This document shows positions 1 to 64,000 of a stretch of DNA of 64,000 nucleotides, piece by piece (within the stretch, counting starts at the first letter, position 1; each line of letters opens with the position of its first letter). The stretch covers positions 24,223,886 to 24,287,885 of the forward strand of contig NC_081138.1 of NCBI RefSeq assembly GCF_958295425.1, given 5' to 3'. The position numbers and the translations under genes were made by a program. Origin of the DNA: Solea solea. Taxonomy: Eukaryota; Chordata; Actinopteri; Pleuronectiformes; Soleidae. The notes under the pieces were generated by a model. The model had not been told where the DNA came from and did not search any database. It saw nothing but the letters and a program-made list of their open reading frames with translations.

Positions 1-186
1 TGTCTCAAATGGTTGAGGTGAGAGGAAAGGAGAGGTGGGTGGAAAATGGGAAGGGAAAGGAATCTTTGACATTTTCTATGGTTATATACAGATTTTGCTG
101 CTCCGACATGCTTCAAACAGATATACAGAACAAAATCTAATACATTGTATGCTATATTACAATAGTAATAGCGAGATTAAATGCAT

Positions 187-447
187 GCATGTTGTCCCCG
201 CGTGTGTCTGTGTGTTTTCTCCGTGTTTTTCGGTTTCCTACCACAGTCCAAAAACATGTGGATTTGGGGATTAGGCAAATTGGACACTTTAAATTGACTA
301 TAGGAGTAAGTGTGAGAGTGAATGGTTGTTTGTGTCGTGTGTGTGTGTACCTGTCCAGGGTGTACCCCAGACAGGTCAGCTGGGATAGACACCAGCGCCC
401 CCCTGCGACCCTCATGTGGAGGATAAAGTAGTACAAGATGAATGGAA
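187..447 (+). mobile_element. SINE, head-truncated
   Basis: Body: TTTTCTCCGTGTTTTTCGGT, TCCAAAAACATGTGGATTTG, GAGAGTGAATGGTTGTTTGT, ACCTGTCCAGGGTGTACCCC, GTCAGCTGGGATAGACACCA and CTCATGTGGAGGATAAAGTA. It explains all open frames in the first 450 bases. Confidence 0.85.
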
Positions 448-1865
448 GATCACTGCCATCACCTTGACAAGATGGACCCAATCCTTGTGGCATTAAGTTT
501 TAAAAGGAAAGCAATGTGTATTGGTGAAGCATTAAATTTGGCAAAAAAAAAACTCAGAAAACAGCCAAAACAGCCAAAAACAGTACCTCAGATTACCAAT
601 TATGTGTCATATTTATACATGATAAAAGCATCTCTGAGAGTAGGAGAGGTATATAATGTGGCTGGTTTCTGTGGGCAGATTAAATGTGCAAGCTATTGTA
701 AACAGAGCTTCATGGGGATGAAGGATGTTGTGAGGATGAGATAAGGGAAAATGTGCTTTTAGAATGTCAGAGGACCAAAGTTTACATTTATGGAGAGATG
801 CTATGAAGTGGTCTTATCTTAGGGTTTATTTTAAGAGTGGTGACATTATAAAAAATGCATGTGAACCAGGGTGAACCCTGAAATGTTTTAGTACATGCAT
901 TCACTGAGAGGATTATTCTATTTATTTAGATGTGGAGTATAACCTGAGCCTGCTCAGTAGTTGAATAATTAAAAAATAAAAGTATATCTACTTCTAAAGA
1001 CAAACTGTATTTTACAAGTTGATTTACAAGATTATACAATAACAAACGAAGAAACAAAGAGTTGTCTTCTTTCATCTGCCTATATAACAGCACAAATTCA
1101 ACGCCTCTTCATTATTTCTTTATTACGTGGTACAGACAGTCCACACTGTTGGGAGACAGATGAGCAGGTGTCAGTATTTACAGACGACAGGAGCCCATAT
1201 CACCTTCTGAGGTCACCATGCAAAGCTCCCTTTATAAAAGCAGCAGCAGTGCAGTAACTGAACAGTGTGGCCATGCAAATACTGTTAAGTCTTATGCAAA
1301 CTACAGACCACATGCAAATGCAAACTATAGACTGATAAATGCTTAAATAAATTAAAGCTGCTACTCAACAGCAGACATCTGAATACTGACTTTATGTTTT
1401 CATGTTCGATGAGGTAAAACACATTCTGTGAGTACAAATGCACACAGACATAATTTATTTCTGTTTTCTGTTTGCAAAGAACATGTGATGTTGTTTTTTA
1501 ACAACATCACATGTGACTGACTGGACTGACTGTTTATGAACGTTTGTCTCCTCGAGCAGTCACATGCTCAGCTTGAGTGTAGATGTTGTTGTTTTTTTTA
1601 GGGCTGAAACAATTACTCGATTAATAAATTATTAATCAAGTACTGAATTAATCTTCATCTATTCTGATTTTCAGATTCTTAAATGTGAATATGTTTGGTT
1701 TCTTTGCTCCATGTAGCAAAGAAATCATTACATTTTGGTTTATTAATGACAATCAGTTGAACTACAAGAACGAAAGCGAATTTTAACTAAATTGAGGCAT
1801 TTTCCTCACCGTCCTGTCGATACCTGAACGCACCAGGGAGCTGTTGAAACTGGTTCTGAATTCTC
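448..1865. other. Upstream region of shcbp1, no gene
   Basis: AT-rich. A 100-codon frame at 442-744 begins inside the SINE and has no family signature. It contains a perfect 15-bp hairpin (1481-1514) and a hAT-like terminal fragment (TAGGGCTGAAACAATTACTC, from about 1598). Confidence 0.5.
1598..1650 (+). mobile_element. hAT-like terminal fragment
   Basis: TTAGGGCTGAAACAATTACT followed by CGATTAATAAATTATTAATC is a known fish hAT-type terminus; no opposite end found. Confidence 0.5.
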
Positions 1866-1963
1866 ATTGGTTCAGGCGTCTGTAATCGTCATAGAAAGGC
1901 GGGACATCTTGCGATTGTCGTGTGGTGATTGGTCGCGGCCGAGCAGACCGGGAATATTTTGAA
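1866..1963 (+). promoter_or_regulatory. Candidate cell-cycle (G2/M) promoter of shcbp1
   Basis: Two inverted CCAAT boxes (ATTGG at 1866-1870 and 1928-1932), an E2F-like GGCGGGA (1898-1904) and a CHR-like TTTGAA (1958-1963) lie in about 100 bp, ending some 120 bp before the shcbp1 start codon. The second CCAAT box is 30 bp upstream of the CHR-like site. CCAAT plus CHR is the known layout of genes driven by NF-Y and the DREAM/MuvB complexes in G2/M. No TATA box is obvious. The function is inferred from motifs only. Confidence 0.5.
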
Positions 1964-2083
1964 AGTAGTAATAGGGTGTGTGCTGCTGTTCCGGTTGTGT
2001 TTGTGTCACTTGGCTCTAATGCTTCTGAAGATCTATTGTTAATATCTTTAAACACGCATTTTTAAAACAAATAAAAACTCTTC

Positions 2084-5000
2084 ATGGAGCAGGAATCTCT
2101 GGAAAGCACGTCGGGGGGAAGGACAGAGTCTGTAAACTCGATGATATCGGACTCGGACGCGCTGGTGGCAGATGTGTCGTCGTTCGTTAACGTTGAGCTC
2201 GACGACGAGGAAAACAATAATAACGGCATACACGCACATGATCATTATGCCCCAGCCATAACTCAAGGTATGTGTCAAGGTAGAAGGTATTTACTGTTAA
2301 ATGTGTTACATGTGTGGCTTAGGTTCACCAGTTAGCCAACAGTTAGCCCCACTGCTTTGAGTAAATGCATCCAAATATTCAGTTCAACCCTCAGTGTACT
2401 ACCCTCTTAAGTCACTAAGGACAAAAATGTCCACTTCCAAAAAACTGCTATGAAAACTGTCACATCTACTGTTTGTCAATCCACACGCTTTTCTACCTCC
2501 TTTAAGGGGATATGTGCACATCAAATATGCATAAATACAGGCCGATGGAAACACACCAGTTGAGCTGATATGTGATGATGTGGTTTAAGTGAATTCTTTT
2601 TTTGGCCAACAGCTCTTTTTCAGAATGATGAGGAGGATGAAGATGGGAGTAGTGAAAGTGATGAAGATGACGACAGTGGCACAGACAACTTCAACAGTGA
2701 CAAGTCAGGGACGAAGCTGCAGCGACGTGAGCGTCATGCAGGAGAGACTTCAAGTCTTCCTGGTACATTTCAGACGAGCCACCTGCTGTTCTATGAGAGG
2801 TTCAAGGCATATCAGGACTACATGCTTGGTACCAGCACACACACAGTCATGCAGTCTTCCTCCAGTACAGAATTGTGGTAATACCAGGTTTACCTGGTCA
2901 TTAGACTGCTGCTCTCAATGTATGTTTGTATATTTGTTTGTAGGAGACTGTAAGCCTTCTGAGGTAAAGGCCTTCATATCAGACTACCTGGAGAAGGTGG
3001 TGGAGCCGTGTGATTGGCTCGCTGTGTGGTCTACTGATGTCTTTGATGTTCTGGTGGAGGTAAGACGAAAACCCCTGTTCCACACACAAACACTCAGTTA
3101 CATCTAGCTTTTAAATGTAATTCCTTTCAGTCCTGGCTGGATCTAATATTGGGTACTAAAAACAGAGTTGACTACTAAATATCAGAGTATCAGTATCAGA
3201 GTATCAGGCTATTATTAGGCCATCTATTGGCACATGATAACGTTTGCTGAATTTTGGTTTTGTTAAACCAAAAAAAAGGTAAAAAAAACAACAACTTTAC
3301 AATCAAAAAAATTAATGGATTCATGACTGAATACTAGAGTGCTTTTACTTTGAAACAACACTTTTTTCTGTGTCTACTTTCCATATGACAGATGTAGACA
3401 TTGAGGCTGTGGGAGATAAGTGTGTGTTTTGCTGTAAACTGCACACAGCTTGCTGGAAAAACCGGTGTGCGAGCTCTGTTCTCACAAAGAGAAGCATGGT
3501 TCACATCACACACTTCCAATCTGATAACATACATGGGTGCCTAAATGAAAAGCAAAACATTCCAAAATGCAGAAAAGTTTGTCATCATAAAGGCAATCAC
3601 AGTAAATTACGCAAGGTATGAGCGCTAATGATGTTTTGGTGATTTCAGGTATGTGATCTGGATCTAAAGGATCTGAAGGCATGTGTGAAGACAGTGCTGC
3701 CACTGCAGTGTGACACTAGAGGCTGTGACCTCACTGAAGAGGCCATGAACTCTGTGCTAGAAGCCAACCAGCACAAAGTGTCACTGCAGGAGCTGCAGGT
3801 AGTCTACGACGAGTCTGGGGAAGTTGATCAGACCGCCCTCGCTCTGGAGCACCTCAGGTGGGACTGCTGAACTGGTGCTCTACCTGGAGTTCACTTGTTG
3901 GTGTTATTGGTTGATTTCATTTTGTCCTCTCTTCACTTCGTTCTGCAGCTTTTTCTTTAATCACATCTGGAGGCAGTGGGATGAGGAAGATGAAGACGAT
4001 GACTTTGACTACTTTGTTCGTTGTGTCGAGCCTCGCCTCAGACTGTAAGTACACCCTCAGTTTTTATGTTGGTCTTGTAATGAGAAGTGTTTTTTCATTC
4101 CCGTGAATCCTATTTGAAAATGTGCTTTCGCAGCTACTACGACATCCTAGAAGACCGAGTTCCAACAGGCCTGGTGGCAGAATACCAATCATTATTGGAG
4201 AAATGCTCTCAGTGCTTCCAGCTGTTCTCTGCACTTCGTAGTGGCCTTAGCACTGACTCCGACTCCGAGCTGGACAACGTGTCCATGGTGGAGGGACTAA
4301 AGCTCTACGACCAGCTGGAGAGATTTAAGCGTAAACTGCACATCATTGAGAACCCCCTATTGAGGTAAAGGATTTGTGTGTCTAAACTCCAGCTCTCATT
4401 TCCCCTACATCGTTACCACTATTGCCACTTTGGCTCTCTCATCCAACTTTTAACACAACATGGATGTTGTCCTCCATCAACTTCTGTCCAGGTATGTGCT
4501 GGGCTACAAAGGTAATGCCAGGCAGCAGTGTGTGCAGAGTCGTGGACTCAGAACCACTGGTGTGAAGGTGGTTCATGTCGTCACATCGTCCTGCAGCACC
4601 ATCCAGCTTCAGTCCCTCCTCAATACCAGACTACTGCCTCTGTGCTCCAATGGGGAAACAGAGATACAGGTGAGAAGTAAAACAAAACAAAAAACACACA
4701 CTTATAAAGTTGTTTTTGTTGAGTTAGGTCATGATCCTAAGGTTGAGATGTGTGGGCCACAGCACCAGATGAAAAAACTGATTTTAGCCACTTTACAAAA
4801 GGCTCAATGTGAAAAAGTACTATTTTTTGACATCATTTAAGGTCAGCACAGTCAGATGTTGTGTACACTCTCACTGCAACCCTAAGCATTGATGGGAATT
4901 CTAAAGTTTGTCCCAAAGGTGCCACCAGAGGGAAGCAAACAAGTCAAGTCAATTGTATTTATATAGCCCAACACCACAAACACAGTTTGCCTCGACCCTA

Positions 5001-7574
5001 ATCCACAAAAAACCTTTATAACCCTTGCAGATTACAAACAAACCATCACATTTACAACCAGTGGAAACATATAGAATATGGTCCACTTAATATGAACAGT
5101 GTCTGTTAATGAGCCCTCGGACTCACTGACCGTCAGTAACCTGCGTGTTGTGTGTGTTTAGTTTCACAGAGAGCCAGTATCAGCAGTGGACTCGTGTCAT
5201 CAAGGTGACGTGGTTCTTGTTCTCCCAGGAATCTACAGTGTCAATAGCACCATCTTCATACCAGACTCCATCACTGTAGAAGGTATAATAATATAATATA
5301 ATATATTTATATATTTAGTTAAAACAATACTTGCTGTTAACTGACATATATATATTTTTTTTCATATTTTTTTTTTGTTGAATGTTTTGCAGGCTTTGGT
5401 TTTCCCGATGACGTGGTGATTGAGAAGAAAAACAAGGGGGACTCGTTTGTCGAATCCACGGGAGCTGATGTCAAACTGTCCAACATCAAGTTTATCCAAC
5501 ATGACGCCATCGAAGGCATTCTTTGTGAGTACAGACTCCTGAGCCCTCACTATAAAAATGTAACAAACTCTCAGCCTAACTGTGCCTTCACACCAGGCTT
5601 TACTCGTGTATGTGCAAATAGACATAACCCACGACTGCTCACCTGGAGCTAATACAAGAGCCAACCAGCCAACAACAGTACAACCAATGTGCAGCTTTTG
5701 ACCCTAGGTACTCCAGTAATATCCTCTTAGCTATTGAATGTATAAATAAAGATCAATATGGTGATAAAATATACTTTACTCACCATGTCAGACACTTGTG
5801 AATCAGCAGGAGCAGGTGAGTGAGCTGGTGGTTACCAACTCTGGGTTAAAGTAACATCACTTTCTAGAAGAGGAAAAACTCTTTTCACTATGGGAGACAC
5901 TCATTTCACAGTTTTGTGAGTGTTCATGTTGTGTTATATGTGTTCAAAAATAACTACGTTAACGTGACTCTACTGTTTGATGATTGTCAGGTATCCGCCA
6001 GGGAACTCTGAACATGGAGAACTGTGTGCTGCAGTGCGAGACCACCGGAGTCATCGTCCGGACATCGGCCTGTTTAAACATGAACATGTGCGACCTGTAC
6101 GGATCCAAGGTGACTGCTGTTAGAATCTAGTTTGTCTCTAGTCAAAGCCATTTCACAGACGAGACAGTTTCTAAGGCCCTGGTCAGACCTTGATTAGGTT
6201 TTTAATGTGTGGTTGTATTGCTGTGTGTTATGTGCAGGGGGCTGGTGTGGAGATTTACCCCGGCAGCGTTTGCAGTCTGATCAGCAACGGCATCCATCAC
6301 TGCAAGGATGGGGTCCTAATCAAGGTGAGAGGAGATTTAAATCAAACGCTGTCCTCAATTACATCACAACACTTTCTTTTGCATTTGTACTGAGGAGCGG
6401 AAAGACAAACGCAGACAACGTGACAGTACAGTGTCACACAGCAAATGCTCACATGATCCTAAAGTCCTCTTCATTGTGTCCAGGACTTTGCCGACGAGCT
6501 CGATGTGTTGCCGTCCATCACCATGGAGAACAATGTGATCCACAACAATGAGGGCTATGGAGTGATTGTGGTGAAGCCCAACACAGGGCAACAAGAGAAG
6601 GTTCCTGTGGACGGAAGTGAAGGTAGGCACTGTCGCGTTGTAAAACTAAAGGGATAGTTCAAGTTTTCTTAAAGTGTGGATGTAGAAGACACTGACACAT
6701 AGTAGGGCTGCTCGATTATGGAAAAAAACATAATCGCGATTATTTGGGCCAAAATAGAAATCACGGTTATTTCAAACGATTACTCGTCAGCAAGGAAAAT
6801 TAGCTACTGGCTGTCCTAGAAGTCACTAAATTACTTCTAATTGTAATGGACGCTGTAATAACGACAGACAGACTGTAATGCGATTTTCCCCGTCCTCATA
6901 ATTTATTAGTTTCTTCGCATCGTGCTTGATGTGCATGGGAGGGTGCATTATAATTCATATCAGAATTATTCACACGTTCATCCCGTCAGACCTTTACAAC
7001 GATACGTGCTTTCACATCAGTCTCCAAAAGTCTCTAATAACATATAAAAAAGTTCACTAGAGTTATCTGAATACTCGCGAAGCTGACAACACTTTTTGAC
7101 GGACGATGAGTGGGACAGGAAGTCAGACACATTAAAAGCGTTTCGTTTTTGTAATCATTTGCGGCCTTAATCGTTTCGATTAATTGCTCAGCCCTAACAC
7201 ACAGTCTTCCTCTGACTTTCCCAGAACAACCTGCAAAAGACTCCACTGGAGGTGCAGCTGAAGATGAAGAGCTGGGAGGAGATTCTGTCCCTGTCAGTGT
7301 TGCCACCACATCATCATCATCATCAATGAGCCCAACCTCCAGCTCTGCAGCTGCTGAGTCAAAGTCCACAGAGAATAACAACAACAGCGGCAGCAGCACA
7401 GAAGGTGACGTGGCCTCGGGCAGGAAGTGGCAGATAAGTCGTCAGCTGAGCAGAAACAAAGAGACCTGCAGCCGAGCCGTCCAGGATCTGACGGACCACG
7501 AGATCTTCATCTCCGTTCAAGGAAATCAGTTCAAGCGCAACGGCATGGGTGACTTTGGCACCTTTTACTACTGA
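2084..7574 (+). CDS. shcbp1: SHC SH2-domain-binding protein 1, 13 coding exons
   Basis: Coding exons: 2084-2267, 2613-2828, 2944-3059, 3649-3857, 3949-4044, 4134-4364, 4492-4669, 5162-5282, 5393-5524, 5991-6109, 6238-6324, 6484-6622 and 7225-7574. All have GT-AG junctions; the total of 2178 nt gives 725 residues (human about 672). Visible: a Ser/Asp/Glu-rich N-terminus; the WDEEDEDDDFDYFVRCVEPR and YYDILEDRVP blocks typical of SHCBP1; then a right-handed parallel beta-helix region (TLNMENCVLQCETTG, GAGVEIYPGS, NNVIHNNEGYGV); and the conserved end GDFGTFYY. In the family, SHCBP1 binds the SHC adaptor and works with centralspindlin at the spindle midzone in proliferating cells. The last exon encodes a Ser/Asn-rich linker partly built from TCA repeats, which explains much of the extra length. 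The ATG was chosen because it opens the first in-frame exon just after a typical promoter. The testis paralogue SHCBP1L is less likely. Confidence 0.93.
4930..5010 (+). repeat. Dispersed repeat fragment in a shcbp1 intron
   Basis: AGTCAAGTCAATTGTATTTA followed by TATAGCCCAACACCACAAAC is a very common fish repeat motif (TTTATATAGC block). Confidence 0.5.
6703..7196. mobile_element. hAT-like MITE in shcbp1 intron 12
   Basis: Begins TAGGGCTGCTCGATTA and ends TTAATTGCTCAGCCCTA, which are inverted repeats of each other. It is flanked by near-identical 8-bp sequences, ACACATAG (6695-6702) and ACACACAG (7197-7204), the target-site duplication length of hAT transposons. There is no transposase reading frame inside, so it is non-autonomous. 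The insertion sits in a fragment of another dispersed family (6650-6702, the GTTCAAG...TGTGG arm). Confidence 0.8.
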
Positions 7575-10259
7575 AGACAATATTTTAACATCAACAGTTT
7601 TCTGCCTAGTTATGATTTCCTTACAGCTTCGTATTTTAACTGATTACCTGGGACATGTAATACATTCTGCTGCTTCACATCACAGATGGATGATGCGTCT
7701 GTTTGTACCTGCGGCACTGAATTGAACTTTTATCTTATTTATTTCTCTGGGCTTTTTTAAAAGAAAGAAATAACGCATACATAGATGGAAATCTGGTGAC
7801 TTTTGGTGGTATGACTAAAATTCTACTAAATGTGATATCAAAGGTCGTGGCACTTGCACAGTAATAATTTAATTTTACCACGAGTTAAATGTGATTTTGC
7901 ACATGGTGCCTTAAGGTTTGTTTTTTTAGGTTTCATTGTTTGTGTTTTAAGTCCGGAGGTCGCTCTGAAAGTTAGACGTCTGATGAAACTGAAAGTTGAT
8001 ATTTTAGATTTAGACTGAGAATAGGGACGAGGTGGCTTTCAGTTTGTGGAAATGTTAAAAGGATCTTTCAGGTTTTGGAGGTGGTGTTTGAATGGAGTTC
8101 ATAGTATTTGCCGCCTGAGCTGTCACCGTCTGTTGCTGCAAAGGCACATTCACTCTCACAGAAATAAGAAAAACTAATTTTAACCACTTGATAAAAGGCT
8201 TACCAAATAAAATCTACAATATCTTATGTATTTGAAAGTTTGTGTCACTTTGATAAATGGGGAGGAAGGATTTCCAACACAGAACTCTTAAAATACTAGC
8301 ATGAATTTACACATGGAGGTGTCAGTAGACCGTGTCCCTCTGAGCTAAAATCACTGATTTTCTGTATGGACTTTGGTGTGGCAAAGCAGTTAACACAGCT
8401 ACCAAGATATTGTAGACTTAAACTGGGGTAGATTTTATAAAGGCAGCACTAATTCATGTGGCCAATGTTTGTTTTACCTCATGTCAAGTGTCCAAGGGCT
8501 GACTATGTGTCTGTACCGTATAAGTATGGGTAACCGGTCTGTAAAGGGGGACATTTATTATATTCATTGTTTAAACCAACTCGGAAAATGTCTTAGTTCT
8601 GACTTAATTTGCTCCACAAACTCAAATAAAAATGTTTGGAAAAAACAACAAAGTGACTCTTAAAAAAGCAGCGAGTGCTGCGTTTGTACTGAAGCACATA
8701 CACTCAACATCTGATTTGCTGCCAAAATACAGGCTTTTCTCATGTTTCCCAGAGTCAGTAAGAACAGAATGAGAGGAAGTGCCTTCAGTTCTCAGCCTTT
8801 CCTCCTCCCAGTGTGGGTTTCTGGAAACAAGACACCCTCTCTGCATGTAAACGTTGCACTGAGCATACTTTCTCGTATTAGTATTAAGTTACAAAACGAG
8901 GTAATAAAAGTAAGGCCGCAAGTAAGAAATCCATTTACGAGGAAGTGGTTAAATCCATCACCACATACAATGGATTGGCACAGAATCAAAATGGAAAACC
9001 GGAGCTACTCTTTAAGAACCCAAAAAGATGAATGCTGCCAAATTTTGGAAAGATTGATTGAATTTAGAACCTCAACCCAAGCAGACTTTGATGGAAATAA
9101 AAAAAAGTAAGCTCTCTAGTTTTGAGAACAGATGCTGTAGAAAACTGCAGTTATGTAAGGTATGCATGTGGGTAGTAGAGAGAGTATTTGTGTGGAAGTG
9201 TGTCTAACCTGTATATTTGGAGGCGTGTGTAAGCACATGTTTACAGGAGAATGAATATGGAGGATCTGTCCTTCACCACACCAAAAGGATCTTTTGTAGA
9301 CTCCCATTTGTCCACCTGCACACACAAAAAGAACAGAAAAAGTGGAAAAGGACGATGAAAATACCAATTCTGTATTCTTTGTATGGAAAAAAAAAAAGGG
9401 AACATCATAAAGAAAACAACTTAAAATACACATTATCGGATGTAAAAGGGAAAACAGTACAGATAAAATACAAAATACACAGGCATTAAAACACACGGTA
9501 ATATAAAAGGCACACTATCACATTAACGGTGTTCTTCATCTCCCATAGTTTGTACTCCCCCACACTCTCTCTCCCTCTGTGACTGCAGTGCTGTTCAAAC
9601 CATCATTTTACTATCACCATGGTAATTACCACACCATTATATTATACACGTTGGCAGTCATGCATTTTGTGTGATTAGAGTCCAGTTAAACTTTAACCAA
9701 CGTTTGCTTATCAGCTTAAAAACAAAGAACCCCTGTTTTTACGGCTGACGCTTTTACAGCTCAAAAGATAAATAAACGGTCACATCCCTGTTTGATATTT
9801 AAAGTCACAGTTTCAATGAGCTCACCACTGTGGAAAGAACAACTGCACAACATATGATTGAAAATTCTGAATTTTACTGGAAAGGTGCAAAACAAATGAA
9901 GAAAAAAAAAAAAATAAAATCTCAGTGAATTACACAAAAACTCAAGATACATGTCAAATCCATCACGTCGTTCCGTTAACAGCAAACTCCCGTTAACGGC
10001 ATTTTACACAGACTACTTCAGCAGCAGGCATGGGTCCACATAAGGCAAGGTGTTGTATGACTCATAAAGCAAAAGAAGCCATGAATCATTTATGTCCAGG
10101 TTGTTATCAAAATATGCTTCTTCTTTTTTTTATTTTGTCTAATAAAAATATTCTCAGTTGATTGGTTACCATAGAAAATCCAAAAGAACACAACCTGTGA
10201 AATAATGAGACAGAAATGGTAGGAAATGTGTAGAGGAAGACGGTCGTCGGGCGAACGTC
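7575..10259. other. shcbp1 / spg21 convergent intergenic region with both 3' UTRs
   Basis: No coding gene is recognised. The left part is the shcbp1 3' UTR, with polyadenylation signals AATAAA at 8206-8211 and 8625-8630. The right end holds the spg21 3' UTR (antisense AATAAA as TTTATT at 10129-10134). Between 8700 and 9500 the sequence is AT-rich with A-runs and no convincing exon structure; the short open frames there lack family resemblance. Confidence 0.6.
10129..10134 (-). other. Candidate spg21 polyadenylation signal
   Basis: AATAAA on the minus strand, about 125 nt after the spg21 stop codon. Confidence 0.4.
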
Positions 10260-13200
10260 TCATTGGTCGTCGGAGTCCTGGTCACTGCTCGTGTGACCGT
10301 CCTGCACCTGCAGCTCCTCGGCGTTGACCATGTCAGGACTGATGGCGGCGAATCTCGTCCCGTGGAACTGACGCAGGTGAATCTGAACATAAACAACAGG
10401 AGAGCGTCAGTGATAATTTGTCAAGTGTGGTTGTATGAGTGACTGACACAAGTCATAAAGTTGCTCTGAGTGAATATGCCTGGATTTTTTAAGTGTTTTC
10501 AGTGACCTGGGTCAAGGCAAAGGGAGACCAGCAGGGGGCGTACACAGTCTGACACACTCAGTCAGGGTGTCAGTACCAACCACACTTGTAAAAAAATTAA
10601 CAATCTCTTTACAGCGTGTCACAATTATGAGAGTTTATTGACAGAAATGTAATATAATAATACCCATAAAGATTTAACATTATTAGCCTTTATATAACCA
10701 GGTTAGTCACAAGGGAGACCTGGCCAGGATAGCAGCAGAATGAACGCTATATGAAATGATATAAAATGATTTGGTTTTCACAGACAATAAGCCTTTTATA
10801 TGTCTCTTTAAACAAGGACCTTGCATTACAGAGGCAGCCATCTTGTGCTAACATGGTTCTGTTAGCACAAGATGAGATAGGCTTGAGCCCGAGCAGAAGC
10901 TTAATGTGCAAACAAAGAAGAAGTGATTCACCCTCATAAACCTAATGCACGAGCAACCAATGATGATTAAGGAGGAAACAGCAGAGAGAGTGGAAGATTA
11001 GAAAAAGTTGAGAATAGTATTTCCATCCTTGGTTTGCCAAAAATCACAACTTTTAAGAATTTCCTTTGCTTTTCTTTAATCATTTAACTGAAACAACCAA
11101 CAGAGTAAAGGAAGTACTGCTTGAATATGACATTGAACTTATTCTTTCTCTCCCTAGTTTGTGCCTTTCCTTCCCTGTCCTCTTTCTCTCCCTCTCCATC
11201 CTCATCTTGCAGGCAGTTTCAAGGCTATATATACTATTAAACATGTCATAACTGATTCAGAACTGTCCTGTCTAAACCTATAACTTGATACAACTTCTGT
11301 CTCTTTTGTCCCCAATATTTCCTTTCACCCCGATGCCTCATGTTTGCACATTGTGTGAACTGTTGGATTTCTGCCTTACTATGTACGGTGTTGTGATTTG
11401 CCTCCACATGTGTGTGTATTTGTGAGAGTGACTCAACCTGTATGTAGAGGTTGACCTCAGCGCTCCGACACAGGTACGGAAAGTTCCCTCCCGTCTTCAG
11501 GTGAGCTCGTCTGGCGTTGGGATACAGTTTATACATCTCCTCCTTGGCATCCAGGGACAGAGCACTCTGATCGAAGACCTGAGCGTTCAGAGACAAAACA
11601 CATCAGCCAGGTCTCCGAAACAAAAACAGACACGAGTCCAAAGTGGTCGACGTACTCGTATACTTACATCTATAATGGTCACAGCAGTGTCTTTGATTTT
11701 GTGTGGCTCCACGTAGGAGTTCTGGCAGTTGAGTGTTAGCCGCGACGCTAAATCACTTTGGTTCAGAGTTTCCAACTACACACACACACACACACACACA
11801 CGTAAAGGTTCATATCGACGCATTAATGCAGGTTTATACTTAAAGGAAAACTTCACTGATTTGCATTTAGCTTTGTATTACTGGAATAGGGGTAGTATTT
11901 TTGTAAAATCTCAGTTTCCCCTGAGTTGATAAATATCTTCATTCTTTACTTTGTTACGTGCCCACCAGTGGCACTTGTTCCTGTTAGCGTAGCTGTTAGT
12001 TAAGAGTTGAGAATTGAGAAAGACAGAGTTGAGAGTTGAGAAATATCTTCATTCTTTTCTTTGTTACGTGCCTACCAGTGACACTTGGTCCTGTTAGCGT
12101 AGCTGTTAGCAAAGATGGCGGACACTGTTTACATTCTGGGAATGAGGTCCCGTCCCCCTATAAGTGGGTCTAAAAAGTGTGGAATTAGTGTTGCAGTTTC
12201 AAGCCTCGGACCAAGTGTCACTGCTCGTAACATAAAAAAAAAGAAGAAGATATTTCTCGACTCAGGGGAAACTGAGGTTGGGAAGCACAATTTCTCAAAA
12301 ATACTACCTCTATTCTAGTAATACAAAGCTAAATGCAAATCTGTGAGGTATTCCTTTAACAAAGTGATTGCATGGTTCAAAAGGTAAAGACATTAATGTC
12401 ATGTCTGATATAAAAGGTACAGTTCAGGTTTTCTGAAGTGTGGTTGTATGAGGCACTGGCACGTAGTCAGTGCTGCATGAACCGTGCACCGTGGGCTCTC
12501 TGCACCAAGAAATACATTTTTCTACAATTAAAAGCTTTGCCTTGTTCCAGACACTAACTTATTACACCACTAGCAGCTATGTTTTCATAGCACACACTCT
12601 GTGTCAGAACTTCATACAAACACACTTCAAAACTACCTGAACTACCACAATAAAACTAGTAAATGATCAGTATACCGGGACAGTCAGGGACCTCAATCAT
12701 GTCCACTTACCCTGTCAACCATGAAGTCGATTGCATCTGCCATTTTAGGGTCCACAGGTCCTTTGGCAAAGTTTCCCAGAACAATCTTTTTCAGCATGAA
12801 AGCTGGCATCAACCAGAAGCTGAGGACGAACGTAAATGAAGCATTAATGTGAATCACCCGAAACGTGCACAAGTGTTTCAGAGGCAGGGACTGAACACCA
12901 CCTGCTGGATGTCCACGTCTGGTTAAAGATGGAGGTGTCGCTAAATGAATTACACAGGATGAGCGAGTGCACGCGGGGAGACTTGTGTGTGTGCTCTGCA
13001 AACTTCTGAGCCAAGAATCCGCCCAAGGACGCGCCAAACAGATGCACCTGAAAATCAGAGGAACAGTGATCTATCTTGTGATTTGGTGTTTGAAGTTCTT
13101 CGATCAAATTCCCCCAAAGTGACACAAAATAAACGAAAACTCTGGGAGCCAAAACATTAACACATTTTCTCTGTGGAGTTTGGTGCAGGAGAGTGAAAAC

Positions 13201-16103
13201 TTTGCTTTCCAGAACCTAAAGTGGCAAACATATTGTAATGATATTTCAGACTTAAAGAGGTGTAGATTTTATAAGGTAAGCCTTTTGTTAGGTAGGCGAA
13301 GTATGTTTTCCTTCTCTCCAATGGTTACCGTCAATGAGAGTCAATACCGAGACAAACAGGTAAAAAAACTAAACTTTAACTAAAAGAACGTACATTATCA
13401 GTGGGCTGCATTCAATCTGTGGGGATACAACACACACACACACATTAGAGTGTGCAGTCTTACTTTATCCAGCTGCAGGTGATCCAGAAGCTTCCTGAAG
13501 CCGTCACAGAACTCCATGAGGTCCCAGTACACAGGATACTGTAGCTGAAAACAGAGCACATGACCATGGTTTACTTATTATTCCTGATTTAAGACATCCA
13601 GCGGACACATTTTATTTAATTACCAATGTTGTGTGTGTGGAAAACGTATTCATCAAAGTGAAGTCATGAAAGTTTCTGGGTTTGAAACACAGCCTATTGA
13701 AAATGTATTTAAATAATATTTTAAGAGATAATTCAGGTGTTTCGAAATGTGGTTGTATGAGCCAAATGTCTTGTTTTGTCCACAAACCAAAATTATTCAG
13801 TGTTAAAGATTTTTTTGTTATATGGAATAAAAAAAAAAAACAGAAAATATCCAGATTTAAGTAGTTGAAAAATCAGAAAACGTTTTTTATGTAATTTTCT
13901 GTTATTGTATTCAATAAAGTAGTTTTTGGGGGGAAACACTGATATTTCTTTGTGTATTAATTTATAATATTATACAAATGACTGTCAAAATAGAGTGAGA
14001 TACTAAATGTGTAACTCTCCTGTAATGCCTGTAGTCTCACCGAGATGACTCTGTAGCCCCAGCCTGTCAGAGCCAAAACCTGCTGGAAAAACACCTCTGC
14101 TGTCCCACTGACCGGAGGGAGGAAGATGATGGGACACCTGATGCTCTTTGGACCTGCATCGTACAGTGACCAAACCTTACTGTCGTCATCGTCAACAATA
14201 ATCTGGAGGAGACAGAAACAACCAGGTGAGGATGTCGTACAGATACACAGTGAATTTTTATATACCGTCATAGTTGATGAACCACATACTTTCTAGTCAG
14301 ACAAAATGAGGTCCATTGACATTCATTTCATAATGATAATGCCATATACCTTGGAATCTAAAAATAGTCACAGTATCGGTTTCATTTCCAGCAGTGTGAA
14401 TGTAGTTGGGCTTCATATAAAATGAAGCCTTATTTGTTACCTACATAAAGAGTGTTTGTCCAACAGTATGTTTCATTTGTCTGCCAATTTAGGAGATGAC
14501 ATTTAATAAAGTGGTCATTTAATGTGTTCATGTGACTTCTCAGAAGCAAGAAAAGGGAAAAACTTGAGTGAGTCACTTCCAAAGACAAACACAACAGCTG
14601 ATGTGACCTCTGGCTAGAGTCAAGAAAAAGCTGGAGCCAAATATGAACGTGTGCTTGTGCAGGGTGATGCACGGCCCTTCATACTGCAGAGGATAGAGCT
14701 AGAAAACTTAGAGGTGCAAGTAGCAGGTGCCATAGTATATAGTTTAGCAGGGAGACATGTTACCTCCCAAAAACAAGATGACTTTGGTCTGTTTTGAGCC
14801 TCTCTTACAAAAAGAAGTCTTGTGTGGTGGCAGGTTCTGTCAGCGCCATGAACATGGCTGGTTCTTGGAGCAGTGAGTGAGTAAGGTGCAGTCTTGGGCT
14901 GCTACTATTATTTTAAAAATTTAATAATGTGTTCACTGTTCTCTCAAATAATCTGTTAACTGTTTCTTACAGAAAAAAAGAAAATGGTGTAAGATGTCAA
15001 TCCCTATTCACAAATACAAAGGTCAAGGTGTCAAGATGGAAATTGGAAATTTCAAACTGATGAATCGATTACTGTGGCCCTAGTGCGCAGACTATGTTTC
15101 AGGATAAAACCACACTTCAATAAAATCTGAACTAACCCTTTAATTATTGCACCAGTCGAGGACATGGGAGTGTTCAATATATATCTATTTCAGTTCACTT
15201 CGCTCTCTCCCTTCTTTTCTCCCACAGTCTCCACACACAGTGCTTGCTCATCGTGTATACTGGGTTTTCTGTATATTACTGTAACCTTGACGTTAATGTC
15301 TAAAGTGTCTTAGTTAAATTTTACTTGAATTTTTCTTGTGTATAGTCAGAGGTAGGATTTCGTAGAATTACTAGTGTGTAAACTGACCTGGATTCCAAAT
15401 CCAAGCTTATCTATGACATTTAAACCACATGGAATGTCATATGTAATAGTTCAGAGGGCTCTTTCACAAAGACTACATCGTTAATCATTAAGTCAGACTT
15501 TCCCCAATTATTCTGTCTTTATTAAGCCTGGACTTAGTTTCATGGAGATGTATTCTGTGCATCTAGAATAAACCATAATAATATAATAACAGACAGACTT
15601 AAATGATCTTGGCGCATGTTCTGTATTTTACTTCGACCCGACCATGACTCAAAATTATTTATTCCATCATTATCATAACAATTAATATTTAATGTATTAT
15701 TCTGCAACAATATTAAAACAACATGACACAGCTGTCAGACTAAAATGTTTTTCCATATCATTTTACAGACAACATCAAACATCAACAAGAAAACATCTTT
15801 GTATCACACAGATCTGCACAAATATCACACAGACATTACCATTCCCTCTCATATTCTCCATATAAAATCGTTCAGCTTGACTGGAAAGTCAGGGTAACAA
15901 TATCAGATGTTTTGAGACTGTACTTCAGCTTTATCAATTGTCCCTTTCCCATTTCTATGCAGTGTAATTCCATTCAAACACTGTGTTTTGCACAATGATT
16001 ACACACCATGACTGGACAATAGAAATCTTTAGACACTTACTCTCTTCAGGGGCACGGTGCTTCTGAACCAGTTATAGTCAGGAGACACTTTAATCTCCTC
16101 CAT
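10260..16103 (-). CDS. spg21: Maspardin (SPG21), alpha/beta-hydrolase-fold protein, 8 coding exons
   Basis: Coding exons in transcript order: 16103-16041, 14202-14041, 13544-13464, 13047-12902, 12819-12711, 11775-11668, 11578-11438 and 10382-10260. They splice in phase to 310 residues (human 308). The protein opens [18 protein letters not shown], continues [18 protein letters not shown] and carries the nucleophile-elbow motif GASLGG in [19 protein letters not shown]. It keeps the family blocks [27 protein letters not shown] and [19 protein letters not shown] and ends in an acidic tail. Maspardin is a cytosolic and endosomal/trans-Golgi protein that binds CD4 and ALDH16A1; loss causes Mast syndrome (SPG21) in humans. 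It is not clearly an active hydrolase. The 5' UTR probably ends at a donor next to 16512. Introns carry several MITEs. Head-to-head with pdcd7. Confidence 0.95.
11777..11801. repeat. (CA)n microsatellite
   Basis: About 12 CA units directly upstream (in transcript sense) of the acceptor of the spg21 exon at 11668-11775. On the transcript strand it reads as a GT run, so it does not supply a pyrimidine tract. Confidence 0.9.
11840..12359. mobile_element. 520-bp foldback element with about 100-bp inverted arms, TTAA-flanked
   Basis: The left arm (from 11840) and the reverse complement of the right arm (to 12359) share GATTTGCATTTAGCTTTG, then TATTACT.GAATAG.GGTAGTATTTTTG and CAGTTTCCCCTGAGT. Both ends read TTAAAGGAA / TTCCTTTAA, so the element can be read as TTAA-flanked. 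The centre contains a direct duplication of about 70 bp (near 11930-12000 and 12037-12107: AAATATCTTCATTCTTT, TTGTTACGTGCC, CTGTTAGCGTAGCTGTTAG). No transposase frame. It lies in an spg21 intron. Confidence 0.75.
12418..12648. mobile_element. Short MITE with about 42-bp inverted arms
   Basis: The left arm GTACAGTTCAGGTTTTCTGA followed by AGTGTGGTTGTATGAG is matched by the inverted right arm (CATACAAACACACTTCAAAACTACCTGAACTAC). Single arms of the same family recur at about 6650-6700, 10415-10450, 13725-13765, 15110-15145, 21430-21470 and 35555-35580. Non-coding; intronic in spg21. Confidence 0.7.
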
Positions 16104-16511
16104 CTGAGGACAGAGTCAGAAACAGGACAGGGGGTCACAGAGGGACAGACATATATTCAGACAATCACATAAACACATACAGTACATGTCACCTGAACGC
16201 ACATTTTAATTCATGTTCATTAAACACACAGTCAGATAGAAACCAACAAAGACAAAGTGAGACATAAAGACACAGTGAGACAAAGACAGACAGTCAGACA
16301 AACAATAGACTAGAAGCAGTTTTGAATGGAAAGTAAACAAACAGTGAAGTAACACTGTTCCGCCTCTTAACAAAAAAACAACAACAACCCTCTGGAATGA
16401 ACCACAGCCTGAGTAAAAACTCTGATAACATCTGCTCACACAGACTCCACTGAGCACTAACTGTTTGAATTCAATATCCGTGTTAAATTAAGATTGTTAC
16501 GGTTTTGTTAC

Positions 16512-17582
16512 CGTGCAGGTTGTGGATGTTAGTCACCGTGACAGGAGGATTTTATCCATATCTCGGCACCATTTTCTGCGGTTCCTACTGCTGCTGGTGG
16601 TGCTGCCGCCGCCTGGTCATATGACTTCTGTTTTACACACTTCCGCAAAGCACCCGACCCCGCCCACCAAGCAGCCCATCATAAACTGTTTCCGGTTTAT
16701 GTACGGTTTTCTTTTTATTTTCCCAAAACTTTATTTCGGGAAAAAAAGGCAAGATCAGTGAATTCAATTAATAATTTTTTATAAATAATATTAATAAATT
16801 CATTAATTATGTACAACGTGTAAAATAACTGCAATTGTTGTGTCGTCCTAGTATGTGAATATGTGAAACAAAATTAAAGTAAACAAAAAAGGAGCACGAG
16901 GGTATGGAAGCCCGTTTCTGCCACATGGAGAAAAAAATACATATCATAAATCATAATTTTCAAATAATATCCCATAATTATGAGATGCTAAGTCATAATA
17001 ACTGTCTAGTAGGTATCTCATTATTATGACTTAGTGTCTCATAATTATGAGATAGTATTACATTATTATGATTTCGTATTATTATGACTTAGTGTCTCAT
17101 AATTATGACTTAGTATCCTATTATTATGACTTAGTTTCTCATAATTATGAGTTAGTATGTCATAATTATGACTTACTATGTCATAATTATGACTTACTTA
17201 TATATTAGATTTTGATTTTTCAAGTGGCTGATATGGGCTTCCATAAAAAAGGAGCAAGGCCAGATAGAATGAGACATAGATGTGTACAGTCTTTAGGCCT
17301 TATTATTGTTTTTCATCCATTATTTTTATGACTACATAATTAGTAAAGTTATACATTTTTGTTGAGACGTTCTGTACAAGGCATAATGGGGTGATGGTGG
17401 GCTGCAATGCCAATGGCTGCCACCACATGTTGTAGGCGCTGTAGTGCACTAAAATACTAGAAGCTGTAAATCGAAGAAGAGAGCAGAACCGTAAAGCAGT
17501 CCGTTGGCATCCTCTGTTGTACTGAAGTTTACCTGAGTCGTTCTAACGTTGGTCGTTCGTGTTGTGCTGGAACTTTATGTAA
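16512..17582. promoter_or_regulatory. Divergent spg21 / pdcd7 promoter region, interrupted by a MITE
   Basis: spg21 runs left and pdcd7 runs right from this roughly 1.07-kb interval. On the spg21 side, 16512 upward is probably its first non-coding exon (donor GTAACA on the minus strand), followed by ETS-like CTTCCG and TTCCGG motifs near 16643 and 16690. The pdcd7 5' UTR occupies the last tens of bases before 17583. The middle is AT-rich and holds the MITE at 16904-17244. Promoter function is inferred from gene orientation. Confidence 0.5.
16904..17244. mobile_element. MITE with TCATAATTATGA palindromic core
   Basis: The ends are inverted repeats: ATGGAAGCCCGTTTCTGCCAC at the left and GTGGCTGATATGGGCTTCCAT at the right (about 17 of 21 positions pair). 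The interior is built from many copies of CATAATTATGA / TATGACTTAG, giving a tandem-palindromic array. A 12-base sequence AAAAAAGGAGCA occurs both 7 bp before the left end (16885-16896) and directly after the right end (17245-17256), and may be a duplication from insertion. An arm-like fragment recurs at 48575-48597. Confidence 0.75.
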
Positions 17583-19973
17583 ATGGACAACACATATCAA
17601 CACCAGACTCCGCCAGGAAAGCCACAACACCCGGTCTACAATGGCACCTATGAGAACCAGTACTTCGCCAACAGGCCTCCTCCGAGCACCGCGCCTCCTG
17701 AAAGCACACAGTGGACACGGTCACAGCAAGACCCCGCAGCTCCTCCGTGGAACAACCCACCGGGATATGTCGCTCACCAAAACTACGGACACAATTCAAC
17801 TATATCGCCTAATACTGGAGGAGCAGGTTACGGAGGGCCTCATTTAGCCCTTCCGTATGGTTTTGACCCATCCGTCCCTCCGCCTCCCTTCGGCTGTCCT
17901 CCTCTGGGATACTTCCCGACCTCAGTACCCTCCACAAACTCCTTTAACGGCTTCCCGCAGCACAGAGGTGGTCCTCAGCCCCGTCACGATGAATTACCGT
18001 CGATGTCAGACTTTGGTGAGAACCGGCAGCAGAATTATGATGATTTCCGTGAGCCCGGGGCTGTTTACCCTCCTCCTCCAAGTCAGGATCATGACCGGAG
18101 ACCGACAATAACATTATCACAACCCGATAATGAAGCCGCCTCTGAGAAGAGGCAGGACAGACAGTGGCTTAAACGGTTCTTACAGAGCCGGTCTAAAGTG
18201 CCAAAGAGCCTGCAGACCAAGCACGAGCCGCGGCCACACCACAGCGACGTCCCCGCCATGAAAGATGCTCTGTACGGGGCAGCTGAGCTCGTCTTAGCGT
18301 TGGAAAAGTCCTGTGAAACTCTGAAAGACAACATTGAGAATGAGTCTGTGTGGACGGACACATATCAGACTGTTTTAAACACGAAGAGAGACCTCCAGAA
18401 CAAACTGAATCTGCTCAGTGACGAAGAGGGTTTAAAGCGGTTAAAGGACAAACTCAGCCGTGCAGAGAAGAGGAGAGCCCGGAGACGCAGGGCCAACATT
18501 CTGCTCCGGCAGCTCGTGAAACAGAGACAGGAAGACATGGCTGAGAAAGAAGCTGCTATAGACGCATGGAGGATGAAGAAGATACGGGAGGTGGAGGAGA
18601 AGAAGAAGGTGAGATTTGGTTACTGTAGGTGTTGCTGCAGAGCAAACATTCTCACTTTAGTGTGTTAAAATGTAAGGATGGAGTCAGTGAGCATCACCTG
18701 GGTCATAAAAGAATAGTCTATTGCATTAATATGTTGTTCTATGTTGAGGGGGGCACACTCCGCTCAGATGATGCTGACTGTGTCACTACCTCAGCCAGTG
18801 TAGAAGGCCGTGTGTTCCATATTTAATCTGTAACTTAACAGATGGATATTCTCAGATGATGTGAACATATCTAATGTGTTTTTGCATGTTTGCATAAACC
18901 AGGAGCAAGAGCTGAAGCTGGCTGCAGACTCGGTCCTTTGCGAGGTGAGGAAGAAACAGTCGGATGTGAAGAGGATGCAGGACATTCTGAGATCCCTGGA
19001 GAAACTGCGTAAGCTGAGGAAGGAGGCAGCGTCCAGGAAAGGTGAGAGGAACCTCTGTCTATTAATCTATTTAAGTGATGAAGATTTGCATAGCGTTTTT
19101 CTCTCGTCCATTCACAACTGATGAGGCTGTCTGTGTGTGCGTGTGTGTCAGGTATTGTCACAGAGCCGGAATGTGACCAAGCTTTTAGCGATCGACTAGA
19201 GAGCCTGAGGACTGTGATCCAGAGGAGGACAACTATTTACGCAGTAGAGGAGAAAGCTCTGATGGTGATGCTAGAAGGAGAACAGGAGGAGGAACGGAGG
19301 AGAGAGCAGGAGAGACGGACCAAAAAGGAAAGAGACCGACAGCTGCAGAGGAAACGCAGAATAGATGCCATGTTGTTTGGAGGTAATGTGTCATTAAAAC
19401 AACAGCATGACCAGGTCACATATGCATTACTGCATAGGTGTGTTTTTGTTAATAATTTTTCTGTATTTGTTTTCCAGATGAAATTCCTGTTGATTCTTTC
19501 TTGCGGCCATTTACAGAATACTACACCCAGGCTCAGCACTCAATGCACGCTTTAATACAAATCAGGTGAGGCATGTCATGTCATAATCAAGTCTTGTGTC
19601 GGTTCCAGTATCATAACACTGAAAGCTTTAAGGCAGAAAATCAACGCGTATGCATTAGGCCCTATAGTTAGTTAGTTTTCTGCCCATATTCACACAGCTG
19701 GAGATGAGGGGGAAAAACACTTTACTCATATTTTATTATTACATTTTTGTAATGAAAATAGAATGTTTAGACATGATTCGCACATGGCTGTCTTACCTTT
19801 TGTAGAAAGAGCTCACGGCTGTATTGTTTTTGTCTTTCAGGAGCGATTGGGATGCATTTCTGGTTTCAGCAGATCATCCTGATGGTTCTACGGTTCCTCA
19901 GAGCTGGATCATCCCAGACCACCCTTCAGACCAGAATTGGGCCACTGCTCTACAAACTGCTGACAGTGACTGA
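17583..19973 (+). CDS. pdcd7: Programmed cell death protein 7 (U11/U12 snRNP 59K), 5 coding exons
   Basis: Exons 17583-18608, 18903-19041, 19152-19382, 19478-19565 and 19841-19973 join in phase to 538 residues (human about 485). The large first exon encodes a Pro/Gln/Tyr-rich low-complexity N-terminus (about residues 1-190). It is followed by a long Lys/Arg/Glu-rich coiled-coil region continuing through exons 2 and 3 (RAEKRRARRRRANILLRQL; EEERRREQERRTKKERDRQ). The conserved C-terminal block has PVDSFLRPFTEYYTQAQHSM, SDWDAFLV, HPDGSTVPQSWIIP and WATAL. PDCD7 is the 59-kDa subunit of the U11/U12 di-snRNP of the minor spliceosome and bridges to the 65K and 35K proteins; it was also described as a pro-apoptotic protein (ES18). 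An AATAAA lies at 20037-20042. The C-terminal match makes the call firm. Confidence 0.93.
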
Positions 19974-21265
19974 CACAAGGCACCAACACACTGTATTTAC
20001 TGTGAAGTAAAGACTGAGCTACAGCTCTCAGCCATGAATAAAACCCCTGCTGTCTGTGTGTGGATGAAGAAAAGTTATTTATTAGTTAAATATTCTCTCA
20101 TGCATAATAAAACCCACTCACGTGTACAGTATATATTACGAAGAGTATTTTTTGTTTGTTTTTTTACCTCAGGTATAATATGTTGTTTTGTTTAAAAAAA
20201 CAAAATAAAGACATGCATTCATCTACCCACCTATATTGTTATTTCTTTACTCTCTGAGAGCATTATTTATCGGCACTAAAACACAGTTTTCGTTTGTGTA
20301 ATATAGCTTACAGTGGATTCCATAGAAACCTGATGACCGAACATAATTTGGTTCTTAATGGCATTGATATTACATTTTATTTTTGGGCCACTTCTTCATT
20401 CATGGTGACTTAATTTGGACTCCTAATGTAGTTCAAAGTTCAGTCTGACGTAATTGTTGATGTTTTCTCTATTTGCGTGTGTGAGTGTGTGAGCAGTAAA
20501 TCAGCTGATGGGTTTACTGTCAGTCAGAAGATTAGTCTAGAACCAGGTGCTTCTGCTTAATGCACCGTCTCTTAATGTAACCCCGTAGTGCACGGACGCT
20601 TCACAGACACAAAGACACTTGGAGCAGAAACACGGACAATCCAGCTTCTGCCAGACAAGGGTAGGTTCACCTTTTTTAAAAAAATAAGTAATTTTAGATT
20701 TAAATATTCAAATATAGAGATTAAATTGAAAAAAATATATAAACTACTTAAAATAACTGAAAAAAACAACTGTTGGCTGCTTTCTTTCACTCATCCTGCA
20801 AGGTGGTACATTTATAGGGAACAATAAACATTATTTATGTCACACTTTTAAGTAAAAAATTGTTACAAAACGGTTAAAAAAAATCAAAAATATGATCCTC
20901 AAAGGGATGTAATTCATAACATCGAACAAACAAAATAAAACTCCCCAAACACAACTCGGTATGAAACAGTAATTTAGCAGATATCTTTTAATTTTCATAT
21001 TGTTCACATCTTTTCCAGGTTTGTGGAATAATATAATGTTTGTTGCTCTGAAATTAAAAGTAGCTACTGTTACAGCATATTGTTTTCGGCAGACTGCTAC
21101 GAGTGTGGGTGTTTTTGAACGTCAGAGACACAACAAGCTGATAGAGCATCTGTCCTCTACTGCATTAAGTCCTGCACCATCTGTCTGTTTAGTATTTACT
21201 CCAAGTTACTCCAGCCGAGACCTAAAACTTGAACTGTGTCATTGTCTGTCTGTGAACTGAGCAGT
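19974..21265. other. pdcd7 - ubap1l intergenic region and probable ubap1l 5' UTR exon
   Basis: The first 70-230 bases are the pdcd7 3' UTR. A probable non-coding first exon of ubap1l ends at 20660 with donor GTAGGT. This is supported by the acceptor (TGAGCAG) that lies 1 nt before the ubap1l ATG at 21266. The rest is AT-rich with no coding signal. Confidence 0.45.
20037..20042 (+). other. pdcd7 polyadenylation signal
   Basis: AATAAA about 65 nt after the pdcd7 stop codon; a second AATAAA lies near 20204. Confidence 0.6.
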
Positions 21266-25048
<3,783 letters not shown>

Positions 25049-25782
25049 CACACACTTCACACGACGACCTTTTGAAATCTCTCATGCGCTGCAAAATCTG
25101 TCTGGAAACCGCGTTTGGAGGAATGATTGAACACGGATAATTGTGTCCAAAGATGGATGGTGTTGAACGATGACGATACTGTATTATTTATTATTTTCAT
25201 GATCATTAGTTTGGAATAAAACATGTATTATCTAAAGTGATGTAAGAAACTGTAATAGCACGGTGTATGTGTCTTTATTCTGGTGCAATCTAATGCGCAC
25301 TGTGTCTGACAGTTTGCAAAATCCACAGAAAATAATCACTTATTTTTATTCAAAATGGCTCATTTTATTCAGACTTTCCTGCAGATATTATGTTCACTAT
25401 GGATCATCGAACAGTACATTTCTTTGTAATGAATATAATGTAATATACATATTTCAAATGCAGGTTTTCCACTTTTGTGAGCAGTCAGCTGTGAGACTGT
25501 GTCTTCAGACAACCACACCTCAGAAACTATCATTTACTGATATTCTGCGTCATCCGCGTATTATCTTCATTAGGTTTTTACATTTTATTATTATCGAAGG
25601 TGCTTATGGAGCAGTTCTGCCTCATAATCACAAGAAGAACTTTACATTTATGACACAGAAGATCAATAATCTGGCGTCATATTACCACCATCGACAGACA
25701 CCATTCCAACTATTGTGTCTAAAGTGTCTTTCACCTCCTTCAGACCCTGTTTTATATTTTTGTGTGTTTTTATTTGCAGTTC
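25049..25782. other. ubap1l / kbtbd13 convergent 3' region
   Basis: Short interval between two converging genes. It holds the ubap1l 3' UTR and probably the kbtbd13 3' UTR; antisense AATAAA candidates lie near 25368 and 25769. A 176-codon open frame spanning this stretch is AT-rich and resembles no family. Confidence 0.6.
25215..25220 (+). other. ubap1l polyadenylation signal
   Basis: AATAAA 167 nt after the ubap1l stop codon. Confidence 0.6.
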
Positions 25783-27285
25783 CTACAGGTTAGCCGAGCA
25801 CTGTGGAGACAATATAGGACACTCGCTGAGGAGCTTGATGTTCTGATCGTTAGTCACATCCAAACTGTTGTCAGTGATTAACATTGAGGCTTTAGGCAGC
25901 CTCAGTAGGAATGTATACATGGATCCAATTCTGCCGAAACCTTGCATCTCACGTTTCGGTCGCCATCTGTAACGGTCCACAGTGTACTCGGTGGTCACCT
26001 GTCTGCTGAGGGTGAACACGGAGTCTCCTCTCACCACAGCAGTGAGCAGTGAGCCCTTACTGTTCCCATACTGGCCGGACATGGCCGTCCACTGTCCAGA
26101 GGTCAGACTGTAGCAGTCGATCACACACCGCAAGAAGTCCTCGCAGGGTCCATTTCGCATCACGTACAGGTTGTCATTATGGGCCACCATATAAATCCCA
26201 TAACTGTGCTGGCGTACCAGTGTGGTGACCAGAAGCCACTGATCTGGTTTAGACGTGTATTCAAAGATATCTGTGGCCCCTTGTCCTCGCCATAGACAGA
26301 TAAACATCCTGTTCATGGCTACAGCAGAGGCCACTGAGGCTGCAGGGAAAGGGAGTGCAGACACAAAACTCCAGCTCCCATCAGACACTTGGTACCTCTC
26401 CACAGACGACATGGCCTTCTTGTTGTACTCCCCTCCTACAGCATACAGGCAGTCCTCATGTCCTATCAGAGTGAGGTTGTAGCGCAGTTGCTGGGGGCCA
26501 CAGATGGTCGACCATGCGTTTGTTTCAGGGTCGTAGCAGAAACCCGTCTCGACCACCTTCTTGCTCACATCATGCACCCCTCCAATTATGTAGAGTCTGT
26601 TCTGGAGAACGGCCACACCTGCCATGGTGGTGCTGGTGCTCGCGGGGAGATGTGTCAGGACCTTCCACTCTCTGGGCTCTTCCTCCAGGTACCAGACCGT
26701 CCTCTGGACGTCCGGCAGCAGCTCTGTGGACGGAGAGTGGCTGCACACAGCCATGTAGCTGCTCGGCAGAAGAGATTGGATGTAGTCGACCAGCTTGTTG
26801 GGTAGAGTGTGAAGTTCGTCCCTCAGGTCTGCGTACATGTCTCTGATGAACAAGGCTGAGCTGTGGGACAGCTCCCACACACCATAGGTGGCTGCTGTAT
26901 GGTACATGAGCAAACAGTTTTCAGAGTTGATGACATTGATCAAGTGCTTGGTGAGGGCCGACACCTGCAGAAAAGCCGTACACTCAATGGCTTCCACTAT
27001 CTGGTCACTGTTGAGCGCTGGCCGCTCCCCGTCCAGGACTCGCAGCAAGACCGAGAAACCCAGAACTCCGACACATTGCAGTTGAATCTCTTCTTTCTGG
27101 CACTCTATCATCCCTGACTGGAACAATGCCCTGAAGTACTCACAGTTCTCAGCCAGAGTGCCTCTGTCCACAAAGAAAGAGTTGCCAGTAATGTTGATCC
27201 TCAGCCTGTGTGGTGGTGGTGGTGGTGGTGGCGGCGGCTTAGAGTCGCTGGACTCCATCACCTCCTCTTTGTTGCACAGCTTCAT
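25783..27285 (-). CDS. kbtbd13: Kelch repeat and BTB domain-containing protein 13, single exon
   Basis: An uninterrupted 500-residue frame; human KBTBD13 is also single-exon (458 residues). The BTB domain covers about residues 25-135 (ENCEYFRALFQSGM; FSVLLRVLDGERPAL; VEAIECTAFLQVSALTKHLI). Kelch repeats follow from about 210 (LYIIGGVHDVSKKVVETGFC; DCLYAVGGEYNKKAMSSVER; SYGIYMVAHNDNLYVMRNGP). Human KBTBD13 is a CUL3 ubiquitin-ligase adaptor and an actin-binding regulator of muscle relaxation, mutated in nemaline myopathy 6. The fish protein begins with an extra roughly 20-residue leader containing a nine-Pro run, encoded by a GGT/TGG microsatellite (about 27206-27237). The position beside ubap1l matches human 15q22. 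The first ATG gives this leader; there is no later methionine before the BTB core, so the start is well supported. Confidence 0.95.
   Translation of the reverse strand: MKLCNKEEVMESSDSKPPPPPPPPPHRLRINITGNSFFVDRGTLAENCEYFRALFQSGMIECQKEEIQLQCVGVLGFSVLLRVLDGERPALNSDQIVEAIECTAFLQVSALTKHLINVINSENCLLMYHTAATYGVWELSHSSALFIRDMYADLRDELHTLPNKLVDYIQSLLPSSYMAVCSHSPSTELLPDVQRTVWYLEEEPREWKVLTHLPASTSTTMAGVAVLQNRLYIIGGVHDVSKKVVETGFCYDPETNAWSTICGPQQLRYNLTLIGHEDCLYAVGGEYNKKAMSSVERYQVSDGSWSFVSALPFPAASVASAVAMNRMFICLWRGQGATDIFEYTSKPDQWLLVTTLVRQHSYGIYMVAHNDNLYVMRNGPCEDFLRCVIDCYSLTSGQWTAMSGQYGNSKGSLLTAVVRGDSVFTLSRQVTTEYTVDRYRWRPKREMQGFGRIGSMYTFLLRLPKASMLITDNSLDVTNDQNIKLLSECPILSPQCSANL
27206..27237 (-). repeat. Coding (GGT)n microsatellite, polyproline of kbtbd13
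   Basis: TGG/TGGC repeat in the first 25 codons of kbtbd13, read on the minus strand as nine consecutive Pro codons. Likely length-polymorphic. Confidence 0.9.
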
Positions 27286-28640
27286 GACATCTCCTGCTCA
27301 GAGTCTGACCCAGACCATTTACACTGTCTCACCACTCACTCACTCCCTGGCAGAGTGAATGCCTCCTGTCCAGCTCTGAGGACAGACTCTATACATAGCA
27401 GGCAGACATGTGACGCGATTCAGGAGCTGGATAATTGCAGGGTCGCTGAAAGTGTGCTGATGATTCATATTGCTCTTTGTTTGTGGTTGACAGCTGTGGG
27501 ACAGCTGAAGATTTGCCCTTGAGCAGGTCGCTCCTCTTGATTACAATATAGATGCCAGCCATTGAAACTCACAAGGACATGCAGGACTTATTACTATTCT
27601 TGTTTATATTAGTGACATAAACTATTATTACTCCTTGTTGATGCTGTCCTGTTGCACGGAGGCAGTGGTGCTTTCTTAACCAATAATGAAATATGTATGT
27701 TCTTGACTGTGTCAAAGAAAAATTAAACAACTAGTGCTTCAAGTGGCACGGACTGGACGGACACTCTCATGCACCTGTGCACCCAATTGTTGGCTGGCTA
27801 TGTGAGGACATAGCTCTGGGAAGAGTTCTGGATGTAAAGGAAGCTGCTGTTGCTTTCTGTGTCCAGTGGGTGGCGCCAGAGTCAGGCCTCCAATCATCCA
27901 CTTTAACTAGTTAAAGACAGAGGGCGACATCAGACATGACATGATGTGTTCCGTGCAGGAAGTTTGGTAAACAAAGTACAGACGAGTCACACTGTACTTC
28001 TCATTATTATGCACCTGTATAACATAGTGGTGCTGTGACTTTGATTGTATATTGCTGTCATGATGCGTTCAAGACACAAGGTGTAAGTTACAGTAGAAAT
28101 TTGGCACGTGCAAAATACCCCTCCAAAAAGCCACTAAATTCAAAATGGCCAACTTCCTGTTGTTTTAATCCAATTACAGTGAGGAATGTGATCATTCTCC
28201 TTCTTCCCAGAATACATATTTAGATTTAGATTATTTATTGGTGATTTACGATTGTATCATCTGCTGAGTTACAGTGTGAGTGTCAGATACTTCAATGAGC
28301 ACAGTTTTCAGTATTATAATGGTACGTTGCCACAACAAGACTCCATAAGGCTGTAAACTGTCTGATAAAAACTGTTAATAAAAAAAACTGTAAAAAATGT
28401 TGTGTTACTCTTCTTTACATATTAAAACTGGATGCAACTGAGCTGTAGAGTAAAAATCATCTAAGAAAGCAAATGAGTATATTTTACAAAATACAGATTA
28501 GACAGATCCTTTAAAAAACAAAGACATAAGTGCTGCGAATGAACTGTAATGTCATCGTATCTAATCAAATTTCTCTACATAAGTACTATGAATTGTGTCA
28601 AATATGTTGAGATTATCATTGAATCTGCAATCTCAACTCT
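27286..28640. other. kbtbd13 - slc51b intergenic region
   Basis: Contains the kbtbd13 upstream region and the slc51b-like 3' UTR. No coding exon recognised. AT-rich, with no clear transposon termini. RASL12, which lies between these genes in human, was not detected here. Confidence 0.5.
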
Positions 28641-30557
28641 TCACTCCACTGTCTTCACTTCATCTTGAGTGTACATCTCAGCCTCTGACTCCAGTGACTG
28701 TTTCTTCTCCTCCTCCTCCTCCTCCTCTTCCTTCTCCTCCTCTTTCTTCTCCTCCTCTTTCTTCCCCTCCTCCTCCTGCTTCTGTTCTTCAGGATCCGGG
28801 TACAGGCAGGAGGTGTTGCCATCTTTCCACGTGACCACAATTCTTCCCGCCCTGAGCGGGTCCACTTCTCCGTTGCCAGGAGATGGCGGTGAGGCTTTGC
28901 AGTTGCTATCATCTTTGTGGAGTGAGGTCATCTGCAGCCTCTCATCTTCGTTCTTCTCAATCGCGGATGACGCTGCTGCCGCTGCCTTGTACTTAGCTAT
29001 CTTTTTTCTGTTCCTGTGGGGGGAAAAAAAGGAAGGAAACAGTCGCCTGTCACCGGCTTTCAAAATGATGTGACACACGACATGTTTTGCCATCAACAAT
29101 GGTGTAATGTTAGGTCATACTTGTTGGCCATGGCTCCCATCCCCAGCAGCAGAAAACCAACAAGAAGGCAGACGAAAGACAGTCCCAGCAGCACAAACTT
29201 CCATGTGGTTGCTGCGATAGGAAGAATAGAACACTTTGGTGAACAAGCAGTGTGGTATTACATCCTCGCCACCTCTATGAAAACATCCATCTTCTACCAC
29301 TTCATCCTCCACATGAAGGTTGTGGGGACCCTGGGGTTCACCCTGGACAAGTCATCAGTCCATCACAGGGCCACACAGAGACAAACAACCATCCACTCTC
29401 ACACTACTGTCAATTTAGAGTGTCCAATTTGCCCAAATCTGCATGTTTTTGTATTCAGTTCTTTAGGAAAAGAGGTGAGGAACTTCCTTTCAGAGCCTCG
29501 CGGATGTTTGAAACCACTGAGTGACCAGTGTCTGACAGTGTCAGCAGATGAATGGAGATGCCACATGATCCTTTTCAACACAGTCTTGACAGATTAGATT
29601 ATCAATGACATAATGATATGACTTTGTCAGAGCACGTACGGTCCTCTGTGCGATGAAACCAGCGGAGATACGCTTTTGTTTCTTCTGTCATGCCCTCCAT
29701 CTCATCTGGATGCTCCTCAGCAAACTCGTCTGGATCAGCAGAGGCCCTCCTGAGTCCTGAAGCACAAGTTTAAAGGGATGAGATTGTTTGAGGTACTAAT
29801 CCATCACTCTACCTGAGAGACAGATGGACACAAGTAAAAAAAAGTTATTGCAATTTGAGTCTTTTCTAACTGGAAACTGATGTTTGTGTCAGTTTGTAAC
29901 CACTCACTCACTGTAACCAGACACTTGCCTGTCTTGTGCTGGTTCTTGGTGCAGAGGGTGCCAATATGCAACACAAGTAAACGTTCCTTTTAATAAAGCC
30001 CAATAATTCTACTTTTACTTTCTCCCTTACTTACGGAGTTTTTCTTGGCAGATGTCGCCCTCGTCCAAAGACCTCCACTTTGAGTGTTTGCTCTTTAGAC
30101 TCAGAGTCAGGTGTTGGCCGTCCACTGCCAGCAGCATTGACATGTTCCTGCTCATGAGTCTGTCCCTGTCACAGTCCCACATTAACCCTGCAGCCTCCTC
30201 ATCCGGCCCCCCACAGGACCTGGTCCAGACTGGCTTCATCTGCTGCGCTGACAAACACCTGGACGAGCCGATACACATCAACATTCCCTGACCGATCCAG
30301 ACCCACTGCTGGAACTCAGAGTCCGGGTTGCACCTCTTCAGCAGGACTGGACTTGTCGCTGAGTCCTCCAGACACAGGCTGTGGTGGGTGTTGTAGATCA
30401 TGAACGCTCTCCCCCCTACAGAGTAACAGGTGTTTTTTTTGTTTGTTTTTTTTAAATCAAATTATACAAATATATGAAGCATAAATCATAAATGTGATAG
30501 AAAGAGCATCATTTTACCTGACAGGAGGAGGAACAGCAGGATCCCGACACTAAACAT
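28641..30557 (-). CDS. slc51b: Ricin-B lectin / organic solute transporter beta-like fusion protein, 5 coding exons
   Basis: Exons in order: 30557-30518, 30415-30035, 29756-29640, 29211-29121 and 29013-28641. All are GT-AG and in phase: 1002 nt, 333 residues. Residues 1-17 (MFSVGILLFLLLSGGRA) are a signal peptide. About 18-140 are a ricin-B-type lectin domain like the N-terminus of mannose receptors (FMIYNTHHSLCLEDS, FQQWVWIGQGMLMCIGSSRC, LMWDCDRD, WRSLDEGDICQ). After an acidic linker comes LRWFHRTEDPTTWKF, which aligns with human OST-beta LWFFRVEDASPWN. Then a transmembrane helix at about 182-203, a basic stop (NKNRKKIAKYK), and a cytosolic tail with GRIVVTWKDGNTSCLYPDPE and a poly-Glu run. 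OST-beta (SLC51B) is the one-pass N-out subunit that pairs with SLC51A to export bile acids and steroids. The place next to kbtbd13 fits human 15q22. The lectin part is unexpected; an alternative is a lectin receptor with chance similarity. A 5' UTR exon probably ends at 31592. Confidence 0.8.
28705..28775 (-). repeat. Coding (GAG/GAA)n tract, poly-Glu of the slc51b-like gene
   Basis: TCC/TCT-rich repeat on the plus strand, read on the minus strand as mixed Glu/Lys codons ([20 protein letters not shown]). The antisense frame would be poly-Ser and is not a gene. Confidence 0.9.
29294..29452 (-). mobile_element. SINE fragment in an slc51b intron
   Basis: The minus strand reads AAAAACATGCAGATTTGGGC, AATTGGACACTCTAAATTGA, GTGAGAGTGGATGGTTGTTT and TTCATGTGGAGGATGAAGTG, the body of the same SINE family as 187-447. 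It lies between the linker and transmembrane exons. Confidence 0.8.
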
Positions 30558-30949
30558 ACCTAAAGAGGATAATGTACTGTTATTTAAAAAGCAGAGCAAT
30601 GTCAGTTTCTGAAATATATCTTTTGTAAGATTCATTATGTCGCTAAACTTCATTTAAGTAAAATAAATAAATAAAATTATACTGTGATGTAGGAAACTGT
30701 GTTAAAATAGTAGCATACATTTTTTCCACGAGCTGCGTGCATTTCACAGCAGTATGTACTCAATATATAATGCAACAATGCACCAAACCCCGCAAAAATA
30801 ATATAACCATAACTTTTATTTTGACTAAAGTGCTTCTCAGAACACTTGACTGAATACAATGATGATACGCAGGGTAAGGATAAAAGATTCAAATAACAAA
30901 CCATTAAAACAATCAATAAGACAAAGATATAAAATCAAAATAAATCAAA

Positions 30950-31262
30950 GCTTAAAATCATTGATTTCCTGATCTCCTCCGATACGGCTTTCCACAACTG
31001 GGGGACCAGAATGGGAGAGAGAGTTTTAGTTCTGAGGTTGGACCATGGAATTGCCAGTAATGATCTACCAGAGGCTCTCCTGTTGCATTTAGGCTCACCG
31101 GGGTCAGGAGGTCAGCTGTGTACTTAAGAGCCCTTATTCTCATACGAGCCTCAAAAACAATCATTATTACAATTTTGAAGGGTCGTAAAATCAGTGAAAT
31201 GTTTCTCCTTCTGTTGGACCTGGTGATGAATCTGGCTGCGGTGTTTTGAATGAACAGCATCT
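30950..31262 (-). mobile_element. Decayed L2/CR1-type LINE reverse-transcriptase tail
   Basis: On the minus strand, one frame reads IQNTAARFITRSNRRRN, then LKYTADLLTPVSLNAT. A neighbouring frame continues LAIPWSNLRTKTLSPILVP and QLWKAVSEEIRKS. This order (QN.AAR, Y..DLL.P, L.VP.S..RT, LW..V...IR) is the C-terminal reverse-transcriptase region of L2/CR1-type LINEs. Frame changes show it is dead. Confidence 0.55.
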
Positions 31263-32239
31263 TATTTTGTTGGAAGAGGCAGAAAAAAGTAATTTGCGGT
31301 AATCTGACTGGGATTAAAATAAATGCATGAATTTGTTTGTTTGTGTGCTCTTGACTACAACACTAAAGAAACATTGCACATGACTGTAAGACATGAAGCT
31401 TTATCAATATTACCAGAAGAAACCGTGTCTAAAACAACTTCCCTGATACAACGTCCACCAAAGTCTACGTCAATCATCTCAAATAAATGCTGACTACACA
31501 TTTACGACGCATAAACACTCAAAACTGGAATCATCGTGTGTTCTGTTCTAAAAAGAAACAAGACCTACGTATGTTTGAATGAGCTACTCACTTTTGTGAT
31601 GTTCTCTTTGTGGCCGAGACGACAAGAAGGTGACTTGTGAATGTCGAGCAGCAACAACAAAAGCCTTTCCAAAGTTCACGGGGAGGAGCTTGTGATCTTC
31701 ATATTGTAAAAGAACTGTAACAGACACTGTTAGTGAACAGGCGACTGATGATTATGCGCACATTTATGGAAGAAAGCCTTATCTTAACGAGATCTGATCT
31801 TAACAATCAGATCCGATTCAGTAATACCTGAACGTGATAGTACATCTGACTCACACAGTTGCTTTACTTCAAAGTGTAGACAGTTAAATGTCAGGTCTTT
31901 GACCTGGTGGCTTGGTTACTGTTTAGTTTATTTGCTGATAGTGAAGGTCTGTGACCCATCAGTCAAATGCCTACTTATGAACAACATACACATACACAGA
32001 GAGTGCTCGTGAATATTTTATTTTGTATAGTGGGCGTGTGGAGAGAAGAACCTCTGTGTCACTTATGGGACGGAGAGAATTATGTCAAATTTCATTAGGC
32101 GACTGGTTCTGATCAAACATGAGCATCAGTGAAGTGGGAAACTGTATTTCTCAGCTTCATTGAAAGGCATCGTCCGACTTATTTCACCAACCCAGAGACA
32201 TCATTGCATCAAAAATAGTTATGTTGTCAGATCTGTGCT

Positions 32240-32452
32240 CACCAGAGAGTGGGGAAGATTGGGGGTTTGATTCCAGCTCTGCTAGTCTATACACCGATGT
32301 GTCCTTGGACAAGGCACTTAACCCAAGTTGCTCCTGACGGCTGTGCATGTGAATGAAAGATGTGTGCTAAATGTGCTCTATGAATAGCAAAAGTGTAGTG
32401 TAAAGCAGCTTTGAGTGGTCGCTATAGACATTTATATACATTTACCATAAAG
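32240..32452 (+). mobile_element. tRNA-derived SINE, second family
   Basis: GGGGGTTTGATTCCAGC is a box-B-like promoter. It is followed by GTGTCCTTGGACAAGGCACT, TAACCCAAGTTGCTCC and the 3' block GTAAAGCAGCTTTGAGTGGT with TATAGACATTTATATACATT. An internally deleted copy lies at 57556-57722. Confidence 0.75.
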
Positions 32453-32526
32453 AACAAGTTTTAATGCAACAATATGTGGGTGATACTGAAGTGTATACTG
32501 TGTTCAGTGAATTTGTGTTAACACTG

Positions 32527-32640
32527 TTTTCTCCCGGTTCTCCAGTTCCCTCCCACAGTCCGAAATACAGAGACTCTTGTCTCTATATGTGGACCTGTAA
32601 TGGACTGGCGACCTGTCCAGGATCCAGAAGATGTGAGTGT
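32527..32640 (+). mobile_element. SINE fragment
   Basis: TCTCCCGGTTCTCC, TCCCTCCCACAGTCC and GGACTGGCGACCTGTCCAGG match the dispersed SINE body; rearranged relative to 187-447. Confidence 0.55.
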
Positions 32641-32756
32641 TAACACTCCCATCCCCAGTCCATCGTTAGCTCACATGGACACAGACATTGCTGTTTCACT
32701 CCTGCCTCATCTGGTAAGTTTGTGTCACAAGGGAATCTAAACTTCCCTTGTGACAC

Positions 32757-32990
32757 AATCTTGTATTGCGCACTAGTCTTTCCACACCTGCAATACTGTA
32801 CAGAGGTCTGGGGACACACTTACAAAACCACTACTTATCCCCGGTTTATACTCCAAAAAAAAGAGCCTTGAGAATTCTACACTATGCCAGTTACAGAGAA
32901 CATACAAATCAACCATTTATCAAATCAAAAATACTCAAATTATATGACTATATGGATCAGCAAGTCTTGTGTGCTGTGACGTAAAAATCA
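32757..32990 (+). mobile_element. Decayed non-LTR reverse-transcriptase fragment
   Basis: Translates PHLQYCTEVWGHTYKTT, then (after a 1-nt shift at an A8 run near 32855) RALRILHYASYREHTNQPF and SKILKLYDYMD. This is the characteristic C-terminal end of a teleost LINE reverse transcriptase. Confidence 0.65.
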
Positions 32991-33731
32991 CTAATTTTCT
33001 CTATATACGTCAGTATATCAGTTTGCAAAGCAACAGGAATCTAAAGAAGGTTAAATAAAGCAGCAAACTTAAGCTGCTTTTGATGAGTATATTAATAAGA
33101 TGAGACAAAGAAAGGCTTGAGACCGAGGCAGACTGTCAAATAAAATATAATTATTTATTACCACCACACCTGAATACATTAGTTCCTGCTGTGCACAGGT
33201 ATTCTCTTACATTTCTATCATGTTCAGGAAAGCAGAGGATTGCATCTGGCTGCTCACATGTTTAACTCGGACAGTAATTTCTAAATGAATGGCGTTCATG
33301 ATTTTTAAAACCCAAGCTACGAGGTAACAGAAATTTATTGTGTGAAGTGGTCGAATGACATTAAATATAACTGGACCTCCAACACTGGCAGAGTCACATG
33401 TGGGGAAGTGATGACACTGATGAGGAGCAGATGGAGTGAATTGAAGCTTGAGACTGATTACACACTGCAGCTTATGGAGGGAATGCGTCAAAGCACACTA
33501 GGGCCGTCACTTTTAATTCCGAAATTCAGATATCAGTTAGAAATTAAACCTTAAAATCCCGTCAGATTTAAAAAAAATATACAGCCCATCACAAAGCAAT
33601 TACATGGACGTGAAACGTCTGAAGAAGCTCAAAGGAATAACATATCACATGATATTTGCGCAAAATTGATTTTTGGAAAAAAAGTGACAGCCCTACACAC
33701 GCTTGGTCAGAACACCCTCACTGGCACAAAA

Positions 33732-34361
33732 CCCTGTTCAGACCTGGTATCATCTTCTGTCCTGAGAGATAAAATCACAAGTGACCAGCTCCAAGTACAA
33801 CAGTTCACACCAGGCATTAGCACGAGTTCTTCTTCTTTGGTGGTTTGCAGCAGTTAGTATATGTGATGTTGAATGTCTGCTTCTCTTGTCGCGTTTAGCT
33901 ACGCATCTTCTTGCACAACATGAGTCCTCCTTTGACCACTTGTGATCACAACTCCTCTCCTCACACAGTACGCAATAATACAGACATTGAGTTTCTGATT
34001 GTACGGATATGTGTATGTATAAGATTTCTGCCATTAGAACAGAGGTACCATGTTTTGATCAGTGTTAATATTATGGCTACAGCTACGAGTGCTGTAGAAA
34101 TACTCTCAGCTCTGTGTGTAACTGCAGCAGGTTGGAGTATATTAGGTGGTGAAGTGGACTTTAATGCATCCAGGACGGATTTGTGTTCACACATTTAAAA
34201 ACAATGAGGCCAAAAACGTCCCGAGAAACATAACTTCTGGATGTGGTTTTTGTGAGCGGATGTGAGGAAACACATGTGGGTGTGTGTAGACGTGAACTTA
34301 GAGCTGTCCACTTGCAATCAGAACATATTCAGAACGAATGTTCATACCGGGTCTGAGTGGG
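33732..34361. mobile_element. Non-autonomous DNA transposon with about 65-bp inverted ends
   Basis: The left end TGTTCAGACCTGGTATCATC...CACAAGTGACCAGCTC is matched by the inverted right end (reverse complement ACTCAGACCCGGTATGAACA...GCAAGTGGACAGCTCTAAG). Internal open frames have no transposase similarity. Confidence 0.65.
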
Positions 34362-34510
34362 GTCGTGATGATGTTTTGGCTCATCTGTGTCATCACCTGC
34401 AGGGAACAGTTGTGGCTGATTAGTTTTTCTGTTGCTGGCAGATGCAAATGACACATGAACAAATATCTGCCAAGCTGTAACCAGAGTGATCGGAGTGAGA
34501 TGAGCGTTTT

Positions 34511-36480
34511 CTATCCCACCACCACCACGTCTTCCTCTGGAAACTCGTAGAAGGGGACCTCCAAGTTGAGAGGGGCGGGACCCTTTCGTATACGGCCTGA
34601 AGCGTCATAGTGAGAACCGTGGCAGGGACAGTAGTAACCTCCGTATTCTCCGGCATTTGCGATGGGCACACAGCCCAGATGCGTGCACACACCAAGAACA
34701 ATGACCCAGCGCGGGTTGATGACCCGATCTTTGTCGTGCTCCGGGTCTCGCAGCTCAGAAAGATTCACTTCAGCTTCTGTGGCGATCTCCTTCTCTGTGC
34801 GGTGACGGACGAACAACGGCTTGCCTCTCCACTTAAAGGTCATGTTCTTGCCCTCTGGGATTTCGCCCAACTTGATTTCAATCTTGGACAGGGCCAGGAC
34901 ATCAGCTGAGGCACTCATGGTGGAAATAAACTGAGTCACCAGTGCCTTGGCACTGTAGACACCCACCACGACAGTGGCCCCGGTTGCCAGGTAGGAGAAA
35001 GCTCTCCTGGTTTCACTGCTTTCCTGTGATGACTTTTTGGGGTCGACCACATCCAGACGCCTGTAGTCTGAGAAATCTGGTATCTTTATATCTGTGTGGG
35101 CAAATCTGACTCCTGCACAGCCTGCAGATGGAAACAAGTGGGTGATCAGTTGGAGTGAACACTGTAAATGTGTCTAATTAAATTGGAGAAGCAATGTATC
35201 CCTAGGAATTTATAAAAATATCTGTTCATTGACTAATGACTTAAATGTATTCTTCATCTTGTATTTAATTTGTAAATGTTGTTAATGTAAATTCGGATAT
35301 GTAAACACCATTAATCTAACATGGAATAGATTGTTATGAGATCCAGTCAATTATGCAAAATTTCACATTTCAAAAGTGAGGCTTATTCCCCCTATTTTCC
35401 CCAATATTTGTCTGTAGTACATATTTATCCCCACTGCCCATGATATAAGGACGTGGGGCCCATGAACTACAGTCTCTGTGGCAGCCATTTTGGCCAGTGA
35501 TGCCCATAGCAAAGAACACACTGAATTTGACAAGGCTGCTGGTTTAGTTTTGTAAGTGTATGAGATTGTATGAGGTACTATTGTAGAGCTGCAACTAACG
35601 ATTATTATCACAATCCATTACTCAGGCGATTATTTTCTCGGTTAACCAAGAACGACTCAAACTGATTGAAGGATGATCAAAAACTTCACAATAAATGTAG
35701 TAATTGATTAGCAATTGATTACTCCAATAATCGTTGTAGCCTTATTGTCTGCAGTGATAGTACTGTGAATCTGTCAATTATTTTATCAAGTAATCAACCC
35801 GTTGTTTGAGTGAAAAATCATGTTTTCCTCATAGGATTAGATTTGTCCAGAAACCAAAAATATTCAGTTTACTGTAATAAAAGGGATAAATATTTGTACA
35901 AAAAGATTACAATTTGACTCGTTTTTTTTTTAATGAAAAACTGGTAAAAATGTGTAAAATAAAAGTTCTTATGTGCTCCATCTTTCTGTGAATTTTGACA
36001 CTTATAGCAGAAACCCGACTTCCGTTGCTATACAAGAGCGGAGCATTGGAAGCTAACATCAGGGGTGACACCGGGAGACCGGCTGTGTTTAGTCTACATA
36101 TTATTCACCACACCGCAACTCAGATTGCTTTAATACCGAGTTAATTCGGATACCTAGCCACCCAGGACAACAAAAGACCACATCAGATAGAATACACAAT
36201 TCACCCCTAAAGAGAAGAGAATTAACCTTCTACGCTAAAGCTAACGCTAGTGGCTGACTACACACTCACCGTTGACGCTAGCCGTCACCGCGGGCCCAGT
36301 CTTAGGGGTTTGACCGCTTAGTGACTCTCGGCACAGGAACGGTTTCTTCGGGTCCAACAAAATCTTCTCGCTCGTCACAACCACGCCCGGCACCAGAGGT
36401 TTGAGGGGGCCGGCCACTGTGAAAGCGGTAGCCTGCAAGTAAGGGGAAAAAGCCCCTGACCGGGCAGCTAGGGACATCAT
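34511..36480 (-). CDS. uqcrfs1: Cytochrome b-c1 complex Rieske iron-sulfur subunit, 2 exons
   Basis: Exons 36480-36270 and 35121-34511 join in phase to 273 residues (human 274). The N-terminus ([15 protein letters not shown]) is a mitochondrial presequence, which in this family is cleaved and kept as a separate complex III subunit. Then come [14 protein letters not shown], a hydrophobic anchor ([20 protein letters not shown], about residues 112-131), and the hinge [15 protein letters not shown]. The Rieske fold has both 2Fe-2S motifs, CTHLGC and CPCHGS, followed by [21 protein letters not shown]. It transfers electrons from ubiquinol to cytochrome c1 in the inner mitochondrial membrane. The two-exon structure matches human. 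The first Met aligns with the human start. A CRE lies about 75 bp upstream. An intact functional gene. Confidence 0.97.
35584..35744. mobile_element. hAT-like MITE in the uqcrfs1 intron
   Basis: Ends TAGAGCTGCAACTAACGATTATT and AATAATCGTTGTAGCCTTA are inverted repeats. The interior has the repeated CGATTA / TAATTGATTA motifs of a widespread fish MITE. A one-sided fragment of a related family is at 1598-1650. Confidence 0.7.
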
Positions 36481-36552
36481 ATCTACTGCTAGCTGTTGAC
36501 GCTGCTGCTACGACCTTGTGTGCCCGGACGGATATGACGCAAGAGAGCGTAA

Positions 36553-36560
36553 TGACGTCA
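36553..36560. promoter_or_regulatory. Palindromic CRE upstream of uqcrfs1
   Basis: TGACGTCA, the full CREB/ATF site, lies 73 bp upstream of the uqcrfs1 start codon in a short GC-richer stretch. CREB drives many nuclear respiratory genes; use here is inferred. Confidence 0.45.
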
Positions 36561-37347
36561 GAGTCACGTAACTTCTACTTCTGTTGGGATTACATTACCG
36601 CCACCTTTTGGGCAGAGGACAAACAAGGACATTTGGCAGGACTAGTAATACAACTACTACGACTACTAGTAATAGACTATGGATATTGTAGATATGACAC
36701 TTAATTGAAAAGCTCTTGATTAAAACTGTATCTCTAGTTCTTCATTAGCAAGGTCTGTCCTGTCTGTCAAGCCTCAAAACATTCCAGTTTAAAAAAAAAC
36801 AATCCCTGATCAGAACACTTGATTTTCATATTGTTGCATTCAAGTGCCATATGCGTCAACCCTATTGGACCCTACATAATTACAGTAACACTGAAACAGA
36901 TTTACAAGAATAAATCATTCATATTCTCTTATAGACTGTGGTTCTGCTCCAATATGTCATTGTGTTTTTTGGTCCATTAGTGAAAACACAAGCCAGATGA
37001 GTGTTGAGGTAAAACAATTTAATATAAAATACTGTAAAGGTCATAATACTACAACCTAGACTATTGGAGAGGAAGAGAATCTCAAAAAATAATTCACATC
37101 TGCTGGATGTGATCTACTGATTCCACTGAGACGCACCACAGAGGCAGATACACCAAGTCAATAGACAATAGCTGTAATTATTACTGTACAATTACATGGT
37201 GTGCAATATAGACGTCCACTGTGCTTCTGACTATAATCACGCTTCATTCACTTTACATTTATGTTTAATTTATGTCACAGGTTTAAGTATTTTTATTGTA
37301 TATAATTCTTTCTATTTTTCTTTATACTCTTAATACAATTTGTTTTT

Positions 37348-37349
<2 letters not shown>

Positions 37350-37380
<31 letters not shown>
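37350..37380. repeat. (TA)n microsatellite
   Basis: About 15 uninterrupted TA units downstream of the kif7 stop. Confidence 0.95.
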
Positions 37381-37382
<2 letters not shown>

Positions 37383-37686
37383 TAGTGAATCTCTGTTATT
37401 TTCTGTGCTTGGTTGGAGTGTGACTAAACCAATTCCACCCCTCCATGGACAAATAAACTATTTCTAATGGTTGCAAAGACCATGAACCTGCTAATAACTG
37501 CAAGAAATGGAAACATACATCTTTATCTTAGTGACAGTGTTTCATGTAAATATCAAATTGTGTCCATTTTATTATAAAACTTAATATACAGGTATAAAAA
37601 TGAAATACAAAGATGGAAAAAAAATTGCTGAAACCACAGGACAACGTGAAGAGGAGAAGAGTTTTAAATGAACAATATAGTGATTT

Positions 37687-40600
37687 TCAGACTGGGTTCT
37701 TCCGTACGTCGATTATTGCATTGTTTGAAGTCAGTGGTCCACTGTTGAGACTGGGACGGCGTGATTCTCGGCGAGGTTTAACCACAGGCAGGGAAGTCTG
37801 TCCACTCCAGGACCCCATACCTGCCTGCACTACACGGTTAATGGGAACATCTCCAGCTGCTCGAAGCCACAGCTCCTCCATGACGGCAGGTTCCTCTATG
37901 GGGAGAGACGAGCGCCTCCATGTGGACGGGAGCGGTGTGTTAACACGCTCACGCATTTCCTCCCTGGATCTAGAAGGCTTGTCGGGCTGCCCCACGACTC
38001 TGCCCGCCACGCTGTCATCTGGGCAGCGAGTCAGCTTCTCCGTGCTTCCGATGCCTGTGAATTTACCAGTAGATAAAAGTCAACGTGTGAAGAGGACAGT
38101 TGGGAGTTGCTGTACATTTTGAAACCGTCTTTTCTGAGCTTAATCCAAATTGCATCACAGTCTGTCTACGACCACAACAGGTTTCACACACACGTGAGAA
38201 TAATTTGCATGAAAAAAATGCATCCGGTGTGCAAAGGCCTTAATTGATCAGAAGTAAAGGAATTATGACTTACAGAGAAATTGACAAAGCTTTTTTACCC
38301 TTCTAACATATATTTCTGAGTTCTTTATTTGTCTGAAAACTGAAAATATTTTATTTCTTGCAAGAAAATGACAGAATGAATTAATAGTGACAATGAAAAT
38401 ACTCACAGAAAAATACAATAAAAATCCTCAGTGATAAAAATCAACACAATGAACCGAGACACAAATGAGGAACTTTGTCACATGGATTTAGACTGCTGGC
38501 AGTGAACATAGTGATTTAACAACCCATTTACCTTTAGCATGCTCCTTTGGCTGGCTCACTGAACCACTGAGTTCCCTCACTCTGTTGCTTAGCTCCACAT
38601 TAGCAGCCTTGTAGTGGTTAAGCTCTTTACTGAGGTTGTGGATCCATCCCTCATACTGTCGCTGCCTTCCTGCCAAACCCTCGTCTATTTGCTCTGTTAG
38701 GGTGAGAGGATACACTCATGAGGTTAAACCACAAACACTACTGCTACTAATCAGTTCCAATGACTGACTCTGTAGATGTAAGGATTACTATGTGTGACAG
38801 GCACCTCGACACTGCTGCAGTAAGAGCTGGACGCTCCTCTCGTGTTCCTTCTGCTGCTGCGTGAGTCGCCGATCTGTGTCGAGCTGCGTGCGATCGAGGG
38901 CGTTCTCCAACCACTGCACCAATCTCTGCTGCTCGTCCAGTTGCATTTCCAGCTCTGCCAGGGCGAGCTGCAGCTTACGCTCCTCCTCACGCAGAGACAC
39001 CACCTAAACAAAACATCCACTGGCCAGTTTACACTTGAGCTTTCCGATTAATACTAGCACTACTTTAAGTGTACTTTAAGCAGTAGCAGGATACACTTGT
39101 AACCGATAGAGCCCACTCCTTACTGTTGGCCTTCTCATCACCAAACATTAATAAACATTGTCTCGAGTTGAATCTCAAGTGAATACAGACCTTGTCAAAG
39201 TACTTGCACAGCAGGGCTCTGGTCTCAGACGCAGACAGGTAACTGAGTTTGGCCATGAGGTTCATTTCCCACTGGGAGAGCATACTGGCAGAAGCCCTCA
39301 GCTGTCTCTGTCGCTGCGTGATGGCCTCGTTCTTGTACTCGATCGCTGCATCCAGAGCCTCGATCGCCTCGTCCAGCTGGAACAGGGTTCGCTCCTCCTG
39401 ATGACATCAGGGGAAACAGGATTGCTTTAATGACAAAACTGAACAGAGACACTTAGACACAGAGGATGTTTCACGTTGTTCACCGCCACAGTGTCCTGAC
39501 TAACGTGAATTAAACAGAGACGATGTTAATGTGATCAGAAACACCTGTGATTTTCCTGCTTAAACATGTTAAAATGGCAGCTGTGCAAAGAGCCTTCTGG
39601 AGTTTTAACAACAGTGGAGTTTAATGCAGCTGTGATTCAAAATCAAACTATGCTCTGTAACATGTGGCACTATGAATGTAATATTCTACAGTAATAAGAA
39701 CTCATGTAAACATCATATCATCATCAACCAATATGAATATGGTAAATAGTCAGAATGTTAGTGTACATGTAAACATAATTACCATCCGAATCCCAGCTAT
39801 TGCCACGCAAATACTCAATATTTGTGTGTTTGCAGCCAAGTCATATTTTGCTTTTATTCGTCACATTAACATGTTGGTTCACCAGTGTAATAACTTACCT
39901 CAGGTGAGAGCAGGTTTCCCTGCCGCAGCTTGTCGTCCAGCTCAACTCGCTGCTTAAGCAGTGAATCTTTCTCTTGGCGCAGGTTGGAGATCTCTTGGCG
40001 GATCTGTTGGGAGTCTTGAGCACTGCCGCTGCGAAGGAGGCCGTTCCTCTCACTCAACTCTTGCTCTAGTGACTCAATCCGCCCGGTTAGTGTCAGCATG
40101 TCCTTGCTTAGGGCCTGATGGGAAGATACAAACAAAACATTCAGCATCTAAAACAGTTACCCAGTGTCGGTGAACTGACGGGGTTTGTTCATACCTGACT
40201 GGAGCGGAGCCGCTTGGTTTCCAGTCCACTGCGTTCCTGCAGCAGCGCTTCTTTCTTTGCCAGGATCTGCTCTCGCTTCGTCAACTCTCCCTCCAGGCCT
40301 TCTAGACCTCGCCTCTGCTCCAGCACACGCTCCATTTCCTCATCCAGCCAGCGTTTCTGTTCTTCAATTTTCTGCTCATTGGTTGTAAAGCACAGAGAAG
40401 AAACAAAAACACACACATGAAGAGAGAGAGAATGATTAGTAGATATGATGAAGAAATACTATACCAAGTATTTGAAATACTAAAGTAGTTAAAATACATG
40501 CAATGAATGTATCACCTCCTATCAAGTATTTACTTATGACAAAGCTAAAAAAAACTGTCACTTTATGTAATGATAATAACCTGGGATGAACAATTAGACT

Positions 40601-43600
40601 GTTCTGAAATGGAAATCAATATTTAAAGAAATCACAAATGGTTAATGTTTCGATGGTATCTGATGTTAATGCTCCACCAGAGTAAATTAAATCTACTACT
40701 CTAAGAATATTGAACTGCAGCATAAATATACTGCAAAAGCACCATACAATATATGTGTAGGTACAGCTATAAATCATTGAATCCCTTCACACAGCTGACA
40801 TGAAGAGGGATTAGTAACGTGTGGTGGGACTAATGTAAAATTAGCAGTTCATGGGAAACGCAGCAGGTTGTTACATAAATGATTTACGGCATCATTTGTC
40901 GCACCTGTTGCTCTTCCAGTGAGATGACGGAGCCGTTACTGCCGCTGCGTCTCTGCCTCTGAAACGCAGCGATCTCCTCTGTTTTTATCCTCAGGATCTT
41001 CTGCTGCTGCTCAGTCTTTATCTCCAGCTCCTGTGGTGGCAGTGAGGGAGGAGATAAAGACAAAAGAGATTACAGGACAAGCTCAAAGGAAAATTACCTC
41101 GATAAAAAGCAAAGTAACAAGTTTGGCACCTAAGTGCTGCAGTGTTTTCCTTAATATAAATGTCATACATTGGCATTTTTTATGATGATACATCTCCCTA
41201 ACCATGTTCTCGTCCAGATTAATTTCTTCTTCTTTAGTTTTTAATCACTGCAAAGCTTTATTAAAGGTCAGACTCCTACTACCTCCTATAGTATGTGATG
41301 TTAAATAATCACTGAAACACTGTGTATACTGGTGTCATAGTGACAGTGTACAGTATGTATGAGGTGGTACCTTGACTTGGTGAGTTCTTCGCTGCATCTC
41401 GGTCTCCAGCCGTCGTTTCTGCTGACTTTCCTGACGAAGCCGCTTCTGCAGCTGCTCCTGCTGCTGCCTCATAGACTGGACGCTGCGCTCCAGCTCCAAC
41501 ACGCGGCGCTCGTTCTGTGCAGGCAGGTTAGCGAGACGAGCGGTGTCTCTCTGACGCTGGCTCAGAACCTTGAAACGCGACCACAAAAATGTTGCCTTCT
41601 GCACGTTCAAGTAAGTAAGAATAACCCTAGTGTTATTATGCAAGCATACAGAAGTGTGACAGTCAAACCTGAACTTTGCTCTGAGCAGCAGCTATCTTCT
41701 GTCGACATTCCTGAGCTCTCGTCTTGTCGGACGCGCTGATTTCTCTCTCTTGCCTCTCCAGATCCTGAAGCTGCCTTTGGGCCTCTTGCAGCTCCTGTCG
41801 AGCCTGTACTGCTTCACTTTCCAGTGCTGTGATCTTCTGGCTGTACTGCCTGTTCAGGGCCTGAGCATCCTTACCTTAAAAAAAAGAAGTACAAAGTACA
41901 AAAGTTTTACAAAAACATAGATAATAACATTCATTTAAAAAAGGTAAAGGAAGGCTAATGTCAAGGAATACCTGTTTTGACCAGCTCCTTGATGAGTTCT
42001 TCCTTCATGCGAATGGTGAGCGAAAGCTCCCTGATCTTCTGCTGTGCCTGAAGTAGACCCCACTCCGAAACACCTTCAAAACTTTTCAAACTTTCCCGTA
42101 TTGTGGTCTCAGTGGAACTGGAATTGGCTACACAAGGATTTAAGAAGAATACACAGATAAAATGTCCAGTCCAGCATTTTAATGTGTTTGTTTTTATGAC
42201 ATTTTATTATCTATAAAGTGTCTTTGAGTACCCTTTAAAAGCACTATATAAATAAAATGTATTATTCTTAATGGCACACATGGGGAGCGGGTAGTTTACT
42301 GAGGACAGCGATGGGGAGTTGTAAAAACATTTTGCGACTGCGTGAGTAAACAAAGTTATTTAATGCAGACCCCTGAAACAATTGTAAACTTACATGCTTT
42401 TCTGGATAAACATGTGTGCTGCTCAAATCCAAGCTGCTGAAATGCTGTTGGCCCTTTACCACCAGCTGTTAATCCTCCTGGAAGCATGTCTCTTTTGGTC
42501 CACGTCGAATTCACCAGCCTGACAAAACCATGGGCATGATTTTATATATTAGTTTATTTATAGTTTATTTTAGACTTAGAGCCTAAAGTTCACACTCCAC
42601 AACTTTCTGAGTTGTACGATCACTGTATAGTTAACACTGTCCCTACTCTTATCTTGTAATTATGAATTCAACACCAGTTCACACAACATGACATGTTTTT
42701 TTCTCATCACTAGTGGTGTATTCATGCTCAGGATTAACTCTGACTGCTCTCAGGTTTGCTGGAGTTGTTGCCTCTCCAGAATGCTGAAAGTCTCTTGGTG
42801 CAAATGGTGACTGCCAATCAAACACCAATGGGTTTGCTGGGATTTGTCAGTGAGTTCCATCACTTGCTGGCTACTAGAACTAGGTTTAAGCTGTAACCTA
42901 TGATTTATGTTAACACAACATACCTGTGTCTCTCATGGCTCAGATTTGAATGACTGCTCTCTTCATCAGTGTCGGGCATTTCTGCTCCTCGTTGGAACTC
43001 GTGCTCATCATAGAGATTACCATCCTGATCACCACCAGGCCCATAACCAAGGTGACCCAGTGGACTGAGCTGTGGACCCATACATAAACCCTCCGATCAA
43101 CAAACAGAAAACCTATGACACCTTCTTTAATGCATGTAAAGATAATACGAACCGATACAATTGCCCTTCGTATGCAGATTTTATACGAGACAAGCTTCAG
43201 AGAATGATCAAGCATAACTATTTATTTCTATGTTCATTAAAAAAAATGACAGACTGAACATTTTTTTTTACCTGTCTGTATGTGTCCCCATTCTGAGTCT
43301 TTTGCATGGGCGCAGTGTGCGGCCGTGATCTCAAGTTAAGGCCCAGGCTCATTAGCCCTTGAGAAGAAAGCTGACTCTGCAGGTCTGCTATCAGGTCCTG
43401 TTGCTCCTGCAGCTTATCGCTCTGAGACAGGAGACATCGAGAAACAAATTAAAAAGGGTAAAATAAAAGAAAGTTAAAGCCTGCAGTGTGGTGAATGCCC
43501 TTAATATGGCATCTTGTGACCTGCTATGATCACTACATGGAGAGAAATAAATAAACTAGCTTTTTCAAGAATCATTTAGATTCAAAAATGTTGCCAGCAA

Positions 43601-46600
43601 GAACATGCTGCTATTTCAGAAGCAGTGTGGTTCTGGAAGGGATCATTCGGAATAGCATTATGATGTGTCACATGTAATTTCTTCACTTTTAGTATAATTA
43701 CGTACACCATCTGGTATGTTTTTGCTCCAAAGTACACAATTAAGGGATTATGGGGATTTTAATTTTAAAAGTAGGTTGTTTTTATTGTCTGGACCCATGG
43801 TTCTCAAACTGTTGTACAAGCTTCCTCTGGTGGTACTTGGAGAACAATCAGAAACACTGTTCTTCCATATATACCAGGGTATGTGATCAGAGTGGAGCTG
43901 AGGAATGTGTGTAGAAATTTAAATAAAAAGCAGTCTCTGAGTATCTCTCATTGCATCTTTATCTAATTTCACTATACCAGTGTATGAAGTGTATGTGAGG
44001 AAGATGATGATGATGATGAGAGACCAAATTGTCTTACTGGGAATAAATCTACTTCTTGTGAAAAGTCCATAGCTGACTTTGCGCGACCTATTTACACCAC
44101 TGTATTTTAACTTTGATGTTACTTCCTGTGCCCTATATTTTCTCAGGTGATACTTGGTATAGAAATGTTGAGAACCACTGGTCTAGCCCATTGCTCCTTT
44201 GAATGTTCCAGATCAAAAAACAATGATAGAATGAAAACGTGTTTTACCTGCTGTTTGTATTGTTCCATAGCATCCTCCAGAGCAGCTAAAAAGTCTGTGT
44301 TCTCTTTCTCCAATCGCTGAATTCTTTCCTCGTGCTCGCCATTGTGCTCATGGCTCCACCTCTCCTCTGCAGCCTCCGGATCCTTGTATTAAACCACATG
44401 TATAGATATAGAGACTGAATACCAAAATACATGAAAAATGGCTTCAATATAGAGTGAGTGAAAGAAACATACCTGGTTTCTTACAGTAGGCCTTCCCCTC
44501 CTCAGGGCAACAGTGTCCTCAGTGGAGCTGTTCTCAATGCCACTGTCTGGGCCCGAGGCAGTGGTCAGTCTGCTTGGTTCCTCTTCCACTGAGCACAGCC
44601 ACTCCTTCACTCTTAAATTCTGTTCTGCTGTCAGGGAACCTTCTCTCTGCAGCTCCAGCAGCAACCTGTGATACATTAGATGATTCATTTAACATTCAAG
44701 CTTCTTGGAGATGACTGAGGAGGGATGTCCAATTTGTGCTCCACAGGCCTAAGAGATGCAGTCACTTCTATTGTTGTCTAAAAACTATTTGTGTCTAAAA
44801 ACAATGTCACTGACAGGATCAACAGAAAAAGAGTTGATAGTAGATAGAAGTGCCAGGACTCCCCTTATCCATATGCGGCATGTTTGTCATGTTACTAAAT
44901 CATCATTATTATTTTATGCTTATCCAGGTCCCGATGGAAGAGACTAAATCATAAAACTTCGGTTTTATTCCTTATTAAAATAGCTACAAACAAGTGATTT
45001 AAATGGTTTGAACTTCAGGCACACAGTCCATTTTTTTTGGTGTCATGTTATTATGCTGTCCTCCAGGACACAAATGTGGCAGGTAGTCAGTGAACTTGCT
45101 AAATCTAGCAGGGTAAGCCAAAATGTTTAAACGTTTGTCTGTCGTGATGACTGCAGAGTAAAAAACGCAGCACATTAAACGTAAATAAGCTGATACCAAC
45201 AGTTTAATAATCACTTAAGGATGTTTGGAATTCATATAATCCTAGCCAAATTCTGTAGCACTTTTTGCTGGTATTTTCTGATTCCTAATCATTCCAAAGC
45301 AAAGTTAGAATAAAGTCTAACTTTAAGTCTAAGGTCTGGTTGATGCAGAATAAATATAACTTGAGGAATGAATGTACTTTTACCTGTAAGCAATGTCTGT
45401 GCAAGTCCTATAGTGGGCACTTTGGGCCTGCAGTCTGCTGATCTCTCCCTCTCCAAGTCGAGGTCTCCTGTTTGGATCCGCATGGGAGATGATGCGGGTT
45501 TCTGAACGTTGGCGGTTTTCAAGCGCTCTGCGAAGGGCCTTGATTTGTTGCTCCAAGCCTTCCACTCGATCCGGCTCGCGCCTGTAGTTGACTGTAGCCC
45601 GGTTCTGGATGTTTCTGGCCCTTGTGGCATAGTTCAGTGTGTTTAGACTCTCATCAAAGTCTGAGGATGATGGGCTGACGCAGGCAATCATCAGTGTTTT
45701 TGAATTTCCTCCCAATGAGTCTTTTAGGATCCTAGATAAACAGACATCATATAAATCAAATAACACAGACATAACAATTTCTATCATCTAACTTAAGTCT
45801 CATTTAATGTACCTTGTAATTTTTGAATCCCTGTATGGTATATGAGAGCCTTTCCTCTTAGGATCCCCAAGTGCCCCAATAACATTTCCGAGGGCCAGAA
45901 GGCCGCTGTTAATCTGGATGCTCTCCTTCAGTCTCTCTCCAGTGTTTCCTGTCTTTAAGATTCGCTCTGACCCTGCCAAGTCAACAAAGTGGAACTTGGA
46001 AGACAACATTTGTGGTCCAGAAGCCGTTGCAGTCCCGTAAATCCGTGGAATCCCCCGGCGCTGGTCCATATACATGGTAAAAATAGTGTGTGATCGGCTG
46101 GAGTTTGGATTCATCTGGGTGGCACCAGTGTGCCTGGCTGTGTTTCCCGACTCTAGTAAACTCAACACCTCATCGAGGCCTTCCACTTCACACTCTTTGA
46201 CACCAGACAAAACTGAAGTAACAAAAACAGAAAAACACAAACCATTAACAAGTACGTAATATGCTAAAAAGAAGAAATGTAACAGCAAAAGTAAAAGACT
46301 GGCATGACATACCAATGTTGCCTTTGTCCTCCCGGATGTGGATGTCCTTGCTGGCTGTCTCCACCTCCAGTAAGTCCTTGAACTCCTCTTTGTAGACCTC
46401 CAGGTAGGAGACTCGGACAGAAAAGTCTGTGAGGTCATTTTCATCTAGCAGCTTGAAGATATCAGCAACAGCCCTGGGGATGATACCCTGCACCTCATCT
46501 CTAAAGGAACCTTCAAACACAAGTGAAACACATAATGTAAATGCATGCAACTGGTTTCACTTGCTCAGAGCACAGCTTTGTTTGACCAATGTCTTCTCTC

Positions 46601-47054
46601 TGTTTTGTCTTGTACTGCATGACATGTACTCATGAAGTGGGCATATGACTCACCTGCCCACACTACTTTAAAACAGACAATAAAGGCAACACACACACTC
46701 ACACAAAAAGGAAAATTACTTACAAATATTAGCTTCTCCAATGGTGTATGTCTTGCCTGAGCCTGTCTGCCCATAGGCAAATACTGTGGCATTGAATCCT
46801 TGGAAAAAGGCATCAATGAGTGGCTGGACAGACACCGAATAAACATCCTCCTGACAGCAGGATTCTTCAAAGAGGAAGTCACAGAGAAAGTGCCTGTCAT
46901 GGCCCAGGGTAACGCGACACAGCTCGGGGTCCACAGTGATACAGCTCTCATGGCAGTGTAGAAGCTCCTTAGGCAGCAGGGGGCGCACTCGAACAGCTAC
47001 CTCTACTGCAGAATAATCCCCTCTGCCCTGGCCAACAGGCACTTTGGGAGACAT
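37687..47054 (-). CDS. kif7: Kinesin-4 family protein KIF7 (Costal-2 homologue), 19 coding exons
   Basis: Exons in order: 47054-46724, 46510-46313, 46212-45813, 45731-45384, 44665-44473, 44382-44248, 43421-43272, 43069-42924, 42518-42394, 42127-41972, 41874-41669, 41568-41371, 41030-40905, 40371-40195, 40114-39899, 39397-39191, 39003-38805, 38693-38532 and 38054-37687. They sum to 4041 nt, 1346 residues (human 1343). The motor head is at about 14-350, with P-loop GQTGSGKT (95-102), switch I NPNSSRSH and switch II DLAGSER. Long coiled coils follow ([40 protein letters not shown]), then a Ser/Pro/Arg-rich tail ([12 protein letters not shown]). KIF7 sits at the primary-cilium tip and organises Gli/Sufu in Hedgehog signalling; it is a poorly motile kinesin. 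Its paralogue KIF27 shares the coiled-coil blocks, but the N-terminal [12 protein letters not shown] and total length favour KIF7. The start ATG aligns with the family. Confidence 0.92.
42205..42270 (+). repeat. Dispersed repeat 3' tail in a kif7 intron
   Basis: TCTATAAAGTGTCTTTGAGT followed by AAAAGCACTATATAAATAAAATGTATTATT is a recurrent fish retroelement tail. Confidence 0.55.
43796..44181. mobile_element. hAT-like element, TGGTTCTCAAACTG termini
   Basis: Starts CATGGTTCTCAAACTG and ends GTTGAGAACCACTGG. The inner GTGGTACTTGG and TGATACTTGGTAT segments match a second, deleted copy at 61240-61319. Flanks GTCTGGAC and GTCTAGCC agree at 6 of 8 positions. In kif7 between the exons at 43421 and 44248. 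Confidence 0.65.
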
Positions 47055-48809
47055 TTCTGCTTCTGTTGGAGCTTTTTCAGTTTTCTTCTGTTATGTATTG
47101 GTCATCTTTGGACCACTACAAGGGACAAATAAATAAAATCTGTCACCAAAAGGTTTCAACATCTCATGGCAAAAATGATGATGTGGTAAATCAACAACAC
47201 TTTTTTTGCCATGAGACCATCTGACACAACAATTTCATTTTAAGTTACAAAAAGAGAGAAAGTAAACTGTTCTCACTGGAAAGCTTATTGGTTGTTTATC
47301 TAGACCAACAGGGGAAAACTGGTAAACTTTATCTTCAAAAGCTTGTGTGTTCCAACTCCCTACTTTCTTTTTTCTTTATAAACTCAAACTATATAAACAA
47401 TGTGGCAATTGGGTCAAGACACTAGAACCATAAAACAACAGCTGATGCAACTGTATGGAGAAAAAAAAAGAAGCAGGATGAATAAAATTAAGTTTTCTAA
47501 AGCAAATGACAACCATTTATTACAACAATAAAACAAAACAAAACAAAAACATTAATTGCAATGTGTTCTGTCTTAAAATATGTCCTAACTAATGATTATT
47601 TACATAATCGAGTAATGTTGATTGGTGTTTGAACCTCTGTAATATTGATGTCGAAGAAAATTATAACACAGTAGTTTTGTTAAATGATTGCCCAACATCA
47701 TGTTCAAGAACACACAGAGATAAGGAGTTTATGTTGATAAACTTAAATTTGTGATGGATAAAAATTAAATGGACCAGAAAATATGCATGACTGTCCTTGA
47801 CAAACACATACATATCCTGTTAAGCTTCAATGCACTGACGATAGAAGAAGAATAAACATACAGTGCTTTGATTTTAAACAAACATCCAGCTGTGTAATTA
47901 AGTCACTGGATAAACAGTTTTCCAGTGAACTTTTTCAACTTTAGGCTGAGGAATGGGATTTTAATTGTCTGATTTGCATCTTAGAATACATTTTTTTTGC
48001 AGCTTATTACTTGACTTAACATTGCCTGCTGTGATAAAGTTAGCAAGATAACGTTAGCTAGCAAAGCTTTACTGCTGTTAAACAAAGTAGCTGGAAGAGA
48101 AGTTAGATGATGCGAAACGTACCGTTATTCGCGTGTAACAAAACAAGAAAAAAACAACCATATTACCCTTTCTGAAGCTCCTACAACAAGTACCTTCACA
48201 GGTTATACTCTTTTATTTATTTACTGTTATTTTTCCTCCGCTTGTTTTCCAGGACACTTCTCATAACTTCAGCTAAGCTAACGCTAGCCAGTTAGCCAGA
48301 GCAGTCCGAACAAAAACATAACATGAGGATGAGGCTGGATATAATAGTGACATCTGTGTTAGTACATTCTGCTGTGAGACAAAGTGACAACGCGCATCAG
48401 CATGCGTTAACGTGTGAGTGACCAGTGGCTGTTAAAACAACTTACTTGTATTTTTTAATTTGTCAGGAGTTTCTCCATTACTTCAGGATGCACTCAGACT
48501 AGGAGAAGTTGAGGATCAGTCAGAAGGAGGAGCCCGAAAGTTGGGTTTGGTCTCCAAAGAGCATCATGGCTGTGTGGAAGCCCATTTCCGCCAACTTGGT
48601 GAGTCATTACAATGAGCATATGTATATGCAGGGGCGTGCACAGGCATTTTGGAAGGGCAGGGTTGAAAATTAAAAGGGTACCAAGAACACACTGGTGGGG
48701 TAGGCATTTCCAAAGTGCAAATGAGGCCAAAGGCTATCCTCACTGATGTTATTGCTATATCACCATGGACTATCATGATATAGTTTTAAGATAATATCAC
48801 CCACTGTTT

Positions 48810-48884
48810 TTTTCCACGTTTCTGGCCCCTCCTTTCCAGACTTGATCATGTGGCCCCCAGGTCATTTGAGTTTGAGACCCCTAC
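48810..48884 (-). mobile_element. hAT-like terminal fragment
   Basis: The minus strand reads GTAGGGGTCTCAAACTCAAA then TGACCTGGGGGCCACATGATCAAG, the same terminus as the element at 23707-24122. The other end is missing. Confidence 0.65.
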
Positions 48885-49814
48885 TCTAAGGACACCCTTT
48901 AGGACACTGTAATGTAGGGGCAGTAGAGAACTTCATAATGTATATATATGCTTTAGGAGGGCACTTGCTCATGTTTTTACCACTCTAGAGGGAACTCTAG
49001 TGGATGTCTTGTGACTCACGGCACTTTAGCGTAGCGTTTTTGTGGATTTACATGGGGGGTGTAAATCCAGGGGGGGTGGATTTACATGATCACAACCTTA
49101 CTGTGAAATCTCAAATAATACATGAATGTAATTACATCTTTTTTTTATATTTTTTTCCCTGGGGATTTAATTACAAACTGTGAGAACACATTCCAAAGTA
49201 ATATAATAACCTTACTAATGCCAGCTGGTGAGAAATCACAACTTACCGTGTTAGTGTGCAGCATGTCTCACCTGTAGCCAGCAGGGGGCAGCATGATTTC
49301 AGGGAAGGTTCTTTTTGGTCCCAGACACTTGTACTATATTTTAACATCTAATGGCTGGCAGTGAATTGTGCTTAAGTTAATGGTCCATGTTGCAGGATTT
49401 AGCAACATGTAATTGTGAAACTGAAAATTGTTACAAGCAGAGCACTCCTCCACTCACCCATGCTCCATTTTCCATGCATGCCAGGGAACTAAGTTGGATT
49501 TTCTTCACAGCAGGAAGCCTGACGTTCTTCTTCGATTGCATTGTAAGCTTCTTTTTCAAAATGTAGTTTGTCCATTAAGGTTGCTGTAGAAACATAGCGG
49601 TGCAAGATGTTGGCCTCCTTAAAGCAAAGCTCTTGCCTAAACCCATAAAAAGCTTACTGTAAGCTTACCAATTTTTATCTTATTTTATTTTATTGTGATT
49701 ATAAACTCACACATATTAATTTTCTGCCAACAAACCCTCCTAAATGTTGCACACTGGGCCTAAAATTCATGGTTAATCTTAGTCTTGATTTTCTGAGCAC
49801 CACCAGAACACGGG

Positions 49815-50045
49815 CCACACGGTCGGAGTAGTGGTTAGTGCTCTTACCTTTGCAGCAAGAAGACCCAGGTTCATGACCCGGTCGAAACAAGACCCTGTAT
49901 GGAGTTTGCACTCTATGTGGCCCTTTGATGGACTGGCAACCTGTCCAGGGTCTACCCCACCTTTTCCCATGTCAGCTGGGATTGGCACAGCACTCCCCCA
50001 TGAACTTCATGTGGAGGATAAAGCAGTAGAAGATAAATGGAAACA
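49815..50045 (+). mobile_element. tRNA-headed SINE, most complete copy in the window
   Basis: A tRNA-like head has box A TAGTGGTTAGTGCTCT and box B-like GGTTCATGACCCGG. It is followed by the body TATGGAGTTTGCACTC, GGACTGGCAACCTGTCCAGG, GTCAGCTGGGATTGGCACAG and CATGTGGAGGATAAAGCAGT. The middle (about 90 bp, CCCGTGTTTGC... in longer copies such as 187-447) is deleted. Confidence 0.85.
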
Positions 50046-52765
50046 CCAGCACTCTTATTTTCCCTTCTGTTTCCTTCTTCTCTGTCAAGTTGAGCTCATG
50101 ACAAATTTCCCTGTGAGGACAGTATGTATCTTTCAATCTAACCACTGAGCCAAAACTGAATGTACAGTCCTGTCAAAATCTGGGGGCCTCAGCAGAACCT
50201 GTCACACTCTCCTTTGTTCTATTACACATCAGATGAGACCAAGGTATTTCCTTTCAAAAAGTAAGTATCAGTGATAAACCGAGCTGCTGTCACAGAGAGC
50301 ATGCAGGTTTCTTATGACTACCACACAACCGGACTGAGATGAGGATATTGATTTCAGTCCCATACACAATGGCAGCTCTCATTATGGAAGTTTTTATCTG
50401 CACAGTGTGACTCAGCCACACTGAGAGCTGCAGAGGCTTGATGGTGGAGCTGGTGAAGTGAAAGGAGAGGCATGTGAATGGGGAGGTAATATGATAACAC
50501 AGAGACAGAGAGGTAAAGAGAGGAGAGTGAGGAGAATATTTCATAACGCCTTTACAGACTGACCCTCTCTGAGTCTGTTATATTTGTGACTGTAAGGAAC
50601 CAAGGACTGGACAAAGGTTATTGTGAACATTGAAGTCACTGTGCGCATGTTATGAGTTTGGAAAGAGAGTGGTGCAGACTGAAACTGTTGGTCAGCAGAG
50701 GGATACAGTTCCCGGGTGGTAATTCTATATTCATGATAGTAGAAGAGGGAGAGACTGAGTCAAGAACATGATGTCTGCAGTGGGAATAAAGGCAGTTTTT
50801 AATGCGCACATTTATTTTAGGATCCTGTGGCTAAAGCTCCCCCCCACACACCTTCTTGGTTATGTCACTGGCAAATTTAAGCTGAAGCCACTAGTGCAAG
50901 TAAAGACATCTTGTTTGTTTTCGGTGAACGTCCACTTTGCCTCGCCGTCCACAGATGCACCTCTGTGTGGTTTCTTTTTCAGAACGTTGAGGACAGAGAC
51001 GGATTGGTGCAGCCGAGAATTGACACACTTCAATTCACAGTTTTTTTTTCTAAATACATGCCACCCTGTTAAAGAAAAATGGTCACACGTACATTACGTG
51101 CAGGGAGCGTGTGACACGTGCATTTTCCAGTATGTGCTTGTTTTGAAATTTTAAAAGTTAAAAGCTCAAGTCATTCGTGCGCCGTCGGAACACAGTGGTT
51201 CTTTTGAGCTGCATGACTTTGGCTGCCTGTCGGCTGAACAGCGCTGCTCTGTGCTGCAGGGACTGGAGTGTTTCTCAAACAACCTCTGCTCACATACTGT
51301 ATATCACTGCATCTATGTATGTAAATATATAGGCGTGTGTGTTGTTGTGAGGTCATTTTGGTTTGTTCGCTAAATTGCAGAGGCCCTTTTTAAGGGGTCA
51401 AGACTTTAATTTATAGATTAGAATGAACCTAATGGAAGAGTAAGGGAGTTTTACATTTAGTTGAGTAAGGGTGTGGGAATAGTTAGGTGTGCCAAATGTT
51501 GACATTTTAAAAAAATGGTGACTTTACCTTCACTACCCCATGATTCCTCGTGGCAGCACTCATCACAGAAAAGAATAACATAAATTGGCTGAAAAAATGT
51601 CAGCAAGATGACAGCAGTATAAAGAATGCAACTCCTCCAAATCCAGCACTTCATCTTTTAAAGGGTATTTTGTATTCTGCACCACAGTTTTGCCATTCAC
51701 CCTGTGTTTGCCACGTCGCAGTCACATTCACACCAGTGCATCAGTTGCATATACTGCACTTTCTTCTATTCTGTCACAGAACATTCACAACATTCTGCTA
51801 CTGTGGCTGTGAGGAGCAATTCAGTGTCTTGTCCAAGGTTGATTCCAAACATTGACTGAACAAGCCACAACAGTTAAAAGTCAGACAAAACCTTGAGTGG
51901 TTAACAAGCTTTTGTAAAGGTGTTCCTCAGGTCACAGACAGAACGTTTTTTTGGCACAAAGTTGTATGAATATAGTCAACCCATGTGTCAAAGTAAAAGT
52001 GAGTCCACATACAGTTTTTGTGGTTTACATGGTGTTTAATAAGTGCAATAGAAAATGGATCGAGACCACAATACAATTAGTAGGACAGATACATGTCCAC
52101 TGCATACATAAATACATAATATACCTGATACATTTTACTTTTATCAGTTAACACCTCATGTCATGTTATTTCTATCCTTGTTCTTATACAGAAATCAACC
52201 AAACGTAGTTCATCCATTTGAATTGTTTCCCTTTGGTTTAAAGTTAGGGTAAGTAACCTCATATTGGCACTATTGGTCAATAATTTTCTCACAACTTTTG
52301 AGTATAATTATATTAAAGAAATCATCATGTGTCAACACAATCACCAGAACAGCACCATGCAGGGGGCCACCACACTTGCCCACTTACTTACTTAAAAACA
52401 AAGAAGGGATTCTGATAATAAATAAAATAAAACACATTTCAGTATAAGCAGAATATTTCAGATATGTTGAGATTTTCGTGGGTCATCCGTTACGTATAAG
52501 ATGCATTTGTTTGTTCAGGCTTATGTGGTGGTATGGGCTCAGTACAGAGAGCCTTGATCCCAAAATATTAGAATTAAACAACCAGGAGATGAGACTCACT
52601 AATCAAATACCCCAGCTTTAATACCAGCGCATCAGTAGAAATCATATTCTGTCTGCAGCATGTCCTTCAGCAGCTGTACAGCTGAGTTTAACTATGGTCA
52701 CCATCAGACATCCATGACCAAATGTCCATCGCTAAATATAAGGCCAGACTTCCTTTGCGTCTTTT

Positions 52766-53527
52766 CTAGAACTCGTACTGGGAAACAAACATTGTGATTT
52801 TGGTGATGTACTTTCCCAGCTGGACACGTTTCTCCACCTCACTCATCTCCACCTCTGCCTCCACAGTTGTTGGGCCTTGTATGGGGCTCACCAGCATTAG
52901 CTGACCTGTCAGACGGTCTGAACGCTGGACTGTGAAATGGCGCCTGGCTAACCTTCCCCCGAGCAGGGAGAAGCGAAGCGTTTCGCCCATTGGACGCAGC
53001 GCTGAGACCCTGAACATGACGCGAGGGGCTGACAGGTTGGACACAAGGGCCATGTAATGGTAGGAGAAGGAATTTGGTGTCTGAGTACACGCCTTGTTGT
53101 CCACAGGACAGGGGTTGCGTTCACAGCGCCTGGACAAAAGACAAACAAGTGAAAACAACTAGTGCATGAGGTAAAGTGTCAGAATGATGGTATTAAATAT
53201 ACCATATACTGCGAGAAATCACCCTGATCTTTGGAAAGTAGAAGAAAATGTAAAAGACTCACATAGGCGACGTCTTGACGTATGTAGCATTAGGGATTTT
53301 GGGGCAGTCCACACTGACACACTGGAAACTGCCATATGTATTAATGCACATGTGGTCCTTAGTGCAGTTGTTTTGTCTGGTCGCACACTCATCAATGTCT
53401 GTGACAAAACCACAACACAGTAAGAGGTTAAGTGTCAGAGGTTCATTTAAACACTCATGTAGGCTGGGATATCTTTGACACTTTTGGAAGAGCATAGTGT
53501 TTTTTGAAGTTAAATGGATATTTCAGA

Positions 53528-53572
<45 letters not shown>

Positions 53573-56500
53573 CCAATTGGTATGCATATATATATATATA
53601 TATATGCATACCAATTCTAATATAATAAACATACATAGTGTGACAAGTCCAATAATAGTATACACAATACTGATAATAATAATAATACACTATCCAAGTG
53701 TCTCCAGGTTTGTATTACGTCGTTAAATGCATTTGAAAGCATTGAAACACTTAAAAAATTAATGGAGAGACTAGTTTACAAAGTTTTCTGGTAAACGCAT
53801 TCTTCAGATAGTGTACATAGATTTTATAAGGTTTGTCTTTCATAAAATCTTTATAAATCCACATGCATCCCCCTGCTTTTTAGCACAGGGAGTTCGCAGA
53901 GTGCAGTCACCTGTATGTCATACACTGACTAAGTGCGCCATACAATCATGCGTAAAATTCTCAAACTATCCTTTTAGGCATTTATATATTTATTTACTTT
54001 CCTAGAAATACTGTCAGGGGTTTACTATAGAATATTGACATTAAAAGTGAAAGAAAAAAGAAAATGTGAGCGAACCTTTACAGCTGCGTCCATCACGGGT
54101 CACATTATATCCGACAGGACAGGAGCAGCGGTAGCCCCCGGGAGTGTTAATACAAGCATGTAAACACAGTCTCCCAGCCTGCTCATTATGGAACAGCTCA
54201 CATTCATCTATATCTAAAATGGGCAGCACAAACATAGTAAGCATCCAATGTGGAAACATAAATGTGTGAATGTGTTTTAGGTGCAGGGCAGGTATTAGTC
54301 GTGCCAGTGCAGGTGTTGCTGTCCCTTCCAGAGATGGTGTATCCTGCCTCGCAGGTGCAGTGGGTCGTCCCCTGCACTATACTGCAACGTGATGGACGGA
54401 CAAAGGGCCCAGTGGTGGCAGCTGGCAAGGTAGCAGCAGCAGAGGTGGCTGCAGAGGTGTTGGTCATGGTAACAAAGACTGAGGAAGGAAGATGGTAAAG
54501 GAGAAAGGTGAAGACAAGAAATAGGAGACAATGCTTTTGTTAGCTCCTGTAATATATTCAGTGCAATAACACAGTCATTAAAGCTCTATATATTGTCATT
54601 ATTTTTTAGTGTAATGTCTTTTAGGCACTCATAGCGCTGCAACAGGGTAGGAAAAATAGGCAACTGATGGAGCAGTGGTCCATAATTGTGTGAGAAGCTC
54701 CTTAAATGTTATGGACAGTTATGTGAAGGAGACCACAATGCATTGTGTTTTCAGACCACTTAATGATGCCACTTGCCTGCTTCTGTTCAATGTAATGTAG
54801 GGGCCCCAAGCTCTCTTTAGCCGGGGCCTCTGACACATGCAGATGCTTATTGTCACCAGGCATCCTTATCCGCAAAGCTTTGAAGCTCTTTAAACTAGCA
54901 TTCAATAGGAATTATTAGACTGAGTGAGTCTACAGTGAGTCATGGTTGCTTATAAAGTGTAAATGAATTCTGTCTCCAAAAAAAAAATGGTTGTTTGAAT
55001 AAAAATGTGAAATAATCAGAGAAAATCCAACTAAAGTGCAGATATTCTCAGTCACTGTTTGCACATCAGCTTCACCAGCCACACAGCCTCTCTGCCGTCA
55101 CTGTCCTGAAGTTGTGGCTGGAATTCAATAAAACCCACTCTGTGGTATGTAACACAAGCTTGTGTGCCAAACTAATCTCCTTCAGAAGAGAATTTGGATA
55201 TTAGACTTTAGAAAAGTTGCTCTGAAGAAATGTTTAAGTTGAGTCACTAAACCTTGAGTCCAATTTGAGCCTTGAGTCCCCATTGTTAGAGTCTGAGTCA
55301 AGTGGATTCCCAACTACCTGAGTCGAATTGCAAGACAATCTTCTGTATGTCTCTGTGAGGAGTTACAGCATTAATACAGCCATACTACCATATCATGTAT
55401 CCATGAACTCTGGTCTATTACAAAAACTGACAAAAAGAGTCTTGACCTTCAAGTTTTGTGTCTAAATTCATTCAAATGCTTGAGTCTGTGTCCAAGTACT
55501 ATTATACTGCTCTGAGGAAGTGTTGGGTGTGAAATAACTATTTTTAATGTGTGTCTCCTACTAGAAATGTATTGCAACTATTTGTGTCTGCAGTCACATG
55601 CTTTCGTCCGTTCAGTTCATCCGGACTAGTTTAGTCCGGTTGAACTGAACCTTGGATTGTTGTACCCCTGGTGCAGCTCTTTTGGATTTGGTGTGAATGC
55701 AGTCCAAGACCTTTAATGTGAACCAAAGAACCAGACTTTGGTCTGCTACAACTGAACTTTGTACAGCCTCAGTGTCCTCAGCCACATCCCCCAGTGAGGA
55801 GATGGGAAACCTGGAAGCAGAACCACTGAGAGACAGAACTGAGAAATGTGCATCTATCCTTTGTGTCTTGCAGATCCAAATTCTCTGATGCCTCATTGTG
55901 GGTAAGTGAGCATCTGGGGTGAAAGGTGCTAGCTGGGTGAGAAGGAAGTGATGGAACTCCCAGACCCAGAGGATGGAGACCATTCACTATGTAAGTCCTC
56001 TGACTCTGTTCCATCTACAGTATTAACTGCTCTCCTCCTGGTTTTCCTACCCACCGGCCTTTGGGACGCTACTCTGGTGGACAGTAAGACAGTGAAGTGA
56101 AACTGTATCAGGTGTGTGTGTAGTCTGGCGACGTAATCCCTACATGTTGGTACAGTGCTCTGACAAGTAGCTCCAGTCCAGCCTTTGGCACAGAGACAAG
56201 AGAACTGGTTCACCTCATCCACACATGTCCCACCGTTCAGGCATGGAGAGGACACACACTCATTGATGTCTGCGGGGGAAGACAGACAGGATAGAAGGGT
56301 TATAATGCTGTTATTTGAACCCTGCACATGCTACCAAGTATTTGTTTGAGGTAAGACAACATGATATGATATCATAGAGAGAGGATGAGGGCTTTTGGAG
56401 TAATTATTTCAAAGGGAGCAAGCTGTCAGTGGATATTGAGGTTGGAATGTCTCACGTCTCAGGATTCAATAAGCGAAGTACATGGAGAGGAAATGTGATC

Positions 56501-59500
56501 ATGGGTCATATATGAACTATAACTCAACATAAAAACGCTGGTTAAGTTGGTAAAGCGATCAGTGGGAAAGATAACACGATGAATGACGGTCAGGGAGAAA
56601 AGGTAAAGAGATTTGGAACCTGTGAGAATCACAGTGAGGCCATTTTCTCACCTCGGCAGGTCGGCTGCTGTCCACTCCATGTCAGGCTTTCCTGACAAAC
56701 CCTGCTCTCTGACCCCACCAGTTCATAGCCAGGGTCACACAGAAAGTGGACCTCGTGGCTCACACTGTGGGACTTGCCAAGTTTCCTTCCATTGCTGGGT
56801 GCGTCCAGTTTTGCGCAGGTACCTGTTGGGAAAGTTGAATTTGTCAAAAGAACACAAAAGGATATTTTAATGTTCTCAAGAAGTTTTCTCACTGTTGGCA
56901 GCTTTTGTTGTCTGCTTCCCTGCGTTGCTCTGCAGTGAGTTTATTTTCTTCTTCAGGTTGCGTAGACTCTGTAAATAGGAGGCTTCATGGGCTGAGAGGA
57001 GCTTCTGGACCTGCTTCAGAGAGCCTTGTATTTCCTGCCTGCTGCGGCAGTCCTGAAACAGAGGGTGAAAGAGACATTGTTTTTTAACATGTCATTATGA
57101 TGACACGTTATTATGATGTTGAAAACTGAATGTGTGTTGTGTACTGTGTGACAAGAGTGTCACTCATGATGTAGTCACAACACAACAACAGCATTCTCCT
57201 GGTAGCTATGTATTTATGTATCCCCAGAGATAGAAATGACAGATGGTGGAACAGCTAAAAAAACCCAAACTCAACCTCATAAGAAGAAAGGAATTCTGTT
57301 GATGGAAGAACACAGAAGGTGAAGACAAAGAGAGACGGAAAAAGAAATAGAAGAAGAGTAAATTTCAGACTGCATGGCATTTGTTTAGTGGAGAGAGCTC
57401 AGCAAGAGTTTTTTGCACTCGTACATAGTGTTTATATATAGATACTGAAATATGCATAGTTTTCTCACTTGAAAACTTGTTTCTGGCTCAATCAAGTTAA
57501 AAATATGCATATGTTGACATGAAAAGGGCTATAAGCCCTAAATATTGATGTATATTGAGCCGTGGTTGTGCTCAGTGGTAGAGTGGGTCATCAGTTCAGG
57601 CTGAGTGCATGATAGGTAGAAAAGGCACTTCATTTTGAAGCTCTATGGATGGGTGTGAATGGGTGAATAGCAAAACTGAGCGGTCATCAAGACCAGAGAA
57701 GCGCCATAAATACGGACCCTTTACAAGATTCATCCGATCTTTACGGTCTTTCTGTGAAAATGAACTTCTACCTCACAGTTTTCTGTGGTAATCAGAATCA
57801 GAAATACTTTATTGATCAGGGAGTACTCTCTGTTATAGCTTTTTGGAAAAGATTTACACTTGTATGTACAGTTTCTTCTTGGTCCATGATTATCAAAAAA
57901 AAAAAATCTGAACATACAAACATACACATTAGATTTTACCTACATCAATCCTCAAGTATATGCTCATATTTAAAAGTCCATTACAGAATGAGGTCTTGGT
58001 TGTTTCAGACATCAGCACCACTGCACTGCACATAACAGGGTTAATGAATGAGTGAGATTTGTAGCTGGTTGTAAACCTTTCACCCATCACTGTACTCTGT
58101 ATTTCTTCTGCAGTTGGTCATCCGTAACCATGTACTACTTTGCACTGGTACACCTTTATTTAAAAATCCATTCTTGGCCTGCTGCCTCCATCTATCCATT
58201 TACATGTCACAGAGGCAGCACAGGCACAACCTGCACTTCCAGCCAGAGCTCTATCACACTCTACATCCCCCTCAGTCTGCACAGAATTAGGTAAAAAGGC
58301 CTTTTCATACTCTGCCCCATCAACCTGGAGTACACCACAGCAGCAGAGCTGAAGGAACATCCGATTTTTGCAAAATGGGTATTTGTTTATTTACATAAAA
58401 CCCCATTTTGCTCTTGTCACTTCATGATTTATTTGTGTCTTATTTAACTGAAACTTGAATCAGATCTTTCTTGAAAATTAAACTTTCCGCTTCAATAAAA
58501 TCACCGGTACAAATAAATATTGCTAGAGAAATTCACTTATCATGCACGGTACAGAGGCTGGGCTGTTACACAGAGAATAAATACATGCAAAGTATTTGCA
58601 GGCAGGAACCTCTCAAAACTGACTCTCTAACTAGGGTATGGACACAAAAACAACTATTATTCAGGTGCAGTTTTAGGTTGTGTGACCCTATGGACGTGTA
58701 GAAAAAAGTATATACTGTAACTGCCATGATTTGTTTTAGCAAAAGTTACCTTTGTTGCATTACGGGTAATCACTTGCTCTTTATGATGTGGTCCAGTTAT
58801 TGGTTTTGGGGTCAGACATAAACATCACCTGTGTAACAACTTGCCTCTCTGTGAACCTAAAGGTGTGGAAGAGGGTCGGGCTGTCAGTGACTTGTTTTCT
58901 ATCCAAGTCCACCCCAAAATGAGTCTCTTCAATTCGACAGAGTCACTCCGTCCCGTCCCCTCAAGCATGTTTTCAGACCACCAATTCCTGTTTTGTACCA
59001 GCAGGAGTTATGTAAGAAGAGTCAATATTTGGACCAAACATGGGGTTTGGAGAGACTTCAGTCAGTCAGGGGCGTGGATGGTGTTTGCAGTGAAATAATC
59101 AAAGGAGTCTTTTTGCCTGCGCTAGGTGATATTTCACATGGCACAGTGGTAACAGGGTGATGTAAGCATAGGTGGTGGGCAGCACAGGAGCTCAGGATTA
59201 CAGCACAGTGCTATTGAATCTAAAGTGCAGACACATATACAACCCTTACAGTGATTATTGAGCAGTTACTGTGGACCGTGGCGATGCGCTGGTCACCAAG
59301 CTAGCTTTTTGTTAGTTTGTCACAATTGCTATATGTATATATTGCATCTATGTGCTTATTTCTCCAGTCTCCCACACAGTGTAGGTGTTAGTTTCCATTG
59401 AATGAAGCCTCCATTCCTTTTGTTACAATCCTCACAAGATAATCCACAGGACCACTGGCAAAGTTCATTTTTTCACAAAATCTCCTAACAAAAATACCAG

Positions 59501-60432
59501 AATGAAGAAAGAAATTGAATAAGAAATATCAAGGTCAAAAAAACTGTTTTTCTTTCCTCCCCTTGCCTGATTGAAGAATAAGGTATTCACACCTCCAAGG
59601 TCCTTCATGTTCAAAGCAGTTAAAATCTTCTCTCAATTTACAAATGAATAAACGTGTCTCTGAACATGTTCTGCCCAAAGAATGACAACATATTCTAACT
59701 GCTTATTGTACATATATGTACACAAATACAATACACTTAATTATTGTATGCTAAATTGTTAGTTCTGGGTATTATAAGGATTATTGCACCGATTAAATTG
59801 GCTGATATGTGTGCGCACATACCACAGTCCCGTCGCTAAAAGAGTCATTCACACAGGAGGTGCAGCTTTGTGCAGTAAAAACACAACACAGGCACATTGA
59901 GGGTATTCATAGAGTAAATCAGTTTGCATGGAAAGTGAGGCCTATCGTGATGCCGAGCAAGGAGGAGGGTATTCACGGTGATCGTGTTTGATCTCTGCAT
60001 AATGCAACTAATGTAACTCATTGATGCATCATTCAACTAAAGAGAGCTGTCTTTGAATGTATTTCATTTCCTTTTTAAAACCTCACATAGAAGCCAAAGT
60101 AGGGCCAAGGTTATCATAATAAAAAATGTCTTTACTATTATTACTATTATTATCATTATTGCCTTTTGAGTGAAAGTTGGAGAGATCTTCATCAGCAGAA
60201 TAAAACAAAACAAAACAAAGAAACCTTTCACACATCAGAGGTAAAATATACATCAATTACACCGATATATAGTAAACTTGTGTTATATTGTTACTGAAGC
60301 AAAAATATAATACAATAATTACTGTTATTGAATTATAATTCGAAGCACACTGCTTGCACCTACCTGTCCAAATGTTGCCTGGAAGGAGCAGAAACACACA
60401 AAGGTGATGACGACTGCAGCCGGAACAAACAT
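52766..60432 (-). CDS. fbln7: Fibulin-7, 8 coding exons
   Basis: Exons in order: 60432-60364, 57052-56893, 56822-56652, 56269-56144, 54478-54305, 54213-54076, 53398-53263 and 53129-52766. Total 1338 nt, 445 residues (human 439). Residues 1-23 are a signal peptide ([18 protein letters not shown]). A heptad-like coiled coil follows ([20 protein letters not shown]), then a sushi/CCP domain ([10 protein letters not shown]...CDPGYELVG...WSGQQPTC). Calcium-binding EGF-like domains open [24 protein letters not shown] and [12 protein letters not shown] Thr/Ala-rich spacer lies between the first two. The C-terminal fibulin module contains [26 protein letters not shown] and [10 protein letters not shown]. 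Fibulin-7 (TM14) is a secreted extracellular-matrix adhesion protein of tooth, cartilage and placenta. The exon at 54305 needs a GC donor (TG|GCACGA) to keep frame; all other introns are GT-AG. The donor at 56144 (CAT|GTAGGG) is inferred from phase. Confidence 0.92.
53530..53605. repeat. Compound (AT)n microsatellite with palindromic spacer
   Basis: Two AT runs (about 53533-53568 and 53588-53604) flank CATACCAATTGGTATGC, itself a palindrome. In an fbln7 intron. Confidence 0.9.
55600..55760. mobile_element. Probable MITE fragment in an fbln7 intron
   Basis: Contains a 16-bp inverted repeat (CAGTTCATCCGGACTA / TAGTCCGGTTGAACTG, 55613-55647). It is followed by GGTGTGAATGCAGTCC and TGTGAACCAAAGAACCAGAC, typical of a fish TIR family. 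The exact ends are unclear. Confidence 0.5.
57556..57722 (+). mobile_element. tRNA-derived SINE, internally deleted
   Basis: CCGTGGTTGTGCTCAGTGGT then AGAGTGGGTC is a tRNA-like box A head. The 3' part (AATGGGTGAATAGC, GAGCGGTCATCAAGACCAGA, AGCGCCATAAATACGGACC) is the same family as 32240-32452. Confidence 0.75.
57785..57850 (+). repeat. Dispersed repeat fragment (AATACTTTATTGATC)
   Basis: AATCAGAATCAGAAATACTT then TATTGATCAGGGAG is a recurrent fish repeat tail; in fbln7 intron 1. Confidence 0.55.
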
Positions 60433-61239
60433 GTTTCCTCTTAAAACCAATCTGGTGTTCTGTCTATGACCAGTCGTCAAATGTGGACAGTGCGGCACTT
60501 GGTGTGAGCACAGACTCCAGGTGAGAGGAAAAGCACACAGCTGGCAGTGGAAGAGCTGGAGAAGCAAACTGTGGAGAAATGCTGGGTTTACCTTTGAGGA
60601 GCCAATCAGGGAAGGAGACTGTAAGAAAAATGTGACCACATTATAAACCCTATATAAAAGCAGCTTTTTGATTATACACAGAGAAGGGCATTGAAGGAAA
60701 CAGTATTACTTCAGAATGTGAAAAACGGCACACAATATTAGTCTGTCTGAAGGGAACGTAAGCACTTTATGAGTTATACAGATGCAAAAAAAGTACTCTA
60801 TTTATACCTGCTGTTATTGTTTGACATCTGTTTTTTTTTAAGTCTCCCTGGCATTATTGTAAGATATTTAAGTCTGTTGTAAGATGTTTATTTTAAATAA
60901 GCAATAGCTATAAAACAGGTTCTTGAACACTTATGTTTTGGGATGTCTGCTCTGAGACCCCCGCAGCAAATAAGCATGAACAGATGCAGGTGCTTTCACA
61001 TGCAGCAGATACTTGGAGGCAATCTCAGTTTTTGAAATGCTCTGCTCTGCATTTATTGTCTGATTCTTTCTTTGGACTAATTTTCCATCTTAGGTTGCAG
61101 CGTAGGTAGCTGTTGCAGTTCCAGAGCTGAAATGAGTCAAAGAAGCAAAACATTGAATGACAACAAACACAGTGATACTGTTACAGTGGTTACTATTTTG
61201 CATATTTTACTACAGTCCTTTAAATCAATCATTTAGATC

Positions 61240-61319
61240 CATGGTTCTCAAACTGTGGTGCACATACCACCAAAGCTTCCTCTGGTGGTACTTGGTATAA
61301 AAAGTTGGAAAACCACTAG
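61240..61319. mobile_element. 80-bp deleted hAT-like element with target-site duplication
   Basis: Starts CATGGTTCTCAAACTG and ends TTGGAAAACCACTAG. Flanked by TTTAGATC (61232-61239) and TTTAGATG (61320-61327), 7 of 8 identical. It shares CTTCCTCTGGTGGTACTTGG with the longer copy at 43796-44181. Confidence 0.75.
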
Positions 61320-63310
61320 TTTAGATGATCTGATCGATGGCTGCATGAAAGTGCCGTGATGTTGTTTTATATGCGACGCAGACACACAAACTAGTGACGA
61401 GCAAAGCAGTTGTTTTCAGTGTACTGAATCATTAGAATCAGTCAGAAGGATTAATTCAGTACTTCCTGCATGACTGGAGCACAGACTCACACAATCACTG
61501 AACTAAAATATGGCTGAGTGGGTTGTGATTCGGCTCATGATCTCCGACTTTCAGCAGTGCTGTCACTAAATACACCAAACTCCTCTGTTATATATTGAAT
61601 ATTTTAGAAATTTCTTTGGTTAATCTTGGAGATTACGCATGTTTTCAGGATTTTTAAGTCTTTTATCTGATCTGCAGTTCGGCATTGAATAGTTAGATTC
61701 TTGTTGTGCGCACGACTCTTTCAGACACTCTCTACACTCCTGTCCGAAGTCTGTCGACTTCACATTTTAGTATTGGCTCAGCTCACTTGGAACCTCAACA
61801 GAGCAGGTACCAAGTGTTATCGCTAATGGAAAAGCAAAAAAACGAGTAGATTCGAGTCAAGCCAATTCATGCTCGAACTGTATAGTACAAAAGTGGCATA
61901 AGGATCTTTGCAAACATTAATGCTATTGGCTATGCTAAAATGAATATGTCTTGTAGCAACCAGAAATGGTGCATCTCTGCCAAATACAAGGCAGACAAAG
62001 AAAGAACCAGTGTACAATCCCACTGATGCCAATCGAAGCCAAAGCGGATAACAACCCTCATGCATTGCAGAGCCATTGTCAGAGTGAAGTGCTATAGATC
62101 CTGTCTTTATGGAAAATGTTGACAGGTAGGTGGACTTTTGTCCTCGATGAATGCAGTTGATGCCACTGCAGTTGGAATTAAAGTAGTCCAGTCCCAAACA
62201 GGACGGAGCTCACAGTGGTTTGTTGGATTTGCGTGAGGAATCATCTCCGTGGGTTGCTTTGTGAGACTGAGAGCAGACCGCGCTCACAGCTCAGTCGTAT
62301 GCTGCAGAACCAAAGAGATAAGAGATAACTGGGCAGCCTGGGGTGTGGAGTCCTCTGTGCAAAAAAAACACTCACAGCAGTCGTGTCCAGACACTGAATC
62401 ACCCCATAGTGTGTGGAGCATGATTAATGGTGCTGACACAGCGCTCACTGGTGTCTTTACACAGTGACATGACACATAACACTGCCCCATGTCTTATCTC
62501 TGAACATTCAAACCTGTCAGGTCATTTTGTACCATTTCATGCTCTGCTACCTCATGTTGTGCTCAACCAAAGAATCACATTCACATCGGCATGAAAATGG
62601 CCTGCACTTCTCATCAGCAGTACAGCTTCATCTCCAGTGAGTCACCTCCTCGAATTCTAAAAACAAACTTTGCCCGGCCTCATTTAACAGTGAGGAACAC
62701 TCATCCTCAACCTATTGTCAGAGTGCACCTCTCTTCTTGCTTCTCGGATCAGCGAACGAGAAAAGAGATGACTAATAGGGACGTTTCTGTCCTCAGTGTC
62801 TGACTAACATCTGCTGTCAGAGACGGATTACAGAGGCTTTGCAGATTTTAAATTTCACATTTAAAAATATATAATTGCTCTTAAAATACAACTGGTCCAA
62901 CATGAAATGATCCGAAAATTATAACAAAAATAGACAACTCTGTAAAGTTAGCTTGAGTCACTGTAGCTTTAACAAAACGATGAAAATGGATGTTTCATCA
63001 TGATGAAATGATTTAAAACTGACCATCTCTTTGGCATTAATCTTGAACGTTCAGTGCCTGATTCTGATAAAAAAATGATTTAAGACCGAAATAAATATGA
63101 AAAATAGCTTTTACCCACAGGCTCTTAGACTCTTAAACAGTACATGTAACACTCTCATTACTTCCAATAACTTACTGTGTATGTAGGCACAGAATAGTTT
63201 GCTTTTTAAAATCAGGGTTTTTAAACTGTGTTGCTTCTCCTGCATGAATAATTGACTGAATTTATGCAATTTTTTTATTGTTTTGTTTAGAAAGAAGCTG
63301 GCAGAGTAAG

Positions 63311-63497
63311 CATTTCAATCCTGGTCCTGGGGACCCACTGCCCTGAATATTTTAGATGCATCCCTGCTCCCACACACCTGATTCAAATGATCAGCTCGTT
63401 AGCAAACACTGCACAAGCCTGATAACGACCTGTTTATTTGAATCAGGTGTGTTGGAGCAGGAAGGGCAGTGGCTCCTGAGAACCAGACAAACCCTGA
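63311..63497. mobile_element. Palindromic dispersed repeat (foldback MITE)
   Basis: The left arm CAATCCTGGTCCTGGGGACC...CACACACCTGATTCAAATGA pairs with the right arm TTTGAATCAGGTGTGTTGGA...GGGCAGTGGCTCCTGAGAAC. The right arm lacks about 20 bp. A widespread fish foldback family; no coding. Confidence 0.75.
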
Positions 63498-64000
63498 TCT
63501 AAACAACAGTGTTTTTTTTAAACAACATTAGTTCTTCTTTATTAACTGTAATTGCTGATAACTGTTTACATAATCCAACCATCATGGTTTATTTGGAGTT
63601 GTTGTGGCGGTCAGGGATAGTCCTTTTTCCGTGTTGTAATTAGTGAATCCCCCTTCTAAACAGAAACATGAGGTAAGTCACTTATCAGTTACTACTTATT
63701 ATTACTTATTTTTACACGTTATACAAATGACAATTAATGTCTTATCTCAAGTTTTTAAGTATATTTATGTATTTTTTTTAATCCATGACTATGGAAGATC
63801 TCAAACAGGTGACATGTTGTGCTTTACATACTTTTAGATTTGCCAAATTCTAAATATTAGACTTTTACACCAAATATTTTTGTTCTTACAATGCAAAATT
63901 TTGATATACCTTTTACACTTCCCATGTTTTTACTTTTAGAAGAGACCAAGAGAATGATTGTATGTGTGAATATAGTAGATTATGAATACATTTTGCTATG

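Follow-up and report, generated by a model that had tools for sequence, protein, structure and literature searches.

How a lectin-type domain comes to be encoded directly ahead of a bile-acid transporter subunit, and whether it stays with that subunit once the protein has matured, is the question raised by a locus in Solea solea. The locus lies in a window of 64,000 nucleotides, the whole stretch of DNA that was analysed (NC_081138.1, positions 24,223,886 to 24,287,885 of the forward strand), and encodes a relative of OST-beta, the partner of OST-alpha in what the accessible part of PMC4924846 describes as the major intestinal bile-acid efflux transporter.

The sole slc51b gene and its product

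A preliminary description of this stretch had proposed five exons with GT-AG junctions in phase and a product of 333 residues, a structure that was reproduced when the exons were joined. By conceptual splicing, slc51b consists of five exons on the minus strand (30557-28641) with GT-AG at 4/4 junctions and phases of 1/1/1/2 that keep the frame consistent, the joined exons amounting to 1002 nt or 333 codons and a stop. The features of the gene and its two syntenic neighbours are as follows.

30518..30557, minus strand: exon 1, start codon and hydrophobic predicted signal peptide, residues 1-13, ending in phase 1
30035..30415, minus strand: exon 2, complete CysR / ricin-type beta-trefoil domain, residues 14-140, a symmetric 1-1 exon
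29640..29756, minus strand: exon 3, furin-type site, acidic linker, predicted helix from about MTEETKAYL, LRWFHRTED motif
29746..29756, minus strand: furin-type site R141-L-R-R144 followed by A-S, a sequence motif
29121..29211, minus strand: exon 4, OST-beta transmembrane helix
28641..29013, minus strand: exon 5, tail (cytosolic if the protein is N-out), conserved IVVTWKDGN motif, low-complexity acidic end
25786..27297, minus strand: KBTBD13-like BTB-kelch gene, syntenic neighbour
17583..18665, plus strand: PDCD7 exon, syntenic neighbour

The codon of R141 is split, its first base (30035) being the last of exon 2 and the remainder lying in exon 3. The prediction of a signal peptide is based on the hydropathy of the exon 1 product (19-residue maximum of 1.95, counted from residue 2).

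Two Pfam profiles exceed their cut-offs on the joined protein, OSTbeta (PF15048; E 2.7e-13, 50.5 bits against a cut-off of 27, residues 164-237) and CysR_MRC2_N (PF24562; E 4.9e-11, 43 bits against 27, residues 17-137), and sequence matches in the PDB to the mannose receptor (2.1e-8) and OST-beta (7e-4) agree with them. These results confirm that the sole gene encodes a lectin-type domain in frame with a true OST-beta, as the preliminary description had claimed on both counts, the fusion and the profile match of the OST-beta half. Its assignment of the first half to the ricin-B type held for the beta-trefoil and not for the exact family: Ricin_B_lectin (PF00652) reached 26.7 bits, just under its cut-off of 29, and the closer assignment is to the CysR domain that stands at the N-terminus of mannose receptor family members. 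No Pfam match to FN2 or C-type lectin domains followed it within the 333 residues. A single transmembrane helix is predicted directly after the WxxRxED motif (hydropathy peak at residues 179-211; helix 180-225 in the structure model), and the W, R, E and D of this motif are each kept in 77/77 aligned homologs.

The gene is, judged by its sequence and surroundings, the ray-finned-fish ortholog of SLC51B. Human OST-beta (PDB 9ljg chain B) shares with it the WxxRxED-type motif before the single helix, the preceding acidic stretch and PF15048. The KBTBD13-like gene adjoins it as previously described and, like PDCD7, lies at most 10 kb from its 3' end; both types of gene, BTB-kelch (KBTBD13) and PDCD7, adjoin human SLC51B as well. 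Human OST-beta is not known to have a signal peptide, a CysR domain or a furin-type site; the fish gene, unlike its human counterpart, provides a leader of 140 residues ahead of the furin-type site. The human protein measures 128 residues in all (accessible part of PMC4924846).

A genome search with the joined protein as query, exon by exon and with E up to 10, was of limited sensitivity and recovered only the gene's own exons over the diagnostic OST-beta residues 163-195, in keeping with the earlier expectation that the genome holds no better separate slc51b. All other matches to the OST-beta half were confined to residues 196-333; the best of them (C41:500563, E 2e-5), the one inspected by sequence, was rejected as a low-complexity CTT stretch. 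A PF15048 family search of the genome returned no match, the known slc51b included, and is uninformative. OST-alpha-like loci are present at C4:8054366 (3.5e-9 to OST-alpha 9ljg_A, two exon pieces joined) and at C30:2515554 (1.3e-6, divergent in appearance), 9ljg_A being the best PDB match of both, such that a predicted partner for OST-beta is encoded in the same genome, with which it may form a transporter. A third OST-alpha-like locus, C1:39046125, resembles that on C4 when judged by eye. We note that three OST-alpha-like loci were found in this genome vs one OST-beta. Other exons in the window encode parts of a Rieske protein (UQCRFS1-like; 34514-35173, minus strand), a kinesin motor (45803-46444, minus strand) and an SHCBP1-like protein (2589-3104, plus strand).

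Distribution of the fusion and its transcripts

Three protein searches listed 184 different homologs, two of the lists holding the best 120 of 184 and the best 120 of 160 matches. Lectin content was scored with an HMM trained on 75 of the 77 members of the alignment, the other two being poor in lectin, and a score of 40 bits or more was taken as a full lectin. A complete lectin precedes OST-beta in 155/184 homologs, namely 147 of the 164 in which the OST-beta motif could be anchored and 8 of the 20 unanchored ones. The rest of the 164 comprise 3 proteins with a decayed lectin and 14 with a short N-terminus, among which five are partial sequences with a strict furin-type site (P0117, P0152, P0153, P0154, P0172) and nine are without one (four models starting at an MTEEQ-type methionine, three eel copies, P0159 and P0170); the remaining 12 unanchored rows are short fragments without lectin and were left unclassified.

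Carriers of the fusion among the teleosts listed include Solea, Oryzias, Gadus, trout, pike, Chanos, Danio, catfishes, eels, Megalops and a mormyrid; outside teleosts the matches listed add bowfin, gar, paddlefish and sturgeon. The closest match listed is the Solea senegalensis protein (92% identity over 100% of the query; 97% in the alignment). No protein of bichir, shark, coelacanth, lungfish or tetrapod appeared among the matches listed, which were filtered by word. On the sequences sampled, the fusion is thus old and widespread in ray-finned fishes; the preliminary description, which ascribed it to a single fish lineage, was too narrow on this point. The lectin of the cod protein (Gadus, P0114) carries a long Glu/Gly/Ala-rich insertion inside the domain.

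The two halves also appear to be joined in transcripts. Short contigs (source tag 'lgn', 1,070-2,834 nt) supply 22 homologs in which both halves lie in one uninterrupted frame, with less than 300 nt to spare around the coding frame in 9 of them. Such a frame could come from an intron-split gene only by way of spliced RNA; we infer that the 'lgn' contigs are RNA-derived, which fits the expectation that lectin and OST-beta exons share one transcript. That two neighbouring genes were read as one through an error of annotation or assembly is accordingly an exceedingly remote prospect: the location of the halves in different exons is the one point in its favour, and against it stand the recurrence of the same fusion from sturgeon to sole, the intronless contigs and the consistent phases.

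Expression data are available for trout. PMC13157367 gives qPCR primers for rainbow trout slc51b, and their translations, EAEELQ and VVTWND, both occur in the trout fusion protein P0095; what that study measured as slc51b is therefore very probably the fusion gene. In its accessible part, slc51b and slc51a1 are among the most abundant bile-acid transporter transcripts of adipose tissue and rise in RNA-seq with every bile acid tested, the change of slc51b by qPCR being not significant; the words 'lectin' and 'cleavage' have no match there.

Databases hold the teleost gene under 'slc51b', si:cabz01068815.1 or 'Ricin B lectin domain-containing'. Many of these entries carry pre-computed Pfam domains of either kind side by side, meaning that annotation pipelines had already seen lectin and OST-beta together; the names designate either SLC51B or a ricin-B protein and leave the cleavage site unnamed. 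Among the open-licence PMC titles and abstracts listed, none dealt with a lectin, a fusion or a cleavage in SLC51B, and the accessible parts of PMC11342244 and PMC2575201 have no bearing on an SLC51B lectin or its cleavage.

The junction between the two halves

The element that the preliminary description overlooked is a motif at the junction. R-x-[K/R]-R starts five residues past the last lectin cysteine in nearly every homolog and is mostly followed by A-S. The strict motif is found in 146/155 full-lectin homologs (138/147 anchored and 8/8 unanchored), and at least R-x-x-R in 153/155; a Conger isoform (P0125) and a Myxocyprinus protein (P0134) are the two that combine a full lectin with a tested stretch devoid of R-x-x-R. 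Sturgeon and paddlefish possess the lectin with a weak site, R-A-T-R only. When the 50 residues ahead of the OST-beta motif were shuffled in 500 rounds, the strict motif arose on average in 10.1 and at most in 19 of 147 sequences, vs the 138 observed, and elsewhere within the lectin part it occurs in 2/147. The P4 arginine stands exactly five residues after the last cysteine in 134/138 strict-site homologs. Across the 77 aligned members, Arg occupies P4 in 74 and P1 in 73, Arg or Lys occupies P2 in 72, and P3 varies; Ala is the commonest P1' residue (105/138) and A-S the commonest pair. The motif thus looks like a convertase recognition site, and cleavage at this position is predicted.

The motif might be kept for another reason, as a trafficking signal or as a PKA-type site that is never cut, since it often reads R-[KR]-A-S or R-R-A-S, the latter of which presumably also fits a PKA site. 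This we regard as very improbable; the P4 arginine, unneeded in a PKA motif, is as conserved as that at P1 (74 vs 73 of 77), and the motif lies on the predicted luminal side of the membrane.

The 16 residues behind the motif drift in the 77-member alignment, and variability, scored as entropy in bits plus twice the share of gaps, comes to 2.78 in this linker, 1.77 in the lectin and 0.96 in the OST-beta core, which is much better conserved than the lectin, a domain that some lineages have lost or let decay. The six cysteines of the lectin are near-invariant, each being found in 74-76 of 77 sequences. Between the site and the transmembrane motif there is no cysteine in 146/147 strict-site sequences (a set different from the 147 anchored full-lectin homologs, as it includes the sole sequence from the window and partial ones), and after a cut no covalent tie between the halves would hence be expected. 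The distance from the putative cut to the W of WxxRxED/LRWF is 28 residues in sole (median 30, range 17-38), and 25 residues precede the matching W26 of human OST-beta (PDB alignment, 9ljg chain B). The structure model places the site within a predicted helix (residues 135-145) rather than in a clear loop, with block pLDDT values of 82 for residues 131-140, 65 for residues 141-150 and 49 for the neighbouring block.

We consider it probable that the ray-finned-fish slc51b product is a pre-pro-protein, made of a CysR domain, a furin-type site and OST-beta, that is cleaved to yield an unattached lectin-like domain and an OST-beta of short, canonical form. Points that speak against cleavage are the helix predicted over the site, the weak R-A-T-R of sturgeon and paddlefish, the two full-lectin homologs devoid of R-x-x-R, the fit of R-R-A-S to a PKA site, the lower conservation of the lectin relative to the OST-beta core, and the RRAS still read by two lectin-free models (Syngnathus P0170, Sphaeramia P0159). 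The predicted signal peptide would start translocation of the precursor; the CysR beta-trefoil would fold first in the ER lumen and the OST-beta helix would anchor the chain, the precursor then pairing with OST-alpha. A furin-type convertase of the trans-Golgi would cut after RLRR144 to leave a mature OST-beta starting 28 residues before the W of LRWF, and the CysR domain would be released with no cysteine tether remaining. Accessory single-pass subunits of the ATP6AP1/Ac45 type have a large luminal domain that furin removes, and offer, with no sequence relation claimed, a working likeness for the proposed fish OST-beta. Most likely, the CysR domain primarily serves as a pro-domain for folding and export, an activity of the released piece being a second and less certain step.

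The preliminary description instead left the lectin attached to the mature transporter, covalently bound at the cell surface and binding glycans of OST-alpha, the matrix or the lumen. The in-frame fusion, the six near-invariant cysteines, a QxW in lobe 1 and the helix predicted over the site are compatible with such an arrangement, which nevertheless seems unlikely to us given the strict furin-type site in 146/155 homologs. Nor did glycan binding find support in the MRC1 residue examined. The lectin part is a predicted beta-trefoil with a fold match to the CysR domain of MRC1; the equivalent of MRC1 Trp117, the residue stacking against sulfated GalNAc in that receptor (accessible part of PMC4635314), is missing in 15/15 OST-beta lectins tested and retained in the MRC1 exon of the same sole genome, and binding at an MRC1-type site was rejected for this reason. 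A further point against a glycan-binding lectin is position C+2, an Asp in ricin: of 77 sequences, 57 have Glu here and 2 have Asp, though the next position is Asp in 56/77. Because of the conserved site between the halves, the mature subunit is likely to be lectin-free, with the lectin as a detachable pro-domain.

More tentatively, fish OST-beta may be a two-product precursor, shedding one soluble mannose-receptor-type beta-trefoil per matured OST-beta at the basolateral face of enterocytes and hepatocytes, and so coupling a secreted factor 1:1 to transporter output in sturgeons, gars and teleosts alike, which the human protein would not do. Were the precursor indeed required to shed its lectin-like domain, convertase cleavage would add a new level of control to a bile-acid transporter, fishes would secrete a lectin-like protein that is so far undescribed and linked to bile-acid flow, and zebrafish or trout slc51b would be no simple stand-in for the human gene.

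Natural variants and the origin of the lectin exon

Natural variants, small in number and known from unverified gene models, bear on what the site is for. Two mormyrid proteins and one pipefish protein with a decayed lectin and a long N-terminus keep the strict site (3/3); three eel second copies (P0163, P0165, P0171) have a signal-like start and neither lectin nor site (3/3). That the site persists with a decayed lectin and is absent from the lectin-free eel copies suggests, as far as these models go, that a clean OST-beta N-terminus is what matters. The N-terminal tail of human OST-beta is required for pairing with OST-alpha (accessible part of PMC4924846). Second slc51b copies are carried by elopomorph fishes (eels, Megalops), those of Megalops (P0136, P0139) having kept the lectin with a site reading R-x-N-R. 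In Syngnathus acus P0170 the signal-like exon 1 is joined straight to LRRAS; this protein and Sphaeramia P0159 have no lectin and no P4 Arg, and still read RRAS, which exon 3 encodes. In the pipefish relatives P0166, P0167 and P0170 the lectin is shortened, decayed or missing and OST-beta is intact.

Alternatively, the lectin could be optional, with skipping of exon 2 or an internal MTEEQ start giving a working lectin-free OST-beta and the fusion representing a minor isoform. Exon 2 being a symmetric 1-1 exon, its skipping would preserve the frame (206 residues); the Syngnathus P0170 model runs its signal-like peptide directly into LRRAS, and four database models begin at an MTEEQ-type methionine. 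We nonetheless hold this to be improbable. All 22 short-contig homologs hold the lectin (a ratio biased by their having been chosen as long ones), and both lectin and site are conserved. The four lectin-free entries (P0161, P0164, P0156, P0168) were treated as probably truncated models, as P0161 is identical to the tail of the fusion protein P0031 from the same species. Under the precursor reading that we favour, the losses (eel second copies, the Syngnathus model) and the decay (mormyrids, other pipefishes) provide ready comparisons of the transporter with and without its lectin.

As to where the lectin came from, the fish domain shares PF24562, the six cysteines and a phase-1 exon with the CysR domains of the mannose receptor family (MRC1, MRC2, PLA2R1/FcRY, LY75), from which slc51b differs in having neither FN2 and C-type lectin domains nor Trp117. 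Exon 2 of slc51b has phase-1 ends at both sides, and so do the CysR exons of MRC1 (L011), LY75 (L009) and a PLA2R-type gene (L010) in the same genome, which were identified by PDB matches and whose junctions were chosen by eye on splice consensus, not cDNA, among several candidates. This shared phase points to exon capture from a mannose-receptor-type gene, and lends support to the origin by exon shuffling put forward in the preliminary description. In a tree, 15 OST-beta lectins from sole to sturgeon form a separate group (99/98) apart from nine receptor rows, with the qualification that branches between the groups are long, that the program warns of false joining and that the midpoint root is arbitrary. 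A single capture would suffice to account for one such group. It may have taken place in ray-finned fishes or earlier, and an ancestral long form lost in mammals, the other origin offered in the preliminary description, is a further candidate, no bichir, shark, coelacanth or tetrapod protein being among the matches listed. No specific donor among MRC1, MRC2, PLA2R1 and LY75 was singled out, as the OST-beta lectins group apart from these on long branches. The PLA2R-type and LY75 CysR exons (C24:5213641 and C24:5250690) are separated by 37 kb, and slc51b is located on the same chromosome.
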